The notes beneath the pieces are model-generated. The model was not told where the DNA came from. It was given only the letters and a program-made list of their open reading frames with translations, and made no database searches. A stretch of DNA of 64,000 bases from assembly GCA_019358835.1 (NCBI GenBank), contig JAHHIH010000007.1:62001-126000 (forward strand), in the 5' to 3' direction. This stretch comes from Tildeniella torsiva UHER 1998/13D. GTDB lineage: Bacteria > Cyanobacteriota > Cyanobacteriia > Phormidesmidales > Phormidesmidaceae. Numbering within the stretch: the stretch's first letter is position 1; each line of letters begins with the position of its first letter. Below are positions 1 through 64,000 of the stretch, one piece after another. Both the position numbers and the translations under genes were made by a program.

Positions 1-2
1 TA

Positions 3-245
3 GTCACCAGCCGCAACGTAATTCGGGTGCTGATGTCCATTGAGCTGATGCTGAATGCGGTCAACCTGAATCTGCTGGCGTTTTCAAACTACCTCGACCC
101 GGTGGGCATCAACGGTCAGGTGTTTGCGGTGTTTGTAATCAGCATTGCTGCCGCCGAGGCGGCGGTGGGTCTGGCGATTGTGCTGTCGATTTACCGCAAC
201 CGCGACACGGTAGATATGGAGCAGTTCAACCTGCTGAAGTGGTAG
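3..245 (+). CDS. ndhE: NAD(P)H-quinone oxidoreductase subunit 4L (NdhE), 5' end cut off by window
   Basis: This is the C-terminal part of the small membrane subunit NdhE (NuoK family) of the NDH-1 complex, which carries electrons from ferredoxin to plastoquinone in respiratory and cyclic electron flow. The reading frame is open from the first bases, and the residues ahead of the internal GTG ([19 protein letters not shown]) are the conserved family signature, so the gene begins outside the window. Two hydrophobic segments are visible, including the region with the conserved Glu of MSIELM. In cyanobacteria ndhE normally ends the ndhA-I-G-E operon, and the terminator just downstream agrees with that. 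Confidence 0.93.
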
Positions 246-274
246 CCCGTCTTCTAAAGTGTAAGAATGTCTGG

Positions 275-316
275 ATTGTAGAGGGGGTGGCGATCGCTCC
301 CTCTACAATTGTTTTT
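275..316 (+). terminator. Intrinsic terminator after ndhE
   Basis: An 11-bp perfect stem (ATTGTAGAGGG / CCCTCTACAAT) with a 13-nt loop containing a HIP1 octamer is followed by TGTTTTT. It should end the ndh operon transcript and separate it from the downstream NAD kinase gene. Confidence 0.75.
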
Positions 317-409
317 AGGGGCTGGGATGTCGCTTTTCCCTAGAGATATCGTTGGGTGCGCGCCCTATCGTTCTGTCCCTATTCCCCTATTCACCCACGG
401 CATTTTGTT

Positions 410-1330
410 GTGCAACTTGAGCAAGTCATTATTGTCCATAAGGCTGGCAATCGCCTGAGCCAAAAGTGGGCTGAGAAGTGCGCCCATCAGCTAGAAGCCC
501 TGGGCAGCAAGGTCTTGCGCGGCCCCAGCGGGCCAAAGGATAACCCCTATCCGGTGTTTTTGGCCTCGGTAAGCCAGCCCATTGACCTGGCCATTGTATT
601 TGGTGGCGACGGCACGGCGCTGACGGCGGCCCGCAATCTGGCTGCCGAGAATATTCCCATTCTGGCGGTCAATATTGGTGGGCACCTGGGGTTTTTGACC
701 GAAAGCTCTGAGGAAATGGACGACACCGAGGCGGTGTGGGAGCGGTTGCTGAGCGATCGCTTTGCCGTGCAGCGCCGCATGATGCTGCAAGCCCGCATCT
801 ACGAGGGCCACCGCACCAACCTCGACCCCCTCAGCGAGGTCTACCTGGCCCTCAACGAAATGGCCATCAAGCCCGCTTCCCCCGATCGCATGATCACTTC
901 CATGCTCGAAATGGAAATCGACGGCGAAGTGGTCGATCAGTATCAGGGCGACGGTCTGCTGATCAGTACGCCGACTGGCTCAACTGGCTACACCGTGGCG
1001 GCGGGCGGCCCGATTATTCATCCCGGCATGGATGCGATCGTGGTGACGCCGATTTGCCCCCTCAGCCTGTCGAGCCGCCCGATTGTGCTGCCGCCGGGCT
1101 CGGTAGTCAGCGTGTGGCCTCTGGCCGACCCCGACCTCACCACCAAACTGTGGACTGACGGCGTCCTGGGCACCGCCATCTGGCCGGGGCAGCGGGTAGA
1201 TGTGCGCAGCGCCGAGGCCATGGCTCAGTTCATCATTCTGCGGCAGGATCACTCTTACTACGGCACCCTGCGCAACAAGCTAAACTGGGCCGGCACCCGC
1301 GTCAATTACGTGAACAACCACAGAAACTAG
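410..1330 (+). CDS. nadK: NAD(+) kinase
   Basis: NAD kinase phosphorylates NAD to NADP in the cytoplasm. The family motifs are all present: GGDG at about residues 65-68, the NE motif in ALNEMAIK, and the glycine-rich STPTGSTGY segment. The frame is open from 356, but that extra N-terminus (Pro/His-rich) does not look like the family. GTG at 410 gives MQLEQVII and about 306 residues, the usual cyanobacterial length. It lies downstream of ndhE, a neighbourhood common in cyanobacteria, but a terminator lies between them, so separate transcription is likely. The 3' end overlaps the convergent next gene by a few bases. Confidence 0.93.
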   Translation: MQLEQVIIVHKAGNRLSQKWAEKCAHQLEALGSKVLRGPSGPKDNPYPVFLASVSQPIDLAIVFGGDGTALTAARNLAAENIPILAVNIGGHLGFLTESSEEMDDTEAVWERLLSDRFAVQRRMMLQARIYEGHRTNLDPLSEVYLALNEMAIKPASPDRMITSMLEMEIDGEVVDQYQGDGLLISTPTGSTGYTVAAGGPIIHPGMDAIVVTPICPLSLSSRPIVLPPGSVVSVWPLADPDLTTKLWTDGVLGTAIWPGQRVDVRSAEAMAQFIILRQDHSYYGTLRNKLNWAGTRVNYVNNHRN

Positions 1331-1956
1331 GCTGAAATCTGCTGCCCCAGCTGCTTCATCACCTGCAAGACTCGACCCAGAACGTTGCGCCCTGGCAAGA
1401 GCAGCATCACGTCAGAGACCTCATAGCGAGGTTCTGGGGTTTGAGTGAGCTTGAGAAAGGCAAAACTACTACCATTGGTCACCAGCCCATAGGTGAAGCG
1501 CTCTATTTGGGGGTTGGCGAGCATGTAACCTAGCGCTTGAGGAATGGCCGTATCAATACCCAGAGCTGAGTTCTTTGCTTCAATTACTAAAATCCAAAAA
1601 GAGTCCTTGATTACGAGGGCATCAATGCGGCCTCGCCACACCTCATTGGCTTCAGTTACTTCAACCTGGACAGATTCCTCTAGCCTGACCTCAAAGGGGA
1701 GGCGGTAAAACCCGGCCAGGTGCAACAGCGGCGATACAACAATCAGCTTGATCAGTCCTTCAGAAATTTGGCCGCTGCGGGTTTGATCAAAATACTCCCG
1801 CTGTACCTGATCTAAATAGCGCGTTTCCTCATCGTTCAGAGCGGGCAGATTTTGGTGCCATTCTGGGAAAAAGTCGGGGTTATCGGCTAGCTTTAGGTGC
1901 TTGGTTTCTTCCAACTCGGGCAGAGTCAGATTGCCGATCGCAATGCTTTGTACCAT
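1327..1956 (-). CDS. PD-(D/E)XK nuclease-like protein, restriction-subunit-R-like
   Basis: A 209-residue protein of a family often labelled as a type I restriction subunit R-like or PD-(D/E)XK domain protein in cyanobacteria. Asp112 followed after 13 residues by Glu126-Ala-Lys128 (RIDALV...VIEAKNS) matches the D-(E/K) core of that nuclease fold. The N-terminal 70 residues are helical and charged. There is no methylase or specificity subunit next to it, so a classical restriction role is not supported. A paralogue with the same layout lies at 23045-23671. A purine-rich Shine-Dalgarno (GGGAG...AGAGG) precedes the ATG. Cleavage activity is inferred only from the motif. Confidence 0.75.
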   Translation of the reverse strand: MVQSIAIGNLTLPELEETKHLKLADNPDFFPEWHQNLPALNDEETRYLDQVQREYFDQTRSGQISEGLIKLIVVSPLLHLAGFYRLPFEVRLEESVQVEVTEANEVWRGRIDALVIKDSFWILVIEAKNSALGIDTAIPQALGYMLANPQIERFTYGLVTNGSSFAFLKLTQTPEPRYEVSDVMLLLPGRNVLGRVLQVMKQLGQQISA

Positions 1957-2086
1957 CCTCTGACTCCCTATAGTTGATTCTGACCGCGAGATGACTTGAG
2001 AGCAGCTTAATCTAATCTTGCCTGAAGCTGCTTTTCAGTCGTTGCTTAATTGGATGGAACAGGTGGTCGCGCTGGGAAACGATCGC

Positions 2087-2380
2087 TCAAGAACTATGGC
2101 GATCGCGGTGGATGTCATAGATCGCCTTCTCCCAGCACCACTGCTCGCTCTGACCAGGGTTGTTCAGCTTCACTTGCTCGACCAGGCGCTCGGCCACAGA
2201 TTGATTCCCCCCCACCAGGCGCAAAAGCTGTCGCTGGGTTTGCCCTCGCACCGACCGGCTGGGGGCAGCGGTGGCGGTTGGCGAGCGATAGGCGGCAGGT
2301 CGGCGGCGGCCCTGGCGACGATTGAGCCAGAAGATGAGCGCGATGATCAGTGCGATCGCCAGTAAAAAAGATAAATCCAT
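2087..2380 (-). CDS. Small membrane-anchored conserved cyanobacterial protein
   Basis: A 97-residue protein with one N-terminal membrane helix (about residues 3-18), a basic Arg/Pro/Ala-rich linker, and a compact C-terminal segment (LLRLVGGNQSVAERLVEQVK ... WCWEKAIYDIHRDR) that resembles small uncharacterised proteins conserved across cyanobacteria. The opposite strand also carries two open frames here, but they read as arginine- and proline-rich shadows without a start signal. Function is unknown. The likely topology is a short helix in the membrane with the conserved tail in the cytoplasm. Confidence 0.7.
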   Translation of the reverse strand: MDLSFLLAIALIIALIFWLNRRQGRRRPAAYRSPTATAAPSRSVRGQTQRQLLRLVGGNQSVAERLVEQVKLNNPGQSEQWCWEKAIYDIHRDRHSS

Positions 2381-2656
2381 TCCAGCGGCATAACGTGGCT
2401 ATGGCCCTCGGATCCCTCAGCTAGAAGTGTCCACGGCCAGTTGATTCACTCCTAGAGCCAAATTGGGCTAACTCTAGTTCTACACAAAAAAGCTCTCTAC
2501 CGGCAGGTGGTCTCAAGGCCGCTGCCATTAAACCGCCAGGGTTTGCTAGTGTAATTTATATATTTGTCTAGCCTAGCCCCTGAGCTTTTGCTGCGGCAAC
2601 ACCACCGCCACCGGGCTTAGGTAAGCGTTAAGTCCCTCATTTGCCCGTCGCTACCC

Positions 2657-3178
2657 ATGCCAAGAACCCAACGCAACGACAACTTCATCGATAAATCCTT
2701 CACCGTCATGGCCGACATGATTTTGAAGATGATGCCCGCCAAAAAGAGCGAGAAGGAGGCCTTTGCCTACTACCGCGACGGCATGTCGGCCCAGGCCGAT
2801 GGGGAATACGCCGAGGCCATGGAAAACTACCGCGAAGCCCTGACTCTAGAAGAAGAGCCCTACGACAAGAGCTTCATTCTCTACAACATGGGCCTGATCC
2901 ACGCCAGCAACGGCGAACATGAAATCGCCCTAGCAAAGTACCAGGAGGCGCTGGATCTGAACCCCCGCCTGTGCCAGGCCCTCAACAACATTGCGGTCAT
3001 CTACCACTACAAAGGCGAGCAGGCCGAGGCCAGCGGCGACACCGACACCGCCGAAAATTACTTTGACGAAGCGGCCCGCTACTGGCTAGAGGCGATTACC
3101 ATTGCCCCCAACAACTACATCGAAGCCCAAAACTGGATGAAGAACACTGGCCGCATGAAGAACGACATCTTCTTCTAG
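2657..3178 (+). CDS. ycf3: Photosystem I assembly protein Ycf3
   Basis: Ycf3 is a TPR protein at the stromal/cytoplasmic face of the thylakoid that helps assemble photosystem I. The 173-residue product has the full family length, the conserved start ([15 protein letters not shown]) and three TPR-type repeats between about residues 33 and 155, ending in the typical [10 protein letters not shown] stretch. It is transcribed alone. The 276 bases upstream contain an AT-rich segment near 2555-2565 (TTTATATATT) that could be a promoter element. Identification is by direct recognition of the highly conserved sequence. Confidence 0.95.
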
Positions 3179-3368
3179 GCCGTAGGGTGGGCATTGCCCA
3201 CCGCCCGCCTGACGCTGTATCGGTTGGATTTTGCCCTGATTCCTTCAACTCGGAGCGTTGGTTCTGTTGCATTGCTGCTGTTGTCAGATGTTCTCGTGAC
3301 TTGTTGTGCCCACCCTTTCCTGCGGAACGCTTCGCGAACGGGAAGAGCACAGCTCTACATCCCCCAAA

Positions 3369-3448
3369 CCCTTCTCCCAGATTGGGAGAAGGGTCGCAAA
3401 TCTTCAAAGTCCCTCTCCCAATTTGGGAGAGGGATTTAGGGAGAGGGC
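3369..3448. repeat. Paired REP-like palindromes in the ycf3-gatC gap
   Basis: The 367-base gap 3179-3545 holds two perfect hairpins of nearly the same sequence. CCCTTCTCCCA / TGGGAGAAGGG (3369-3393) has a 3-nt loop. CCCTCTCCCA / TGGGAGAGGG (3411-3433), also with a 3-nt loop, is followed by a partial third copy (AGGGAGAGGGC). A further GC-rich motif (GGAACGCTTCGCGAAC) lies near 3323-3339. These look like dispersed cyanobacterial repetitive extragenic palindromes. Open frames running through them are fortuitous. Confidence 0.75.
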
Positions 3449-3545
3449 GAAACTGAGCCAAGCAATATTTCGCCAACAGCGCCCACTGCATTTCACCCAA
3501 CCTATAACCGATGAAATTCAATTCCCCTTTCTGGATTCCCGTCCC

Positions 3546-3833
3546 ATGATCGATCTTGAACAGGTTCGTAAAGTTGCCCTGCTGGCCCGCCTAGAGCTAA
3601 CCGCTGAAGAAGAAGCGCAGTTCACCGGGCAGCTCAGCGGCATTCTCGACTACGTGGAGCAGCTCAAAGAGCTCAACACCGATAACGTAGAGCCCACCAC
3701 CCGCGCCATCGAGCTAAGCAACATCACCCGCACCGACAGCCTCCAGACCTTTGCCGAACGCGATGCCATTCTCGACTGCGCCCCCGATCGCGAAGACGGC
3801 TTCTTCAAGGTGCCCAAGATTCTGAGCGAGTAG
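3546..3833 (+). CDS. gatC: Asp-tRNA(Asn)/Glu-tRNA(Gln) amidotransferase subunit C
   Basis: GatC is the small subunit that stabilises the GatA-GatB complex converting Glu-tRNA(Gln) to Gln-tRNA(Gln). The 95-residue product starts at the ATG giving MIDLEQVRKVALLARLEL and ends in the typical FKVPKIL tail, both hallmarks of the family. The frame is open much further upstream, but only because it reads through the REP palindromes. The ATG at 3546 fits family length. It stands apart from gatA and gatB and has its own terminator. Confidence 0.93.
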   Translation: MIDLEQVRKVALLARLELTAEEEAQFTGQLSGILDYVEQLKELNTDNVEPTTRAIELSNITRTDSLQTFAERDAILDCAPDREDGFFKVPKILSE

Positions 3834-3875
3834 GGCTGAGTTTAGACCCAACTAATTCAGCATTAATGGCTACTT

Positions 3876-3909
3876 AGCCCACTGTTTGTCAAGCAGGGGC
3901 TGTTTTCTT
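3876..3909 (+). terminator. Probable intrinsic terminator after gatC
   Basis: An imperfect stem (AGCCC-A-CTG / CAGGGGCT, one bulge) is followed by GTTTTCTT, about 40 bases after the gatC stop codon. Confidence 0.55.
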
Positions 3910-4040
3910 ACGATTTCCTACCGATAGCGCTGACAGATCTCAACCTATAGGACAATCGACCTCAGCTTGAATGTGTGGTAGCTGCCAGTCGATAGCTGCG
4001 ACATAGCTTTGTCCTGGGTTCTCCTATACGTTGAGGTGCC

Positions 4041-5183
4041 ATGAAGCGTCGGCAGTTAGTTAAAACGACAACCTTGGGTGTGGCAGCGGCTACGACCGCG
4101 AGTGTGGCGGCATGCACTGGAGCCTCTTCCCCGGTGGCTGAGGGTACCGCTGAGGGTCTGCCTCGCATTGACTGGCAAATGGCGACTAGCTGGCCTGCGG
4201 CCCTCGACACGATTTTGGGCGGGGCGCAGACCTTTGCCGATCGCGTCAGCGCCATGAGCGGCGGGCAGTTCACCATTTCACCCCGCTCCGCTGGCGAAAT
4301 TGCCCCACCGCTAGAGGTGCTCAATGTGGTCTCCCAGGGGGCGGTGCCCTGTGGCCACACGGCCTCGTACTACTACGTGGGGCGCAGTCCGGTGATGGGC
4401 TTTGGGGCTAGTCTGCCCTTTGGCCTCACCCCCCAGCAGCAAAATGCCTGGCTCTATGAGGGGGGCGGGCTAGACAAGCTCCAGGAGTTTTACGCCCGCC
4501 AGTTCAATGTGATCCAGTTTCCTGCCGGTAATACTGGGGCGCAGATGGGGGGGTGGTTTCGCCGCGAGATTGCCAGCGTCAGCGACCTGGCGGGCCTCAA
4601 GATGCGCATTCCCGGTCTGGGGGGCCAGGTGATGAGCAAGCTGGGGGTGACGGTGCAGACGCTGCCGGGGGGCGAGATTTTTCAGGCCCTGCAAACCGGG
4701 GCGATCGATGCTGCCGAGTGGGTCGGCCCCTACGACGACGAAAAGCTGGGGCTGAATAAGGTGGCCCAGTACTACTATTACCCCGGCTGGTGGGAGCCGG
4801 GCAGCACCCTGGAGGTGCAGATTAACCTCGACCAGTGGAATCAGCTGCCTGAGGTCTATCAGCAGATTGTGCGTACGGCGGCTTTTGAGGCCAACACGGA
4901 AATGCTGTCGCGCTACGAAACCCGCAACAACGAAGCCCTGCAGCGCCTGGTTGACGGCGGTGTGCAGCTGCGCGAGTACAGCGCCGAGATTATGACCGCC
5001 GCCCAGGAGGCCACCTTTGACCTCTACGACGAGTTTGCCGCCAGCGATGCCGACTTTAAGGCGATCTATGACGACTGGCGCGGGTTTCGCGATCGCATCT
5101 ATGCCTGGAACCAGCTCAACCAGGGGGCCTTTGAGCGCTTTGTCTACAGCAATCTCAAGGCTGGGGGCGAGGCACCCGCCTAG
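4041..5183 (+). CDS. TRAP transporter substrate-binding protein (DctP/TakP type)
   Basis: This periplasmic solute-binding component of a tripartite ATP-independent transporter has 380 residues. It starts [10 protein letters not shown] with a twin-arginine-like signal, and a Cys in VAACTGA could make it a lipoprotein. The mature part has the DctP fold features: the [11 protein letters not shown] ligand-clamp region near residue 190 and the WWEPG segment seen in TakP-like keto-acid binders and in the cyanobacterial Gtr glutamate TRAP system. The likely substrate is a 2-oxoacid or a dicarboxylate-type acid such as glutamate, inferred only from family resemblance. The permease genes lie immediately downstream but converge on this gene. 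Confidence 0.9.
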
Positions 5184-5204
5184 GCATCAGGTGAATCGGT
5201 GGGG

Positions 5205-6539
5205 CTATTGAAGCGATCGCTCCACCAGCCAGCTCACCGTCTGGGGAAACACCATCACCACCACCAGCACCACCAGCTGAATCGCCATAAAGGGCAGCGC
5301 GCTGCGGTGAATTTCGCGGGTGCTGATGGTTTTTGGGGCCACACTCTGTAAGTAGAACAGCGAGAACCCTACCGGCGGCGAGATAAACGCCGTCTGCAAG
5401 TTCAGCGCCATCACCACCCCAAACCACACCATGTCGATGCCTAACGCCTGGGCGGCGGGCACTAGCAGTGGCATAGCGATAAAGCAAATTTCAATGAATT
5501 CTAAAAACACCCCCATGGCAAAAATCACCAGGTTGGCCACCAGCAAAAAGGTCAGGTAGCCCCCCGGCAGATTTACTAGCAGGTTGGTGATCAGGGTTTT
5601 GCCCCCCAGGGCATCAAACACCAGGCCAAAGAACGACGAGCAAAACAGAATAATCAGCACGATCCCGGTCACGATCGCTGTGGCGTGGGCGGCTTCTTGC
5701 AGCAACTTGAGCGTCAGTCGCCGGTTGAGGGCGGCTAGCCCGCAGGCTCCTACGGCTCCCACCGCGCCCGCTTCGGTGGGGGTGGCAATGCCAAAGAAAA
5801 TGCTGCCCAGCACCACAAAAATCAGCAATACCGGCGGCACGATCGCCTTCACTGAGCGCTTTAGCAGATCCCATTTACTGATCTGGCGCATGGCCAGGGG
5901 CAGCGGTGGCGCGGTACCCGGCTTAAAATAGGCCACCATCAACACATAGACCGCGTAGGCTCCGGCCAGCATCAGCCCTGGTATTAGCGCTCCCAAAAAT
6001 AGATCGCCCACCGACACCCCCAGCTGATCGCTCAGCACCACCAGCACCAAACTGGGCGGAATTAGCTGCGCCAGGGTGCCCGAGGCAATGATGGTGCCAG
6101 CGGCCAACTCTTTGTCGTAGCCGTGGCGCAGCATAATCGGCAGCGAAATCAGACCCATCAGAATGACTGTGGCGGCCACTACCCCGGTTGCCGCCGCCAG
6201 CAGGGTGCCCACCAGCACCACGGCCAGGGCCATACCGCCGCGCAGGGGGCCGAGCACCAGGCCGATGGTCTCTAGCAGCTCCTCCGCCAGGCCCGACTTT
6301 TCGAGCACTGCGCCCAAAAACACAAAAAACGGAATCGCCAGCAGGGTGAAGTTGGCCATGGTGCCAAACCAGATGTTGGGCAGCAGCAAGAGGCGGGCAG
6401 GCTCAAAGGCCCCCAGCAGCCAGCCCACCAGGCCAAACACCAGCCCCGTACCCGCAAACGAAAACGCCACGGGGTAGCCGCTCATCAAAATCAAAAAGAA
6501 GCCAACGAACATCGCGATCGCCAACCACTCGTAGCCCAT
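5205..6539 (-). CDS. TRAP transporter large permease (DctM)
   Basis: The large membrane subunit (444 residues, about 12 or more hydrophobic helices) forms the sodium-coupled translocation path of a TRAP transporter. Family signatures include the N-terminal [14 protein letters not shown] region and the [10 protein letters not shown] loop near residue 160. A strong Shine-Dalgarno (AAGGAG) lies 4 nt before the ATG. It follows the small-permease gene after 65 bases, probably in one transcript. It runs convergently into the binding-protein gene, leaving only about 20 bases between the stop codons. Confidence 0.93.
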
Positions 6540-6604
6540 GGCGCTCCTTATAAGGGGGACTCAAGAAACTGCATTCTGAAAACTGTGAAATTGCCCACAA
6601 CCGC

Positions 6605-7216
6605 TCACTCTAGGGGAGGGAGATCAGCCTCGGCCTCCGGTAGCAGCCTGCCCTCGATATAGCCGCACCACACCGCCCAGTACTTGATTGCCTGGGCCAC
6701 GGCCTGGAGCAGCAACAGCCCAAAGCCCACCAGCACCATCGACTTGATCGGTGCCCTAGGCAACCCGCTGGCGTCAGGCGAAACCTCCCAGCGGCCCCAG
6801 GTGCCATCGGGCAGCAGTCCCCACGAATGCATCACTGGGTTTACCGTCACCCATAGTCCCAGCACGCAAAAGGGAATTAGAAACAGCACGGTGCCCCAAA
6901 AGCTAATCATGGCCTTGCGGCGATCGCTCCAGCGGCCCTCCAAAAAATCAACCCGCACATTCGCCCCCTGCTGCAGAATGTAGGGAAAGCTGAGCAAGAA
7001 CGTGATCGAAAACAGGTACCACTGCCACTCAAGCAGCCCGTTCGAGGCCAGCTGCAAGCCCAAAAACCGGCCAATGTAGCGGGCCATGACGTTATAAAAG
7101 CCCACGGCAACGGTGAGCAGCACCAGCCAACTCAAACTTTTGCCAATCCACTCGCTCAGGGCGTCAATGGCACGGGCTACCCGCAACAGCCGTCCGATCA
7201 TTCCAGGACTCAGCAC
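6605..7216 (-). CDS. TRAP transporter small permease (DctQ)
   Basis: The small membrane subunit has about 203 residues and four predicted helices. It pairs with DctM and helps dock the binding protein. The family pattern of a conserved aromatic region (NGLLEWQWYLFSITFLLSF, near residues 59-77) followed by GANVRVDFL is present. An alternative start six codons later (MIGRLLRV) is possible. It is the first gene of the dctQM unit on this strand. Confidence 0.88.
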   Translation of the reverse strand: MLSPGMIGRLLRVARAIDALSEWIGKSLSWLVLLTVAVGFYNVMARYIGRFLGLQLASNGLLEWQWYLFSITFLLSFPYILQQGANVRVDFLEGRWSDRRKAMISFWGTVLFLIPFCVLGLWVTVNPVMHSWGLLPDGTWGRWEVSPDASGLPRAPIKSMVLVGFGLLLLQAVAQAIKYWAVWCGYIEGRLLPEAEADLPPLE

Positions 7217-7678
7217 TCTTAGCTCCCTCGCAGACTAGCGTTGGAGTTGATAATACCGCCTAATGGAATGCGCTATGGAACAGGGGTTTGGGATAGCACT
7301 TTTGCCCTGTCGCCCAATCTCATGCCACCCTAACAATCCGTTACAAATCTCAATTATGTGGTGACGGGGTGGCGGTTGCGATCGCAGCGCCCTATTTCTT
7401 AGCCTTTCGACCCCACAGAGACAATTCAAATTTTGTCTGAGTGCCTGATCAGCCTCTTATTTTTCCCCAAAGACCCGCCTGCGCATCAGACATTTGACTT
7501 TGTTTTGCCAAAAGCGATGCATCAAGGTGACTATAAGGGCAAAATTACGGGAGGGGGCATGAAAAGTGCTGTACATTACTTTCTTGCGCGTGGAGGGCGG
7601 GCAACTAGGTAATTTTGTGAGGTGCGTTGGCTCAGCTTCGGCACGTCATCCATATGACGTAACCTGCAACCATTCGGC
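7217..7678. other. 462-base intergenic region between dctQ and the diguanylate cyclase gene
   Basis: This divergent intergenic region must carry promoters for both flanking genes. No convincing ORF or structured RNA was seen. It contains the dyad described separately at 7643-7660. Confidence 0.6.
7643..7660. promoter_or_regulatory. Dyad-symmetry element upstream of the diguanylate cyclase
   Basis: A perfect 7-bp inverted repeat, ACGTCAT-CCAT-ATGACGT, lies about 20 bases before the first possible start codon of the GGDEF gene. It could be an operator or a hairpin in the leader. The binding factor is unknown. Confidence 0.4.
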
Positions 7679-9583
7679 TTGGTCACTGAGTCGTCCCTGC
7701 TATGGTTGAGGCAACTCCCCATTCATCTTCAACAGCACGAATGGTTATCGCCGTATAGCTCGCGTCAGCACTGGTTTCAAATAAGTATGCTCTACAGAAA
7801 GGTTAGGGGTTTGTTACAGGCGATGGCAAAGCCAATTGCCAACTTAGCCTGCCGTATTGGCGGCATTCCGAGCATTAATCAGCTAGAAACTCAGCTGCAA
7901 GAAAAACGCGGTGAGCTTGACGCTATTGATGCCCAACAAAAAGCGCTATACCGAGTGATTAGCAAGATTCGGGCATCCCTGGATCTGGATATGATTTTTT
8001 GCACTACAACGAAAGAAACCTGCAAGCTGCTGCGCATTGAACGAATTGCCGTCTACCGCTTTTTTGACGATTGGGGTGGTGAGTTCGTCGAAGATTTTGA
8101 ATTTGCTGAACCAGGCTGGGATTTTGGCGCATTAGGACAAAATACTATCTGGAATGATTCATATCTGCAAGAGCATCAGGGTGGTCGATATCGCTCCAAT
8201 GAGTGCTTAATGGTTTCTGATGTTTATACCGAAGGCCTGTCGCAATGTCATCTCGACGTTTTGGCACAATTCCACATTCGTGCCTATGCGACAGCGCCCA
8301 TTTTTATTGGGCAAAAGCTGTGGGGAGTGCTGGCGGCCTATCAACATTCTCAACCCCACCAGTGGCAACATCAAGAAATTCAATTTTTGTCTCAGGTGGC
8401 AAATCATCTCGGCTTTGCGGTAAAGCAGGCTGAATTAATGGCGAGAACCGAGCGCGAAGCTGAAGATTTGCGCCTGCTCAATGAGCAGCAAGAGATTTTG
8501 TTCAGGCTAATAGCCGAAATTCGTGAGTCCCTCGATCTCAAAGTATTGTTCAAAACAACGGTTCGCGAGGTGCGTAAGGCCCTGCATACCGATCGAGTGG
8601 GTATCTTTCAGTTTGATGCCGATTCAAACTACAGCTCAGGGGAGCTGGTCTCTGAAAATGTTTTGCCAGAATATGATTCGGCCCTTGCTATTAAAATCAA
8701 CGACCACTGCTTTGGCGAAAGCTATGCAGCCCAATATCATCAAGGCCAGGTTTTAGTCGTATCAGATATTTTTCAGGCTGGGCTGCCACAGTGCTATCTA
8801 GACATGCTGGAAACTTTTCAGGTGAAAGCTCAAATTGTTGTGCCTTTAATGAAAGGTGACGATCTATGGGGCCTGCTCTGCGTCCACCAGTGCGATCGCC
8901 CTCGCGTATGGAAGTCAGCCGAAATTACCTTTATTAAGCAGTTGGCGGCTCAGTTTAGTGTTGCGTTACGCCATGCCGATCTGCTGACACAATCTAACGA
9001 TAAGGCTAAGCAGTTAGACCAGGCGCTTCAAGATCTTAAGCAGGCGAATGAGAAGCTGGAAGAGCTGAGCAATCTTGATTCCTTAACGCAAATCTCAAAT
9101 CGACGGTTTTTTGATAAGTCACTCGAAAATGAATGGAAGCGGCTGCTGCGCACTGAAAAGTATCTGTCTCTAATTTTATTCGATATTGATCATTTCAAAA
9201 TTTACAATGACTGCTACGGGCATTTGGCAGGGGATCAATGTCTGATTGAAATTACGCGAGCTGCTCGATTTGTGTTGAAGCGCTCTTCAGATGTTTTGGC
9301 TCGCTATGGCGGTGAAGAATTTGCGGTGATTTTGCCAGATACCGATCAGGCTGGGGCCGCCAAAATTGCCGAGCAAATTCGAGATGCCGTGAAGAGTTTG
9401 CAAATTCCTAACAAGTGTATGCAAATCTATCACCCCTATGTCACTATCAGTTTGGGCATTGCCAGCCAAATTCCAAAGGCGAGTCAATCGCCTCAGGAGG
9501 TGATCCGCCAGGCTGATCAAGCGTTGTATCAGGCTAAGGCCAAGGGGCGAGATACGGTCGTCTGCGCACCGCTCACCCTATAA
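7679..9583 (+). CDS. GAF-GAF-GGDEF diguanylate cyclase
   Basis: A soluble signalling protein of up to 634 residues with two GAF domains (about 85-240 and 265-415), a short coiled coil, and a C-terminal GGDEF domain (about 460-630) that makes c-di-GMP from two GTP. The catalytic motif is GGEEF at about 544-548, and an RxxD product-inhibition site (RSSD) sits at the correct distance upstream, so the enzyme is probably active and feedback-controlled. Both GAF domains resemble the phytochrome/cyanobacteriochrome type, but I see no clear chromophore-binding Cys motif. The start is uncertain: TTG at 7679, ATG at 7787 or ATG at 7823 are all in frame. Confidence 0.85.
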   Translation: MVTESSLLWLRQLPIHLQQHEWLSPYSSRQHWFQISMLYRKVRGLLQAMAKPIANLACRIGGIPSINQLETQLQEKRGELDAIDAQQKALYRVISKIRASLDLDMIFCTTTKETCKLLRIERIAVYRFFDDWGGEFVEDFEFAEPGWDFGALGQNTIWNDSYLQEHQGGRYRSNECLMVSDVYTEGLSQCHLDVLAQFHIRAYATAPIFIGQKLWGVLAAYQHSQPHQWQHQEIQFLSQVANHLGFAVKQAELMARTEREAEDLRLLNEQQEILFRLIAEIRESLDLKVLFKTTVREVRKALHTDRVGIFQFDADSNYSSGELVSENVLPEYDSALAIKINDHCFGESYAAQYHQGQVLVVSDIFQAGLPQCYLDMLETFQVKAQIVVPLMKGDDLWGLLCVHQCDRPRVWKSAEITFIKQLAAQFSVALRHADLLTQSNDKAKQLDQALQDLKQANEKLEELSNLDSLTQISNRRFFDKSLENEWKRLLRTEKYLSLILFDIDHFKIYNDCYGHLAGDQCLIEITRAARFVLKRSSDVLARYGGEEFAVILPDTDQAGAAKIAEQIRDAVKSLQIPNKCMQIYHPYVTISLGIASQIPKASQSPQEVIRQADQALYQAKAKGRDTVVCAPLTL

Positions 9584-9818
9584 CTTTGCTTATTTTTGGT
9601 AAGCGTCCCTGGCTCTACGCTGGCTGAGTGACGTCGTTCGTGGATCGTCATTGAAAAAATCTGTCGAGCCTACGGGTGGCAGCTAGGTGACTTTATCATT
9701 TATCAGCCTGATGAATAAGATGGCAGCTTTTGTCTGCTCGTAGGAGGGGAAGAAGTTTGGGTGTAAATTGGGTGTAGGAATTAACTCTAGGGTTTGAAAG
9801 AACCATATATCAGTAAAC

Positions 9819-9870
9819 GTTGGTTATATTTATAATCAGCCAGGCGCAAGTTCAAGTCTTGTCACCAGCT
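9819..9870 (+). pseudogene. Degenerate tRNA-Thr-like 3' fragment
   Basis: The sequence has a canonical T-arm (GCAAG, loop TTCAAGT, CTTGT) at 9846-9862, then a 7-base 3' acceptor strand CACCAGC and discriminator T. Upstream is a stem (GTTGG / TCAGC) resembling the anticodon arm of bacterial tRNA-Thr, but its loop is 12 nt, not 7. The following CAGGC matches a variable loop. The 5' acceptor strand (expected GCTGGTG) and D-arm are not found, so this is not a functional tRNA by ordinary criteria. It could be a decayed gene or an old attachment site. The Thr assignment is by resemblance only. Confidence 0.4.
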
Positions 9871-9876
9871 TTTTTT

Positions 9877-9917
9877 AAACCCCTCCCTGAAATCCTTGGA
9901 TTTTGGGGAGGGGTTTT
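9877..9917 (+). terminator. Hairpin between convergent genes
   Basis: An 11-bp perfect stem (AAACCCCTCCC / GGGAGGGGTTT) is followed by a short T tract. It lies between the diguanylate cyclase gene and the convergent MFS gene, and follows the tRNA-like fragment and a run of seven Ts. Confidence 0.5.
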
Positions 9918-9951
9918 AAGTCAAACGGGGTATCGGTGCAGAAGGGATAGG

Positions 9952-11247
9952 TCAGCGTTTTTGATACGTTGCCGACAAGTTTCGGTAGGCATGCGATCGC
10001 ATCGCCATTACCGTCATCACTAGGCCTACCAGACCGGTCAGCGTAAACAAAAGGGCAATGCCGCGATCGGTGCCCGTGCCAAACCAGTGGCCAATCAACT
10101 CGACACCGGCCCCAGTAGTCATAAAGGGGATGAATAGGAAATGGGCGATCGGGCCGATTGTGAAGGCGGTGAGCGGGGCGGCGGCTTGCTCAATGCTTTG
10201 GGCAAACCCAAACACTCGACCCTGGCGCTCCAGCGGAATCATGGTTTGCAAAATCAGTTGTTCTGACGCTTCGACCACGGGAATCAGGCAGAGATAGATG
10301 AACAGACCGATCGCCAGCAGTACAATTGACGGCTGAAGAGTGAAGCCCATCGCCACAATCCACATCACAATGTTGGACAAAAACATTGTTCGTAGGGGGC
10401 TTTTGCCCAAACCGACTCTGGCAACCCCTAAGCCGCCTACGATAAACCCCAGGCTCAAGACCCCCCACACAATGCCCCAGACCTGTACCGAAACGAGAGA
10501 CAACCCGTAGGCATCCATCAGTGATATAAAGACGCCGCCTAAGAAGTTGTTGAAGCAATTGAAGAAAATCAGCGGAAACAGCCCCGGCACCAGCCGAATC
10601 ACCTGAATTGTGCCCTGAATATCGAGGTGATCGGGTTTGGCCTCTGTCGGAACAATTTTCGCTTCAGGAATGGCTATGGTCCACAAATGGAGGAGGGTGA
10701 CCAGGGTTAGGGCGATCGCAAATACGAGCATCCAGTACATGCCCAGAAACCCGATCGCCAGCCCGCTAACGACAGAAGCCGCCAAGAAAGCCACCCCATT
10801 GACGACGCCAACCAAACCATTGGCCTTATCTCGTTCGGCTTCAGGAATGAGCATGGTCACCAAAGTGGGCAGAGCAATGGTGCGCAGATTGCCAGCGATC
10901 GCCCCTACCAGCGCCAGAATGATGAATCCCCAAAGCATGACGCTAGCCGCATCGGCAAAGACAGCCGACGGAGTAGACACATACAGCAGGTAGGCAAAAC
11001 CATATAGCCCCAAAGAACCGACGCTAGATATCAGCAGGGCCGTTTTCTTGCGGTAGCGATCGACCAACGATCCTAAGAAAAAGCCGGATAGGGCCGTGGT
11101 GACGAGATAGACGCCAGCCATCACCGAGGTCGCCAGCACCGACTGGGTTTGCAGATAGACCCAAAAGGTGACCCCAAACCAAACCAAGGTGTTGGTTAAA
11201 GTCGCAACTAGCGAGTTGACCAAAATGACATAGAACAGGGATTTCAT
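9952..11247 (-). CDS. MFS transporter, probable drug/macrolide-type efflux protein
   Basis: A 431-residue major facilitator with about 12 membrane helices. The loop between helices 2 and 3 (GSLVDRYRKK) matches the MFS signature motif A, and the overall sequence resembles the MefA/EntS-type efflux subfamily. Export of a small hydrophobic compound is the likely role; the substrate is unknown. It is transcribed alone. A 16-bp dyad 228 bases upstream of the start may be an operator. Confidence 0.82.
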   Translation of the reverse strand: MKSLFYVILVNSLVATLTNTLVWFGVTFWVYLQTQSVLATSVMAGVYLVTTALSGFFLGSLVDRYRKKTALLISSVGSLGLYGFAYLLYVSTPSAVFADAASVMLWGFIILALVGAIAGNLRTIALPTLVTMLIPEAERDKANGLVGVVNGVAFLAASVVSGLAIGFLGMYWMLVFAIALTLVTLLHLWTIAIPEAKIVPTEAKPDHLDIQGTIQVIRLVPGLFPLIFFNCFNNFLGGVFISLMDAYGLSLVSVQVWGIVWGVLSLGFIVGGLGVARVGLGKSPLRTMFLSNIVMWIVAMGFTLQPSIVLLAIGLFIYLCLIPVVEASEQLILQTMIPLERQGRVFGFAQSIEQAAAPLTAFTIGPIAHFLFIPFMTTGAGVELIGHWFGTGTDRGIALLFTLTGLVGLVMTVMAMRSHAYRNLSATYQKR

Positions 11248-11474
11248 CCATCAAACCTTCGCGGTTGGGCCATTCTTGCCTGCAAGAATGGTCTGAGTAG
11301 TGCTGCACAAAAGCCCATCCCGAATCTGGAGTTCGGGCCAATGGCAGCAATAGATATAGGAAAACGGCATTCGCCCAGAGCGTTGGGCTTGTCAAACGGA
11401 ACTCAGTATCACGCCGCTCCTAACCTATGCCTTGAGAATCTGGCGAGACCTCAACAGCAAAATTGTATTATAAA

Positions 11475-11490
11475 TACTACGCTAGTAGTA
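11475..11490. promoter_or_regulatory. Perfect dyad TACTAC-GCTA-GTAGTA upstream of the MFS gene
   Basis: A 6-bp perfect inverted repeat with a 4-nt spacer lies inside an AT-rich patch in the 318-base gap 11248-11565. Its form is like operators of BlaI/CopY-type winged-helix repressors, which bind short dyads with TAC/GTA ends, but no such regulator gene is next to it. The rest of the gap shows nothing recognisable. Confidence 0.4.
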
Positions 11491-11565
11491 CATCAAGTCT
11501 TTTTTTATGTGGAACCAGGCTTGGTTAGCGCTACCAGGCATTTTTTCTAAGGGTTAATAAAAGCC

Positions 11566-12027
11566 CTACCTCAGCAGGGTTTTCTCCATAAATGAGCTGT
11601 TGGGGTCATTGGTGTAATCGCCAAAGGGGCCTCGGTACCCAAAGCCAAAACGCTCGTACAGGGCACGGGCTGGGGCAAAGGCAGGGAAAGCGCCGGTTTC
11701 TAGATACAGGTGCGTGTAGCCCCGCTGCCGAGCCACATCAATCATGTGCTCCAAAATGCTAGAGGCGATGCCCTTGCGACGGTGAAGGGCGGGCGTCCGC
11801 ATCGACTTAACCTCGCCGCTGGTGGGGTCGAGTTCCTTCAGAGCGCCGCAGCCTAGCAGGTCATCCCCATCCCAGGCTGTCCAGAAGGTGATGTTTGGTG
11901 CCCTCAACCGCTCTAAATCCAGCGCGTGAACGCTGCCGGGGGGCGTAATCTCATGCATGTTTTCCAGATGTTCGCGCAGCAGGGCGATAATCTGCGGCCC
12001 GGTCAGGTCGTCTTCGCGGATGTGCAT
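11566..12027 (-). CDS. GNAT family N-acetyltransferase
   Basis: A GNAT-fold acetyltransferase that would move an acetyl group from acetyl-CoA to an amine; the substrate is unknown. The acetyl-CoA-binding motif A region (RRKGIASSILEHMIDVARQR) and the C-terminal ALYERFGFGY motif are clear. The frame is open to 12159, but the ATG at 12027 (MHIREDDL) has an excellent Shine-Dalgarno (GGGAGGTGA) at the right spacing. That gives 153 residues, normal for this family. Confidence 0.88.
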   Translation of the reverse strand: MHIREDDLTGPQIIALLREHLENMHEITPPGSVHALDLERLRAPNITFWTAWDGDDLLGCGALKELDPTSGEVKSMRTPALHRRKGIASSILEHMIDVARQRGYTHLYLETGAFPAFAPARALYERFGFGYRGPFGDYTNDPNSSFMEKTLLR

Positions 12028-12064
12028 TCGGCTCACCTCCCTAACGTGTTGAAGAATTCTACCG

Positions 12065-12775
12065 TTAGGAAATCTGCCCAAACCGTTGCCACTGAACGGG
12101 GGGCGGCATGAGAAATTCGTAGGCCCCGGCGGCCTGCCCCGGCGCGGCGGTGAGCACAATGTCGAAGGAGAGCGACAGGCGCAGCTCGTCGGTGTGGTTG
12201 GGCGTCACTCCGTGGCGCTGTTTGGCAGGAAAAATAATCAGCCGCCCTTCGGTGGGCAGGTAGAGGGCCTGGTCTTGGTTGAGGTAATTCCAGGTAGAAA
12301 TGATGTCGGTGTTCTCGCTGCCCAGACCGGGGCTGACCTCGTTGGGGCGGGCGTCGTCTAAAAAGGTGAGGCAGCCAGCGGCATCGGTACCCGACTCGGG
12401 CACGGCGACGTAGTACACGGCGCTGACGTGGGCGGTGTTGTGGCAGTGGGCACCCACTTCTTGCTGGGGGCGCGACACCACGGGCCAGGCCCGCTGAATG
12501 TAGAGATCGATCTGGCTGAGGTCGAGGCCGAGTTCTTGAAGATAAGCCACGACGTGGGTTTCGACCTGGGCCACTACCCAGCTAAACCGAGGATCGGTGT
12601 GGACTTTTTCGACGCCGTGTAGGTCGCCCGTCCAGGCCATTTCGGGAAAGTTGCGGGGTTCGCTGCCGCTGGCTTCGAGGTCAAAAATGGCTTCGGAGAG
12701 AGCGGCTTTGTGCTGGGGGGCATTGGGCAGGTCGGTGTAGTAGACGGCGAGGGGGAACCAGGTATCGACGGGCAT
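12065..12775 (-). CDS. Putative 2-oxoglutarate-Fe(II) oxygenase (TIGR02466 type)
   Basis: A 236-residue protein resembling the TIGR02466 family of 2OG-Fe(II) dioxygenases. A His-rich strand (GAHCHNTAH) precedes a double-stranded beta-helix core, and the C-terminal part has a His and a later Arg (KQRHGVTPNHTDELRLSLSFD) positioned as the distal Fe ligand and the 2-oxoglutarate-binding Arg. It likely hydroxylates an unknown substrate. It lies about 37 bases upstream of the GNAT gene on the same strand, so the two may share a transcript. Confidence 0.8.
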   Translation of the reverse strand: MPVDTWFPLAVYYTDLPNAPQHKAALSEAIFDLEASGSEPRNFPEMAWTGDLHGVEKVHTDPRFSWVVAQVETHVVAYLQELGLDLSQIDLYIQRAWPVVSRPQQEVGAHCHNTAHVSAVYYVAVPESGTDAAGCLTFLDDARPNEVSPGLGSENTDIISTWNYLNQDQALYLPTEGRLIIFPAKQRHGVTPNHTDELRLSLSFDIVLTAAPGQAAGAYEFLMPPPVQWQRFGQIS

Positions 12776-12862
12776 GGGGGGATATGGGGGAGTGAGTGAG
12801 GTGGGTGTGTGTGGGATATGGGGGAGGTGGGGGAGTGAGTGAGGTGGGGGAGGGGTTAGGTG
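12776..12862. repeat. G-rich low-complexity repeat tract
   Basis: Tandem units built from GGGGGAGTGAGTGAGGTGGG and GGGATATGGGGGAGG fill this gap. Related G-rich or C-rich tracts recur at 19943-19976, 29478-29590 and 44391-44515. The runs of three to five Gs could form quadruplexes. Confidence 0.7.
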
Positions 12863-12978
12863 GAGGGACGGAATGGGGTTGGCGGGGGTATCTGCTGGAT
12901 TGTACTGTTTAGGCTTGATATCGCTCGACCGACCAGTTTAGGACATTGCTCAGCTTATCAGCCTAGGAGAGGCCAGCG

Positions 12979-13668
12979 ATGGAGTGGATTACGACCCGAC
13001 CCATTGCCCACCGGGGCCTGCACCAGGGGACGGTGGTGCCAGAGAATTCGCTGGCGGCCTTTGAGGCGGCGATCGCAGCCAACCACCCCATCGAGCTTGA
13101 TGTGCAGTTACTCGCTGATGGCCACCTGGCGGTGTTTCACGATCGCGACTTAAAGCGGCTGACGGGCAAAAAAATCCGCATTGCCCACCAAACCCTGGAC
13201 ACCCTCAAGCGCTATCGCCTCTACGACACCGACCAAACGATTCCTTCCCTGGCGGAGGTTTTGGCTTGCGTTGACGGGCGGGTGCCGCTGCTGATCGAAA
13301 TTAAAAATAAAAAAAAGGTTGGCCCGCCAGAGCAAGCCCTGGTCAAAACCCTGGACGGCTACCGGGGCGAGTTTGCGGTGCAGTCGTTTAACCCGCGATC
13401 GCTCCAGTGGTTTAAGCGCCATGCGCCCGACATCACGCGTGGGCAGCTGGCCAGCAAGCCGCAGCAGTTTTTGCGCAGTAACCTGTTGCTCACCTGGGCC
13501 AGTGCGCCGCAGTTTATTTCTTACAACGTCAAGGCGCTGCCGACGCTGCCTACTACCCTGGCTCGACGCTATTTTAACCTGCCCCTGCTGGCCTGGACGG
13601 TGCGCTGCCAAGCCGACTGCGATCGCGCTATTCAGTACGCCGATAACTATATTTTTGACCAGTTTTAG
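12979..13668 (+). CDS. Glycerophosphodiester phosphodiesterase
   Basis: GDPD hydrolyses glycerophosphodiesters from phospholipid turnover to glycerol 3-phosphate and an alcohol. The 229-residue protein has the family's catalytic pattern: the first His in IAHRG near residue 11, the ENSLAAF segment, metal-binding ELDVQ, and the second His in VFHDRDLKRLTG. No signal peptide is visible, so it is probably cytoplasmic (UgpQ-like). A good Shine-Dalgarno (AGGAG) precedes the ATG. Confidence 0.9.
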   Translation: MEWITTRPIAHRGLHQGTVVPENSLAAFEAAIAANHPIELDVQLLADGHLAVFHDRDLKRLTGKKIRIAHQTLDTLKRYRLYDTDQTIPSLAEVLACVDGRVPLLIEIKNKKKVGPPEQALVKTLDGYRGEFAVQSFNPRSLQWFKRHAPDITRGQLASKPQQFLRSNLLLTWASAPQFISYNVKALPTLPTTLARRYFNLPLLAWTVRCQADCDRAIQYADNYIFDQF

Positions 13669-13766
13669 GCCTGTTGTGGCAGGGTTCTCAGTCAACATTA
13701 ACGTGCGCCTCATCCCCGTTGTAGACAGGTTGGGTAAATTGTCAAAACGCTCACTGGTGTTGTGGA

Positions 13767-14627
13767 ATGTCCCTCTCGATCGAAGGTTTATGGGCTGTGG
13801 CTAAGCGTCAGGCGCGGTTGGCGCTATGGTTATTCAGCGCTCGCCAAGCTGTCGCTCCGGTGCCCCTATCACGGAACTTGGCGAAGCATTCTACCCAAAC
13901 TGCCGTGGCCCTGAGCACCGATGAAACCCTATCGCAGCCTGCCATTTCCATCGTGATCCCCGCCCTGAATGAGGCAAGACAATTGCCAGTGGTGCTAGAC
14001 ACAATCCACGCGGACAGCTCTGTGGAGGTGATCGTGGTGGATGGCGGTAGTGCAGACGGTACTGCTGAGGTGGCCGAGGCCAAGGGGGCCAGAGTGGTAG
14101 ACGCGACTCCGGGGCGATCGCGCCAGCTTAACGCGGGGGCCGCAGCCGCCACAGGCGAAATTCTGCTGTTTCTCCATGCCGATACTCGTCTGCCGGAGGG
14201 GTTCGACCACTCCATTCGGCAAACTCTGACCCAGCAGGGGGTAGTTGCCGGAGCCTTTCGCCTCGCCATCGATGGCCCTGGCCGAGGCCTGCGTTGGGTG
14301 GAGTGGGGGGTGAATCTGCGATCGCGCTGGTTGCAAATGCCCTACGGCGACCAGGCGATATTTCTAAGCGCCGAGGTCTTTCACGACCTGGGCGGTTTTC
14401 CTGACCTGCCGATGATGGAAGACTTTGAGCTGATGCGGCGGCTGCGAAAGGTGGGGAAGGTGGCGATCGCGCCTAGTGCCGTGGTGACGAGCGATCGCCG
14501 CTGGCGCACCCTCGGCATTCTCCGTACCACCCTGGCGAATCAGGCGATGATCGCTGGCTACCTGCTCGGCGTTGATCCCCACCAGCTCGCCCGCTGGTAC
14601 CGCCGATTGGGAAAACCCAAGCTCTGA
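13767..14627 (+). CDS. TIGR04283-type family 2 glycosyltransferase
   Basis: A GT2-fold glycosyltransferase (286 residues) with the nucleotide-sugar region SIVIPALNEAR near residue 60, the VDGGSADGT loop, and the metal-binding FLHADTRLP motif. It matches the TIGR04283 group often linked to arsenosugar biosynthesis, but no arsenosugar partner genes lie here, so that pathway is an inference from family only. The N-terminal 50 residues look less conserved. A GTG at 13905 is an alternative start. GDPD upstream could be a partner but the 98-base gap argues for separate control. Confidence 0.8.
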   Translation: MSLSIEGLWAVAKRQARLALWLFSARQAVAPVPLSRNLAKHSTQTAVALSTDETLSQPAISIVIPALNEARQLPVVLDTIHADSSVEVIVVDGGSADGTAEVAEAKGARVVDATPGRSRQLNAGAAAATGEILLFLHADTRLPEGFDHSIRQTLTQQGVVAGAFRLAIDGPGRGLRWVEWGVNLRSRWLQMPYGDQAIFLSAEVFHDLGGFPDLPMMEDFELMRRLRKVGKVAIAPSAVVTSDRRWRTLGILRTTLANQAMIAGYLLGVDPHQLARWYRRLGKPKL

Positions 14628-14644
14628 GCAAAATAGACTAAGGC

Positions 14645-14953
14645 TTAGGGATTGCTCAGCCCGCTGGTCAAAGGTTCAATCACTTCTTGAAGAGCCGCTT
14701 GCAGCACTTCATCACTGACACCATGCCGCCTCAAGCTTGCAATTAGCTCAGATACATAATCCCCTTCAAGGCGCTCCAAATCGACCCGCAGCCCCTGACC
14801 GATATAGGCCCGAGCTAAAGGCTGATAGCCAGAGAACCCAAGCAGCGGGGCAATCCGCTTGAGGTCTTCGATCACATCTTCGGGCATGCGAATGGTGATT
14901 GTGGTCATGGGCCGATCCCGATCCAGCCGCTTCTTTAAAGCATCAGCTTTCAT
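14645..14953 (-). CDS. Ribbon-helix-helix (CopG/BrnA-like) protein
   Basis: A short protein with a ribbon-helix-helix DNA-binding core (TTITIRMPEDVIEDLKRIA), as in CopG or BrnA-type antitoxins, followed by two or three helices. The ATG at 14953 (MKADALKKRLD) fits known relatives and has GGAG upstream. An in-frame ATG at 15004 directly abuts the stop codon of the upstream gene and would add 17 basic residues. No toxin gene adjoins it, so it may be an orphan antitoxin or a free-standing regulator. Confidence 0.7.
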   Translation of the reverse strand: MKADALKKRLDRDRPMTTITIRMPEDVIEDLKRIAPLLGFSGYQPLARAYIGQGLRVDLERLEGDYVSELIASLRRHGVSDEVLQAALQEVIEPLTSGLSNP

Positions 14954-15004
14954 AATATTCACGCTCCGTTCGGGTCGCCTTTCGCGCCGAAATAATCCGA
15001 TCAT

Positions 15005-16123
15005 CTACCCCGACAGCAACCCTCCACTCAGCCGCTTCATCACTCGGCCAGCGATATCGGCGTAGCGCACTTCTCCGGCCAAAATCTGCCCCAGCCGCTG
15101 GGTGGCTGTGGGTCGTTTAATGCCCACCCGATAGCCGATCCCCGGCACGCGAAAGAACAGCCCGGCAATGCGCTTGGCCCAGGGCATATCTTCGCCCCAG
15201 GTGGCGTGCATGGTGGCGGTGTAGTGGGCTAGGGCTTGAGGGTCGCCGCCCAGGGCCGCATGAATCGCTTCGGCGGCCCGTACCCCGCTGATCATCCCAG
15301 GGCGAATGCCTTCGGCACTGAGCGGATCGACAATGGCGGCAGCTTCGCCCACCAGCACCGCCCGATGGGTGTGCAGAGGATGGTTGCCATCCCACAGCTT
15401 CAGCGGGTGGCTGTAGACCGTGCCCTGGTCGGGGCTGACCCCAAAGGACTGGCTGTATTTTTCTAAAGCCTTTCTATAGTCTGCCGGGGCCTGACCCAAA
15501 AAGGTCGCTACCCCAATCGAGTAGCCGTCTGATTTGGGGAAGTTCCAGGCGCAGCCCTGCTTGATGAGGCCAAATTCAAAATTGATGGCGCAGTCATTCT
15601 CCACGACGGCAGGCACTTCTAACACTCTAGCGGTGCGCAGCGTTAAATCGGGAAAGCCCAGCCACCTAGCCATAGGCCCGTTTGCCCCATCGGCGGCGAC
15701 TAGGTAGGCCGCTTCCATCGTTCCATCTGTAGTGGAGACCTGCCAGTAATCACCCCCATTCTCAATGCTGGTGACGGCTGTACCATCCTTTAGCTGGGCT
15801 CCCAGCTTTTGGGCCTGCTGAACAAGAAACTGATCGAATACCTCGCGTTTCACCATCCAGATTGGGTCGGCAGTGGCGAGTTCGGCCTCGACGGGGTCGC
15901 CGAGCTTGTAGGTGTAGCGCACCCGGCGCATGGGGCGATCGATCGCCGGGGCAAAGTCAAAGTCAAAAAACTCTGCCACGCTGGGCGATACGGCACCGCT
16001 ACAGGGTTTGTAGCGGGGTAGCGCATCTTTTTCTACGATTAGCACCGAGTGCCCCTGCTTGGCCAGGTGGTAGGCAGTAGATGCTCCGGCGGGGCCAGCC
16101 CCTACAACAATAACGTCGTACAT
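15005..16123 (-). CDS. Geranylgeranyl reductase family FAD-dependent oxidoreductase
   Basis: A 372-residue flavoprotein with an N-terminal FAD-binding Rossmann motif (VVGAGPAGAS, residues 6-15), the YKPCSGAV segment typical of the geranylgeranyl reductase family, and the second FAD-binding stretch (GEAAAIVDPLSAEGI, near residue 270). Such enzymes reduce prenyl chains of chlorophyll, tocopherol, quinones or lipids. It differs from the longer ChlP proteins, so its substrate is unclear. It sits directly upstream of the RHH gene with no gap, suggesting one transcript. Confidence 0.85.
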   Translation of the reverse strand: MYDVIVVGAGPAGASTAYHLAKQGHSVLIVEKDALPRYKPCSGAVSPSVAEFFDFDFAPAIDRPMRRVRYTYKLGDPVEAELATADPIWMVKREVFDQFLVQQAQKLGAQLKDGTAVTSIENGGDYWQVSTTDGTMEAAYLVAADGANGPMARWLGFPDLTLRTARVLEVPAVVENDCAINFEFGLIKQGCAWNFPKSDGYSIGVATFLGQAPADYRKALEKYSQSFGVSPDQGTVYSHPLKLWDGNHPLHTHRAVLVGEAAAIVDPLSAEGIRPGMISGVRAAEAIHAALGGDPQALAHYTATMHATWGEDMPWAKRIAGLFFRVPGIGYRVGIKRPTATQRLGQILAGEVRYADIAGRVMKRLSGGLLSG

Positions 16124-16260
16124 CGGGTTCTCAAGTGGTAGATGGGGCCCAAAGGGCTGCCCTCATCCTACCGTTTTAGCGGTTTGGGCAAACCAGCGCT
16201 TAAAGTAGGTGCCCCCCCTGGGCATTGCGCGTTTTAGGAGGCTCAGGGTTAAGTAAACAG

Positions 16261-16295
16261 GTCGGGACGCGGTGAGACAGAGCCTAGCTCCCGAC
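16261..16295 (+). other. Possible structured leader of the metal-transporter operon
   Basis: GTCGGGA (16261-16267) pairs with TCCCGAC (16289-16295) around a 21-nt loop, about 45 bases before the first gene of the operon. I looked for a cobalamin (B12 box) or NiCo riboswitch consensus and did not recognise one, so this is only a candidate leader hairpin. Confidence 0.3.
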
Positions 16296-16339
16296 GACGT
16301 TTGCCCCCTGGCGCTGAGCCATTTATGTTTTTAGGTACT

Positions 16340-17212
16340 ATGCAACGCAATTTCTTTAAAGCTCTCAGAATTAGTGCGTTGGGCTGTTTGGCCCTGGGCG
16401 TGCTGGCTGGCTGCGGCAGCGAAAGCCCCACCGCCACGACCCCTGAGGCCGAATCCACCGCCACCGCCAGCGCCGAGGGCAACAGCGGCACCCTGGTGAT
16501 TCGCGCCAATGGCGAAGATTTTGTGCGCCAGGGGTTTACCACCAAAGACGGCTGGGAGATCGCGTTTGACAACCTCTACGTGTCTCTGGCCGACATCACC
16601 GCGGCCCAAACCGACCCTCCCTTTGACCCTGCGTCAGGCGATACCCTAGAGCCCAAGGCGGAAGTCAAGGTAGATGGTACCCAAGTGGTCGATCTGGCGG
16701 AGGGCGACGAAGCGGCTGAGCCCGTGGCGGTAGGTGAGGTAGAGGCTCCGGCGGGGCGCTTTAACGCCCTGGCCTGGCGTATGGTGCCTGCCGAAAGCGG
16801 CCCTTCAGAGGGCTACTCAATTTGGATGCAGGGCACGGCCACTAAAGAGGGCGAAGAGATCCCCTTTACCGTCAAGGTGAATGAAGAGCTGGCCTTTACC
16901 TGCGGCGACTTTGTGGGCGACGATCGCAAGGGCATTCTCACCGCTGGGGCAGCAGCTGACCTAGAGGCTACCTTCCACTTTGACCACCTGTTTGGCGACG
17001 GCAGTGCCCCCGCTGACGATGGCATCAATACGGGTGCCCTCGGCTTTGAGCCCCTGGCGGCCCTGGCCGAAAACGGCGTGGTCGATGTCGATAGTGCTGC
17101 CCTTCAGGCAGAACTTTCTGAGGCCGACTACACTACCTTTTTAAGCATATTGCCGAGCCTGGGCCACGTGGGCGAAGGCCACTGTGCAGAAACTAAGCTG
17201 ACTACCCTATGA
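16340..17212 (+). CDS. Lipoprotein accessory to a Co/Ni ECF transporter
   Basis: A 290-residue exported lipoprotein: a hydrophobic signal with lipobox LAGC near residue 24, then a low-complexity Thr/Ala linker and a conserved domain. The C-terminal part is acidic and has His/Asp/Cys clusters (FTCGDFVGDD, EATFHFDHLFGDG, HVGEGHC) that could hold a metal ion. The start chosen is ATG 16340, which places the signal peptide at the N-terminus. The stop overlaps the next ATG, so the five genes 16340-19954 form one operon. A role in capturing cobalt or nickel in the periplasm is inferred from context. Confidence 0.75.
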   Translation: MQRNFFKALRISALGCLALGVLAGCGSESPTATTPEAESTATASAEGNSGTLVIRANGEDFVRQGFTTKDGWEIAFDNLYVSLADITAAQTDPPFDPASGDTLEPKAEVKVDGTQVVDLAEGDEAAEPVAVGEVEAPAGRFNALAWRMVPAESGPSEGYSIWMQGTATKEGEEIPFTVKVNEELAFTCGDFVGDDRKGILTAGAAADLEATFHFDHLFGDGSAPADDGINTGALGFEPLAALAENGVVDVDSAALQAELSEADYTTFLSILPSLGHVGEGHCAETKLTTL

Positions 17213-17697
17213 GACTTAATCTGACATTGGCATTGACCTTAGGACTGGCTGGCTGGGCGCTACCGGCGATCGCCCATGGTGTGACCGTGGAGCATCGCCA
17301 GGTCAGTTCTGTTGAGATCAGCGCTCAATTTGAAACCGGTGAGCCCATGGCCAACGCCCAGGTGTTGGTCTACACCCCAGATAACCCCGCCGAACCCTGG
17401 CAACAGGGCACCACCGACGACCAGGGACGCTTTAGCTTTACCCCAGACGCGTCCCAGCCCGGCAGTTGGGAGGTCATGGTGCGCCAAGCGGGTCACGGAG
17501 TGCTGACCACTATTCCGGTGGCGGATCCCGCTTCTGAGAACTCCGCTTCTAGCCCTGGGACAGAGGCGGATGCAGAGCCGAATTCTTTAATCTCTCCTAG
17601 TACTGGCCTATCTCCGGTGCAGCAGGGCATTACTATTGGCTCTGTAATCTGGGGCTTTATCGGCACCGCTTTATTTTTTGCCAGAGGCAAGCGCTAG
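17209..17697 (+). CDS. NikL-like periplasmic/membrane accessory protein
   Basis: A 162-residue protein with a signal peptide ending in IAHG, a beta-sandwich carboxypeptidase-regulatory-like domain (residues about 22-105; GRFSFTPD repeat feature), a variable linker, and one C-terminal membrane helix before KR. This layout matches the NikL/NikK accessory proteins of nickel/cobalt ECF transporters that lack CbiN. A mature N-terminus carrying His could help bind metal. It overlaps the preceding gene by four bases and the following GTG by one. Confidence 0.72.
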   Translation: MRLNLTLALTLGLAGWALPAIAHGVTVEHRQVSSVEISAQFETGEPMANAQVLVYTPDNPAEPWQQGTTDDQGRFSFTPDASQPGSWEVMVRQAGHGVLTTIPVADPASENSASSPGTEADAEPNSLISPSTGLSPVQQGITIGSVIWGFIGTALFFARGKR

Positions 17698-18341
17698 TGC
17701 ACATTCCCGACGGAATCTTACCCGCCCAGGTTTGCGCGGCGGGGTATGCGATTACCGGTTTAGCCACCTGGTATTCCCTGCGGCAGATTAATCGTAAGCC
17801 CGACCCCACCGCAGAAATTCCGAAGGCGTCGCTGTTGACGGCGGCGTTTTTTGTGGCGTCATCTATCTATATTCCGGTGCCGCCCGCCAGCGTACACCTG
17901 ATTTTGAACGGGCTGCTGGGGGTGGTGCTGGGCTATTTTGCTTTCCCTGCCATTCTGATTGGCCTATTTTTTCAGGCGCTGGTGATTGGTCATGGCGGCA
18001 TTACCACTCTGGGGGTGAATGCCGCCATGATGGGCATTCCGGCGTTGTTGGCCTACCACATCTTTCAGAGCCGTAACACTGTGGGCAAGATGCTCAAAGA
18101 GCCGACCCGTACGGGGGTGTTTTCTTTTTTAGGCGGTGCCCTGGGCCTGGGGATATCGGCCCTGATTTTTCTGGGGCTGATTATTTTCAACATTCCCGCC
18201 GAGCTGGATGCGGGGGCGGAGCGGGCAGCGGTGCTGACGCTGTCGATTGGGCACATTCCCCTAGCTATTATTGAAGGCATGTTTACAACCATGCTGGTGC
18301 TGTTTTTGCGCCGGGTGAAGCCCGAGCTGCTGGAGGGTTAG
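17697..18341 (+). CDS. cbiM: Cobalt/nickel ECF transporter substrate-specific component CbiM
   Basis: CbiM/NikM is the membrane S-component that binds Co(II) or Ni(II). The GTG start at 17697 is fixed by the invariant N-terminus MHIPDG, whose first residues coordinate the metal in known structures. The conserved VIGHGGITTLGVNAAMMGIPA region is near residue 98-118. The product has 214 residues and six or so helices. No CbiN is present; the preceding NikL-like gene seems to take its place, so metal choice (Co versus Ni) stays open. Confidence 0.93.
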   Translation: MHIPDGILPAQVCAAGYAITGLATWYSLRQINRKPDPTAEIPKASLLTAAFFVASSIYIPVPPASVHLILNGLLGVVLGYFAFPAILIGLFFQALVIGHGGITTLGVNAAMMGIPALLAYHIFQSRNTVGKMLKEPTRTGVFSFLGGALGLGISALIFLGLIIFNIPAELDAGAERAAVLTLSIGHIPLAIIEGMFTTMLVLFLRRVKPELLEG

Positions 18342-18347
18342 GCCACT

Positions 18348-19145
18348 ATGGGAGCCGCTAGCCTCGATACCTATGTGCACCGCGAGTCGGTGATTCACCG
18401 CTGGTCGCCCCGGCTGAAGCTGGTTAGCCTGGTGGCGCTGATGTTTGCCTTTGCCACGGTGCGGCAGCTGTCTCTGGTGCCCTGGATGCTGGGGCTGGCG
18501 GCGACGCTCTACGGGCTTTCGGGGCTGCCGGTGGCGTTTTTGCGGCAGCGGTTGAGCTATCCAGGGCTGTTTATTTTGGGACTGGTGGTGGTGCTGCCGC
18601 TGACGGTGGGCGATACGGTGCTGGGCCAGTGGGGTTGGCTGACCCTGCGCCAGGAGGGGTTGATGGCGACGCTGCTGATTGTGGGTCGGTTTTTGTCGAT
18701 TTTGACCCTGGGGTTTATTTTGCTGGGGACGACGCCGTTTTTGACATTGTTGAATGCGATGCGATCGCTCGGTCTGCCCACCATCTTGGCCGATATGACG
18801 CTGCTCTCGTATCGCTACCTGTTTGAGATCGCCGCTATGTTGGCCACCATGCAGCAGGCCATGCGGCTGCGGGGCTTTGGCCAGCGGCGGCAGCGCTGGC
18901 TGCGGGTGAATGGTCAGATCATGCAGCAGCTAGCTATGCTGGCGGGCAATCTGCTGATTCGCAGCTATGAGCAGTCTGACCGGGTGTACAAGGCTATGCG
19001 GCTGCGGGGCTACGGCTATGGGGGCAAGGTAGTGGTTGGTCAAAGTGCGGCGGCGCAGCCCGGCACCCTGAGCTGGGTGCTGGCGGCAGCGGTGCTGACG
19101 GCGGCGGTGAGCCTAGTAATCGCTGAAGGACTTTTGCGCCTGTGA
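18348..19145 (+). CDS. cbiQ: ECF transporter transmembrane component CbiQ
   Basis: CbiQ is the T-component that couples the ATPase to CbiM. The 265-residue protein has the expected hydrophobic helices and the two arginine-containing coupling helices (AMRLRGFGQ near residue 170 and AMRLRGYGYG near residue 221), a family hallmark. It begins 6 bases after cbiM and overlaps cbiO by four. Confidence 0.92.
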   Translation: MGAASLDTYVHRESVIHRWSPRLKLVSLVALMFAFATVRQLSLVPWMLGLAATLYGLSGLPVAFLRQRLSYPGLFILGLVVVLPLTVGDTVLGQWGWLTLRQEGLMATLLIVGRFLSILTLGFILLGTTPFLTLLNAMRSLGLPTILADMTLLSYRYLFEIAAMLATMQQAMRLRGFGQRRQRWLRVNGQIMQQLAMLAGNLLIRSYEQSDRVYKAMRLRGYGYGGKVVVGQSAAAQPGTLSWVLAAAVLTAAVSLVIAEGLLRL

Positions 19146-19954
19146 TGGATACGTCTATGATAAATTCAATTTCGACGGGGTTTGACCCTTTGGCTCTGGC
19201 CCAAAAGCCTCAGCGAGAGGCGATCGCGGCCTACGACCTCAGCTTTGGCTACCCCGATCAACCCGAGGTTTTGTGTAATATTTCGCTGACGATTGACGAG
19301 GGCGATCGCGTCGGCATCATCGGCCACAACGGCTGCGGCAAGACCACGCTGTTTATGCTGCTGTGCGGTGTGCTCACCCCCGCTGCTGGAACCATTCACC
19401 TGTTTGGCGAACCCCTCAAACCCGGTCAGTTTCGACCCGAAGTGGGGCTACTATTCCAAGACCCGGACGACCAGTTATTCTCGGCCTCGGTGCGCGATGA
19501 CCTGGCCTTTGGCCCCCAAAACATGGGCCTCGACCCGGCAGAGGTGGAGGCGCGGGTCGCCCAGGCCGCCGATATGGCGGGCATCACCCACCTGCTCGAT
19601 CGCCTGCCTCACCACCTATCGGGGGGCGAAAAGCAGATGGTGGCGATCGCCGGTCTGCTGGCCATGACCCCCCAGATCATTCTCTACGACGAACCCACCG
19701 CCAGCCTCGACCTGCGCACTCGCCGCCGCCTGATTCGCTTTTTGCAAAACTCTACCGAGACCGTGCTGATCTCCTCCCACGATCTGGAGTTTGTGCTGGA
19801 GGTGTGCGATCGCGTCATTCTAATTGACGAGGGCCGCATTATTGCTGACGGTTGCCCCCGCCAGATCATGGGCGATCGGGCGCTGATGGAAGCCCACGGG
19901 TTGGAGAAGCCCCATTCGCTGATTCCCCATGTTGATCCCCACCACGGGGGGTAG
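19142..19954 (+). CDS. cbiO: ECF transporter ATP-binding protein CbiO
   Basis: The ABC ATPase (270 residues) powers metal uptake. It has Walker A GHNGCGKTT (61-69), a Q-loop (LLFQDPDDQLFS), signature LSGGEKQ, Walker B IILYDEPT and the switch His in SSHD. The His-rich C-terminus (HVDPHHGG) is unusual and might bind metal. It ends the operon. The stop lies inside a G-rich repeat (19943-19976). Confidence 0.93.
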   Translation: MMDTSMINSISTGFDPLALAQKPQREAIAAYDLSFGYPDQPEVLCNISLTIDEGDRVGIIGHNGCGKTTLFMLLCGVLTPAAGTIHLFGEPLKPGQFRPEVGLLFQDPDDQLFSASVRDDLAFGPQNMGLDPAEVEARVAQAADMAGITHLLDRLPHHLSGGEKQMVAIAGLLAMTPQIILYDEPTASLDLRTRRRLIRFLQNSTETVLISSHDLEFVLEVCDRVILIDEGRIIADGCPRQIMGDRALMEAHGLEKPHSLIPHVDPHHGG

Positions 19955-20306
19955 GGAGTAGGGGGTAGGGGGTTTTGAATCAGGATTCTTGAGAACCGTA
20001 GGGTGCATAGCGCCAAGGGCGCGGCTCTGCCTACGCGGACATACCCCCGTCCGGCAACGCCGTGAGTGCTTTGATTAGCCGCAATGCACCTCTGGGGAAT
20101 CGGGGATGGATAAGCAGGATTTGCTCTAAAAATAGATTTTTGTCGTTCGGGGTGCCGTGCTAGCGGTGTGGACGATTGGTATCCAAGGCGAGGCGACGCT
20201 CAAGGTTTCTTCCACTGCTGCCCGAGACCAAGAAAAAAGGAGTTCCTAACCTGTGTAGGAACCCCTTTCGCTATCTCTCTCGTCTCAACTGGTCAACAGG
20301 CTTGAT
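19943..20306. repeat. G-rich repeat and dispersed-repeat remnants after cbiO
   Basis: The 352-base gap starts with a G-rich tract (GGGGGGTAGGGAGTAGGG and following) that begins inside the end of cbiO. It continues with GTAGGGTGCATAGCG ... GCAATGCACC (about 19998-20091), a pattern like the GTAGGGTGCAT-type dispersed repeats also seen near 58791-58817. No gene was recognised. The right end holds the nrdJ terminator. Confidence 0.55.
20233..20265 (-). terminator. Intrinsic terminator of nrdJ
   Basis: On the minus strand a 10-bp stem (GGGGTTCCTA / TAGGAACTCC, one mismatch, 7-nt loop) is followed by TTTTTT. It lies about 40 bases after the nrdJ stop codon. Confidence 0.75.
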
Positions 20307-22490
20307 CTAGTCGGGCTTTTTCTCCGGCATCATGCACTTGTCGGAGTCGCAGCCAGCGGGGCCAGCTTCGATCAGCTCGCCGGCGTCGTAGCGCGATAGG
20401 GCGGCGTGGAAGTTTTCGGTACCGCGCCGGGCTTCCACCTGCTGTTTGAGGGCTTCAAAGGTGGCTTTATCGATGGGTTCGAAGGGCAGGCGGGGAAAGG
20501 TTTGCAGGTCGTCAAATCGGGCCAGCAGGGCGGCGGAAATGTAGCCTTCGTCGTTTTGGATGGTTTGGTAGATGCATTCAGCCAGCGACTCCAGCTCCGG
20601 CTCGCGAAACTCGATGGTGGCCGAGGTGTTGTGGGTGGTGTAGTGCTTCTGCACCTGCATGTAGAAGTCGAACTGGGCCGCCGCCGAGAATTTCTCAATG
20701 GCGATTTCGTCGGCACCGGGTAGGTTGGCCCAGAGCACCTCGACCGGAATCTCGACCAGCCACTCGGTGCAGCGGGGATCAAAGGGATCGTTGAGCAAAC
20801 CGCCGTTTTCGTCCTTGTCGGACTGGGAGGGCACGATGGAGTAGCCGTAGTCGATGCAGGCCATCGCCACCGGGTCATTTTTGCGGAAGGTGATGCGGCG
20901 AATGAAGCGCTGGGCCTTAGGGGGGTGCCAGCCGGGGCTAGCGCCCGTGAGCAGCGACTTGGTGCCCGCAGGCTGTACTGTGGTGCAGCGGTTGGGGCGT
21001 ACTAGATTGTGGCGATCGCAATATTCCCCCACTACCCGGTGCACAATATCCTTCCACCGAGTGAGGAATTCTTCCTCTCTGGCTTTGAAGTCAAGACCTT
21101 GCATCGTGTTGGGACGGCCTGCCTCCCACCAGCGTAGCCACTCAACGCCAAAGGCGATCACGAAGAAATCGAACAGCCCGGTGAAGGAGACACCGACGAT
21201 CGGGTCTTCCAGGCGCGACTTCTGGTAGCGGGGTTCCTGGAACTGGTGATTTAGCAGCACCGCGACGGATAGGGCGGCGGCAGTGAAGGCGTCTTCCTGA
21301 TCCTTCATGTTCTTGGGGTCGAGCTGGTTGAGGTGCACCTCTGCCAGGTTGCAGTGGAAATTGGCCCCCAGGATCTCGCCGCAGGGGTTGAGACCGTAGC
21401 GATCGTCCCCGCCAGCCCGCTTTTTCGCTTCCCCGGCCCACTGGATCGCCCCTTCGCCGGAATAGAACTGCTTGCGAACAGAATCGACGCAGTCCTGCAA
21501 ACTCGGCTTCTCGTGAAAGACACGGGTGTGGTTGGCCATACGTAGCACATCACGCTCGGGGTCGATGCGCCAGTTGCCCTCGGCATCTTGCTGCCAGAGG
21601 TTGTCTTTGGCGCTGGTGGCGAGTTCATCGTTGCTGTCGAACTGGCGCATGCCCGCGCTGCGGCGGATGTTGCCTGCCACCACGCAGGCGGCGGCTTCGT
21701 CAATCAGCAGGCAGCACTCGACCGAGTTGAGCTGGCGACCGAGGGCTTTGTTGAGAATGCTGGCACAGCGATCGTAGAGCAGCGATAGCCGAACGGGGTT
21801 GGCGACGCCGCCAAAGCCCTTGAGCTTTTCGCCAGCAGGGCGCACGTCGCGCAGGTCGATGGTGACGTTAACATCCCCTGTGAAGCGATCGTCGGTAGAC
21901 AGCTCCAGCATGGTTTCGTAGGATTTCACCCAGCCCTGGCGGCTGTCGCCGACGCGGATGGTGACCTGGTTGCCCTCAGTGGTGACATCGGTGACTTCGC
22001 GGCGATCGGCCACTGGGGTTTCGCCAATGTCGCCCGCCATGGTGACGACTAGCCGGTTGCGAATGACAGGGATTTGGTTGATGTACTTGGGTTCAAGAAT
22101 CGCCCCGGTGCCGCAGCCCATCATGGCCAGATCCATCATCAGGCCGAAGGCGCGCCAGTCGACCACGTCGGTGCTGGTGCAGTTGTAGGCCCCAGAAAAG
22201 TTTTCGGGCTGCTTGCTCCAGGCGGTGCCGCCCACCCACAGCCAGCGGCCAGAGGGTAGAGCTTTGACCTGGCGCTGCATGCGGTTGAGTAGGGCTGTCT
22301 CTTCGGCGGTGAGGTTGCCCAGTTCGATCAGGCCAGCCAGGGTGCGATCGCACACCTGATCCCAGGTTTCGCGCTGCCCCTCTACCACCTCGCCCCGACG
22401 GCTGTAGGTGCGATAAAACACAGGAAACGCCGCTGGAGCTGCCTCAGGGAATGGTCCCTGCGACCGGGTACGGGGAAGTTCTTGAACCAT
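20307..22490 (-). CDS. nrdJ: Adenosylcobalamin-dependent (class II) ribonucleotide reductase
   Basis: NrdJ reduces ribonucleoside triphosphates to deoxynucleotides using adenosylcobalamin. The 727-residue length matches monomeric class II enzymes of the Lactobacillus type (about 740). Features are the NCTSTDVVDW cysteine region near residue 103, the thiyl-radical site NPCGEI, the ANFHCNL region, and a C-terminal redox pair in CDSDKC close to the end. No intein is present, though cyanobacterial nrdJ genes often carry one. It depends on cobalt through B12 and lies next to the cbiMQO operon, convergent with it. Its upstream region carries two pairs of direct repeats. Confidence 0.95.
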   Translation of the reverse strand: MVQELPRTRSQGPFPEAAPAAFPVFYRTYSRRGEVVEGQRETWDQVCDRTLAGLIELGNLTAEETALLNRMQRQVKALPSGRWLWVGGTAWSKQPENFSGAYNCTSTDVVDWRAFGLMMDLAMMGCGTGAILEPKYINQIPVIRNRLVVTMAGDIGETPVADRREVTDVTTEGNQVTIRVGDSRQGWVKSYETMLELSTDDRFTGDVNVTIDLRDVRPAGEKLKGFGGVANPVRLSLLYDRCASILNKALGRQLNSVECCLLIDEAAACVVAGNIRRSAGMRQFDSNDELATSAKDNLWQQDAEGNWRIDPERDVLRMANHTRVFHEKPSLQDCVDSVRKQFYSGEGAIQWAGEAKKRAGGDDRYGLNPCGEILGANFHCNLAEVHLNQLDPKNMKDQEDAFTAAALSVAVLLNHQFQEPRYQKSRLEDPIVGVSFTGLFDFFVIAFGVEWLRWWEAGRPNTMQGLDFKAREEEFLTRWKDIVHRVVGEYCDRHNLVRPNRCTTVQPAGTKSLLTGASPGWHPPKAQRFIRRITFRKNDPVAMACIDYGYSIVPSQSDKDENGGLLNDPFDPRCTEWLVEIPVEVLWANLPGADEIAIEKFSAAAQFDFYMQVQKHYTTHNTSATIEFREPELESLAECIYQTIQNDEGYISAALLARFDDLQTFPRLPFEPIDKATFEALKQQVEARRGTENFHAALSRYDAGELIEAGPAGCDSDKCMMPEKKPD

Positions 22491-22630
22491 GGGATCAGCC
22501 TTTTGCTAGCAAGAGAGTACGTAGATCGGCGCGTTGCCCAAACCCAGAGGTAGAAACCCGCATGCATCGGCAGATTCTCGCCTGAGCCGAGTAAAGCGCC
22601 CCAATGGTCGATCATCATAACCGATTATTT

Positions 22631-22755
22631 CAGATGTAGCGTTTTAGCGATCAACTTTCTCCAGATGTAGCGCTAAATCTAGAAGCACCCCGTTTCACAA
22701 GTCCTGCTTAATTTAGAATTCGAGTTGTATTGCTCAAAAGTTCAAGTTGTGTTGC
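22631..22755. promoter_or_regulatory. Two pairs of direct repeats upstream of nrdJ
   Basis: In the 355-base gap 22491-22845, CAGATGTAGCG occurs at 22631-22641 and 22662-22672 (31 bases apart), and AGTTGTATTGC / AGTTGTGTTGC at 22723-22733 and 22745-22755 (22 bases apart). Spacings of about three and two helical turns suggest sites for a regulator binding one DNA face. The factor is unknown; they do not look like NrdR boxes. Confidence 0.4.
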
Positions 22756-22845
22756 AAGGTCAACCCCAGTTCTAAGGTTTCTGTCATCATTAACTTAGGA
22801 TCCAAAACTTTCTAAATCAGCCCTTTCTGAATTAGGAGCGGCCCC

Positions 22846-22995
22846 ATGGAACAAGTCTGCTGGGAGCAGTTTAAGCACCGCTACGAAGGCCCCGATGGCC
22901 AGCTTAAAGCCTGGGCCGACTATCAGCGGGCCTACCAACAGTGGCGGCGATCGTGCCTGACCGAGGCGGCCTCCCTAGGGCCAAGCCATCGCTAA
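22846..22995 (+). CDS. Small 49-residue hypothetical protein
   Basis: A short ORF starting MEQVCWEQFKHRYEGPDGQL, rich in Trp, Tyr and Gln, with a good Shine-Dalgarno (AGGAG) about seven bases before the ATG. It lies 49 bases upstream of the PD-(D/E)XK-like gene on the same strand, so the two may be cotranscribed. Aromatic-rich helical composition and the ribosome site argue for a real gene. I do not recognise the family. Confidence 0.5.
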   Translation: MEQVCWEQFKHRYEGPDGQLKAWADYQRAYQQWRRSCLTEAASLGPSHR

Positions 22996-23044
22996 CGTCT
23001 TCTTCCCTTTAAGATGAAGACACTTGTCATCCTAGGGCGTTGAT

Positions 23045-23671
23045 ATGGCGCAGACGATCGCAGCCCGCAAAGTCAAACTCCACGACCTCAAGACAAAATT
23101 TGGTCTGCAACAGGTGTATGACGATGCCTTTTTTGAAGAATGGCAGCATGATTTACCCGAATTAACGGCTTCAGAACAGCGATCGCTGGATCGAATCAAG
23201 CAGAACTACCTCTATCTGCTGGAATATCCGGTCATGGAAAGCATCGTTAAGATGGTGGTGCTTTCTCCCCTGCTAGATTTAGCCGGGTTTTATGAGCCAC
23301 CGTTTCGGGTAGACGGTGAAACCTCTATCCAGGTTGCAGCAGAGGATGAGGGGGAGATCATCCAAGGCTCTATTGATGTTGTGGTGATTCAAAAACAGCT
23401 GTGGGTCACCGTAATCGAGGCAAAAAACTCCGAGTTTTCGATTACGAAAGCTATTCCTCAGGCCTTGGCTTACATGCTGGCGGCACCCGACTCAGCCAGG
23501 CCAGCCTTTGGCGTTGTCTTGAATGGTAGCGAGTTTCTCTTCCTCAAACTCGTGCCGGGGGACGCGCCCCGATATGCCACATCCAACCTGTTTTCCCTAC
23601 TCAACCGAGGCAATGATCTGTACCCTGTTTTGCGCTGCTTGAAACAGTTTAGGAACTTGCTTGAGACTTAA
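23045..23671 (+). CDS. PD-(D/E)XK nuclease-like protein, paralogue of the one at 1327-1956
   Basis: A 208-residue protein with the same layout as the 1327-1956 gene: a helical charged N-terminus, the VVLSPLLDLAGFYEPPF segment, then Asp111 and, 13 residues later, Glu125-Ala-Lys127 (VIEAKNS), followed by the AIPQALAYMLA helix. This is the arrangement of the PD-(D/E)XK nuclease core. No modification methylase adjoins it. The biological target is unknown. A terminator follows. Confidence 0.75.
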   Translation: MAQTIAARKVKLHDLKTKFGLQQVYDDAFFEEWQHDLPELTASEQRSLDRIKQNYLYLLEYPVMESIVKMVVLSPLLDLAGFYEPPFRVDGETSIQVAAEDEGEIIQGSIDVVVIQKQLWVTVIEAKNSEFSITKAIPQALAYMLAAPDSARPAFGVVLNGSEFLFLKLVPGDAPRYATSNLFSLLNRGNDLYPVLRCLKQFRNLLET

Positions 23672-23751
23672 CACTCCATCCTGTTGGGTCGAGCCTCAAT
23701 GCGTTGGGGCAATGGCACTTTTAGGGCAATTCAATCATGCTTTTAAGAAAG

Positions 23752-23787
23752 ATGGCCGAGAAACCAAAGTCCGTCGGCCATTTTGTT
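23752..23787 (+). terminator. Intrinsic terminator after the PD-(D/E)XK-like gene
   Basis: An 8-bp perfect stem (ATGGCCGA / TCGGCCAT) with a 14-nt loop is followed by TTTGTT. It may serve the convergent radical SAM gene less well, as no T tract lies on that side. Confidence 0.6.
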
Positions 23788-23819
23788 ATGACTTTCCTGG
23801 CGCGACCCTAGAGATAAAT

Positions 23820-25439
23820 CTAGCTGACGGGCACTGCCACAGCTTCAGTTTCGGTAGTTGCTGCGGTCTGATCGGTGAGCCGCTTAGCTTCTAGGTAGGC
23901 GGCTAGCTGCTCCTCAATGTTCTGCCGCACAATCTGACGGAAGTCGATGAAGTGCTCAGCCTGGGCACACACCGACACATAGTTAGCGACCACCGCCGGA
24001 TAGCGCCACAGCATGATGGCCAGGTTGATCCAAAACCGCAGGCGGGTCTTGCGCAGCACGCCCTGACGCCACACCACAATCAAAAAGGCGCGAATGGTGA
24101 CCCAGTTGATATCGGGAGTACCAGCGGAGGCGGTGCGATTTTTGTAGTTGCGCTTTTGGGCCTCGCCCAGCATTAAGAAGTGGCGGAAGGTGCGGTTGAG
24201 CACCGTCAGGGGGTCGTAGAGATCCCAAAACACCTGAATGTATTCTTCGGTGATTTCTTCGATGGGCCGGGTGGGTACAAAGTTCATCAGGGTGGTCTGG
24301 TTGATGTCGGCGCTCTTGCTCAGCAGACGGCCTTCTTTTTCAAGACGGTGGGAGAGGGCCGTGTCGGGCAGGGCTTGCAACATGCTCACCAGCGCGGTGG
24401 GAATGGCGGTCTGCTCCACAAATTCGTAGATGCGCCGACCGGCCCCAGACTTTTCGCCGTCGAAGCCGACGATCAGCCCGGCCATGACCCGCAGCCCCGC
24501 CTGGGCGATGGAGATCACCGACTCCGAGAGGGGATCGCGCATGTTCTGAAACTTTTTGGTCATGTTGAGGCTGTCGTCGTCGGGGGTTTCGATGCCCAAA
24601 AAGACGGTGCCGAAGTTGCAGTCAACCATCATCTGCATCAATTCTGGGTCTTGAGCCAGATCCACCGAGGCCTCGGTAGCAAAGGAGAAGGGATAGCCGT
24701 GCTCCTCCATCCAGGGTTTCATGGCCTTGAGCAGGAGTTTGACGTTGCGCTTGTTTCCGATGAAGTTGTCGTCAACCATAAAGATGCTGCGCCGCCAGCC
24801 CAGGTCGTAGAGGCATTGCAGCTCGGCCAGCAGCTGCTCGGGGTCTTTGGTGCGGGGTTTGCGCCCGTAGAGCACAATGATGTCGCAAAACTCGCACTGG
24901 AAGGGGCAGCCCCGAGAAAACTGCACCGACATCTCGGCGTAGGCGTCCATCTCCAGCAGGTCGTAGCGGGGCACGGGGGTGCCGGTGACATCGGGCTTTT
25001 CGCCGCCCGAGCGGAAGGTGCCGCGCTGGTCGCCCCGTTCCACCGCTTCCACAAACATGGGCAGGGTGATTTCCCCTTCGTCCAAAATTAAAAAGTCGGC
25101 CCCGGCGGCCTCAGATTCTTGGGGAATAGCGGTGGGGTAGGGGCCACCTACCGCTACCAGTTTGCCGTAGCGCTTGGCGGTTTGTACGGCGTCTAAAAAG
25201 TCTACGCGGTGGACGATCATCGCCGAGATGATGACAATGTCGGCCCAGCGCCATTCGTCGTCGCGCACCTCGCGGACGTTGCGGTCTACCAGCTTGTAGT
25301 TCCAGGTTTGAGGCAAAATCGCTGCTACGGTCACTAGTCCTAAGGGGGGCAGCTGCGCCTTCAGCCCAACTAGCTCTAGCGTTTTGTCAAACGACCAAAA
25401 GCTTTGAGGAAAGCGGGGATAAACCAAAAGAATGTTCAT
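23820..25439 (-). CDS. B12-binding radical SAM protein (DUF4070, HpnP-like)
   Basis: A 539-residue protein with an N-terminal cobalamin-binding Rossmann domain (about 1-140) and a radical SAM domain with the cluster motif C178-x3-C182-x2-C185 (CPFQCEFC), then a DUF4070-type C-terminal region. Opening residues (MNILLVYPRFPQSFWSFDKT) resemble HpnP, the hopanoid C-2 methylase, but cyanobacteria hold several paralogues, so HpnP function is not proven. No hopanoid genes adjoin it. Methylation of an unactivated carbon using B12 and SAM is the likely chemistry. Confidence 0.87.
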   Translation of the reverse strand: MNILLVYPRFPQSFWSFDKTLELVGLKAQLPPLGLVTVAAILPQTWNYKLVDRNVREVRDDEWRWADIVIISAMIVHRVDFLDAVQTAKRYGKLVAVGGPYPTAIPQESEAAGADFLILDEGEITLPMFVEAVERGDQRGTFRSGGEKPDVTGTPVPRYDLLEMDAYAEMSVQFSRGCPFQCEFCDIIVLYGRKPRTKDPEQLLAELQCLYDLGWRRSIFMVDDNFIGNKRNVKLLLKAMKPWMEEHGYPFSFATEASVDLAQDPELMQMMVDCNFGTVFLGIETPDDDSLNMTKKFQNMRDPLSESVISIAQAGLRVMAGLIVGFDGEKSGAGRRIYEFVEQTAIPTALVSMLQALPDTALSHRLEKEGRLLSKSADINQTTLMNFVPTRPIEEITEEYIQVFWDLYDPLTVLNRTFRHFLMLGEAQKRNYKNRTASAGTPDINWVTIRAFLIVVWRQGVLRKTRLRFWINLAIMLWRYPAVVANYVSVCAQAEHFIDFRQIVRQNIEEQLAAYLEAKRLTDQTAATTETEAVAVPVS

Positions 25440-25722
25440 AGAGACCGTAAGGGTATTCTCGCCATGCTACGGGAGTTATCTGAAATAATCAAACGCAAAA
25501 CTTGAGAATGTGATACCTAACGGTAACAAAAACTATAGGAAAATCGGGGACGTTAGCTTTCAGACTGTTAATCTTGCTGATTGCGATCGCGGGGGTTAAA
25601 AATCGGCTTTTCCCCGACCAGATTTTACAGTCACGTCTCAGTTCCCACGTTGGATGCACCCAATCCATAGTTCTCAAGACCCATGGTTCTTAAGACGTGG
25701 GGAACAGCAATTAGTTCTCGGG

Positions 25723-27192
25723 TTAGCGACGAGCCTGGGCCGCCGCTGGTTTGCTGTTGCAGTTATCACAATGCCTACAATGTCCCAAGCGCTGCGCCTC
25801 GCTGCGAAAGCCAAACGCCACCAGCAGCGCCTGCCAGCGGCACTGACGGCTGTGGAGGAACTGGTGCATCTGCTGGCTGGCTGACGCCTGCAATTTTGCC
25901 GGTTGCCCTGGCCGGTTGGTGAGCTGGTACTGAAATGGGGTTATCCACTCTAGCTGGCCGACGCTGTGCAGCCACGACAGAGAAATTGCCCCGTGCTGAA
26001 ACCGCTGGCTAATGTCGCCCACTTCCCCCTCAGGCGGAATCTGGGCCACTAGGCGCTGGGCCTTTTGCTGGAGTGCTTGGGTTTGAGCCTCAAAGAATTT
26101 GGCCCGCTGGCGATCGCCCGGTTCCAGCCAGCCCGTCGGCTCGCTCACCAAAGTCAGGGCCTCGGCGGTATTGCCATCGCGCCCGGCCCTTCCCACCTCC
26201 TGCACATACTCTGTAATGGTGCAGGGGGCTTGGTAGTGCACCACCCAGCGGGTATTGGATTTTGAAATTCCCATGCCAAAGGCCGAGGTGCAGACCACGA
26301 ACTGGAGTTTGTCGGCCATCCAGTCGGCTTCGATCTGGCGGCGATCGCGACTGCTCAACCCAGCGTGGTAGGGCGCTACTCGATAGCGATCGCTTAACTG
26401 CTGGGCCAGTGCTTCGCTGTCTTTGCGAGTGCGGACGTAGACCAACCCCGCTTGGCTAGGATGCTGCTCTAGATACCGCTTTAGTGCGCCCTTGCGCTGG
26501 CCCTCGCTGACCACGGCTTTTACCCGCAGGTTTAGGTTAGGGCGGTGGGGGTTGAGCCGCACCACCTGGGGCGACTGAAGCTGTAGCACCTCGCGCAGAA
26601 CGGTTTGAGCTTCGGGGTCGGCAGTGGCGGTAAAAGCGGCAATGGGTAGGGTGCTGCCGGGTGGGCGGCAGTCTAGCAAAGCTTTTCGCACCGTTCCCAG
26701 GCGGCGATAGGCAGGGCGAAAGGTCTCTCCCCACTGCACCAGGCAGTGAGCCTCATCCAAAATTAGGCCGTTGAGCCGGAGTGTGGGTTGGCAAAGCCGC
26801 TCCCAAACCGGCGGGCTGAGCAGGGTTTCGGGGGAAACGTAGAGCAGCCGCAGTTCTTGCCGTTCTAGCGCCCTGAGGGTGCGGTGGCGCTGGGGCGGCG
26901 GCAGTTGGCTGTGGAGAGTGGCGGCGGGCAGGGCCTTGTCACACAGATCTTGCACCTGATTTTCCATCAGCGCTACCAGGGGCGACACCACCAGCGTCAG
27001 CCCCGATTGCAGCAGCGCTGGTAGCTGAAAACAGACCGATTTACCACCACCAGTAGGCAAAACGACCAGAATATCTTGACGATTGAGCAATGCTCGGATG
27101 ATTGCATCCTGGGGTGGGCGAAAGTCGCTGTAGCCCCAAATCTGCTGAAATGCCTGGAGCACTTCGGCCCAGGCTACGGACTGTTCTGTCAT
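25723..27192 (-). CDS. recQ: RecQ-type ATP-dependent DNA helicase
   Basis: A superfamily 2 helicase of about 489 residues unwinding DNA in recombination and repair. Motifs in order: Walker A TGGGKS (near residue 47), DEAHC motif II, the SAT-like FTATA motif III, and QEVGRAGRDG motif VI. The C-terminus has the RecQ zinc-binding remnant (SRQCRW ... HCRHCDNC) but no HRDC domain, so this is a short RecQ. The frame opens at a GTG two codons earlier; the ATG at 27192 (MTEQSVAWAEV) seems better. Confidence 0.9.
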   Translation of the reverse strand: MTEQSVAWAEVLQAFQQIWGYSDFRPPQDAIIRALLNRQDILVVLPTGGGKSVCFQLPALLQSGLTLVVSPLVALMENQVQDLCDKALPAATLHSQLPPPQRHRTLRALERQELRLLYVSPETLLSPPVWERLCQPTLRLNGLILDEAHCLVQWGETFRPAYRRLGTVRKALLDCRPPGSTLPIAAFTATADPEAQTVLREVLQLQSPQVVRLNPHRPNLNLRVKAVVSEGQRKGALKRYLEQHPSQAGLVYVRTRKDSEALAQQLSDRYRVAPYHAGLSSRDRRQIEADWMADKLQFVVCTSAFGMGISKSNTRWVVHYQAPCTITEYVQEVGRAGRDGNTAEALTLVSEPTGWLEPGDRQRAKFFEAQTQALQQKAQRLVAQIPPEGEVGDISQRFQHGAISLSWLHSVGQLEWITPFQYQLTNRPGQPAKLQASASQQMHQFLHSRQCRWQALLVAFGFRSEAQRLGHCRHCDNCNSKPAAAQARR

Positions 27193-27281
27193 CGCCACAC
27201 CCTGAATTGTGCCTTCAGAATGCCCAGGTCAGCCTTGCAATTCAGCCCAGGGTTGGCAGCTCACATATTTGGCGGCTCGCA

Positions 27282-27325
27282 TATAAGGAAGGGGATCGCG
27301 CCTAAACACGATCCCCTTCCTTATA
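27282..27325. terminator. Perfect 17-bp hairpin between the barrel-protein gene and recQ
   Basis: TATAAGGAAGGGGATCG pairs perfectly with CGATCCCCTTCCTTATA around a 10-nt loop. It lies after the stop of the outer-membrane barrel gene and before recQ on the same strand. There is no strong T tract, so it may be a terminator, a processing site or a transcript-stabilising element. Confidence 0.5.
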
Positions 27326-27381
27326 AATGGCTACCGTTGCCCCAGCAGAGCATTGGCAGCTGGGTGGTTTATCCCTAAGTC

Positions 27382-28191
27382 TTATTCAAAGATGAAGGGG
27401 AAGTTGTAGCCAACGCCCAGGGAGATGCCCAGGGCAAAGCCGCTGGTGACGCGGAAGTTGCCCACGGCGTTAAAGGTAAAGTCGCGGGAGATGGGTACGT
27501 CGGCCCCAGCGTTGATCAGCAGACCCACATCGCCACTGGTGGGAATTTCGACCCCGGCCCCAACGTAGGGCTGGGCGCGGAAACCGCCGTAGCTAACGGT
27601 GTTGAAGTTGTAGGTCACCGGAATCGTAAAGCTCGATCGGTCGTTGGTGATGGTAGCCCCAGGCCGCACCGAGAAGCGGGGGCCAAGGGAAATTTTGCTG
27701 ATGACATTAAAACCAAAGCTAGACAGGGCGCTGTTGTCGCGGTTGCCGATGCCGATGTTGCCGCCCACGCCCAGGTAGGCGGGAGTGATTTCGTAAGCGG
27801 CGCGGGTACTTTGGGCCAGGTCAATAGAATCGCTGGCGGCGGGAGCGGTTTCAATCGTGGCAGCCATCAAAGCCGACTCAATATCGGCGGTGGTGAACAA
27901 GCCATTGTCAGCGGCGAGGGGCTCGGCGTCGGGCAGTGCCAGCAGGCTGGCATCCGACTCCATGGGTGCCACCGGAGCGATCGCCTCTAGGGTGGCGGGC
28001 ACTTCAGCGGCGGTACTGTCGTCAATTACAACCGGCTCGGTGGCGGCTTCGGCAGTGACGTCGGCTGATTCAGCGACAGGGTTTTGGGCCAGCTCTAGCT
28101 CGGCCAGGGGGGTGTTGGCTAGGGCTGGGGCGGCCATACCGGCTACCGCCACCAGGCTTAGGCCCAGGGAAACTTGCTTGAGATACGCCAT
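27382..28191 (-). CDS. Outer-membrane beta-barrel protein
   Basis: About 269 residues: a signal peptide ending in ALA-N, a long Ala/Glu/Pro/Val-rich acidic linker (about 30-125), then a domain of alternating hydrophobic and Gly-rich strands ending in the aromatic YNFPFIFE, as expected for an outer-membrane beta barrel. The frame opens at a GTG within the Shine-Dalgarno; ATG 28191 (MAYLKQVSLG) has GAGGAG upstream. Porin or surface adhesin-like roles are possible; the function is unknown. Confidence 0.78.
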   Translation of the reverse strand: MAYLKQVSLGLSLVAVAGMAAPALANTPLAELELAQNPVAESADVTAEAATEPVVIDDSTAAEVPATLEAIAPVAPMESDASLLALPDAEPLAADNGLFTTADIESALMAATIETAPAASDSIDLAQSTRAAYEITPAYLGVGGNIGIGNRDNSALSSFGFNVISKISLGPRFSVRPGATITNDRSSFTIPVTYNFNTVSYGGFRAQPYVGAGVEIPTSGDVGLLINAGADVPISRDFTFNAVGNFRVTSGFALGISLGVGYNFPFIFE

Positions 28192-28474
28192 GATTTCGTT
28201 CACTCCTCAGATTTTTAACGGTCAAGTCTCATTGGCCGAACGCCAACGATTGATCACACTTGAAATCGCAACACCGTAGCTAGATTTGGGAAAATTTATC
28301 AAACAATTCCCGTTGCCACAGATTCACACACCACATGTGCCTCTGAAATTGGCTGAATTGTACCATCTTCAACCTAGAGTCGAGGCTATGTTGACAACAT
28401 TTTGCACCCACCTACGATAGACGCGACTCTGCACTAAGACAGATCAAATTTAGGGGCAGTCAGCGATTTGAAAG

Positions 28475-29422
28475 TTAACCCCCAACCCCTGCGCTGACCA
28501 TATGTTGAGCTATGAGACTGGCCAGCTGGGGCAAGATGTGCCGTTTTTTGCTGTGCCCAGAACCTTCGATAAAGGCCACCACCAGGCTAGGCGTGCCGTC
28601 GGGCAGCTCCACGTAGGCGGCATCGTGGCGCACTTTGCTGGTGTAGCCCGCTTTTGAGTAGATCTGAGTGCTAGGGGGGAAGCCTTCCCCTAAAAAGCCG
28701 GTAAACTGGTCTTCTTCGCCAGGTTCGGGCAGAGCGGTGGGTCGGGAACGCGCCATCAGCGAGAGCATGGTCTGCGATCGCGCCGCCGATACCGCCACCC
28801 CGCCCGCAATGCTGTGGAGCAGCCGGGCCACAGCGTTGGTGGTGAGCCGATTGCGGTTCTCGTAGTGCTCGCCCACAAAAGCTCGCTCGCGGCCATAGGG
28901 GCCATCGCCCCAGGGCTTTTGGTTCATATTCACCCCCACCAGCTCGGGCCACTGAAGCGACTGAAAGAAGCGGTTGACGATGTTGCGTTGGTAGCACCAG
29001 GTTTCAAAGGGGCCGGGGGGCAGCTCTGGGCCACTAGTGGTGCCGCTGAGCATATCAACCACTAGCGCCGTGGCATCGTTGCTAGAGTCCACAATCATGT
29101 CCTTCAGCGCCCGATCCAGCTCGGCTGAGGGCGGAATCATCCCCTGTTCAACCCACTCGTGGGCGGCCACCAAATAAAACAGCTTCACAACGCTGGCCGG
29201 GTAAATTAGCTCAACTCCCCGGTAGCTGGCTCCCCGAGGGCGGTGCTGCCAAAAATCATCCGCACTTAGGGCACCGCCGGTATTGACAATGTAGGGCGGG
29301 GCATAGACCACCCAGGTGACGGCAATTTGAGTCGGCGTCAGCGAAAACTCGGCCCGCACCTGCTCTAGCATCTGCTCTAGGGTCGTTTGCAGGTTGGGGT
29401 CGGGGGCAAAAAATGTCGTCAT
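28475..29422 (-). CDS. Class A beta-lactamase-like serine hydrolase
   Basis: A 315-residue protein with the serine hydrolase motif SxxK (Ser77-Val-Val-Lys80 in YPASVVKLFY), an SxN-like SSNDAT motif, and KAG (KAGYTSK) in the third conserved position. These fit class A beta-lactamases, but no signal peptide is visible, so it may instead act on cell-internal peptides or esters. Relatives in cyanobacteria start MTFF-like, matching ATG 29422. The frame extends upstream through the repeat tract, giving a spurious Pro-rich N-terminus. Confidence 0.8.
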   Translation of the reverse strand: MTTFFAPDPNLQTTLEQMLEQVRAEFSLTPTQIAVTWVVYAPPYIVNTGGALSADDFWQHRPRGASYRGVELIYPASVVKLFYLVAAHEWVEQGMIPPSAELDRALKDMIVDSSNDATALVVDMLSGTTSGPELPPGPFETWCYQRNIVNRFFQSLQWPELVGVNMNQKPWGDGPYGRERAFVGEHYENRNRLTTNAVARLLHSIAGGVAVSAARSQTMLSLMARSRPTALPEPGEEDQFTGFLGEGFPPSTQIYSKAGYTSKVRHDAAYVELPDGTPSLVVAFIEGSGHSKKRHILPQLASLIAQHMVSAGVGG

Positions 29423-29477
29423 GGCCAGGGCTTGTGTTCTGGGTAACCGCTTGTGGAGCAAATCATCCTTCACCATA

Positions 29478-29590
29478 GCGGGGTATGGGTGCGGGGGTAT
29501 GGGTTTGGGGGTGAGGGGTATGGGGTGGGTGGGCATTCTGAAGAACCTATTCCCTATTCCCTACTCCCTACCCCCTACCCCCTACCCCTC
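29478..29590. repeat. G-rich/C-rich inverted low-complexity repeat
   Basis: A G-rich half (GGGTATGGGTGCGGGGG and similar, about 29478-29533) faces a C-rich half (CTATTCCCTACTCCCTACCC and similar, about 29549-29590), so the tract can fold into a long imperfect hairpin or quadruplex/i-motif. It fills most of the gap between two divergent genes, whose promoters must lie in or around it. Confidence 0.7.
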
Positions 29591-29639
29591 TCAATTCATC
29601 CTGGCCCAGTATATAGATCATCCTGTTGGAGGTTGGGTT

Positions 29640-30404
29640 GTGCAAATTAAACGCCGCGAGGTGGGGTTGACCGTAGACGACAGCCTAATGCGGCTCTATG
29701 TGGTGGAACCCGTCGTTCCTGGCCAGTATCCGGGCATTTTGTTCTACTCAGACATTTACCAGCTAGGCGGGCCGATTCTGCGGCTGGCCGATCGCCTAGC
29801 CGGATACGGCTACGTGGTGGCGGCCCCGGAGATCTTTCATCGGCTAGAGCCTCTCGGCACCGTGATTGAACCAAATGACCTGGGTCGCCTGCGAGGCAAC
29901 GATGCCGCCAGCCGTACGGAGGTTGCCCAGTACGATGCTGATGCGATCGCAGCGCTGAATTGGCTTCAGTCCTCAGCCGCCGTCACCCCTGGCCAGCTAG
30001 GGACGTTGGGCTTTTGCATTGGCGGCCATCTTGCCTGTCGGGCAGCGCTGAAACCTGGGGTTCAGGCGGCGGTGTGCTGCTATCCAACGGGGATCCACAG
30101 CGGTAAGCTGGGCAAAGATAAGGCCAACACCCTGGAGCGCTTGGGCGATCTCAAGGCCAATCTGCTGTTGATTTTTGGAGATCAAGATCCCCATGTGCCC
30201 GCCGAGGGACGCGACACGATTCTCAGTGTCCTGGCCACCGCGAATGTTGCTCACAAAACCCTGGTTTACCCTGCCAATCACACCTTTATGCGCGACGATG
30301 GCTACCGCTATGACCCCGCCGCTACCGACGCGGCCTGGGTGAAGGTGGTAACCTTCTTGGCCAGGAGTTTCGGCATCACCGCACCGCCGGGCTCGAACTC
30401 TTGA
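29640..30404 (+). CDS. Dienelactone hydrolase family protein
   Basis: An alpha/beta hydrolase of about 254 residues with the dienelactone hydrolase catalytic layout: nucleophile Cys126 in GFCIGGH, an Asp in FGDQDPHVP (181 or 183), and His214 in NHTF. It probably hydrolyses an ester or lactone in the cytoplasm; the natural substrate is unknown. The GTG at 29640 gives MQIKRREVGL, the usual family start. The open frame upstream runs through repeat DNA. Confidence 0.85.
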   Translation: MQIKRREVGLTVDDSLMRLYVVEPVVPGQYPGILFYSDIYQLGGPILRLADRLAGYGYVVAAPEIFHRLEPLGTVIEPNDLGRLRGNDAASRTEVAQYDADAIAALNWLQSSAAVTPGQLGTLGFCIGGHLACRAALKPGVQAAVCCYPTGIHSGKLGKDKANTLERLGDLKANLLLIFGDQDPHVPAEGRDTILSVLATANVAHKTLVYPANHTFMRDDGYRYDPAATDAAWVKVVTFLARSFGITAPPGSNS

Positions 30405-30668
30405 CGGTGGACTGGGTATGTTAGGTCAGGGCTGGGGGCAGGCATTCTGTGCAAATCGCAACTTTCTGTTCTACGACCTGGGGTATACGGTTAGAGTAAT
30501 GAGATATTTAGCAGGCCCGCTGACGCCTCGGCGAGAGGGTGCTGCGGGGAATGATTCCGCTTTCGACTGGCCGCGCTTGGTAGACTAGCCCTGCATTACC
30601 CCTCAACTTACCCAGGCGGCTGACTGTGCCCATTGCTTTTCCATCTGCCACGCTTGAGTAGGGTTCCC

Positions 30669-33209
30669 ATGGCACCTCAGATCGATCGCAGCATGATTAC
30701 CGCGCTGTCGCTGGTTAACCAGACCAGCTCTCTCACTAACCGGGTGCGCGATCTGCCGACCCCGCAGTTTATCAGCCTGCTCGACCAAATTACGGCGGAG
30801 TTCGAGCATTTTCTGCGCGCCATCGACATGATCAACAACGAGTCGTTGGAGGTCATGCTGGAGCAAATCTTAGAGGCGTTTACCCTCAAAATCGGCCAAA
30901 TACTCCAGGCTGAGCGCACCACCATCTTCATGGTGGATCAGGAGAAGCAGGAGCTGTGGTCAAAAATTGCCCAGGGGGACGGGGAGCGATCGCTCGAAAT
31001 TCGCGTGCCTATGGCCAAGGGCATCTCGGGCTTCGTGGCCACCCACGTGCTGCCGCTGAATATTCCCGATGCCTACGCCGACGATCGCTTTGACCCCACC
31101 CACGACAAAAAGACCGGCTACCGCACCCGTAGCATTCTCTGCATGCCGGTACTGAGCAAAAAAACCGACAATATTGTGGCGGTGGTGCAGCTGCTCAACA
31201 AGCTCAATAACCATCCCTTCGACGAGCAAGACGAGCGCCATTTCAAAGAGTTTGCCGAGTCGCTGGGGGTCATCCTCGAAAGCTGCAACTCCTTTTATAT
31301 TGCGGCCCGCAACCAAAAAGGCGTTGCTGCCCTGCTGAAAGCGATCTCGTCTTTAGAGCAGAGCCTAGATTTAGAAAAAACCCTGCAATCGGTGATGGGC
31401 GAAGCCCGCCAGCTAATGCAGGCCGATCGCAGCACCCTGTGGCTGATCGACGAAGAGAGTGGCGAACTGTGGTCGAAGGTCAAGTCTGGGGATGGCAAAT
31501 CCCTGGTAGAGCTGCGGATTCCGAGCGACACGGGCATTGTCGGCCATGTGGCCACCACGGGCGAGGTCTTAAACATCCCCGATGCCTATCAGGATCCCCG
31601 CTTTAACCCTGATGCCGACAAGCGCACCGGCTACCGCACCCGCAATATTCTCTGCATGCCGGTGTTTGACTCGGGCGGTCGGCTGATCGCGGTCACCCAG
31701 CTAATCAACAAGGCCCAGGGCACCTTCACCACCTCCGACGAAGCCTTTATGCGGGCCTTCAACATTCAGGCCGGTGTTGCCCTAGAGAATGCCAAGCTGT
31801 TTGAGAGCGTCTTGGTCGAGAAGCAGTACCAAAAAGACATTCTGCAAAGCCTCTCCGATGCGGTGATCTCCACCGATATGGAGGGGCGCATTGTTACCAT
31901 CAACGATGCCGCCCTCCAGCTGATCGGCTGCCCCGAAGACACCGACCACAGCCGCACGATTCGCGATCGCTGGGGTACGGCCCTACTCCACCGCCCGGTG
32001 TGGGAGGCGATCCCCATCGAGAGCCTGCGCTGTCGCATCGAAGACAGCCTGAGCACTGGAGCGCGTCACTACGTGCCGGAGCAGAGTCTGCGGGTGGCGA
32101 TCGCCCCCGGCCCCGGCACCGAGCTCGACCCCATTTCTGAGCTGGCCCTGCCCGATAGCGACAACCCCGATCTCTACCGCCCTTGGGGCGACCCGGCCGC
32201 GACTCCGGTGCCCAAAGCGGTGGTGCAGAACTTCGAGCGCAGCATCAACCTCACCGTCAACCCCCTGACCAACCCCGAGGGCGGCGTGCTGGGCGGCCTG
32301 CTCGTGCTCGAAGACATTAGCCAGGAAAAGCGGATGAAGAGCACCCTCTACCGCTACATGACCCCCGGCGTGGCCGAGCGGGTCATGGCACTGGGCGACG
32401 ATCTGCTGATGAAGGGCGAGCGCAAAGACGTGACGGTGCTCTTTTCAGATATTCGCGGCTACACCACCCTGACCGAAGACCTGGAAGCCGACAAAGTCGT
32501 CGAAATGCTCAACGCCTATTTCGAAACTATGGTGGAGTCGGTGTTTCACTTCGAGGGCACCCTCGACAAGTTCATTGGCGACGCGCTGATGGCGGTGTTT
32601 GGTGCGCCTCTGCCCCTCACTAACCATGCCTGGGCCGCCGTGCAGAGCGCCCTCGACATGCGGCGACGGCTGGCCAAGTTTAACGATGAACGCGGTGTTT
32701 TAGGACAGCCCAAAATTCGCATTGGCATTGGTGTCAGCTCCGGCGAGGTGGTCTCGGGCAACATTGGCTCCCAGCGCAAAATGGAGTACACCGTGATTGG
32801 CGACGGGGTCAACCTCAGCTCTCGCCTGGAGGGGGTGACTAAAGAGTACGGCTGTGACATTGTGATCAGCGAGTACACCTACGCCCTCTGCGCCGATCGC
32901 ATCTGGGCCAGAGAACTCGACCGCACCCAGGTCAAAGGCAAACAGCGGGCCGTGGGCATCTACGAACTCATCGACCAGCGCGATACCCCCCTCACCGCCG
33001 ATACCGAAGCCTTTCTCGACCTCTACGCCCAGGCCCGCAGCGCCTACACTGCGATGCAGTTTGAGCAGGCCCTGAACCTCTTCAGCCAGGCCCAGCAGAT
33101 GCGGCCTGACGACAAAGCTGTGACTGTGCACCTGAGCCGCGCCCGGCAGTACCTGGTGCAGCCGCCCCCCGACGATTGGGATGGGGTTTACATCATGACC
33201 ACAAAGTAA
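30669..33209 (+). CDS. Tandem-GAF, PAS and class III adenylate cyclase (CyaB1-like)
   Basis: An 846-residue signalling enzyme making cAMP. Order: N-terminal helices, GAF-A (about 60-215), GAF-B (about 230-385), a PAS-like domain (about 395-540), the cyclase catalytic domain (about 575-770), and a C-terminal TPR-like segment. GAF-A and GAF-B both have the NKxnF-x3-DE motif typical of cyclic-nucleotide-binding GAF domains (NKLNNHPFDEQDE; NKAQGTFTTSDE). Asp594 in SDIRGYT and the Asp in KFIGDALMAVFG fit the two metal ligands, and the adenine-selecting Lys is present (DKFIGD). The layout matches Anabaena CyaB1. cAMP feedback through the GAF domains is inferred. Confidence 0.92.
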   Translation: MAPQIDRSMITALSLVNQTSSLTNRVRDLPTPQFISLLDQITAEFEHFLRAIDMINNESLEVMLEQILEAFTLKIGQILQAERTTIFMVDQEKQELWSKIAQGDGERSLEIRVPMAKGISGFVATHVLPLNIPDAYADDRFDPTHDKKTGYRTRSILCMPVLSKKTDNIVAVVQLLNKLNNHPFDEQDERHFKEFAESLGVILESCNSFYIAARNQKGVAALLKAISSLEQSLDLEKTLQSVMGEARQLMQADRSTLWLIDEESGELWSKVKSGDGKSLVELRIPSDTGIVGHVATTGEVLNIPDAYQDPRFNPDADKRTGYRTRNILCMPVFDSGGRLIAVTQLINKAQGTFTTSDEAFMRAFNIQAGVALENAKLFESVLVEKQYQKDILQSLSDAVISTDMEGRIVTINDAALQLIGCPEDTDHSRTIRDRWGTALLHRPVWEAIPIESLRCRIEDSLSTGARHYVPEQSLRVAIAPGPGTELDPISELALPDSDNPDLYRPWGDPAATPVPKAVVQNFERSINLTVNPLTNPEGGVLGGLLVLEDISQEKRMKSTLYRYMTPGVAERVMALGDDLLMKGERKDVTVLFSDIRGYTTLTEDLEADKVVEMLNAYFETMVESVFHFEGTLDKFIGDALMAVFGAPLPLTNHAWAAVQSALDMRRRLAKFNDERGVLGQPKIRIGIGVSSGEVVSGNIGSQRKMEYTVIGDGVNLSSRLEGVTKEYGCDIVISEYTYALCADRIWARELDRTQVKGKQRAVGIYELIDQRDTPLTADTEAFLDLYAQARSAYTAMQFEQALNLFSQAQQMRPDDKAVTVHLSRARQYLVQPPPDDWDGVYIMTTK

Positions 33210-33338
33210 GGCCAGCCCGACAGTGGGGTAGGGGCATCCTCCCCCGCCCACCTATCGCAGCGGTCGTAAACCCGGTAGGATGGAGGATGTGTTCAAAACG
33301 AACACTTTTAGGTCGTTCTGTCGTCGATGAACCCACGC

Positions 33339-34283
33339 ATGTCTCTGTTCGACTGGTTTGCCAATCGCCGTAAGTCAGGCCCCATTAGCGAAGACCGCCA
33401 AGAGCGAGAAATTGCCGACGGTCTGTGGACGAAGTGTGAGCACTGCGACGTTCTCACCTACACCAAAGACTTGCGCACCAACCAGTGGGTCTGTGGCGAC
33501 TGTGGCCACCACCACCGCATCTTCAGCGACGAGCGCATTCGCCAGCTAATCGACGCCAACACCTGGCAGCCTCTCGATACTCACATTCAGCCCCAAGACC
33601 CGCTCAAATTTAAAGATCGCAAGGGCTACGGCGATCGCCTGCGCGACACCCAGGCCAAAACTAAACTCACCGACGCCGTGCAAACTGGTCTGGGCGAGCT
33701 AGACGGCCTGCCCGTCGCCCTCGGCGTTATGGACTTTCGCTTCATGGGCGGCAGCATGGGCTCGGTGGTGGGCGAAAAACTCACCCGCCTGATCGAGCGC
33801 GGCACCGCCACCAGTTGCCCGGTGATCATCGTCTGTGCCTCCGGTGGAGCCCGCATGCAGGAGGGCATGCTCAGCCTGATGCAGATGGCCAAAATTTCGG
33901 GGGCGCTCCAGCAGCACCAGACCGCCAAGCTGCTCTATATGCCGGTGCTCACCCACCCCACCACGGGCGGCGTCACCGCCAGCTTTGCCATGCTGGGCGA
34001 CATTATTCTGGCTGAGCCCAAAGCCACCATCGGCTTTGCCGGTCGCCGCGTCGTTGAGCAAACCCTGCGCGAAAAACTGCCCGACAATTTTCAAACCGCT
34101 GAGTACTTGCGCGAACACGGCTTTGTTGATGCGATCGTGCCGCGCACCCAGCTCAAGCAGACCCTGGCCCAGCTGATTCGTCTGCACCAGCCGGTCGCTG
34201 CCCCCGCCGCTGTCGATAGCCATACCCCCTGGCCCAACGGCCTCAGTGCCGCCGAACCCACCCACATCGGCGTCGATTTATAG
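33339..34283 (+). CDS. accD: Acetyl-CoA carboxylase carboxyltransferase subunit beta
   Basis: AccD forms the carboxyltransferase with AccA, making malonyl-CoA for fatty acids. The 314-residue product has the N-terminal zinc ribbon (C33-x2-C36 and C52-x2-C55) and the crotonase-fold motifs MGSVVGEK and [11 protein letters not shown]. The start [12 protein letters not shown] is the conserved one; ATG 33327 four codons earlier is an alternative. Confidence 0.95.
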
Positions 34284-34480
34284 CGGCGAAACATTGGGAA
34301 TGGCCCCCTTCGGTGGCATGATAGACATTACGTGAATGATTTGATGGGGAATCTCCATTAAATTAAACCTAATCCAGGCCCAGGCGCGGAGTTTGCCTAA
34401 CGGAAGACGACAGAACCTGAGCTGGACTTAACATAGCTGTGTTGATTTCATACCCAAGCCCTATACATTCGAGGAGAACC

Positions 34481-34987
34481 ATGTTGAAGAGATGCATTTG
34501 GCTAGTTGCGGTCGCACTCTTCTTTGTCAGCCACCTGGTTATGGGAGACGCTGTCGCGGCTGAGCTAGATGAAGCCACCCGTACCGTACAGCTCAATCCC
34601 GCCGGGGATACCGTTGTGCTGTCCCTAGAACAGGTAACCCGTGGCCGTCGGCAGTTTAACTACGCCTGTGGCACCTGCCACGTCGGGGGGATCACCAAAA
34701 CCAACCCCACCGTTGGCCTCGATCCGGATTCCCTAGCCGGGTCTTTGCCTCCCCGCGATAACCTTGAGTCCCTGGTGGCCTACCTGAAAGAGCCGATGAC
34801 CTATGACGGTCTGACCGATATCTCTCAGGTACACCCCAGCAAAAAGAGTGCTGATATCTTCCCCAAAATGCGTAGTTTGACTGAGGAAGATCTTGTGGCG
34901 ATTTCGGGCCATATTCTGCTTCAGCCCAGGGTCATTGGCGACATGTGGGGAGCTGGTAAAACCCGCTTCTCCGCTCCTCAGGTCTAG
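34481..34987 (+). CDS. psbV: Photosystem II cytochrome c-550 (PsbV)
   Basis: PsbV is a lumenal extrinsic subunit stabilising the oxygen-evolving Mn cluster. The 168-residue precursor has a signal peptide ending near residue 27 (AVAA/ELDE), a covalent heme motif C63-x2-C66-H67 (CGTCH), and the second axial ligand His118 (SQVHPSKK). A good Shine-Dalgarno (GAGGAGAA) precedes ATG 34481; the upstream frame is fortuitous. petE follows 220 bases later. Confidence 0.96.
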   Translation: MLKRCIWLVAVALFFVSHLVMGDAVAAELDEATRTVQLNPAGDTVVLSLEQVTRGRRQFNYACGTCHVGGITKTNPTVGLDPDSLAGSLPPRDNLESLVAYLKEPMTYDGLTDISQVHPSKKSADIFPKMRSLTEEDLVAISGHILLQPRVIGDMWGAGKTRFSAPQV

Positions 34988-35208
34988 GGACGGTTGGTTG
35001 CTTGGGGGCTTCCCCATCACTTGACGGGTTAAATCCTGGAGTTGGCTGCTACGATTTCTGCCCGCAGCGATCGCAGGCTGTCTGGAGACGGCAATTACTC
35101 CAGGGCGGAGCCCCCAAGTTACCGTGCAGAGCAGGTAATATGCCATAGGAGGGTTGTTAAACACCCCCCTGATTGATTGAACTGGAGATACGAGCTTTAG
35201 AGGTAGTT

Positions 35209-35625
35209 ATGCAACGTGTATTTCGCGCCGCCCAGCGTTTGGGTTTGGTTATTCTGTCTGTTTTGCTAGTTGTGGGCACTCTCACCCTGGCTTCCGCCCC
35301 CGCTGCGGCCACCAACTATGATGTCAAAATGGGTTCTGATGCGGGTCTGCTGGTGTTTGAACCGAGCACCGTCACCGTTAAGCCTGGCGACACCGTGACC
35401 TGGGTCAACAACAAAATGGCCCCCCACAACGTCGTCTTTGATGCTGCTAACGTGCCCGGCGACAAAGCCCTGGCCGACAGCATCTCCCACACCCAGCTAA
35501 CTTTTGCCCCCGGCGAAAATTATGCCACCACCTTCACCAGCGATATGCCCGCTGGTACCTACACCTACTACTGCGCGCCCCACCGTGGCGCTGGCATGGT
35601 AGCTAAGGTCATTCTAGAGAACTAG
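35209..35625 (+). CDS. petE: Plastocyanin precursor
   Basis: Plastocyanin carries electrons from cytochrome b6f to photosystem I in the thylakoid lumen. The 138-residue precursor has a hydrophobic export signal ending near AAA-TNYD (residue 35). The copper ligands are present: His73 (APHNVVFD), Cys122, His125 and Met130 ([10 protein letters not shown]). The start ATG 35209 has GAGG upstream. A strong terminator follows. Being next to psbV is notable as both serve lumenal photosynthetic reactions. Confidence 0.97.
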
Positions 35626-35670
35626 TTGTTTGACTCTGAGGTCTTAGGGCCTCAGGCTTAACAGTATGTG

Positions 35671-35701
35671 AAAAAGGGCGTCCCATGGGATGCCCTTTTT
35701 T
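35671..35701 (+). terminator. Intrinsic terminator of petE
   Basis: AAAAAGGGCGTCCC pairs with GGGATGCCCTTTTTT around a CATG loop, with one G-T pair, ending in a T run. The open frame starting at 35685 lies inside it and is not the true start of the next gene. Confidence 0.85.
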
Positions 35702-35777
35702 GCTAGGGGACATCCTAGAAGTTTTGTGCTTTACGTTTGCTAGGTACAGTAGCCCACAAAGGCTTGTAGAGCAGGAC

Positions 35778-36227
35778 ATGCAGGTAAAAGACCTAGCCCC
35801 AGCAGAATGGCCCTGGCCCCTGCTGCTGGATGCCGATCCATCGCGATCGCTGATCGACGCCTATATTTATCAATCTATGGTGATGGGGCTGATGGCGGGG
35901 GATGCTGCCATCGCGGTCGTGGTACTGATGGAGCGCGAACCGCAGGTGGTTGAGGTGATGAATCTCGCGGTTGCCCCGAGCTACCAGGGCAAAAAGTTGG
36001 GAAAGTTGCTGTTGGCGGCGGCTATTGAGCGATCGCGCCAGCAGGGCGCCAAGCGCATGGTTGTCGGCACTGGCACTGCTGGCATCGGACAGCTAGCCTT
36101 TTACCAAAAAATGGGCTTTCGCATGGAGTCGATCGACCGCGACTACTTTGTGCGCACCTACCCAGAACCAATTTTTGAAAATGGCATTTGGTGCCGCGAT
36201 CGTGTCATTCTTACCTTAGATCTCTAG
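35778..36227 (+). CDS. GNAT family N-acetyltransferase
   Basis: A 149-residue acetyltransferase with the acetyl-CoA-binding motif VAPSYQGKKLGKLLL (near residue 70) and the C-terminal FYQKMGFRM motif. The ATG at 35778 (MQVKDLAPAEW) avoids the petE terminator and gives normal family length. It is followed after 26 bases by an OsmC gene on the same strand, so the two are probably cotranscribed. The substrate is unknown. Confidence 0.88.
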   Translation: MQVKDLAPAEWPWPLLLDADPSRSLIDAYIYQSMVMGLMAGDAAIAVVVLMEREPQVVEVMNLAVAPSYQGKKLGKLLLAAAIERSRQQGAKRMVVGTGTAGIGQLAFYQKMGFRMESIDRDYFVRTYPEPIFENGIWCRDRVILTLDL

Positions 36228-36253
36228 CCTGCCTTAATTCCCAGAGGACTAGG

Positions 36254-36733
36254 ATGACCAAAGCAAAGCCCCACCTCTATCGGGTTGAAGTCAACTGGAC
36301 GGGCAATACCGGCCAGGGCACCCAGAGCTACAGCGCCTACGATCGCGCCCATACCATTACCGCCGCCGACAAACCGGCGATCGCCGCCTCTGCCGACCCC
36401 CTGTTTCGCGGCGACAAAACTAAATACAACCCCGAAGAACTGCTGGTCGCCTCGCTATCGAGCTGCCACATGCTGTGGTACCTGCATCTGTGCGCCGAGG
36501 CCAATGTGATCGTTACCCGCTATGTCGATTACCCAATCGGTACGATGATGGAATCGGCAGAGGGCGGCGGGCAGTTTTCTAAGGTTTTGCTGAGGCCGAT
36601 CGCTACAATTACCCCCCAGAGTGATGCAGCGCTGGCGGCACAGCTCCACGACCAGGCCCATCAGAAGTGCTTTATTGCCAACTCGGTGAACTTTCCGGTG
36701 CAGTGTGAGCCGTCGATTCAGCTAGAACCCTAG
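36254..36733 (+). CDS. OsmC family peroxiredoxin-like protein
   Basis: OsmC/Ohr proteins reduce organic hydroperoxides with two reactive cysteines. This 159-residue protein has both, Cys71 (SLSSCHMLWYL) and Cys139 (HQKCFIANSVNFPV). Lacking the Ohr-specific features I can recognise, it looks like the OsmC/YhfA-like branch. ATG 36254 has AGGA-containing upstream sequence. Confidence 0.9.
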   Translation: MTKAKPHLYRVEVNWTGNTGQGTQSYSAYDRAHTITAADKPAIAASADPLFRGDKTKYNPEELLVASLSSCHMLWYLHLCAEANVIVTRYVDYPIGTMMESAEGGGQFSKVLLRPIATITPQSDAALAAQLHDQAHQKCFIANSVNFPVQCEPSIQLEP

Positions 36734-36769
36734 ACCAAACTCCCCATGACCGTCGCCTAAACAAAGCCG

Positions 36770-37780
36770 TTATTGACTCAACAGCGCCGCGATCGCCCCT
36801 TGAATAAACGCCTCATCCTCAGGATTCTGGTAGGGGTTGCCCGCCCGATGGCCCCAAATTGAGGGGATGGGCCGATACTCGGCGTTGGGGATCAGCGCCG
36901 CCTCGGCCTCGCAATCCTCTGGGGTGAAGTACAGATCGGTGGTGGCGGGCATGACCAGGGTTTTGGCCGTAATCGACCCCATAGCTTTGGCATAGTCGCC
37001 CTGGTAGACAGGGTTATCGCCCACATCGCAGTGGAGCCAGGTGTCGATCATCGCCAGCAGATTGTGGGGGTCGCGCTTGCGGTAGCCCGCCTCCCAGCCG
37101 CGCAAAATGTAGTCTTCGAGCGAGTCGTACCCCCAGGCCAGGTAGGGCTTGGCCCGGTAGTAGGCCTGGGAGGCCGCCCAGCTGGCGTAGATCTGGGTAA
37201 AGGTGTGAAAGCCGCGATCGGGCGTGCTCTCAAACCGTTCGCCGTTCCAGGCGGGGTCGCTGGTGAGGGCGGCCCGCAGGCTGTAGAGAAAGAGTTTGTT
37301 GTGGTCGGTGGTTTTAGCGGTGCCGCAGAGGGCGGCGATGCGCTGGACGCGATCGGGGTAGAGCGCCCCCCAGTGGTAGCCCTGCTGTGCCCCCATCGAC
37401 CAGCCATAGACCAAGGCCCACTGGTCAATGCCCAGGTGCAGCATGAGGGCAGCCTGGGCACGCACGTTGTCGTAATGGGTAAAGTAGACGCTGGGCGGGG
37501 CGACGGCGGGGCAGTTGCTCGGCGAGGTCGAGAGGCCGTTGCCAAACATATTCACCATCACCACGCCCCAGCAGCTGGGGTCGAGAATGCCGCCGGGGCT
37601 CACCAGCCAATCGACACCGCTGTGCTGCGCCCCGTAGGAGGTGGGGTAGAGAATAGCGTTAGTGCGGCTGCGATTTAATTCGCCATAGACTTGGTACACC
37701 ACCTCGGCCTCAGGCAGCACCACGCCGCACTGGAGCGGAAACTCTTTGAGCGTAAATCGCCCTGGCGTTGCCATACCCAT
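36770..37780 (-). CDS. MetX-like alpha/beta hydrolase (homoserine O-acetyltransferase family)
   Basis: A 336-residue alpha/beta-hydrolase of the MetX family. The nucleophile Ser128 sits in YGWSMGAQQ, and the acidic residue (MPATTDLYF) and His (IWGHRAGNP) complete the triad. True MetX usually has GGSMGGMQ at the nucleophile; here it is GWSMGAQQ, so the role in methionine synthesis is doubtful and another acyl acceptor is possible. The stop of the upstream desaturase overlaps its ATG by one base, so the two are translationally coupled. Confidence 0.8.
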   Translation of the reverse strand: MGMATPGRFTLKEFPLQCGVVLPEAEVVYQVYGELNRSRTNAILYPTSYGAQHSGVDWLVSPGGILDPSCWGVVMVNMFGNGLSTSPSNCPAVAPPSVYFTHYDNVRAQAALMLHLGIDQWALVYGWSMGAQQGYHWGALYPDRVQRIAALCGTAKTTDHNKLFLYSLRAALTSDPAWNGERFESTPDRGFHTFTQIYASWAASQAYYRAKPYLAWGYDSLEDYILRGWEAGYRKRDPHNLLAMIDTWLHCDVGDNPVYQGDYAKAMGSITAKTLVMPATTDLYFTPEDCEAEAALIPNAEYRPIPSIWGHRAGNPYQNPEDEAFIQGAIAALLSQ

Positions 37781-38715
37781 CAGCCAAAATCCGCCACAAT
37801 GCTGCGATTGACCTGCACATAGCCCTCATCCACCCGCTCAAAGTAGGGCTTGAGCTGCTCATGGGCTGCGGGCAGCGCCTGAAAGGGAATAGACGGATAC
37901 AGGTGGTGCTCGGCGTGGTAGGGCATGTTCCACATTAGCCAGCGCAGGGGCCACAAGGTGAGCGTGGTGCGGGTGTTGACTAGTGGGTTGGCGTCGTTGG
38001 GGCAGCCGGTGTGCTCGGCCAGCAGCACAAAGCGCAGTAGGGGTTGGCCCACGGCCAGGGGCAGCACCCAGTAGAGAAATAGAAATTCAGGATGGCCCAG
38101 CAGCGTTGAGACCGCGATCGCCGCCCCATAGGTCAGCAGCTGCAGGCGCAGCGATCGCACCACCTCGCCGTGGGCACTTTCGGGCAGATAATACATGCCG
38201 TCTAGCTGCCCCAGGGCGACCTGGCTGTGGCCGCGCACCTTACCAATCCACCAGGGAATGCCGCTGAGCTGCCAGAGGTAGTCGCCCAGGCTGACGGGTT
38301 TAGGGTCGTCTAGCTCGGGGTCTTTGCCGGGAATTTGAGTATAGCGGTGGTGCCACTTGTGGTAACGACGGTAGAAGGTGCTGTTGTAAAACGACAGCAG
38401 CCCCGCCAGCCAGGCGGCCCCGTCGTTTAGCCGAGGGTTGGCAAAGGCGGTACGATGGCAGCACTCGTGCATGGCGCAAAACATCAGCGCCAGACTGGCT
38501 CCACAGATAGCCAGGGCGGGCAGGGCAACGCCTAGGGGGGCCACGGCCCATAGGTAGCCGCTCAGGGCAATTAGCCCAAGATGGCCCGCAAACTGGGCGA
38601 TCCCAGCCCAGTTGGAGCGCTGGTTGAGGGTGGCGAGCGCCTGGGCAGATAAGATTTGGCGCGGCTGGGGGGGCAGTTCGCTAGGGTTAGTAAGGGGTTT
38701 TGTATTCGTTAGCAT
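37780..38715 (-). CDS. Membrane fatty acid desaturase family protein
   Basis: A 311-residue membrane protein with the three His boxes of di-iron desaturases: HECCH (83-87), HKWHH (119-123) and HAEHH (267-271), among four or so helices. It would introduce a double bond or hydroxyl into a lipid chain; it does not match DesA, DesB or DesC closely enough for me to name it. It is the first gene of a two-gene unit with the MetX-like gene, divergent from the GntR gene. Confidence 0.87.
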   Translation of the reverse strand: MLTNTKPLTNPSELPPQPRQILSAQALATLNQRSNWAGIAQFAGHLGLIALSGYLWAVAPLGVALPALAICGASLALMFCAMHECCHRTAFANPRLNDGAAWLAGLLSFYNSTFYRRYHKWHHRYTQIPGKDPELDDPKPVSLGDYLWQLSGIPWWIGKVRGHSQVALGQLDGMYYLPESAHGEVVRSLRLQLLTYGAAIAVSTLLGHPEFLFLYWVLPLAVGQPLLRFVLLAEHTGCPNDANPLVNTRTTLTLWPLRWLMWNMPYHAEHHLYPSIPFQALPAAHEQLKPYFERVDEGYVQVNRSIVADFG

Positions 38716-38861
38716 GGGTAACGTTCTGGTAGCAAATGGTTTGATAACGTCCGATAATTAAAAACCTTGGGAAACAATCTGCCCGAGACTATACTCAGGC
38801 CCCTCGATCGCATTTCCCAGAACGACCCGCTGACTGAGCCGTCAGCAAACGACCACTGCTC

Positions 38862-38879
38862 AACTTGTTATAACAAGTT
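38862..38879. promoter_or_regulatory. Perfect 18-bp palindrome between the desaturase operon and the GntR gene
   Basis: AACTTGTTATAACAAGTT is a perfect inverted repeat without spacer, 76 bases before the GntR start and about 147 bases before the desaturase start. Such a site in a divergent promoter region is a likely operator for the adjacent GntR/HutC regulator. Confidence 0.65.
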
Positions 38880-38954
38880 AGTTTAGCACATTTGCCCTGG
38901 GGTGACAAAGATGCTGCTAAGGATGCTGTAATTGGCGGTTGACCGCTTCTGCCC

Positions 38955-39671
38955 ATGTCTACGCCCTTGCACATCACCATTTCGGAAAAGCTGCGCCACC
39001 AGATTGCGGTGGGGGAGTACCAGTCTGGCGATCGCCTGCCCAGCGAGCACCAGCTGATGGAAACCTTTGGCGTCAGCCGCATTACGGCCCGCCAGGCGGT
39101 GGCGAATTTAGTCAGCCAGGGATTGGCGATCGCCTACCGAGGCAAGGGGGTCTTCGTCACCCCGCAAAAAAAAGTCACCTATTCTCTCACTAGCCCGCTG
39201 GTGTTTTTAGAAGAAGATATGACCCGCCAGGGGGTGGCCTTCTCCTTTGAAAATCTCGCGTTCGAGGTGATTGTGGCCCCTGCCAACGTGGCGGTTGAAA
39301 TGGGCATTCCCCAGCAGTCTGAGGTCTACCTGCAAAAAAAGCTTCTGCGCATGGATGGGGCGGCGGGTGCTGTGGATATTTCCTATTTGATCGCTGAATT
39401 GGGCCAGCGGTTTGCCCCCCAGCTCAAATTCCAAATGACCTTTCCGACCCTGGCCCAAAACGGCATTTTCTTAGACCGCCTCGACGCTACCATTGAGTGC
39501 ACCCACGCCGACTACGATCTCAGCACCTACCTGGAGGTGCCCCTGGGCCACGCCCTCATGGTCTATCGCTACATCGCCTACAGCCGCGACCAGCAGCCGG
39601 TGATGCACGGGGCCACGATCTCCCGTGCCGATCGCTTTGGCTATTCTCTCAGCACGCAAATCGGCGGCTAG
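38955..39671 (+). CDS. GntR/HutC family transcriptional regulator with UTRA domain
   Basis: A 238-residue repressor-type regulator. Residues about 5-70 form the winged helix (GDRLPSEHQLMETFGVSRITARQAVANL), and about 85-235 form a UTRA ligand-binding domain as in HutC, FadR-unrelated GntR relatives. The ligand is unknown. Divergent position relative to the desaturase/MetX-like operon and the palindrome between them suggest it controls that operon and itself. Confidence 0.9.
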   Translation: MSTPLHITISEKLRHQIAVGEYQSGDRLPSEHQLMETFGVSRITARQAVANLVSQGLAIAYRGKGVFVTPQKKVTYSLTSPLVFLEEDMTRQGVAFSFENLAFEVIVAPANVAVEMGIPQQSEVYLQKKLLRMDGAAGAVDISYLIAELGQRFAPQLKFQMTFPTLAQNGIFLDRLDATIECTHADYDLSTYLEVPLGHALMVYRYIAYSRDQQPVMHGATISRADRFGYSLSTQIGG

Positions 39672-39823
39672 GGCTGATAGACCAGCGCCCGCCGCTGAAT
39701 TTCTAGCCCGCTGCAGTTCTTTCTGGGCGATCGCATCCCCCTCGTTATACTGAATCACACAGGCTAGGGCCGAAACTTTAGCAGAGCCCTGGCGTCATGC
39801 AGATAGATCGGTAGGAGGTCGCG

Positions 39824-40351
39824 ATGCTTCATCGAACCCATCAAGTTGTAACGGCCGCAGCTCTCGCCAGCTTGGGCCTGGGTGCCCTGGTGGCTCCTGC
39901 GGGGGCGGCTGAGACGGTGCGCCTCAACTATCGGGGGTTTAGCCGCTCTGTGCCCGTGGCGCTGTTGACCGCCCTGGCAGAAACCGGAGAATCGTCTGGG
40001 TCGCTCGGCGGATTGCTCGACCAAGCGGGCCAGAACCCGGCAGAGCTGCGATCGCTGCTCACCAACCCCCTTCCCGTCAACTCGGTCGTGCTCGATCGCT
40101 CCCTCAATAGCGGCCCCGGCGAGTGGGCCCTCGATCAGCTGGGGGGCTCTATTCATACCGGTAAGGGCGTAGCCGATCGTCAGGCCCTGCGATCGGCCCT
40201 GGTGCTGTCGGCCAGCGATGATAGCCAGGTTACCCTGCTAGAGGTGCTGCAAAACTACCCGACTGAGGAGGTCGTGCTAGAGGGCGATCGCATCCAAGAC
40301 GCCTACAACAGCCTGGCCAGTTTTCTTCGCCCCCTGTCGATCTTTCTCTAG
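39824..40351 (+). CDS. DUF1400 domain protein, secreted
   Basis: A 175-residue exported protein: signal peptide (about 1-28, ending GAA-ETV), then a DUF1400 domain with the typical LLTALAETGESS and SVVLDRSLNS...LDQLGGSIHT features and the ADRQALRSALVLSASDD stretch. DUF1400 usually forms the N-terminus of longer cyanobacterial alpha/beta hydrolases; here it stands alone. The function is unknown. Confidence 0.85.
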   Translation: MLHRTHQVVTAAALASLGLGALVAPAGAAETVRLNYRGFSRSVPVALLTALAETGESSGSLGGLLDQAGQNPAELRSLLTNPLPVNSVVLDRSLNSGPGEWALDQLGGSIHTGKGVADRQALRSALVLSASDDSQVTLLEVLQNYPTEEVVLEGDRIQDAYNSLASFLRPLSIFL

Positions 40352-40437
40352 GTTCTTGGGAGTCAGCCCGTAGCAGTTGAGGGTGTTCGTAAGATCGTGA
40401 GTTAAATAGCGTGGGCTAGCCGTCTCGGCTGTCCACA

Positions 40438-40456
40438 GTTAGGCACCACGCCTAAC
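40438..40456. repeat. Short REP-like hairpin
   Basis: GTTAGGC-ACCAC-GCCTAAC forms a 7-bp hairpin between two convergent genes. The sequence resembles short palindromes scattered in cyanobacterial genomes. Confidence 0.5.
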
Positions 40457-40499
40457 CTACAAGAATTGCGCATTATAAAGTTCTGCGTTTCTAGCAGAC

Positions 40500-40658
40500 T
40501 CAGCGCAAAAGAGACACCGCCACCATCCCCACCACAATTGCGACCACCAGCAGCGTCAGCGGCTCTAGCTTAAACTCCGACTCTTTGCTGGAGCCCGTTG
40601 CGTAAAAAAACGCCATAAAGACTATCAATATCACCACCAGATCTAGGCCAGTAAACAC
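40500..40658 (-). CDS. Small two-helix membrane protein
   Basis: A 52-residue protein with two membrane helices (about 4-20 and 34-51) separated by a polar turn (TGSSKESEFKLEP). The upstream open frame extends to 40691, but the GTG at 40658 has an excellent Shine-Dalgarno (AAAGGAGA) seven bases before it. I do not recognise the family. Confidence 0.6.
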   Translation of the reverse strand: MFTGLDLVVILIVFMAFFYATGSSKESEFKLEPLTLLVVAIVVGMVAVSLLR

Positions 40659-42056
<1,398 letters not shown>

Positions 42057-42080
42057 ATCAACCAGGTGTTGCCTCAGGGG

Positions 42081-42818
42081 CTAGGGGCCTTGGAAACCCC
42101 TGAACCCTGGGGGCATTTCCATTGATGCTGCTGGGTGGGCCCATGGGAAGGGTTGGCTACGCGTGGCCTTCGCCAGGAGCTGGCAGACTTCTGCATCGGT
42201 GGTTTGGGAAAAGTCTACGTACCGGGAGCCGATCGCATTGAGGTGGGCAGGCATAGTCACACACACCATCTCATCGACATCCAGATTGAGATCTTCACAA
42301 ATGGATAGTGGGACAACCGGAGTCGCCACAATCAGCTTGGCGGGTGCTTGGGGGGCGATGACGGAGATGGCGGCTCGCATCGTGGCCCCGGTGGCGATTC
42401 CGTCGTCAACTAGAATCACCAGGCGATCGCAAACTTGAGGCGGCGAGCGATCGCCTCGATAGGCGCGATCGCGACGCTGTAACTCCCTCGACTCCTGAAC
42501 GACTACCGCGTCGATGGTGTGGTTAGAAATGGCCAGCCCGTCAATTACATTGTTATTAAGTACTAGCACACCGCCCGAGGCGATCGCCCCCAGGGCCAGC
42601 TCTGGCTGGCCTGGCACCCCCAGCTTACGCACCAGGCAAACATCCAACGGAGCCTTGAGCGCCTGGGCGACTTCGTAGGCCACGGGCACACCGCCCCGAG
42701 GTAGTCCTAACACCAACACATCGGGGCGATTAGCGTAGCGCTTTAGCCGAGATGCGAGCTGACGCCCGGCGTCGGCCCGGTCTTGAAATAGAGTGTCCTG
42801 GGCAACTACATTAAACAT
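42081..42818 (-). CDS. Phosphoribosyltransferase family protein
   Basis: A 245-residue PRTase-fold protein with the PRPP-binding motif VILVDDGIATGAT near residue 135 and the GLPRGGVPVAYEVA loop near 40. It belongs to a group of predicted phosphoribosyltransferases whose substrates are unknown; salvage of a base is possible. ATG 42818 has a very strong Shine-Dalgarno (GGAGGTGACA); the GTG two codons earlier lies inside it and is not the start. It converges with gap1. Confidence 0.87.
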   Translation of the reverse strand: MFNVVAQDTLFQDRADAGRQLASRLKRYANRPDVLVLGLPRGGVPVAYEVAQALKAPLDVCLVRKLGVPGQPELALGAIASGGVLVLNNNVIDGLAISNHTIDAVVVQESRELQRRDRAYRGDRSPPQVCDRLVILVDDGIATGATMRAAISVIAPQAPAKLIVATPVVPLSICEDLNLDVDEMVCVTMPAHLNAIGSRYVDFSQTTDAEVCQLLAKATRSQPFPWAHPAASMEMPPGFRGFQGP

Positions 42819-43025
42819 TGTCACCTCCTGGGAGGGAGCAGACGGTGCGCGATCGCCTGCCCGTCACCAAGCGCGCCTGCCTTCATGCTAGATCGCAAAG
42901 GCTGGCTAACCAGGGTTTCGTGACGGAAAGTTGAATTCTGCCCAGGCATAAGCTATTGGTGCATTGCTTTGCGAATGCACTCTACGATGATTTCAAAGAG
43001 CTTAAAAGACATCTACTACCACTTT

Positions 43026-43787
43026 CTAAAACGCGGCGCGGGTGGCCATGTCGCGGGGGCGTTTTTTGATCAGCGTGGGGTCGAGGTAGGTAATGGCTTC
43101 CGCGCACGATCGCACCCGTTCAATCGGCTCAAACACATTCACCTGGTAGACAATTTGGTTGTCCCAGTCGAGGGCGGTGAGCCAGCCGCTGCGGGGGTGG
43201 TAGACGCCGGTGTCAATGTCAATCCAGCCGCGCCCGGCGACGATTTGGCCAGGGTCTACGCCGGGGAAGGTGAAGGTGATGGTGTGGCCGGTGATGATCA
43301 GCTTGTCGGAGAAAAAGGGCGTCAGGCTGCTGTGGAAGGTTTCGCGGATCCAGCACATTTCGTAGCTGCTCTGCTCAGCGATGGGCAGCATGGGGTTGAC
43401 CCCGGCGTGCACCAGCCACAGATCGCCCAGGTCAATGAAGAGGGGAAGCTGGCGCAGCCAGTCGAGGTGGTCTTCGAGGGTGGCGGCGGCTCCGTGGTAG
43501 CTGGTCAGGGTAGCCTGGCCGCCGCTAAAGATCCAGCCCTGGAGGGTGGGGGGGTTGATTTTGCCGTCAACGAAGGTGTCGAGAATCAGCTGCTCGTGGT
43601 TGCCCCGCACACAGCCAGCGGCGTTGCGGCGCACAAAATCGACCACGTCGGCACTCTTGGGGCCGCGATCGATTAGGTCACCGACACAGTAGATTTTGTC
43701 GTCGGGTTCGGGGGCGATCGCATCCCACAGTCGTTTAAGACCGTCGAAGTGACCGTGAATATCGCCAATAAAAATGCGTCGGGGCAT
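43026..43787 (-). CDS. Calcineurin-like serine/threonine protein phosphatase
   Basis: A metallophosphatase of 253 residues with all motifs of the PPP family: GDIHGH (8-13), GDLIDRGP, GNHE, VHAG and GHT. Such enzymes remove phosphate from proteins or split Ap4A-like nucleotides. Its length and motif spacing fit bacterial PrpA/ApaH-like phosphatases. It is transcribed alone. Confidence 0.88.
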   Translation of the reverse strand: MPRRIFIGDIHGHFDGLKRLWDAIAPEPDDKIYCVGDLIDRGPKSADVVDFVRRNAAGCVRGNHEQLILDTFVDGKINPPTLQGWIFSGGQATLTSYHGAAATLEDHLDWLRQLPLFIDLGDLWLVHAGVNPMLPIAEQSSYEMCWIRETFHSSLTPFFSDKLIITGHTITFTFPGVDPGQIVAGRGWIDIDTGVYHPRSGWLTALDWDNQIVYQVNVFEPIERVRSCAEAITYLDPTLIKKRPRDMATRAAF

Positions 43788-44003
43788 GGGGCAGGAAATC
43801 CGTTACCTTCATTATGCCTTAACCCCCAACTCAGCTCCTGGTTTTTCGTAATGCTTAGGTATTTAAAGGTAATTCAAAACAGAATTTCAGATTGAGGTTG
43901 AGATCTGTGCTTGGCCCTAGGCAAAACGCTCATTTTTAGGGGTAGTCAGGGTTTATTCTCATTATTCTCAGGCATAATAAAGGCCATCTAGAGCACCTAC
44001 CCC

Positions 44004-44390
44004 ATGCGCCGTTCCCGATCTGGTAGCCCGCTGCCGACGTCTTCTGCCCATAGAATGCCTGTTCAGCGACTACGAGTACGGCGGCGAGCCGATCCGTGGC
44101 GACGCTTGGCTCGCCATACCGCCATGTTTGAACTCAGCGCTCGGCTGGGGGTGAACTGCTTTTTAGTGCTGGTAGCGGCGGTCTCGCTGGGGCGGCTGGT
44201 GCCCCACCTTCAGGCTCAAACCCAGCAGCTAGAGACGGTGCGTCGCGAATTAGATCAAGCTGAGGTAACCCACACCCGTTTAAGGGCAGATTTCGATCGC
44301 TACTTTGACCCGACCCAAGCAGGACGGGTGATTCAAGAGCAAACGGGCTATCGCACCAAGTCAGAACGGCAGGTGGTGTGGACGGATTAG
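44004..44390 (+). CDS. Small membrane coiled-coil protein, FtsB-like topology
   Basis: A 128-residue protein: a basic, Ser/Arg-rich cytoplasmic N-terminus (1-40), one membrane helix (about 47-66), and a coiled coil (about 68-100, AQTQQLETVRRELDQAEV) ending in a conserved short tail. This topology resembles FtsB/DivIC septum proteins, and conserved cyanobacterial proteins of this size exist. Division function is only an inference from topology. Confidence 0.7.
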   Translation: MRRSRSGSPLPTSSAHRMPVQRLRVRRRADPWRRLARHTAMFELSARLGVNCFLVLVAAVSLGRLVPHLQAQTQQLETVRRELDQAEVTHTRLRADFDRYFDPTQAGRVIQEQTGYRTKSERQVVWTD

Positions 44391-44515
44391 GGGAGTTGGG
44401 GAGTGGGTGTGTAGACTTCTCTGACTCATGGGAGCTGCTTGACCGATCGCGCCAGCTTCATTCACCTACTCATTTACACACCTACCCACTCACTCATCCA
44501 CCCTCCATCCCTCCC
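44391..44515. repeat. G-rich then C-rich imperfect inverted repeat
   Basis: GGGGAGTTGGGGAGTGGGTG (44394 on) and, after a spacer, CACACCTACCCACTCACTCA (about 44480 on) are roughly inverted copies. This is the same unit as at 12776-12862. It sits between convergent genes and may act as a terminator-like hairpin. Confidence 0.65.
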
Positions 44516-45583
44516 CTAGGGATAGAACGTCGTCGTCGGTAACCCAAGCCCTTCTTCAAGGCCCATCATCAGGTTGAAGCACTGCACGGCTTGGGATGCC
44601 TGGCCCTTCATCAGGTTGTCGATCGCCGACATGACAATTACCCGTCCGGTGCGGGCATCGGTCTCTAGGCCGATGTAGCAGCGGTTGGTGCCCCAGGCCC
44701 ACTTTGTTTGGGGGTAGGTGCCGCTGGGCAGCACTGTCACCCACGGCGACGAGCGGTAGAAGGCGCTGTAGATGGTGAGCAGGTCGTCGCGTACCAGGCC
44801 AGGATCGCGCAGGGTGGCGTAGATGGTGGCCAAAATGCCCCGCACCATGGGGATCAGGTGGGGGGTAAACTGCACCGTGACCTCTTGACTGGCCAAATGG
44901 GTGCAAATTTGCTCGATTTCGGGGGTGTGGCGGTGGCGGGCGACGCCGTAGGCTCCGAGAGAATTGCTGGCTTCAGCCAATAGCATGCCTGTCTTAGCCA
45001 CCCGCCCGCCGCCGGAGGTGCCGGATTTGGCATCGATAATTAGGGTTTCGGGCTGGGCGAGACCCTGTTTGAGCAGGGGCGCAATGCCGAGCAGGCTGGC
45101 GGTGGGGTAGCAGCCGGGGCAGCCTACTAAGCGGGCGTTGCGAATGCGATCGCGAAACAATTCTGGCAGCCCGTAGATCGCCTCGACGGCGGTGGTCTGG
45201 TCGGTGCGATCGCCCCCGTACCACGACTGGTAGGTGTTCAAATTTTCAAAGCGATAGTCAGCCGACAGGTCGAGCACCCGGCAGCCGCGCTCTAGTAAGG
45301 TGGGGGCCATGGTGCAGGCCAGCCCGTTGGGCAGCGAGAGAAACACCGCCTGGCAGCGCTGGGCAATTTCGCCCAAGTCCACGGCTTCCACCGTTAAATT
45401 GACCGAGTCGGCCAGGTGGGGATAGATATCGGTATAGGGCTGTCCGGCGCTGCTGTCGCCTCCTAGGTACACCAGCTCTACCTCTGGATGCTGGGTAAGC
45501 AGGCGCACCAGCTGCACCCCTCCATAGCCCGAGGCCCCCACAATGCCGACTTTGATTTTTCCGACGGGTGACGACTCGCTCAT
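44516..45583 (-). CDS. argC: N-acetyl-gamma-glutamyl-phosphate reductase
   Basis: ArgC performs the third step of arginine synthesis, reducing N-acetylglutamyl phosphate with NADPH. The 355-residue protein has the GASGYGG nucleotide loop near residue 16 and the active-site Cys in GCPGCYPT. It is divergent from ribBA across 291 bases, in which I see no clear regulatory RNA. Confidence 0.94.
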
Positions 45584-45874
45584 GGTTCTGGGGCTAGCTG
45601 GTTGAAAGAATAGACAAGGCCGAGAGCCGGGCTTGGGGGGCGATCGCTAACCCAGTTAGCACCTTCCCCTTCGTTCAGCACTGTAATAGTAAACCAGTAA
45701 TCTCAATTCAACATGGTGGCTTGGGATGCTGTCGCGGGCCGATTGTCCCAGGCTAGGAACGGCGGGGTCGGATGCAGCGATTCTGCCGATGAAGCGCAGG
45801 CCATAAAGCTAGAATTTTAGAAGCAATCGTACTTTCTACAGGTTCGCCCCACCGTGCTTAACCCAGAAGCGGAG

Positions 45875-47620
45875 ATGTCTCAAGCCCCCAAACCCTCTGC
45901 CGCCGAGCTTGAACTGCCGCCCGGTTTTCAGTTCGACTCCATTGAGTCGGCGCTCCACGACCTGGCCGCCGGTAAGTCGATTGTGGTGGTGGATGACGAA
46001 AACCGCGAGAACGAAGGCGACGTGATCTGCGCCGCCCAGTTTGCCACCCCCGACAACATCAACTTTATGGCAGTGGAAGCGCGAGGATTGATCTGCCTGG
46101 CCATGACCGGCGAACGGCTCGATCAACTTGACCTGCCGCTGATGGTCAGCCCCAGCGCCTTTGAAGACGAAAACGAGCAAACCGCCTTCACCGTCAGCAT
46201 CGACGCTGGTCTGAACTGGGGCGTCACCACGGGCATTTCCGCCGACGATCGCGCCCGCACGATTCAAGTCGCCATCAACCCCAACGCTCGCCCCCAAGAC
46301 CTCCGCCGACCCGGCCACATCTTTCCGCTACGGGCCAAGGAGGGCGGCGTGCTCAAGCGGGCCGGCCACACCGAAGCCGGGGTCGATCTGGCTCGGCTGG
46401 CGGGCCTCTACCCCGCCGGGGTCATCTGCGAAATTCAAAACCCTGACGGCTCGATGGCACGGCTGCCCGAATTGGTCAACTATGCCAAAAGTTTTGGCCT
46501 CAAGTTAATCAGCATCGCCGATCTCATTCACTACCGACTTCAGCACGAGCGCTTTGTGCAGCGCGAGGCGGTGGCCAAGATGCCCACCCAGTTTGGCGAC
46601 TTTGCTATCTATGCCTACCGCAACCTGCTCGACGGCTCCGAGCATGTGGCTATGGTCAAGGGCGACCCCGCCACCTTTGCTGACCAGTCGGTGATGGTGC
46701 GCGTCCACTCCGAATGCCTCACAGGCGATGCCTTTGGCTCCCTGCGCTGCGACTGCCGCATGCAGCTCCAGGCGGCGCTAAAGATGATCGATGCTGCCGG
46801 GCGCGGCGTGGTGGTCTACCTGCGCCAGGAGGGGCGCGGTATTGGCCTGGTCAACAAGCTCAAGGCCTACTCCCTACAAGACATGGGCCTTGACACGGTG
46901 GAGGCCAACGAAAAGCTGGGCCTGCCCGTTGACCAGCGCAACTACGGCATCGGCGCGCAGATTCTCAACGATATCGGCGTGCAGAAATTTTGCCTAATCA
47001 CCAATAACCCGCGCAAAATCGCGGGCATCAAGGGCTATGGCCTAGAAATGGTGAGCCGGGTGCCGCTGATTATTGAAGCCACCGACCACAACTCGGGCTA
47101 TCTGGCCACTAAGGCCCAAAAGCTGGGCCACCTGCTGGTGCAGACCTACCTGGCCACGGTGGCGATCCACTGGCGCAGCGGCGATCTGCCGGTGCAGGAG
47201 CGCTACCAAAAGCTAGAGCACCTGCGCGAGCTAGCCCACAGCCAGGGCCTAATGCTGCAAGAAGAAGCCCGCCCAGTGGCGGCGGCGCTATTTAGCCAGC
47301 CCGATCTAATTGTGAATTTGGGGTTAGATACCTTGCCTGTAGAAGGGGCTGAGGTTTGGTATCAGGATTGTGCACAGCCGCAGATGAAGACCGTTGCCAC
47401 CCTACTCGACAAACTTGCCGCCTGGCCCGAAATCGATCAGCTCGCGTTCTTAATCTCCAGCGGCAGCGACCCCTTCAGCGGCTTGCAGGTCGGCCTCGAT
47501 CGCCAGGTGTTTCATCACGACGCAGTGCCAACCCCCGAAACCGTCAAACCCTCTGACCTCTGCGGCCGCCTTGAGAGCCAGCGCATCTACGTATTCTCCA
47601 GCCATCTTCCAGCAGATTAG
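45875..47620 (+). CDS. ribBA: Bifunctional riboflavin enzyme: DHBP synthase and GTP cyclohydrolase II
   Basis: RibBA starts riboflavin synthesis. Residues about 20-225 are the RibB domain (VVDDENRENEGD acidic metal site), and about 230-420 the RibA domain with the zinc motif Cys-x10-Cys-x-Cys (SECLTGDAFGSLRCDCR) and RQEGRGIGL. A C-terminal extension of about 150 residues follows, common in cyanobacterial RibBA and of unclear function. ATG 45875 and GTG 45854 are both possible starts; neither has a clear ribosome site. Confidence 0.94.
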   Translation: MSQAPKPSAAELELPPGFQFDSIESALHDLAAGKSIVVVDDENRENEGDVICAAQFATPDNINFMAVEARGLICLAMTGERLDQLDLPLMVSPSAFEDENEQTAFTVSIDAGLNWGVTTGISADDRARTIQVAINPNARPQDLRRPGHIFPLRAKEGGVLKRAGHTEAGVDLARLAGLYPAGVICEIQNPDGSMARLPELVNYAKSFGLKLISIADLIHYRLQHERFVQREAVAKMPTQFGDFAIYAYRNLLDGSEHVAMVKGDPATFADQSVMVRVHSECLTGDAFGSLRCDCRMQLQAALKMIDAAGRGVVVYLRQEGRGIGLVNKLKAYSLQDMGLDTVEANEKLGLPVDQRNYGIGAQILNDIGVQKFCLITNNPRKIAGIKGYGLEMVSRVPLIIEATDHNSGYLATKAQKLGHLLVQTYLATVAIHWRSGDLPVQERYQKLEHLRELAHSQGLMLQEEARPVAAALFSQPDLIVNLGLDTLPVEGAEVWYQDCAQPQMKTVATLLDKLAAWPEIDQLAFLISSGSDPFSGLQVGLDRQVFHHDAVPTPETVKPSDLCGRLESQRIYVFSSHLPAD

Positions 47621-47705
47621 CTGGCTAATTACAGTTTGGGCATAGCGCTATGGGAACTTAAAGGTAATGAGGGTAGCTAAATCTGATATCAGCTATAATC
47701 GTAAA

Positions 47706-47789
47706 TGTATGGGGGCTCGTGGTTGGGGCGTCGGGCGATTAAGCTATTAACTTAAACCCGGAAACTAGGTTCGATTCCTGGCCATACAC
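47706..47789 (+). tRNA. Atypical tRNA-like gene with enlarged anticodon loop
   Basis: A 7-bp perfect acceptor stem (TGTATGG / CCATACA) and a canonical T-arm (CTAGG, loop TTCGATT, CCTGG) are clear. A D-arm GCTC / GGGC with a 7-nt loop is followed by a 5-bp anticodon-like stem TCGGG / CCCGG, but its loop is 21 nt and contains a second hairpin (TTAAG / CTTAA around CTATTAA). If that inner hairpin is the true anticodon arm, the anticodon reads ATT and the D-loop and variable loop are too long. Position 8 is G instead of the usual T. It is degenerate, intron-like or a specialised tRNA-like RNA. No CCA is encoded. Confidence 0.5.
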
Positions 47790-47796
47790 TTAACTG

Positions 47797-48576
47797 ATGC
47801 AGACTCCAGCACTAGATCGATTCCTCAAGCAAGTTGGCAAGGTTGTTCACCACCTTAATACGACTGTAGTAGGACTTTCTGCTGTCGAGGCTGGAACTGC
47901 TACAAAGCCAATAAAGTTAGACATTTCTTGGCAGCCCTCAAATGTGATCGCTTCAAGCAGACAAGCGCGCGCATTTATAATGCAGGCAACCTTGGTAACC
48001 GTTGCTGAAGAATTGGTTGCTTATGTTGTAGACTTAGCATTCTCACCAGCCTGTTCAGGACTAACTTTTTCAAGCGATGCTAATCGCGCCAATAAGTTCA
48101 AGGCTTTAAGAGAATATTGCCATCTAGAAGAAAATCATCTTTCTCTTGGCCCACTTTTGGTAATTCACTGGCGTAACAAAATTATTCATCGCAAATCACA
48201 AGCCGGACTTACAAAAGGCCAACGTGAAATTTTAATTAGTGAATCTGATGTTGTCAAAAACAACTATAAGAACCTCGATCCAGTTCTCTTGCTACAGCAC
48301 TTTGATGTAAATACGCCTACATTGAAAGATGTCTCATCGCTTGTGGCAATCACAATCAATTTCGTGAAAATCGTTGATAGATCTCTCCCAGAGCCTGCTT
48401 CAAAGTCAGAAGTTCTAGAATGGTTGGAGTATCTTGATCTGACAACTAACCTTGAGCGAGTTGAACGAGTTTCAAGAGCTAAAGGAAAATTAGATCAAGG
48501 GATTACAAACTTTCTTATGACTCATTGTCCATACCTTAAAGACTCATATTTCCAGTATGTTTATGATGAGTCTTAA
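47797..48576 (+). CDS. Hypothetical protein with HEPN-like Rx4H motif
   Basis: A 259-residue, mostly helical protein. Arg126 to His131 (WRNKIIH) forms an Rx4H motif with Asn next to Arg, the active-site pattern of HEPN ribonucleases, set at the end of a long helix as in that family. Overall I do not recognise the full-length family. Its base composition is visibly more AT-rich than neighbouring genes, suggesting acquisition. The ATG lies only eight bases after the tRNA-like sequence, with no ribosome site, so it may share its transcript. Confidence 0.65.
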   Translation: MQTPALDRFLKQVGKVVHHLNTTVVGLSAVEAGTATKPIKLDISWQPSNVIASSRQARAFIMQATLVTVAEELVAYVVDLAFSPACSGLTFSSDANRANKFKALREYCHLEENHLSLGPLLVIHWRNKIIHRKSQAGLTKGQREILISESDVVKNNYKNLDPVLLLQHFDVNTPTLKDVSSLVAITINFVKIVDRSLPEPASKSEVLEWLEYLDLTTNLERVERVSRAKGKLDQGITNFLMTHCPYLKDSYFQYVYDES

Positions 48577-48634
48577 CTATGAGCATGTGTCAACCGCCTC
48601 TCTAAAGATTGAGGGGAAAGCTGTTTAAGCCACC

Positions 48635-48730
48635 TTGAGGGCAGCGATAACTGAGTTACTTGAGCAGGCGATCGCACGGTTGCAGACATTGCCTGAGAGC
48701 GAGCAAAATGCGATCTCCACTTTCCTCTAA
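48635..48730 (+). pseudogene. Antitoxin gene remnant
   Basis: A short frame (TTG start) reading ITELLEQAIARLQTLPESEQ resembles the N-terminus of small cyanobacterial antitoxins, which normally continue for 40 or so more residues. A stop after 31 codons truncates it, and no toxin follows. It is a probable decayed toxin-antitoxin gene. Confidence 0.45.
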
Positions 48731-48761
48731 TTTATTAATCAAGATATATTGAGGGAAAACA

Positions 48762-48995
48762 ATGCTAAACATAACAATAGATGAGATCCAGCGCGATCCA
48801 CTTAAGTATCTTCGCCAAGTAGAGGCAGGGGAGACGCTTGTTGTCTTTAGGGCTGATGAGGCGATCGCAGAACTCAAGCCCATCACCAAAGATAAACAAC
48901 TGCGACCATTTGGCCTATGTGCTGGTGAGTTTACTGTCCCAGAAGATTTTGATACGCCTCTACCCGAAGAGCAGCTGAGCGCATTCGAAGATTAA
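48762..48995 (+). CDS. Phd/YefM-like antitoxin
   Basis: A 77-residue protein opening MLNITIDEIQRDPLKYLRQV, typical of the Phd/YefM antitoxins that pair with VapC-type toxins in cyanobacteria (VEAGETLVVFRADEAIAELKPI core). The C-terminal part (RPFGLCAGEFTVPEDFD) is the toxin-binding segment. No VapC gene follows, so it is an orphan or has lost its partner. Confidence 0.75.
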   Translation: MLNITIDEIQRDPLKYLRQVEAGETLVVFRADEAIAELKPITKDKQLRPFGLCAGEFTVPEDFDTPLPEEQLSAFED

Positions 48996-49056
48996 TAAGG
49001 ATTTTGCTAGATACTCATATTGACTCATATTAAAGGATAGAGAGGTTCAAAGGGTT

Positions 49057-49257
49057 ATGTCTAACTTGGAGCAAATTGAAGCTGCCATCCTTTCGTTGCC
49101 ATCAAGTGAGTTTGAAAGACTAAAACTTTGGCTTCTCGACCTAGATTATGACCGCTGGGATGAACAGCTAGAGCAGGACGTTTCAGATGGCAAATTAGAT
49201 GCGCTAGCTCAGGAGGCGATCGCTGAGTTTGAATCAGGGCATTGCCGAGAAATCTAA
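49057..49257 (+). CDS. Antitoxin of a ParE/RelE-type pair
   Basis: A 66-residue acidic helical protein (LEQIEAAILSLPSSEFERLK ... EAIAEFESG) of the kind found upstream of RelE/ParE-like toxins in cyanobacteria. Its stop TAA overlaps the toxin ATG by one base (TAATG), indicating coupled translation. Function as antitoxin is inferred from context. Confidence 0.78.
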   Translation: MSNLEQIEAAILSLPSSEFERLKLWLLDLDYDRWDEQLEQDVSDGKLDALAQEAIAEFESGHCREI

Positions 49258-49517
49258 TGCACTACGCAACTCGACGGTTCTGGCAATGCTATGACGCTTT
49301 GCCAGAAAAAGCGAAGCGAACAGCTGACGAATGCTACGAATTACTTAAAACTGATTCATCCCATCCATCATTACACTTCAAGAGGTTGGGCAAAAAGTAT
49401 TGGTCAGTGCGAGCAGGTTTGAGCTATCGAGCTTTGGGAGTAGAAGTAGAAAATGGTATTTCCTGGTTCTGGATTGGAACTCATGCAGAGTATGACAAGC
49501 TGATCGGTCGCTTGTAA
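49257..49517 (+). CDS. RelE/ParE-like toxin
   Basis: An 86-residue basic protein of the RelE/ParE superfamily. It starts MHYATRRFWQCYDALP and contains the conserved HPSLHFKRLGKKYWSVRAG and YRALG stretches and the C-terminal WIGTHAEYDKLI motif. It most likely blocks translation by cutting mRNA or acts on gyrase; the target is unknown. ATG 49257 was chosen over an upstream TTG because of the one-base overlap with the antitoxin gene. Confidence 0.82.
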   Translation: MHYATRRFWQCYDALPEKAKRTADECYELLKTDSSHPSLHFKRLGKKYWSVRAGLSYRALGVEVENGISWFWIGTHAEYDKLIGRL

Positions 49518-49660
49518 GTTTGCATAGTCAGGCTAGATCCTAGTAAGGTAGCAAGCCGTTAGCCTACAGATCTACCCAGCTTGCTTTCTGTTCTGACTAT
49601 TAGTGGACAACGGAAAACTGAGTTAATTAGAGTCTGAAATTCTCTGCCTTGAGCTTGAAA

Positions 49661-49849
49661 TCACTGCAATATATCAGGCTCAATTTGCACAAGTTGCTGT
49701 GCTTGTGCCGCTGGCATTCTTAAGGTCGCCTTCTCAAAGAACTCATTCGACAAAGGAGGAATGTCAGAATAATCAATTCCTTCATCCTCCATTGACTCTA
49801 GTGCCGCCCAATTAGTACTAGAGGTATTGGTTGCGTCTTTACCGCTCAT
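49661..49849 (-). CDS. Antitoxin-like protein (BrnA/CopG-type fragment)
   Basis: A 62-residue protein (NWAALESMEDEGIDYSDIPP ... ATLRMPAAQAQQLVQIEPD) resembling antitoxins of BrnT-like systems in cyanobacteria. The usual C-terminal extension is short and no toxin gene adjoins it. It is probably an orphan, possibly a truncated antitoxin. It ends the AT-richer accessory island. Confidence 0.6.
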   Translation of the reverse strand: MSGKDATNTSSTNWAALESMEDEGIDYSDIPPLSNEFFEKATLRMPAAQAQQLVQIEPDILQ

Positions 49850-49862
49850 ATTAATATCGGTT

Positions 49863-52526
49863 TTATGCAGGTCGACCGGGATCGAGGTGATCCAGCGCTT
49901 TCAGCACTGCGCCCACGTCCATCGACAGGTATTCGCCGAGGCGGAGGATGTCGTTGACCTGGGCGCGGCTGTCTTGGCCAAGGGGCTTTCTAGACACCGC
50001 TGCTTGCTTGAGCAGGGCAAACACCTGGCGGTTGAGATGCTGGTAGTACAGCTCCTGGGGCCGCTCTAACGAAAGGCCCAGGTTGAGCTGCTGGCCTAGG
50101 TTCACCAGTCGCCCCAGCCAATCCACATCGGCAGCGAGGGATTCTGTCGGTGCCTGGTTGAGAATTTGCCAGACCGATCGCCCGATCAGCCGCTCCAGCA
50201 TGGGCTTAGCCGCCGCTAGCGATAGCGAGGCATTGCAAGTGCTGGCTTCAGTGGCGATCGCCTCCAGCTCATTCAAATAGTCTTCTCCCTGGCGTAGGGG
50301 GCTAGCGGTGGGGTCGCTGGTCTCGCGCTCAAGGGATTGCAGCACCTCCATCGCCCGGTGGCTAAGGGCAATATCCGCCGCCACTTGCAACTCCTTCGGT
50401 ACGGGCAACCCGTCGCGGTGGAAGGCCCGCAGCACGCCGTAATTATCGCGGTAGACCTGGGCGTAGAGCTGGTCGAGGCGCAGCAGGGTGTCTTGGGAGA
50501 GCAGGCCCATCATGCGGTGGCGCTCTTCGGCAAACAGGTCTTGCAGGCCGTAGGTGTGGGGGCCAAAGGCGCTGTTGATAGCGAGAATCACCTGGGCGGC
50601 GCTGGCCTGGCTCAGGCTCTCAAACACGGCAGCTTTGGCCTGGGTGTAGTCGAGGCGCGATCGCACCCCCTTGATCCCGCAGTGGAAATCCCAGCCGCCC
50701 AGGTGCACCACGGCAAAGGCGAGGCTGATGCTCTCGCGGGTGATGGTAGAGGTGATTTCGACCAGGCCCACGGCGAGGGAAATTGGCCCCAGGCGCTGGC
50801 GGCGGTAGTCGTGCTGCTCGACGCTGTAGCAATAGACGGTCTGTTCGCGGTGGTAGTCGCTAAACAGCGATCCCATGGCGTAGTGGGCCACCACCTGATC
50901 CAGCGAAATGCGGGAGGGTTTGACCAGGGCCTCGTAAACCCCGGTGCCAGTGACGAATTCTTCTACGTTGCTGGGGGCGTGGCCCAGACGCTTCACAAAT
51001 TCGGCTTCCAGGGCGATCCCCGAAACTTCGCCAGCCAGCTCCATGGCGCGGGCGGCGTAGCGGAGGATCTGGGTGCCCTCGGGGCGAGAGAGTTCTTCGA
51101 AGAACCAGCCGCAGCTAGTGTACATAAACAGGGCGTGGCGCTGCAATTCGAGCAGTTGCAGGGCGGTGACCCGCTCGATCGCCGACAGTTTGTGGGTTTG
51201 GTGGGTGGCAAAGAAGGCGTCGAGGGAGGCGGGGCTGCGATCGCCTATCACTGCCACATAAGCATTCCGTGCCGCCCAAGGGTCGCGCAGCAGGTCGGCA
51301 CCATGCTCTTCGTAGACGGCGACTAGCTGATCGCGCAGCCAGTCGAGGGTGTCGCGCAGGGGGCGTCGCCACTGCTGGTGCCATTCGCCGCCGCCGCCAC
51401 AGCCGCAGTCATCCTGCCAGCGATCGACGCCGTGGGAGCAGCTCCAGGCGGTGACGGGCTTGAGCTCGGCTTCCCAGGTGGGCGGGTGGGTGGCCAGGTA
51501 GTGGGCGTAGTTGGTCACCGTCCAGCCCTGGCGAGGAAACTTGTCGGTGAGGGCGTAGGCGAGGGCTTTTTCGGCCCCGCCCCGGTGGTGACCAAAGGTT
51601 TCGCCGTCGGTAGCCACGGAGATTAGCTGAAAAGGCCGGTGATCCCCGTGGATGGCCTGGCCGATGCGTCCGACAAAGTGTTGGGACGAACTCAGCACGT
51701 CGTTAAAGCCCATGTCGCGGGAGATCGGGCCGTCGTAGAAAAAGATGTCGATGTAGCGGCTGGGGTCGGGGCTGCCGTCGGCGTTTTTGAGAAAGCAGCG
51801 GTAGGGGCGGCTGGGATCGATCTGGCCGCCGCCGACTTCTTGCCAGGTATCGCGCTCGCCGTTATAGCTGACCATGGGGCGGCAGCGCTGCACCTGGGAA
51901 GGGGCGAGAATGGTGAACTTGATCCCCTCGGCGTGGAGCACATCTAGCGTGGGGTAGTCGATCGCGGTCTCCGCCAGCCAAATGCCCTCTGGGTTGCGGC
52001 CAAAGCGGCGGCGAAAGTCTTCAATGCCCCAGTGCACCTGGGTAACTTTGTCGCGCGAGTTTGCCAGGGGCAAAATGATGTGGTTGTAGACCTGGGCGAT
52101 CGCATTCCCATGGCCGCTCAGCCTGGCGCAGCTGTTGCGATCGGCGTCGATGATGCGCTGGTAAGTCTCCAGGTCGTGGCGCTCCATCCAGCTCAGCAAA
52201 GTGGGGCCAATGTTGAAGCTGATGTACTCAAAGGTGTTGACGATGCGGACGACTTCGCCGCGATCGTTGAGAATGCGGGCGTAGGCGTTGGGGCGATAGC
52301 ACTCGTTGTGAATGCGCTCATTCCAGTTGTGGAAAGGGGCGGCGCTGGGCTGCTTCTCAATCGCATCCAGGTAAGGATTCTCTCGGGGCGGCTGGTAAAA
52401 GTGGCCGTGCACGCAAACAAAAACCCCGGTGCTAACAGCGGGGATCAAGCCATCGTGGGGGCCATCGTAGAAATTTTGGGCCGCAGGAATCGTCTGCAAT
52501 GCCGAATGCTGGAGTGAATCAGCCAT
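49863..52526 (-). CDS. Glycoside hydrolase family 57 enzyme with DUF3536
   Basis: An 887-residue protein. The N-terminal half is a GH57 (alpha/beta)7-barrel hydrolase domain (opening HGHFYQPPRENPYLDAIE; WLAETAIDYPTLDVL near the catalytic Glu; TDGETFGHH region), and the C-terminal half is DUF3536. Related proteins are alpha-glucan enzymes such as branching or debranching types, so glycogen metabolism is likely. The exact reaction is not set by the sequence. It is transcribed alone. Confidence 0.88.
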   Translation of the reverse strand: MADSLQHSALQTIPAAQNFYDGPHDGLIPAVSTGVFVCVHGHFYQPPRENPYLDAIEKQPSAAPFHNWNERIHNECYRPNAYARILNDRGEVVRIVNTFEYISFNIGPTLLSWMERHDLETYQRIIDADRNSCARLSGHGNAIAQVYNHIILPLANSRDKVTQVHWGIEDFRRRFGRNPEGIWLAETAIDYPTLDVLHAEGIKFTILAPSQVQRCRPMVSYNGERDTWQEVGGGQIDPSRPYRCFLKNADGSPDPSRYIDIFFYDGPISRDMGFNDVLSSSQHFVGRIGQAIHGDHRPFQLISVATDGETFGHHRGGAEKALAYALTDKFPRQGWTVTNYAHYLATHPPTWEAELKPVTAWSCSHGVDRWQDDCGCGGGGEWHQQWRRPLRDTLDWLRDQLVAVYEEHGADLLRDPWAARNAYVAVIGDRSPASLDAFFATHQTHKLSAIERVTALQLLELQRHALFMYTSCGWFFEELSRPEGTQILRYAARAMELAGEVSGIALEAEFVKRLGHAPSNVEEFVTGTGVYEALVKPSRISLDQVVAHYAMGSLFSDYHREQTVYCYSVEQHDYRRQRLGPISLAVGLVEITSTITRESISLAFAVVHLGGWDFHCGIKGVRSRLDYTQAKAAVFESLSQASAAQVILAINSAFGPHTYGLQDLFAEERHRMMGLLSQDTLLRLDQLYAQVYRDNYGVLRAFHRDGLPVPKELQVAADIALSHRAMEVLQSLERETSDPTASPLRQGEDYLNELEAIATEASTCNASLSLAAAKPMLERLIGRSVWQILNQAPTESLAADVDWLGRLVNLGQQLNLGLSLERPQELYYQHLNRQVFALLKQAAVSRKPLGQDSRAQVNDILRLGEYLSMDVGAVLKALDHLDPGRPA

Positions 52527-52965
52527 AGGAGAAAAATGAGTGAGGAATTGAAGAAATCCTGAGCGCAGCAGCCGACTTAGCGTTAGCCGGGCCGCAAACA
52601 GAGATTGAATTTTAGAAAAGCTTGGAGCAGGGGATCATTGCCCCTAAGGCAATGCGGCAGATTGGTGAAACGCTAAAGGGCCACAATAAATGCCGTTTGG
52701 ATCACTTATCACTTGGGGATCGGTGGAACAGCGGTGGCAGCATTGGAGTTAGAGGGCGACTGACGCAATCGCTGAGTTGTCTACCCAGTGATTATAGCTT
52801 TGCTGATTTTAACCCGCTTTTGAAAAACAGTCGGTGGCGCTTAATCTCCGTTGACGTTTCTCAGCAGGGCAACGAATCCAATCTACTGTCCAAACTACGG
52901 CAAATGGGCGATCGCCCCATCCCTCGCGGGAGAGAAGCAGGACGATGACACTGGGCGAAATTTCA
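52527..52965. other. Intergenic region between the GH57 gene and the sensor kinase gene
   Basis: In 439 bases I see no convincing gene. A 7-bp hairpin (CATTGCC-CCTAA-GGCAATG, 52636-52654) is present. An open frame here has a Ser/Arg-rich product without a family. Confidence 0.5.
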
Positions 52966-54354
52966 TCAACCCACGCCTCCCTGGGGTAGCACGACGGTGA
53001 CTGTGGTGCCTACCTGAGGCTGGCTGTCGAGGTGAATGTGGCCGCGATGGGTATCGACGATCACCTTGGCGATCGCCAGCCCCAGCCCCGTGCCCTGCTC
53101 GCCACTGCGGAGCCGCGACGGGTCGGCTCGGTAAAAGCGATCAAAGGCGTGGGCGATCGCCTCACTATCCATACCAATGCCCGTGTCTTGCACCGTCACC
53201 TGCACCCCTGGCTGTCCCTGGTGCTTAGTGGGTTTGACCTTGATCGTCACGGTACCGCCGCTGGGGGTGTACTGCACCGCATTGCTGATCAGGTTGGTGA
53301 ATAGCCGAGTGAGCTGGCCGGGATCGCCCAAAATCGTGGAGCTAGCCGTGGGGGGAGCGGCCAACAGGGCTGCATTTTTAGACCGCTGTTTACCAGAACT
53401 TTTATCAACACTGTCTTCCGTTACCGCTACTCGCAGCGCAATCTGGCGTTCGGTCGCCATCACCTGCTGTTCCTCCAGCACATCCTCCAGCAGCCCCTCC
53501 AGGCTAAGCGAAGCGGGGGTGAAGGCAATTAGGCCGCTCTCTTGGCGGGCGAGAAACAGCAAGTCGTCCACCAGCCGCCCCAGCCGCCGGGTGAGCCGCT
53601 CGATCACCTGAAACTGCTTTTGCTGAATCTCCACATCGGGGTTGGGGTCTGACAGCGCCACCTGAGCATTGGTCTGAATCACGGCGATCGGGTTGCGCAA
53701 CTCGTGGGAGGCGTCGGCGGTGAACTGCTTGAGCTGCTGATAAGAGTCGCGCACGGGTGCCATGGCGATCCCCGACAGCAGCCAGCCGATCGCCGCCACT
53801 GCTCCCACCATCAGACTGGTGCCCAGGGCCAAATCCACAATCAGCCGACGGCTCGGTTTCGTCACCTCAAACCAGGGATGGCTGACCCGCAGGTAGCCCA
53901 GCACTTGTCCTTGATCCTGCACCCGCTCAGTAATCTGGCGAAAGAAGGTTTCTTGCCCCACCCGCACCGTTTCGCCTGCTGGGTTGACGTGCAGGGGCAC
54001 GGGCTGGAGGTCTGCAAAGGTTGACCACAGCAGTTGCCCATCGGGGCCAAACCACTCCAGGTCGATGTGGTCGTCTTCGACGGCGCGGGCGTTGTCGCGA
54101 AAGCTGGCTTCCACATTGACTCGCAGGGGCGGGCCATTGGCATCGACGGTGGCAAAGATGTGATCCCCGGCGGCATCGGGTTCTATAACGAGCGATCGCT
54201 CCACAATCTCCACCACATGGTTCAGGGTGTCATCCACCCGCTCGACCAGCGTAGTGCGCACGTAGAGATAAAAGCCGCTGGCAAACAGCAGCAGCAGCAC
54301 CGCCGTCACCGCTGTATACCAAAGTGCCAGTCGCCGCCGAGTCGCCTGAAACAT
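52966..54354 (-). CDS. Membrane sensor histidine kinase
   Basis: A 462-residue two-component sensor: membrane helix (about 11-32), periplasmic sensing region (33-170), second helix (about 175-197), phosphoacceptor His217 in DASHELRNP, and a catalytic ATPase domain with the N-box (NLISNAVQYT), G1 (VQDTGIGM) and G2 (GTGLGLAIAK). It resembles the RppB/NrsS group. No response regulator gene adjoins it; instead its ATG lies six bases after the HEPN gene stop, with an AGG ribosome site overlapping that stop, so it appears to be cotranscribed with the MNT-HEPN pair. Confidence 0.9.
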   Translation of the reverse strand: MFQATRRRLALWYTAVTAVLLLLFASGFYLYVRTTLVERVDDTLNHVVEIVERSLVIEPDAAGDHIFATVDANGPPLRVNVEASFRDNARAVEDDHIDLEWFGPDGQLLWSTFADLQPVPLHVNPAGETVRVGQETFFRQITERVQDQGQVLGYLRVSHPWFEVTKPSRRLIVDLALGTSLMVGAVAAIGWLLSGIAMAPVRDSYQQLKQFTADASHELRNPIAVIQTNAQVALSDPNPDVEIQQKQFQVIERLTRRLGRLVDDLLFLARQESGLIAFTPASLSLEGLLEDVLEEQQVMATERQIALRVAVTEDSVDKSSGKQRSKNAALLAAPPTASSTILGDPGQLTRLFTNLISNAVQYTPSGGTVTIKVKPTKHQGQPGVQVTVQDTGIGMDSEAIAHAFDRFYRADPSRLRSGEQGTGLGLAIAKVIVDTHRGHIHLDSQPQVGTTVTVVLPQGGVG

Positions 54355-54360
54355 AGACCT

Positions 54361-54747
54361 CTAGGGCAGTTTTTGAGTGACGAAATCGAGAATCGATGCT
54401 GCCAACTCTATAGCCTGTTGGGCATCTTCTTCTTCGGGTTCGAGGCTGTCTGAGGGATAACGAAACTCTGTGGCATAGGGAGTTAAGATATCCGCCGCAT
54501 CATCCCAACGTCTAAAACCTGCATCAGAACGGCAGCAGAGATCGAGCAAAACATCTAGGTCGTGGGTTTTGGGAAATACTATGCCTTGATGCACAAGATA
54601 AGCCTTCAGCGTTTTCTCAGCTGACTGCTGGCAATGGTAGACAACACTTTCAAGTATCAGTTCTTTCAGAAGTGCCCTGGCTGATTGCAAATCTCGTCTA
54701 CTGATGGTTAGCCACTTCTCTACTTCTGCACGCTGATCTTCAGCCAT
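54361..54747 (-). CDS. HEPN domain protein, partner of the MNT gene
   Basis: A 128-residue HEPN-fold protein (pfam05168 type) with the helix motif HCQQSAEKTLKAYL and the KTHDL turn. HEPN proteins beside minimal nucleotidyltransferases are usually toxins controlled by AMPylation or are RNA-active partners. The Rx4H catalytic motif of other HEPN groups is not clearly present. It overlaps the upstream MNT gene by eight bases. Confidence 0.85.
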   Translation of the reverse strand: MAEDQRAEVEKWLTISRRDLQSARALLKELILESVVYHCQQSAEKTLKAYLVHQGIVFPKTHDLDVLLDLCCRSDAGFRRWDDAADILTPYATEFRYPSDSLEPEEEDAQQAIELAASILDFVTQKLP

Positions 54748-55060
54748 AAAGAACTTTGCCTTGGCGAACCGCCTGACAGACTAGGGAACTCACTACGTTC
54801 TTTTTGCGCTCGACTTCTTCGCGGGTCATCACCAAAATATCTTTAGGAATCCCTAACCCTCGCAGCGCTTTGTAGGCAACTCGCGCCCGTCTGTAGCGGG
54901 GTTCGTCTGACTGCGAGACGATCACCAGCAGGTCGATGTCGCTGTCTGCGTTGGGTTCGCCGTAGGCGTAGGAGCCAAACAAAATGATCTGCTCTGGCTG
55001 GAGGGCAGATACCAAACGCTGAGTAATGGAATCGAGCAGGTCGGGGGTGAGCGGTGGCAT
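54740..55060 (-). CDS. Minimal nucleotidyltransferase (MNT) antitoxin
   Basis: A 106-residue nucleotidyltransferase with the motif GSYAYGEPNADSDIDLLV, the GSx10DxD signature with two metal-binding Asp residues. In MNT-HEPN modules this protein adenylylates the HEPN partner and neutralises it. The start MPPLTPDLLDS gives normal length. It is the first gene of a three-gene unit with HEPN and the sensor kinase. Confidence 0.88.
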   Translation of the reverse strand: MPPLTPDLLDSITQRLVSALQPEQIILFGSYAYGEPNADSDIDLLVIVSQSDEPRYRRARVAYKALRGLGIPKDILVMTREEVERKKNVVSSLVCQAVRQGKVLYG

Positions 55061-55216
55061 TAGCTCCCTCTTCGGTGAAGTGGGCGGCGAGTAGCGATCG
55101 CTAACCCCATCCTAATCCAGCAACCTGCGGCGACCAACCTCCTGTTTTAGTATGGTGAAGAATATACGGGGAAACTCCCCGATAAAAGCCTGGACATTGC
55201 CTTGAGGAGACGTTAC

Positions 55217-56272
55217 GTGCCCAATTTTTTAGCTGCTGCAAAGCGTTTAACCCGATGGGGCCTCAATCGATTGGGAATCATGACCCTCGTCGCCACAGCG
55301 ACTCTTGGCGTTTCCCTTTGGCTGGGTGGGCTGCACCTGCCATCGACGGCCCTGGCCCAAGACGAACCCACTGTCGAGCGGGCCACCCCCACCAACGCCA
55401 CGACCTACCGCTTCACCGTCGGCGACTACAAAGCCACAGTAGTGAGCGACGGCACGCTGACCTTCCCCGTCGGCTTCTTTGTGCCCAATGCTGACCCTGA
55501 TGCCGCTGCCGCTGCTCTGACCGACAACTTTTTGCCGACCGACAATGTCTTAGCCCACCTCAATGTGCTGTATCTAGAAACCGACGAGCATAAGGTGCTG
55601 ATCGACACCGGGGCGGGCAACACCTTTGGCCCCACCGTTGGCTATCTGGCAAACAACCTCGAAGCGGCGGGTATTGCCCCTGACACCATTGACACCATCA
55701 TTTTGACCCATGCCCACCCCGACCACATTGGCGGCATTCTCGATGACAGCGGCAACCCAGTATTTGCCAATGCCAGCTACTACATCTCTGCGACCGAGTG
55801 GGACTTTTGGACGGCACCGACGGTAGAGATGCCCAACTCGCTGGTGGATGCAGACACCCAGGCGAGTACGGTGGCCGTAGCGAAGGAATGGCTGGGTGCG
55901 ATCGGCGATCGCACCACCCGCTTTGCCTTAGGTGACGAGATTATTCCTGGCGTTGTTTCGGTGCCTTCGGTGGGTCACACCCCTGGGCAGTCCTCGTATC
56001 TGATTACCTCCGGCGACGACAGCCTGCTGGCCACCGGGGACGTGTTCTTTAGCGATCCCCTTAATCTGGAGAACCCCGACTGGGAAGTGGCCTTTGACAC
56101 CGACCCCACCCAGGGCGTGGCGACGCGGAAACAGCTGTTGGAAGTGGTTGCGGGCGATCGCCGCAAGCTGCTGGTGCCCCACATGCCTTTCCCTGGCCTC
56201 GGCCATGTGCGTGCCCAGGGCGATGCCTACGGCTGGGAACCGATCGTCTGGGATTTTGGGTTTGAGTCGTAG
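55217..56272 (+). CDS. MBL-fold metallo-hydrolase, exported
   Basis: A 351-residue metallo-beta-lactamase-fold hydrolase with a long N-terminal membrane/signal segment (about 13-45, ending TALAQ). The zinc motif HAHPDH is at residues 165-170, with further metal ligands in GHTPGQ and FPGLGHV. It probably acts on an ester, lactone or thioester in the periplasm. The GTG at 55217 has GAGGAG seven bases before it, so it is preferred over the upstream TTG. Confidence 0.84.
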   Translation: MPNFLAAAKRLTRWGLNRLGIMTLVATATLGVSLWLGGLHLPSTALAQDEPTVERATPTNATTYRFTVGDYKATVVSDGTLTFPVGFFVPNADPDAAAAALTDNFLPTDNVLAHLNVLYLETDEHKVLIDTGAGNTFGPTVGYLANNLEAAGIAPDTIDTIILTHAHPDHIGGILDDSGNPVFANASYYISATEWDFWTAPTVEMPNSLVDADTQASTVAVAKEWLGAIGDRTTRFALGDEIIPGVVSVPSVGHTPGQSSYLITSGDDSLLATGDVFFSDPLNLENPDWEVAFDTDPTQGVATRKQLLEVVAGDRRKLLVPHMPFPGLGHVRAQGDAYGWEPIVWDFGFES

Positions 56273-56423
56273 GCTCTAGGTTTGGAACTCGCTTAGACAG
56301 TTAGACCTTAAAAAAGTAGCGAGCGGAGCCCGCATGGAGAAGCTGGGTTCCGCTTGTTGTTAGGGAATATGTGGCGATGGGACGCACGTTGCTCAAAGCG
56401 CTGAGCTAGAGGCTACCCTGACA

Positions 56424-58136
56424 GTGAAAGCCCCATGGGATCGTGCCGTGGTAGATACTCCCCAGCCTCAGGTAAAAGCGACTCGGTCCCGACGGCGAGG
56501 CAAAGGCAAAGCGGATAAGACGGATCAAGCACCTTCCCTCAGCCGTAAAGAAGAGCGGGCTAAAAAGCGCCAGGCCCAAAAGGTGCGCAAAGAGTTGATT
56601 CAGTATCTTGCGGCAACGTTGTTCGTCGCCGGACTGATCGGAGTCTTGCTGGCGCTGCTGGGCGAGCCCAAGCTGGCGCTGGCGGCGGTGGTGGCGATCG
56701 CCTGTCTGGCCCTCTCCTTCAAATATCCCCGCCAGGCCATCTATGGATTGATCATCTATGTGCCCTTTAGTGGCACCGTTACCTACGCCCTGGGGGGCAG
56801 CGGCATTTTGCAGCTGGCCAAAGACGCGATCTATATTCCAGCGCTAATTGGAGTGATCCAGTTTTGCCGCCGCACCCGGCAGCCGCTGATTATTCCACCG
56901 CTAATCAAAATTCCGCTGCTGGCGCTGCTGGGGTTGAGTGGGCTGACCCTGCTGGTGGTGAATGGGGGGCAGCAGCTCGATGCAGCGGGGGGCGAAGTCC
57001 CCATTTTGATCGGCGTGCTGGGGCTGAAGGTGTTGATTGGCTACGTGCTGATTATTCCTTGTATTTACTATCTGCTGCGCGATCGCGAAGACGTTTACTT
57101 CCTCCTGCGTCTGCAAGTGGTGCTGATTTTGGTCTGCTGCGGCCTGGGCTTTATCCAATACATGATGCTGCGGTTGGGTATTTGCCAAGGCACCATCGGC
57201 GAGGGCGAAGACCTGTTTAAGGCATCCCTAGAGTCGCGCTGTTTTGTCGGTGGGTCGCTGCTGTACACCCCAGCCCAGGGTCAAATTCGCCTGCCGGGTA
57301 CGTTTAACGCCCCCTGGCAGTGGGGCTGGTTTTTGATTTCGAGCGGTTTTTTTGCCTTTGGCACGGCGTTTAGCGATCGCAGCCCGATCTGGCGCATCGT
57401 AGGTCTGGGGTCATTGGCGGCAGTGGGGGTGATGGCGGTGGTCTCGGGGCAGCGCATTGCCCTGGCCCTGGTACCCGTCACCATTGTGGGCCTGCTGGTG
57501 CTGACGGGGCAGGTGGCCAACCTGAAGCGCTTTCTCCCGATTGGCATTGGTCTGGCCGTCATTCTCAGCGTGTTTATGGCCCAAAACCCAGCGGTGGTTA
57601 ACGAGCGCTGGGCAAGTTTCGAAAGCCGCTGGAGCGCTTCACCGCCCCACGAGTTTATTGTGCAGCAGTTTCAGTGGGCCCAAAAGCAGCAGGAGGGCAT
57701 TTTGGGCCGGGGAGTGGGTCGCGCCACCAACGCCGCCCGCATCTTTGGCAAAACCGAGCTGGTCGAAACCTACCACCCGAAGCTGATGTACGAAATTGGT
57801 CCGCTGGGGCTGCTGGCTACCCTGGCGGTGTACCTCACCCTGACCGTCGCTACCTTCAAAGCCTACCGATCCATCAAAGACCCTAACTTGCGGGGCTATG
57901 GCGCTTCGATGTGGGTGTTCGTGCTGTTTATCAGCATCTTTCCCTACTACTACCCGCTGGATGTGGATCCGGTGAATGTGTATTACTGGCTGGCAGCGGG
58001 CATTGTGCTCAAACTGCCCGAAATTGATCAGCAAGAGCGGTTGCAGCAGCGCCTTGAAGAAGCCAGCCGCCGTCGCAAGCTCACCCCCCGCGAGAAAAAG
58101 CAGCTTCAGAAGCAGGAAACAATCGTGTTTGAGTAA
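56424..58136 (+). CDS. hpsL: Hormogonium polysaccharide biosynthesis protein HpsL (O-antigen ligase/Wzy-like)
   Basis: A 570-residue polytopic membrane protein: basic N-terminal tail (RRRGKGKADKTD, KEERAKKRQAQK), about 11 or 12 helices, and a charged C-terminal tail (EASRRRKLTPREKKQLQK). The pattern and sequences (KYPRQAIYGLIIYVPFSGTVTY) match HpsL, a Wzy/O-antigen-polymerase-like protein needed for the motility polysaccharide of filamentous cyanobacteria. No other hps genes adjoin it. Start is GTG and not certain. Confidence 0.82.
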   Translation: MKAPWDRAVVDTPQPQVKATRSRRRGKGKADKTDQAPSLSRKEERAKKRQAQKVRKELIQYLAATLFVAGLIGVLLALLGEPKLALAAVVAIACLALSFKYPRQAIYGLIIYVPFSGTVTYALGGSGILQLAKDAIYIPALIGVIQFCRRTRQPLIIPPLIKIPLLALLGLSGLTLLVVNGGQQLDAAGGEVPILIGVLGLKVLIGYVLIIPCIYYLLRDREDVYFLLRLQVVLILVCCGLGFIQYMMLRLGICQGTIGEGEDLFKASLESRCFVGGSLLYTPAQGQIRLPGTFNAPWQWGWFLISSGFFAFGTAFSDRSPIWRIVGLGSLAAVGVMAVVSGQRIALALVPVTIVGLLVLTGQVANLKRFLPIGIGLAVILSVFMAQNPAVVNERWASFESRWSASPPHEFIVQQFQWAQKQQEGILGRGVGRATNAARIFGKTELVETYHPKLMYEIGPLGLLATLAVYLTLTVATFKAYRSIKDPNLRGYGASMWVFVLFISIFPYYYPLDVDPVNVYYWLAAGIVLKLPEIDQQERLQQRLEEASRRRKLTPREKKQLQKQETIVFE

Positions 58137-58308
58137 CGGTATTGTGCCTCGGGCCGGTTTTGCCCTGGCAGCCTGTTCGCGCAACTTAACGTGCTCCAAA
58201 AGGGTGAGCGTGGTAAAACTCAGGGAAAGCAGCGAATAGATTTATAGTACGCTTGAACCAAATTAGACTATAGTTCTTCCCATCCACGGTTCCTACGGAG
58301 ACGGCTCA

Positions 58309-58689
58309 ATGGCACAGGCAAAAGGTAACGGCGCAGTGGCAGACACCGCCACGCTAGATTTAGACACCACAGCTCCAGTCGATGACGATGGCGAAGACAC
58401 CGTCGCTGAAGCGATCGATGCTGACCAAATCGATGACCTGTTCAAAGACCTTAAAACCCTGTTGAACACCGTTGAAAAGCTACAAAAAGCTCGGCAAGAT
58501 GTCGGCGACATCAAACCTCTGATTCTGCGCCTGCTCGACGGCGAACTGCTCTCTGGCGAAGAGTTGGAGGAACTGCGCGGCGGCATCGGTGGCCTGTCGA
58601 AAATCCTCAAAATGTACAACGACTACCAGACCGCCCTGGAGCGCGCCCAGCCCGCCCGCACTATCCTCGACCAGCTCTTGAAATCGTAG
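58309..58689 (+). CDS. Conserved hypothetical protein
   Basis: A 126-residue acidic, helical protein with a disordered N-terminus (1-40) and a conserved helical core (DDLFKDLKTLLNTVEKLQKA ... LLSGEELEELRGG ... LDQLLKS). GGAG precedes the ATG. I recognise this as a conserved cyanobacterial protein type but know no function for it. Confidence 0.75.
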   Translation: MAQAKGNGAVADTATLDLDTTAPVDDDGEDTVAEAIDADQIDDLFKDLKTLLNTVEKLQKARQDVGDIKPLILRLLDGELLSGEELEELRGGIGGLSKILKMYNDYQTALERAQPARTILDQLLKS

Positions 58690-58822
58690 GCATTCGCAGG
58701 GTGTCATTAGGCGGCATATCATCTCAGCCATCCAGCATTCAGAATGTGCCCGCCGTAAGGCACCGCCCACGGCAGCAGGAAACTTTCACTGGTGCATCCG
58801 CGCAGCGATGCACCCTACGGAT

Positions 58823-60106
58823 CTATCGGGCATTCCAAGCGGCGGCGGCATCGCTGACGGCTTGGTCTACGGTTTTTTGACCGAGCATCGCGGCTTGTAG
58901 GTTGTCGTAGACGATGGCTTGCAGCTCTTTAACCCCATCCATGGCGGGGATTAGCACCTCGGCCTGGTTCATTTGCTCGGCGCTGACCGATCGCGCCTTC
59001 TCTACGCCCTTAGTGCCCTCGGCAGCAAAGTAGGCGTCCTCTAGGGCACCAGCGGTGGAAGGCAGCACGTTGGCGGCTTTGGCAAAGCTGAGCTGGTTGG
59101 CATCGTTGGTGACATACAGCGCAAAATCCAGCGCCGCATCGGGCACATCGGTACCAGCCGGAATCACCACATTCATCACCGCCACGTTGGTCTTGCCGGT
59201 GTCGCCGGTGATCTGGGGGCCGCTGCCCGTGACGGCGGCAATATCTGGCGCGTTGGCTTCAATGGTGGGGAAGAATTCTGCCCCGGTAGATAGCAGCGCC
59301 ACTTCCCCGGCCTGGTACAGCTCGATCGCCCGGCGATGGCCCTGGGTCAGCACCTCCTGGGGTAGTAGTTCTTGCTGGTAGAGGTCGGTCCAATACTGGA
59401 AGACAGCGCGGCCCGCGTCGGTGTCGAAGGCGGCCTGGCCCTGGTCATCTACCAGCTCGACCCCCATCTGCACAAAAGATTGCAGCACGTCGGCAGAATC
59501 TTCGGGCACGAAAGTAGTGAAGTAGGCATACTTGCCGGTTTTTTCTTTCACCTGGCGGGCCACCTCGGCTAGCTCAGCGTAGGTGGTGGGCGGGGCTACC
59601 CCAGCCTCATCTAAAAGTGATTGGTTGTGCAGGGTGACGTTGGTGGTTAGGTACCAGGGGATGCCGAAGCTCTGGCCGTTGAGGGTGTTGGCTTCCCAGA
59701 TGTTTGGCAGATAGACTTGCTTGGCCTCGGCGGAAACTTTGTCATCCAGCGGCATCCAGGCGTTGCGGCTGGCCAGCTGGGCGGCAAAGTCGGGGTTGAG
59801 GTTGACTACGTCGGGGGCGGTGCCAGCGGTGACCGCAGTGAGAATTTTGCTCTGCATGTCGGCCCAGGGCACATCGACCCAGCGCACGGTGGTACCGGGG
59901 TTTTGCGCTTCATAGTCGGCAATCAGCCCGTTGAAATAGTCGGTAAAGTCGGGCTGAAGCTGCATCGTCCAAAACTCGACTTCTTGGTTACCGCCCTCGG
60001 CGGGGGCATTGGCGCTGGGCTGTCCGCTGCCGCAGGCCACTAGCCAGCTCATCATCAGGCCGAGCAGAGCAAACAGACCAAAGCGAGCGTAGGGGCGGAG
60101 TCTCAT
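58823..60106 (-). CDS. ABC transporter sugar-binding lipoprotein (family 1 type)
   Basis: A 427-residue extracellular solute-binding protein. The signal has a lipobox (LVACGSG) near residue 25, and mature features VEFWTMQLQPDF, GTAPDVVNLNPDF and GIPWYLTTN fit sugar/polyol binders of ABC transporters (family 1). The sugar or osmolyte is unknown; a glucosylglycerol-like ligand is one option. No permease or ATPase genes adjoin it. Confidence 0.85.
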   Translation of the reverse strand: MRLRPYARFGLFALLGLMMSWLVACGSGQPSANAPAEGGNQEVEFWTMQLQPDFTDYFNGLIADYEAQNPGTTVRWVDVPWADMQSKILTAVTAGTAPDVVNLNPDFAAQLASRNAWMPLDDKVSAEAKQVYLPNIWEANTLNGQSFGIPWYLTTNVTLHNQSLLDEAGVAPPTTYAELAEVARQVKEKTGKYAYFTTFVPEDSADVLQSFVQMGVELVDDQGQAAFDTDAGRAVFQYWTDLYQQELLPQEVLTQGHRRAIELYQAGEVALLSTGAEFFPTIEANAPDIAAVTGSGPQITGDTGKTNVAVMNVVIPAGTDVPDAALDFALYVTNDANQLSFAKAANVLPSTAGALEDAYFAAEGTKGVEKARSVSAEQMNQAEVLIPAMDGVKELQAIVYDNLQAAMLGQKTVDQAVSDAAAAWNAR

Positions 60107-60197
60107 GGTGAAAACAGAAAGAAGAACGAAGGGTCAAACAGGGCGCACCCGGTCACGGTTGCTTATTTTCGCTTAATTTGTGCAGTTGTGGCGGGGT

Positions 60198-61415
60198 TTA
60201 TAAAATCACCTGTACGGCACTGGCGCAGGCGATCGCCCGCTCCTTTGCCTCTTCTACCGTGTCGCCCAGGGCTAGGGCTACCCCCATACGGCGGTTGGGG
60301 TGGGCGGTGGGCTTGCCAAACAGCCGCACCTTGCTGGTGGGCACCTTCAGCGCCTCATCCAGGTCAGAGTATTGGGGATGGTCGCTCTTTCCGCCTGCCA
60401 AGATCACTGCCGAGGCCCCCGGCTGCACCAGGGTGATCTCACCAATGGGCAGACCCATAATCGCTCGCACGTGCAGCTCAAACTCCGACTGGTGCTGGCT
60501 GACCATCGTCACCATGCCGGTGTCGTGGGGCCGGGGGCTGACTTCGCTAAAGTACACGGTCTGAGGCTGATCGGGTGCCCCGGCAATAAACAATTCCACC
60601 CCAAATAGCCCCCACCCGCCTAGGGCATCGGTAACGGATTTGGCCATTTCTTGGCAGGCCGCCAGGGTGTCGGGGTGCAGAGCACAGGGCTGCCAAGACT
60701 CGCGGTAGTCGCCCGCCTCCTGGCGGTGGCCGATAGGGGGGCAAAAGTGGGTGCCGTCGATCGCCCGCACCGTCAGTAGGGTGATCTCGGTGTCGAAGGG
60801 TACGAAGCCCTCGACAATGACGCGATCGCTCTTGCCTCGGCCCGCTTCTCCCGCATACTTCCATGCGGCCAGCACCTCCGAATCCTGGCGCACCGTGCTC
60901 TGGCCCTTGCCCGACGAACTCATGATCGGTTTGACCACGCAGGGCAGACCAATGGCTTTGATGGCCTCCAGGTACTCCGCCTCAGTACCGGCAAAGCGAA
61001 ATGGTGAAGTCTTGAGGCCCAGCTCTTCTGCCGCCAGTCGCCGAATGCCCTCGCGGTTCATGGTCAGCTGGGTGGCGCGGGCGGTGGGGATGACCCGCCA
61101 GCCTTCGGTCTCTAGGGCGACTAAGGTATCGGTGGCGATCGCCTCCACCTCTGGCACGATCAGACTCGGGCGCTCAGTTTCCACCACCTGCCGCAGCCGG
61201 TTGCCATCCAGCATGTCGATGACGTGGCGACGGTGGGCTACAGCCATAGCTGGGGCATGGTCGTAGCGATCGACGGCCACCACCTCCAGCCCCAGACGCA
61301 CTGCCTCTAGAGCAACTTCCCGGCCCAGCTCACCCGATCCCAGCAGCAGCAGGCGCTGGGCCTCGTCGTTCAGGGGGGTGCCTAGGGGTGTCAGGGGCGA
61401 CAGCGAGGTGGTCAT
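60198..61415 (-). CDS. purT: Formate-dependent phosphoribosylglycinamide formyltransferase
   Basis: PurT formylates GAR in purine synthesis using formate and ATP, bypassing the folate-dependent PurN. The 405-residue ATP-grasp enzyme has [13 protein letters not shown] near residue 27, the ATP-binding [12 protein letters not shown] loop and the [14 protein letters not shown] motif. GGAG lies upstream of ATG 61415. Confidence 0.94.
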
Positions 61416-61841
61416 AACAAGTTACTCCAGGCGTAAAGAAAAGAAAGCGCGTAAAGAAATACAGCGGCACGGCCATAGTTTCTCAATATTAAGTGCTCAC
61501 TTTTCAGAATTGTGTGTAACATCGCTGGTGATACCAGGCTTTAGTCGGCCTGGCATCACCTCAGGAGCAACGGCAAAACCATTGGGTGCGGGGTCAGGAG
61601 ATACGGCATCGTCGATCTTCAACCCAGGAAAAGTGCTTAGAAAGAAAAGTGGAAAATCTGAATTAAATTGTGTACCATTCGTTAGCACTTTTCCCCCAGG
61701 GATGACTGCTGGGCCGCTGGATCTCTTCTTGAGTGCCTGAGAATGGCTTTTGGAGGGAAGAAACGGGCTCGTTTGGGTCTGCTTGGTTGTCTTTAAACCA
61801 GGCAGGTTTTCTGGTTACCCACCTGTTTTTCGGATACTACC
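61416..61841. other. Intergenic region upstream of pilM with two inverted repeats
   Basis: This 426-base divergent gap has a hairpin GGTGAT-A-CCAGG / CCTGG-C-ATCACC (61527-61560) and a larger inverted repeat GGAAAAGTGCT (61627-61637) / AGCACTTTTCC (61684-61694) around an AT-rich 46-base spacer. Promoters of pilM and purT must lie here. I see no credible gene in it. Confidence 0.55.
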
Positions 61842-62942
61842 GTGGATAGTCTCAAAGCCATTTTTAGTCGCAAGCCTCGGGGAGTTGGTATCGAGCTCAC
61901 CCCTGAGAGAGTTAATTTGGCTCGCCTTAAAAAACAGGGAGCCTCGCTTAAGTTAGAGGCCTTGGCCTCGGTAGAACTGGCCGAGGGCATTTACGAGGAA
62001 GGCCAAATTCTAGACACCGCTGCCATGGCCGACGCCATTCAAACGGTGCTCACTGAAAGCAAGCTCAAGGTCAAACAGGCCACCACCGCTATTCCGGGCC
62101 GGGCCATTACCCGCGTCATTCCGGTGCCCGCCGAGCTTGACGATAACGAGCTGCGCGAAATGGTGCTCAACCAGGAGGCCAGTCTCTACCTGCCCTTCCC
62201 CCGCGAAGAGGCCGATGTTGACTACCAAAAGCTTGGCTACTTCGTTGACGAAGATGGCATTGAGAAGGTGCAGGTGTTGCTGGTGGCGGTGCGTAAAGAC
62301 CTCACCGACCCTTACATTGAGGTATTTCAGCAGGCGGGGCTAGCGCTCAACGTGCTCGAAACCTCGAGCTTTGCTCTGATTCGCACCATTCGAGAGCAGC
62401 TGCGGCAGTTTACGCCCCAGGAGGCCGCCGCCGTGGTCGATATCGAGTTTGAAAACACCGAGATTTCCATCGTGGTCGATGGGGTGCCCCACTTCTCGCG
62501 CACCGTACCGATTGGCACCTTTCAGATTCAGAGCGCCCTCAGCCGGGCCATGAATTTGCCTCCCTCCCGCAATACTGAGCTGCTCCAGGGCATGACGGTA
62601 CCCATTCAAACGATGGATACCGTGGGTGCGCCCCAGATGGGCAACACCAACCCTGGCACCACCGCCATGCTGCGGGTGCTGGGCGAGCTATCTGACGAAC
62701 TGCGCCGCTCTATCGACTTCTACCTCAACCAGGGCGAAGACATGGAGGTGGCGCAACTGCTGCTGGCCGGGCCAGGGGCTTCCATTGGCCAGCTCGACGA
62801 ATTTCTGGCCCAGCGGCTCAGTCTGCCCGCCAGCCAGATCGATCCGATTTCAGCGCTGTCGTTAGAGGTGGCTGAAGACATTCCCGAGAGTCAGCGGGCA
62901 GGGTTGGCGACGGTCATTGGTCTCGGCATGCGGGAGGTGTAG
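61842..62942 (+). CDS. pilM: Type IV pilus assembly protein PilM
   Basis: PilM is an actin-like cytoplasmic ATPase-fold protein that binds PilN and links the pilus machine's inner-membrane platform to its motors. The 366-residue product has the FtsA-like opening GVGIELTPERVNLARLKK and the VDIEFENTEIS phosphate-binding region. GTG start. It leads the pilMNO operon, which is needed for twitching motility and DNA uptake. Confidence 0.92.
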   Translation: MDSLKAIFSRKPRGVGIELTPERVNLARLKKQGASLKLEALASVELAEGIYEEGQILDTAAMADAIQTVLTESKLKVKQATTAIPGRAITRVIPVPAELDDNELREMVLNQEASLYLPFPREEADVDYQKLGYFVDEDGIEKVQVLLVAVRKDLTDPYIEVFQQAGLALNVLETSSFALIRTIREQLRQFTPQEAAAVVDIEFENTEISIVVDGVPHFSRTVPIGTFQIQSALSRAMNLPPSRNTELLQGMTVPIQTMDTVGAPQMGNTNPGTTAMLRVLGELSDELRRSIDFYLNQGEDMEVAQLLLAGPGASIGQLDEFLAQRLSLPASQIDPISALSLEVAEDIPESQRAGLATVIGLGMREV

Positions 62943-62944
62943 CT

Positions 62945-63721
62945 ATGTACGGTCTCGATATTAATTTTCTCAAGGATCGCGAAGTTCGCGTCTTTGAGGC
63001 TAAGCCCCGGGCTCGGGGTGGCGGGGTGGCCCCAGGCGATCGCAGGCCTCTGGTTTTAGGGTTGGCGGCGGCGCTGGTGCCGTTGGCGCTGGTGGGCGGC
63101 TACTGGGTAGTAACTCGCAGCCAGGTCAACCAGCTTCAGACCCGCAGTGCTGAACTAGACGCCGAAACGGCCCAGCTCCAGAGCCAGCTTCAGGAAATTA
63201 GCGGTATTCAGGGGCAAATCGACCTGGTTCGTGCTGAAATCAACGCTTTTGTGGCAGTCTTCAACGATATTTTGCCCTGGTCGGCGCTGCTACAAGACAT
63301 TCGCACCCGCACCCCGGCCCGAGTCCAAATCGTCAGCCTCAACCAGACGACGACCACCCCCGAGCAAACTGACCCTGCCGTTACGCCAGAGTCGGTTGAT
63401 GGGCTTTCCATCAATGGTGTGGCCTGTTCCTACGACGAGATCAACGATTTTGCTCTGGTGCTGCAGCGATCGCCCCTGTTGCAATCCCAAACCGTAGCGA
63501 TTAGTCAGGCTCAGCAGCAGCCTACCCTGCTCGACCCCCAAACCCAGGGGCGCTGCCCAGGCACCCCGGTGGGCGACCCTGACTTTTTGATCGACTACAC
63601 CATCGGTGCCAGCATCACCGATACCCCAGCCTCCCAGCTGGTGGATGAGCTTGAGCGCCAGGGTACCGTCGGTCTAGTGACCCGTCTTCAGGCCCTGAGA
63701 GAAAAAGGAGTGATCGAATGA
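62945..63721 (+). CDS. pilN: Type IV pilus assembly protein PilN
   Basis: A 258-residue inner-membrane protein: short cytoplasmic N-terminus (MYGLDINFLKDREVRVFE, which binds PilM), one membrane helix (about 38-54), a coiled coil (about 60-95) and a periplasmic ferredoxin-like domain. It starts two bases after pilM and its stop overlaps the pilO start (ATGA). Confidence 0.9.
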   Translation: MYGLDINFLKDREVRVFEAKPRARGGGVAPGDRRPLVLGLAAALVPLALVGGYWVVTRSQVNQLQTRSAELDAETAQLQSQLQEISGIQGQIDLVRAEINAFVAVFNDILPWSALLQDIRTRTPARVQIVSLNQTTTTPEQTDPAVTPESVDGLSINGVACSYDEINDFALVLQRSPLLQSQTVAISQAQQQPTLLDPQTQGRCPGTPVGDPDFLIDYTIGASITDTPASQLVDELERQGTVGLVTRLQALREKGVIE

Positions 63722-64000
63722 CCGCAGCTGGTGATTTCCTTCCCGCCGACGAGAATCAGGCCTTAGATGTTGGCCCTACCTATCCCACGGCCTTTGGTAT
63801 TGAGCTCACCCCTAAGGTGCAGGGCATTGGCCTGGGGGTGCTGGGGCTGATTGGCTCTTTTGTTCTGTATAACTTCGTGGTCAAGCCCGTAGTAGAGCAA
63901 AAAACCGCCCTGGAAGCCGAGGTTGCCCAAAAGCAGGCTCAGGTTGACCAACAGCGGGCCAGTCTCCAGGATCGTGCTGCCCTGCAGGCCGAGCTCAATT
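63718..64000 (+). CDS. pilO: Type IV pilus assembly protein PilO, 3' end cut off by window
   Basis: The first 94 residues of PilO: N-terminal cytoplasmic segment, a membrane helix (about 41-60, GLGVLGLIGSFVLYNFVV), and the start of a coiled coil (VEQKTALEAEVAQKQAQ). The frame runs off the end of the window. The ATG overlaps the pilN stop by four bases, in the standard pilMNO order. Confidence 0.9.
   Translation, partial: MTAAGDFLPADENQALDVGPTYPTAFGIELTPKVQGIGLGVLGLIGSFVLYNFVVKPVVEQKTALEAEVAQKQAQVDQQRASLQDRAALQAELN

Follow-up and report, generated by a model that had tools for sequence, protein, structure and literature searches.

A tRNA-like RNA with an enlarged anticodon loop and the adjacent HEPN-like protein resemble a mobile RNA-controlled toxin or virus-defence unit

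In AbiF, a HEPN-type protein with an Rx4H motif is directly preceded by the structured abiF ncRNA, which is described as its RNA antitoxin (PMC12373285). PrrC and RloC are presented as HEPN nucleases that target tRNA anticodons during defence against phages (PMC3710099), and for YrlA the authors raised the possibility of competitive inhibition of an anticodon nuclease by its tRNA-like domain (PMC7790460). The locus described here combines a tRNA-shaped RNA with a HEPN-like protein, and was identified in the window, the whole stretch of 64,000 nucleotides of DNA that was analysed.

The tRNA-like RNA spans positions 47706..47789 of the forward strand and displays a full cloverleaf including the discriminator base at 47789, as supported by reading of the sequence, segmentation, covariation in 14 distinct RNAs and a match to a leave-out model. 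Segmentation assigns a 7-bp acceptor stem (47706-47712/47782-47788), a 4-bp D stem, a 5-bp anticodon stem whose first pair is T-G (47731-47735/47757-47761) and a T arm (47765..47781) comprising a 5-bp T stem and a TTCGATT loop, all on the forward strand. The usual 7-nt anticodon loop is replaced by a loop of 21 nt (47736..47756) containing a possible inner hairpin, TTAAG/CTTAA. The discriminator base is separated by 7 nt, in which no ribosome-binding site is visible by eye, from the start of the forward-strand ORF at 47797..48576, which encodes a HEPN-like protein of 259 aa, termed P0001. The codons of its Rx4H motif, W125-R-N-K-I-I-H131 with R126 and H131 as the motif residues, extend from 48169 to 48189 (forward strand). 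Both the motif and the missing ribosome site, reported in the initial annotation, were thus confirmed. A TATAAT sequence at 47694..47699 (forward strand), 6 nt before the RNA, is a candidate -10 box lacking a good -35 box; the best site, AGGGTA-18-TATAAT, has a shuffle p of 0.256, and the box is therefore not significant in the window alone. A sigma-70-like promoter just upstream of the RNA reaches shuffle p<=0.05 in seven of 14 loci, the window not being among them.

The RNA-protein unit has a G+C content of 0.38-0.46, compared with ~0.6 in the genes on both sides, and the window is GCGATCGC-rich, which together with its gene content suggests a cyanobacterial origin. The upstream gene was found in 23 of the 24 genomes searched, and alignments of the 14 loci fetched at this gene all end at 47619-47628 of the window. 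None of these 14 presents any aligned stretch inside 47629-48639, and alignment resumes further on in six, the congener flanks compared extending to at most 1.5 kb and being shorter in some, notably L098. The proposal of a foreign-looking, low-G+C insert is thereby upheld for the congeners compared. Beside the unit, the window also contains a ParE-like toxin at 49257-49517 (Pfam PF24732, E 1.2e-07), upstream of which two small ORFs (48762-48995 and 49057-49257) presented no Pfam family match.

Homologues were sought by the protein alone, using tblastn, and 14 further loci were recovered, making 15 with the window. Plasmids provided a Sinorhizobium copy (L034) and a frameshifted Pseudoalteromonas copy (L035), species genomes gave L036-L040, viral contigs gave L046, L047 and L052, and whole genomes gave L049 and L055-L057; the remaining L numbers from the homologue searches are repeats of the same 15 places. 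The first single-protein scans of genome contigs and viral sequences returned nothing, and no copy was found in phage records. The protein occurs in one of 386 genomes of the window's phylum, in two of the 369 genomes taken from the class to which the Thalassotalea carrier belongs and in four of 289 from that of the Asticcacaulis carrier (the seed counted in both), and in one of 274, the seed itself, in the class of the L036 genome, a draw that overlaps the Thalassotalea-class draw. These low counts reveal that the RNA-protein unit is rare and scattered.

At all 15 loci a cloverleaf RNA with an anticodon loop of 19-30 nt lies directly upstream of the protein gene, the RNA coming first with a gap of 5-26 nt to the ORF in the 11 loci measured. 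L035 and L037 have one RNA in common, leaving 14 distinct RNAs for comparison. A covariance scan of the 289 genomes gave 16 matches at E<=1e-13, of which 12 are 74-76 nt long, the six of these checked with ARAGORN being ordinary tRNAs, and four are 91-98 nt long and belong to protein carriers, such that the long-loop RNA and the protein co-occur in the same four genomes. In a second scan, of 262 genomes, seven matches passed, comprising the known Thalassotalea RNA and six of 74-75 nt. No long match without the protein was observed in either scan, in which weak orphan RNAs could be missed because only 15-16 candidates were scored per genome. The full model also scores normal tRNAs, at up to 63 bits, and the paired RNA still ranks top in 10 of 10 carrier genomes. 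A DNA search with the window RNA against 63 genomes of its order returned, apart from the RNA itself, nothing longer than 40-nt fragments (best E 0.0139). The tRNA-like RNA and the HEPN-like protein are almost certainly one functional unit, as first proposed from their adjacency, with the pairing conserved at every locus found by the protein alone.

When folded freely, the window RNA is unremarkable in stability (z -1.13; 26 of 200 shuffles equally stable), and its minimum-energy fold differs from a plain cloverleaf. The inner hairpin of the 21-nt loop, one element of the initial annotation, is not significant in the window, being no better than in shuffled loops (p 0.2). Summed over 14 loops, eight of 1000 shuffles were as low, and 15 of 1000 in a one-per-clade subset, the rows not being independent; as a general feature of the loop, the hairpin is weakly suggested. 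Since neither single-sequence fold nor hairpin exceeds shuffles, the reality of the window RNA rests on comparison. A covariance model built from 12 other RNAs, with the window RNA and its nearest relative, that of L036, left out, returned the window RNA as the sole window match at E<=1 (28.9 bits, E 2e-5, 82.8 kb searched), although its alignment omits most of the acceptor stem; the L036 RNA was also recovered, at 39.5 bits. Segmentation confirms the acceptor stem, T arm and enlarged anticodon-like loop first read from the sequence.

Comparison of the 14 distinct RNAs revealed that stem pairing is retained in 92.9% of 294 cells in the MAFFT alignment and in 94.6% in the model-fitted alignment. 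Both-sided changes were observed at 18 of 21 stem pairs, with covariation of 0.83-0.86 versus at most 0.24 in slid controls, and these pairing and covariation measures were matched by none of 500 shuffles, except for one measure with one of 500. The D-loop GG, the T-loop TTCRA and the G53-C61 pair are present in 14/14 RNAs, and the tRNA elbow is therefore kept while the decoding loop is not. The 3' CCA is encoded in eight of the 14. Distances between proteins and between RNAs are strongly correlated (Mantel r 0.885; 0 of 10000 permutations as high); judged by their sequences, RNA and protein diverged in parallel. The RNA arms are 70-82% like several tRNA isotypes, with no clear nearest one, in a comparison biased by its reference of 29 tRNAs from regions picked by the model. 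The first T-stem pair, 49-65, is a G.A mismatch in six of the 14 RNAs (L037, L038, L039, L046, L056 and L057). This pair presumably matters for EF-Tu binding, and the mismatch would perhaps keep the mimic out of translation.

A structural model of the protein, predicted by AlphaFold from nine sequences, has a pLDDT of 88.5 and a pTM of 0.83, while single-sequence prediction (pLDDT 40) was useless. Structural comparison using VIA-align revealed that the first 11 rows are HepT/HEPN toxin entries or YutE, a DUF86, HepT-like protein, with Z of 8.6-11.3 over residues ~1-200, the first other row following at Z 7.0; helical models can reach Z 13 in this comparison by common arrangement. Foldseek matches to HEPN entries have E ~0.3 and a probability of up to 0.97. 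The WRNxxxH motif (R-N-x3-H) is invariant in 14/14 proteins, within an alignment displaying 13 invariant columns and pairwise identity down to 16%. The modelled protein thus presents a HEPN-like fold with an invariant R-N-x3-H motif, in agreement with the fold first suggested from its sequence. Searches of P0001 against Pfam, NCBIfam and PADLOC gave no match, DUF4432 alone appearing, at E 0.088 and far under the cut-off, and ten family members presented no convincing family match (rpo30_N, E 0.002, in one). No sequence relatives were found in the PDB, and no fold match at E<=0.001 in BFVD. Overall, the RNA was found to be conserved and distinct from ordinary tRNAs, the predicted fold to be HEPN-like and the homologues to retain the RNA, the reverse of each outcome that the initial annotation had named as contrary to its reading.

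Defence, toxin-antitoxin and mobile genes adjoin many copies. The unit neighbours HTH_37 and Gp49 (TA-like) in L036, ApeA and RES domains in L034, an MvaI/BcnI restriction enzyme and C5 methylase in L052, DUF4365 (PADLOC PDC-M02A) in L049, ASCH (PDC-M11B) in L057, RelA_SpoT in L039 and an HNH/AAA-like protein in L037. The L046 contig is virus-like, with an integrase fragment, and carries ~3 kb from the unit a retron-type reverse transcriptase (L046:730-1968, - strand; PADLOC RT_IV, E 3.7e-181), while L047 adjoins a tape-measure gene. No defence family was detected among the scanned neighbours of L038, L055 and L056; the scan did not cover L035 and L040. Strict-motif attC pairs were absent. A looser attC motif was observed upstream in L035, L039 and L052, downstream in L039 and, weakly, in L049, L038 and L052, and not in L037 or L046. 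The attC-like sites on both sides of the unit in L039 mean that a cassette there would hold the RNA and ORF alone. An integrase N-terminal domain, probably of integron type, lies upstream of the unit in L049. Some copies look like integron cassettes, and the RNA-HEPN pair, present across distant bacteria, has the appearance of a mobile toxin or virus-defence unit under RNA control.

It is quite plausible that the pair constitutes a type-III-like module, in which a HEPN RNase, perhaps one that cuts tRNA, is held in check by the tRNA-mimic RNA. Of the three roles first proposed for the RNA, those of antitoxin or decoy have the best support, and nothing points to the third, a guide. Such a two-part mobile unit would be expressed as a single transcript, with the tRNA-mimic RNA first and the HEPN protein second. 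The RNA would be excised by tRNA-maturation enzymes on account of its tRNA-like elbow and acceptor stem, yielding a mature form that may be stable and abundant. The HEPN protein would be an RNase recognising tRNA-shaped RNA, perhaps cutting the anticodon arm, and the mimic, a poor substrate by virtue of its swollen loop, would occupy the substrate site and hold the protein inactive. Disturbance of transcription or RNA stability, for example by a phage, would lower the level of mimic, and the freed RNase could then halt translation. The target may nevertheless be any RNA.

This inhibitory role is supported by the upstream RNA at 15/15 loci and its covariation, the elbow kept without a decoding loop, the HEPN fold and motif, the Mantel correlation, the co-occurrence in 4/289 genomes, the RNA-first layout with a short gap, the defence and toxin-antitoxin neighbours and the cassette-like borders. 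Against it count the single RNA match per locus (14 loci), as opposed to the repeats of type III antitoxins and the abiF motif, the Foldseek E of ~0.3 and the VIA-align warning on helical models, the promoter support confined to seven of 14 loci without the window, and the mimicked tRNA isotype, which is not singled out. A possible overlap of RNA and coding frame in L056 and L057, also fitting cis-regulation, counts likewise.

An unlikely alternative is that the RNA acts as a sensor or activating cofactor, serving as bait for the tRNA-cutting, tRNA-repairing or tRNA-modifying enzymes of phages, or as a ligand that would turn on the HEPN protein once the bait has been altered. An abnormal loop combined with an intact tRNA elbow would suit such a bait, as would the defence genes beside several copies and the place of the HEPN anticodon nucleases PrrC and RloC in anti-phage defence, as described in PMC3710099. 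The RNA-before-toxin layout is, however, that described for RNA-antitoxin systems (PMC12373285), and nothing here shows activation.

It is improbable that the RNA is instead a cis-acting leader, in which case the mRNA of the protein would be controlled through processing of the tRNA-like element, or through binding of the protein to it, with no action in trans. The gap of just 5-26 nt would agree with this, as would the frames of three copies: no ATG, GTG or TTG separates RNA from protein homology in L056:1394-1500 and L057 ~2262-2352 (- strand), such that RNA and coding frame may overlap, and the reading frame continues open upstream into the RNA in both, with ATGs in the enlarged loop, and also in L036:3917-4004. 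A leader, however, does not require a full cloverleaf with elbow signals, and eight of the 14 RNAs encode the 3' CCA. It is very improbable that the RNA lies beside the gene by chance, as a functional tRNA that is unusual or contains an intron, or as a tRNA gene or pseudogene serving for integration, since the cloverleaf and the ARAGORN calls of tRNA or tRNA-??? at L040, L047, L049, L055 and L057 are opposed by loops of 19-30 nt without a consistent anticodon in 14/14 RNAs, by long matches never occurring without the protein and by pairing kept across very divergent copies. ARAGORN made no tRNA call at the RNA in L034-L039, L046, L052, L056 or the window. In the window it found neither a tRNA nor a tmRNA with a tag frame, and Rfam, the abiF motif included, gave no family at the gathering cut-off, a lax search returning tRNA-Sec and bxd_1 only (best tRNA-Sec 16.2 bits versus a cut-off of 47). 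An ordinary tRNA or tmRNA was rejected on the ARAGORN result and the absent 7-nt loop.

A related arrangement was observed in two of 5426 E. coli genomes, where the 5' half of the RNA (D arm and swollen anticodon arm, without the T arm) precedes another protein. In NZ_CP135706.1 the RNA half occupies L111:5002-5082 and the protein 5158-6285, with the same layout in L112. The protein, WP_063121962.1, comprises 375 aa with the Rx4H sequence RNSVAH, lies in a stretch next to icd that also carries integrase and excisionase genes, and matched nothing in Pfam or PADLOC. An RNA pattern scan of viral contigs gave 20 stretches, of which L120, on an already known contig, and L126 resemble the tRNA-like RNA, the rest looking like chance. 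L126 looks from its sequence like a decayed or variant copy and displays the same layout at ~4965 (- strand), with a protein 82% identical to WP_063121962.1. An Aeromonas plasmid (L113:2501-2587) carries the protein (85%) and the leader without the RNA half. The 5' half before WP_063121962.1 may be a recombination remnant or may represent a second RNA-HEPN type.

More tentatively, the RNA-HEPN pair may represent an undescribed class of module for immunity or addiction. Its RNA would be a dedicated tRNA mimic that keeps the elbow intact, has a remodelled anticodon loop and serves a new HEPN family as specific partner and inhibitor, loop types and proteins having diverged together. Since in E. 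coli the same 5' half precedes another Rx4H protein unrelated to the first, recognition may reside in the swollen anticodon arm as a transferable element. The pair is small, and its RNA resembles the expected ligand of a tRNA-cutting enzyme. Confirmation of the inhibitory role would extend the range of RNA-antitoxin systems past ToxI-like repeats and the abiF motif, bring in an anti-phage candidate that the PADLOC 2023 models lack, and mean that enlarging one loop turns a tRNA into an inhibitor. The co-occurrence in one class and the cassette-like borders provide leads to further copies.

No description of a HEPN protein with a tRNA-like RNA as its partner was found in open-licence PMC full texts, which is no proof of absence; a 2025 paper in Cell reportedly deals with RNA toxin-antitoxins and the origins of Cas13. 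HEPN-MNT systems (HepT-MntA, type VII) provide the best structural matches of the protein. No MNT nucleotidyltransferase was found among the part of the neighbours scanned with Pfam, and H131 is followed by RK, whereas the HepT motif is HxY. Type III toxin-antitoxin systems (ToxIN, CptIN, TenpIN) likewise have an RNA gene before a probable RNase gene in a mobile, defence-like setting. In contrast, the toxin here is HEPN-like and tandem tRNA-like repeats were not seen, with one R1 match per locus at 14 loci. YrlA and bacterial Y RNAs, with Ro (Rsr) and the RtcR operon, are also tRNA-like RNAs and have another protein partner, while PrrC and RloC are controlled by other protein domains, with no tRNA-mimic RNA in the description given by PMC3710099. 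Membership of AbiF was examined through Abi_2, with no Pfam match in P0001 or 10 family members, and through the Rfam abiF motif, with no match in the window, and the pair is therefore not filed under AbiF. AbiF (Abi_2) is nevertheless the nearest known design, combining an upstream structured RNA with a HEPN Rx4H protein; its RNA is an array of two motifs, whereas the RNA described here is a single tRNA cloverleaf.
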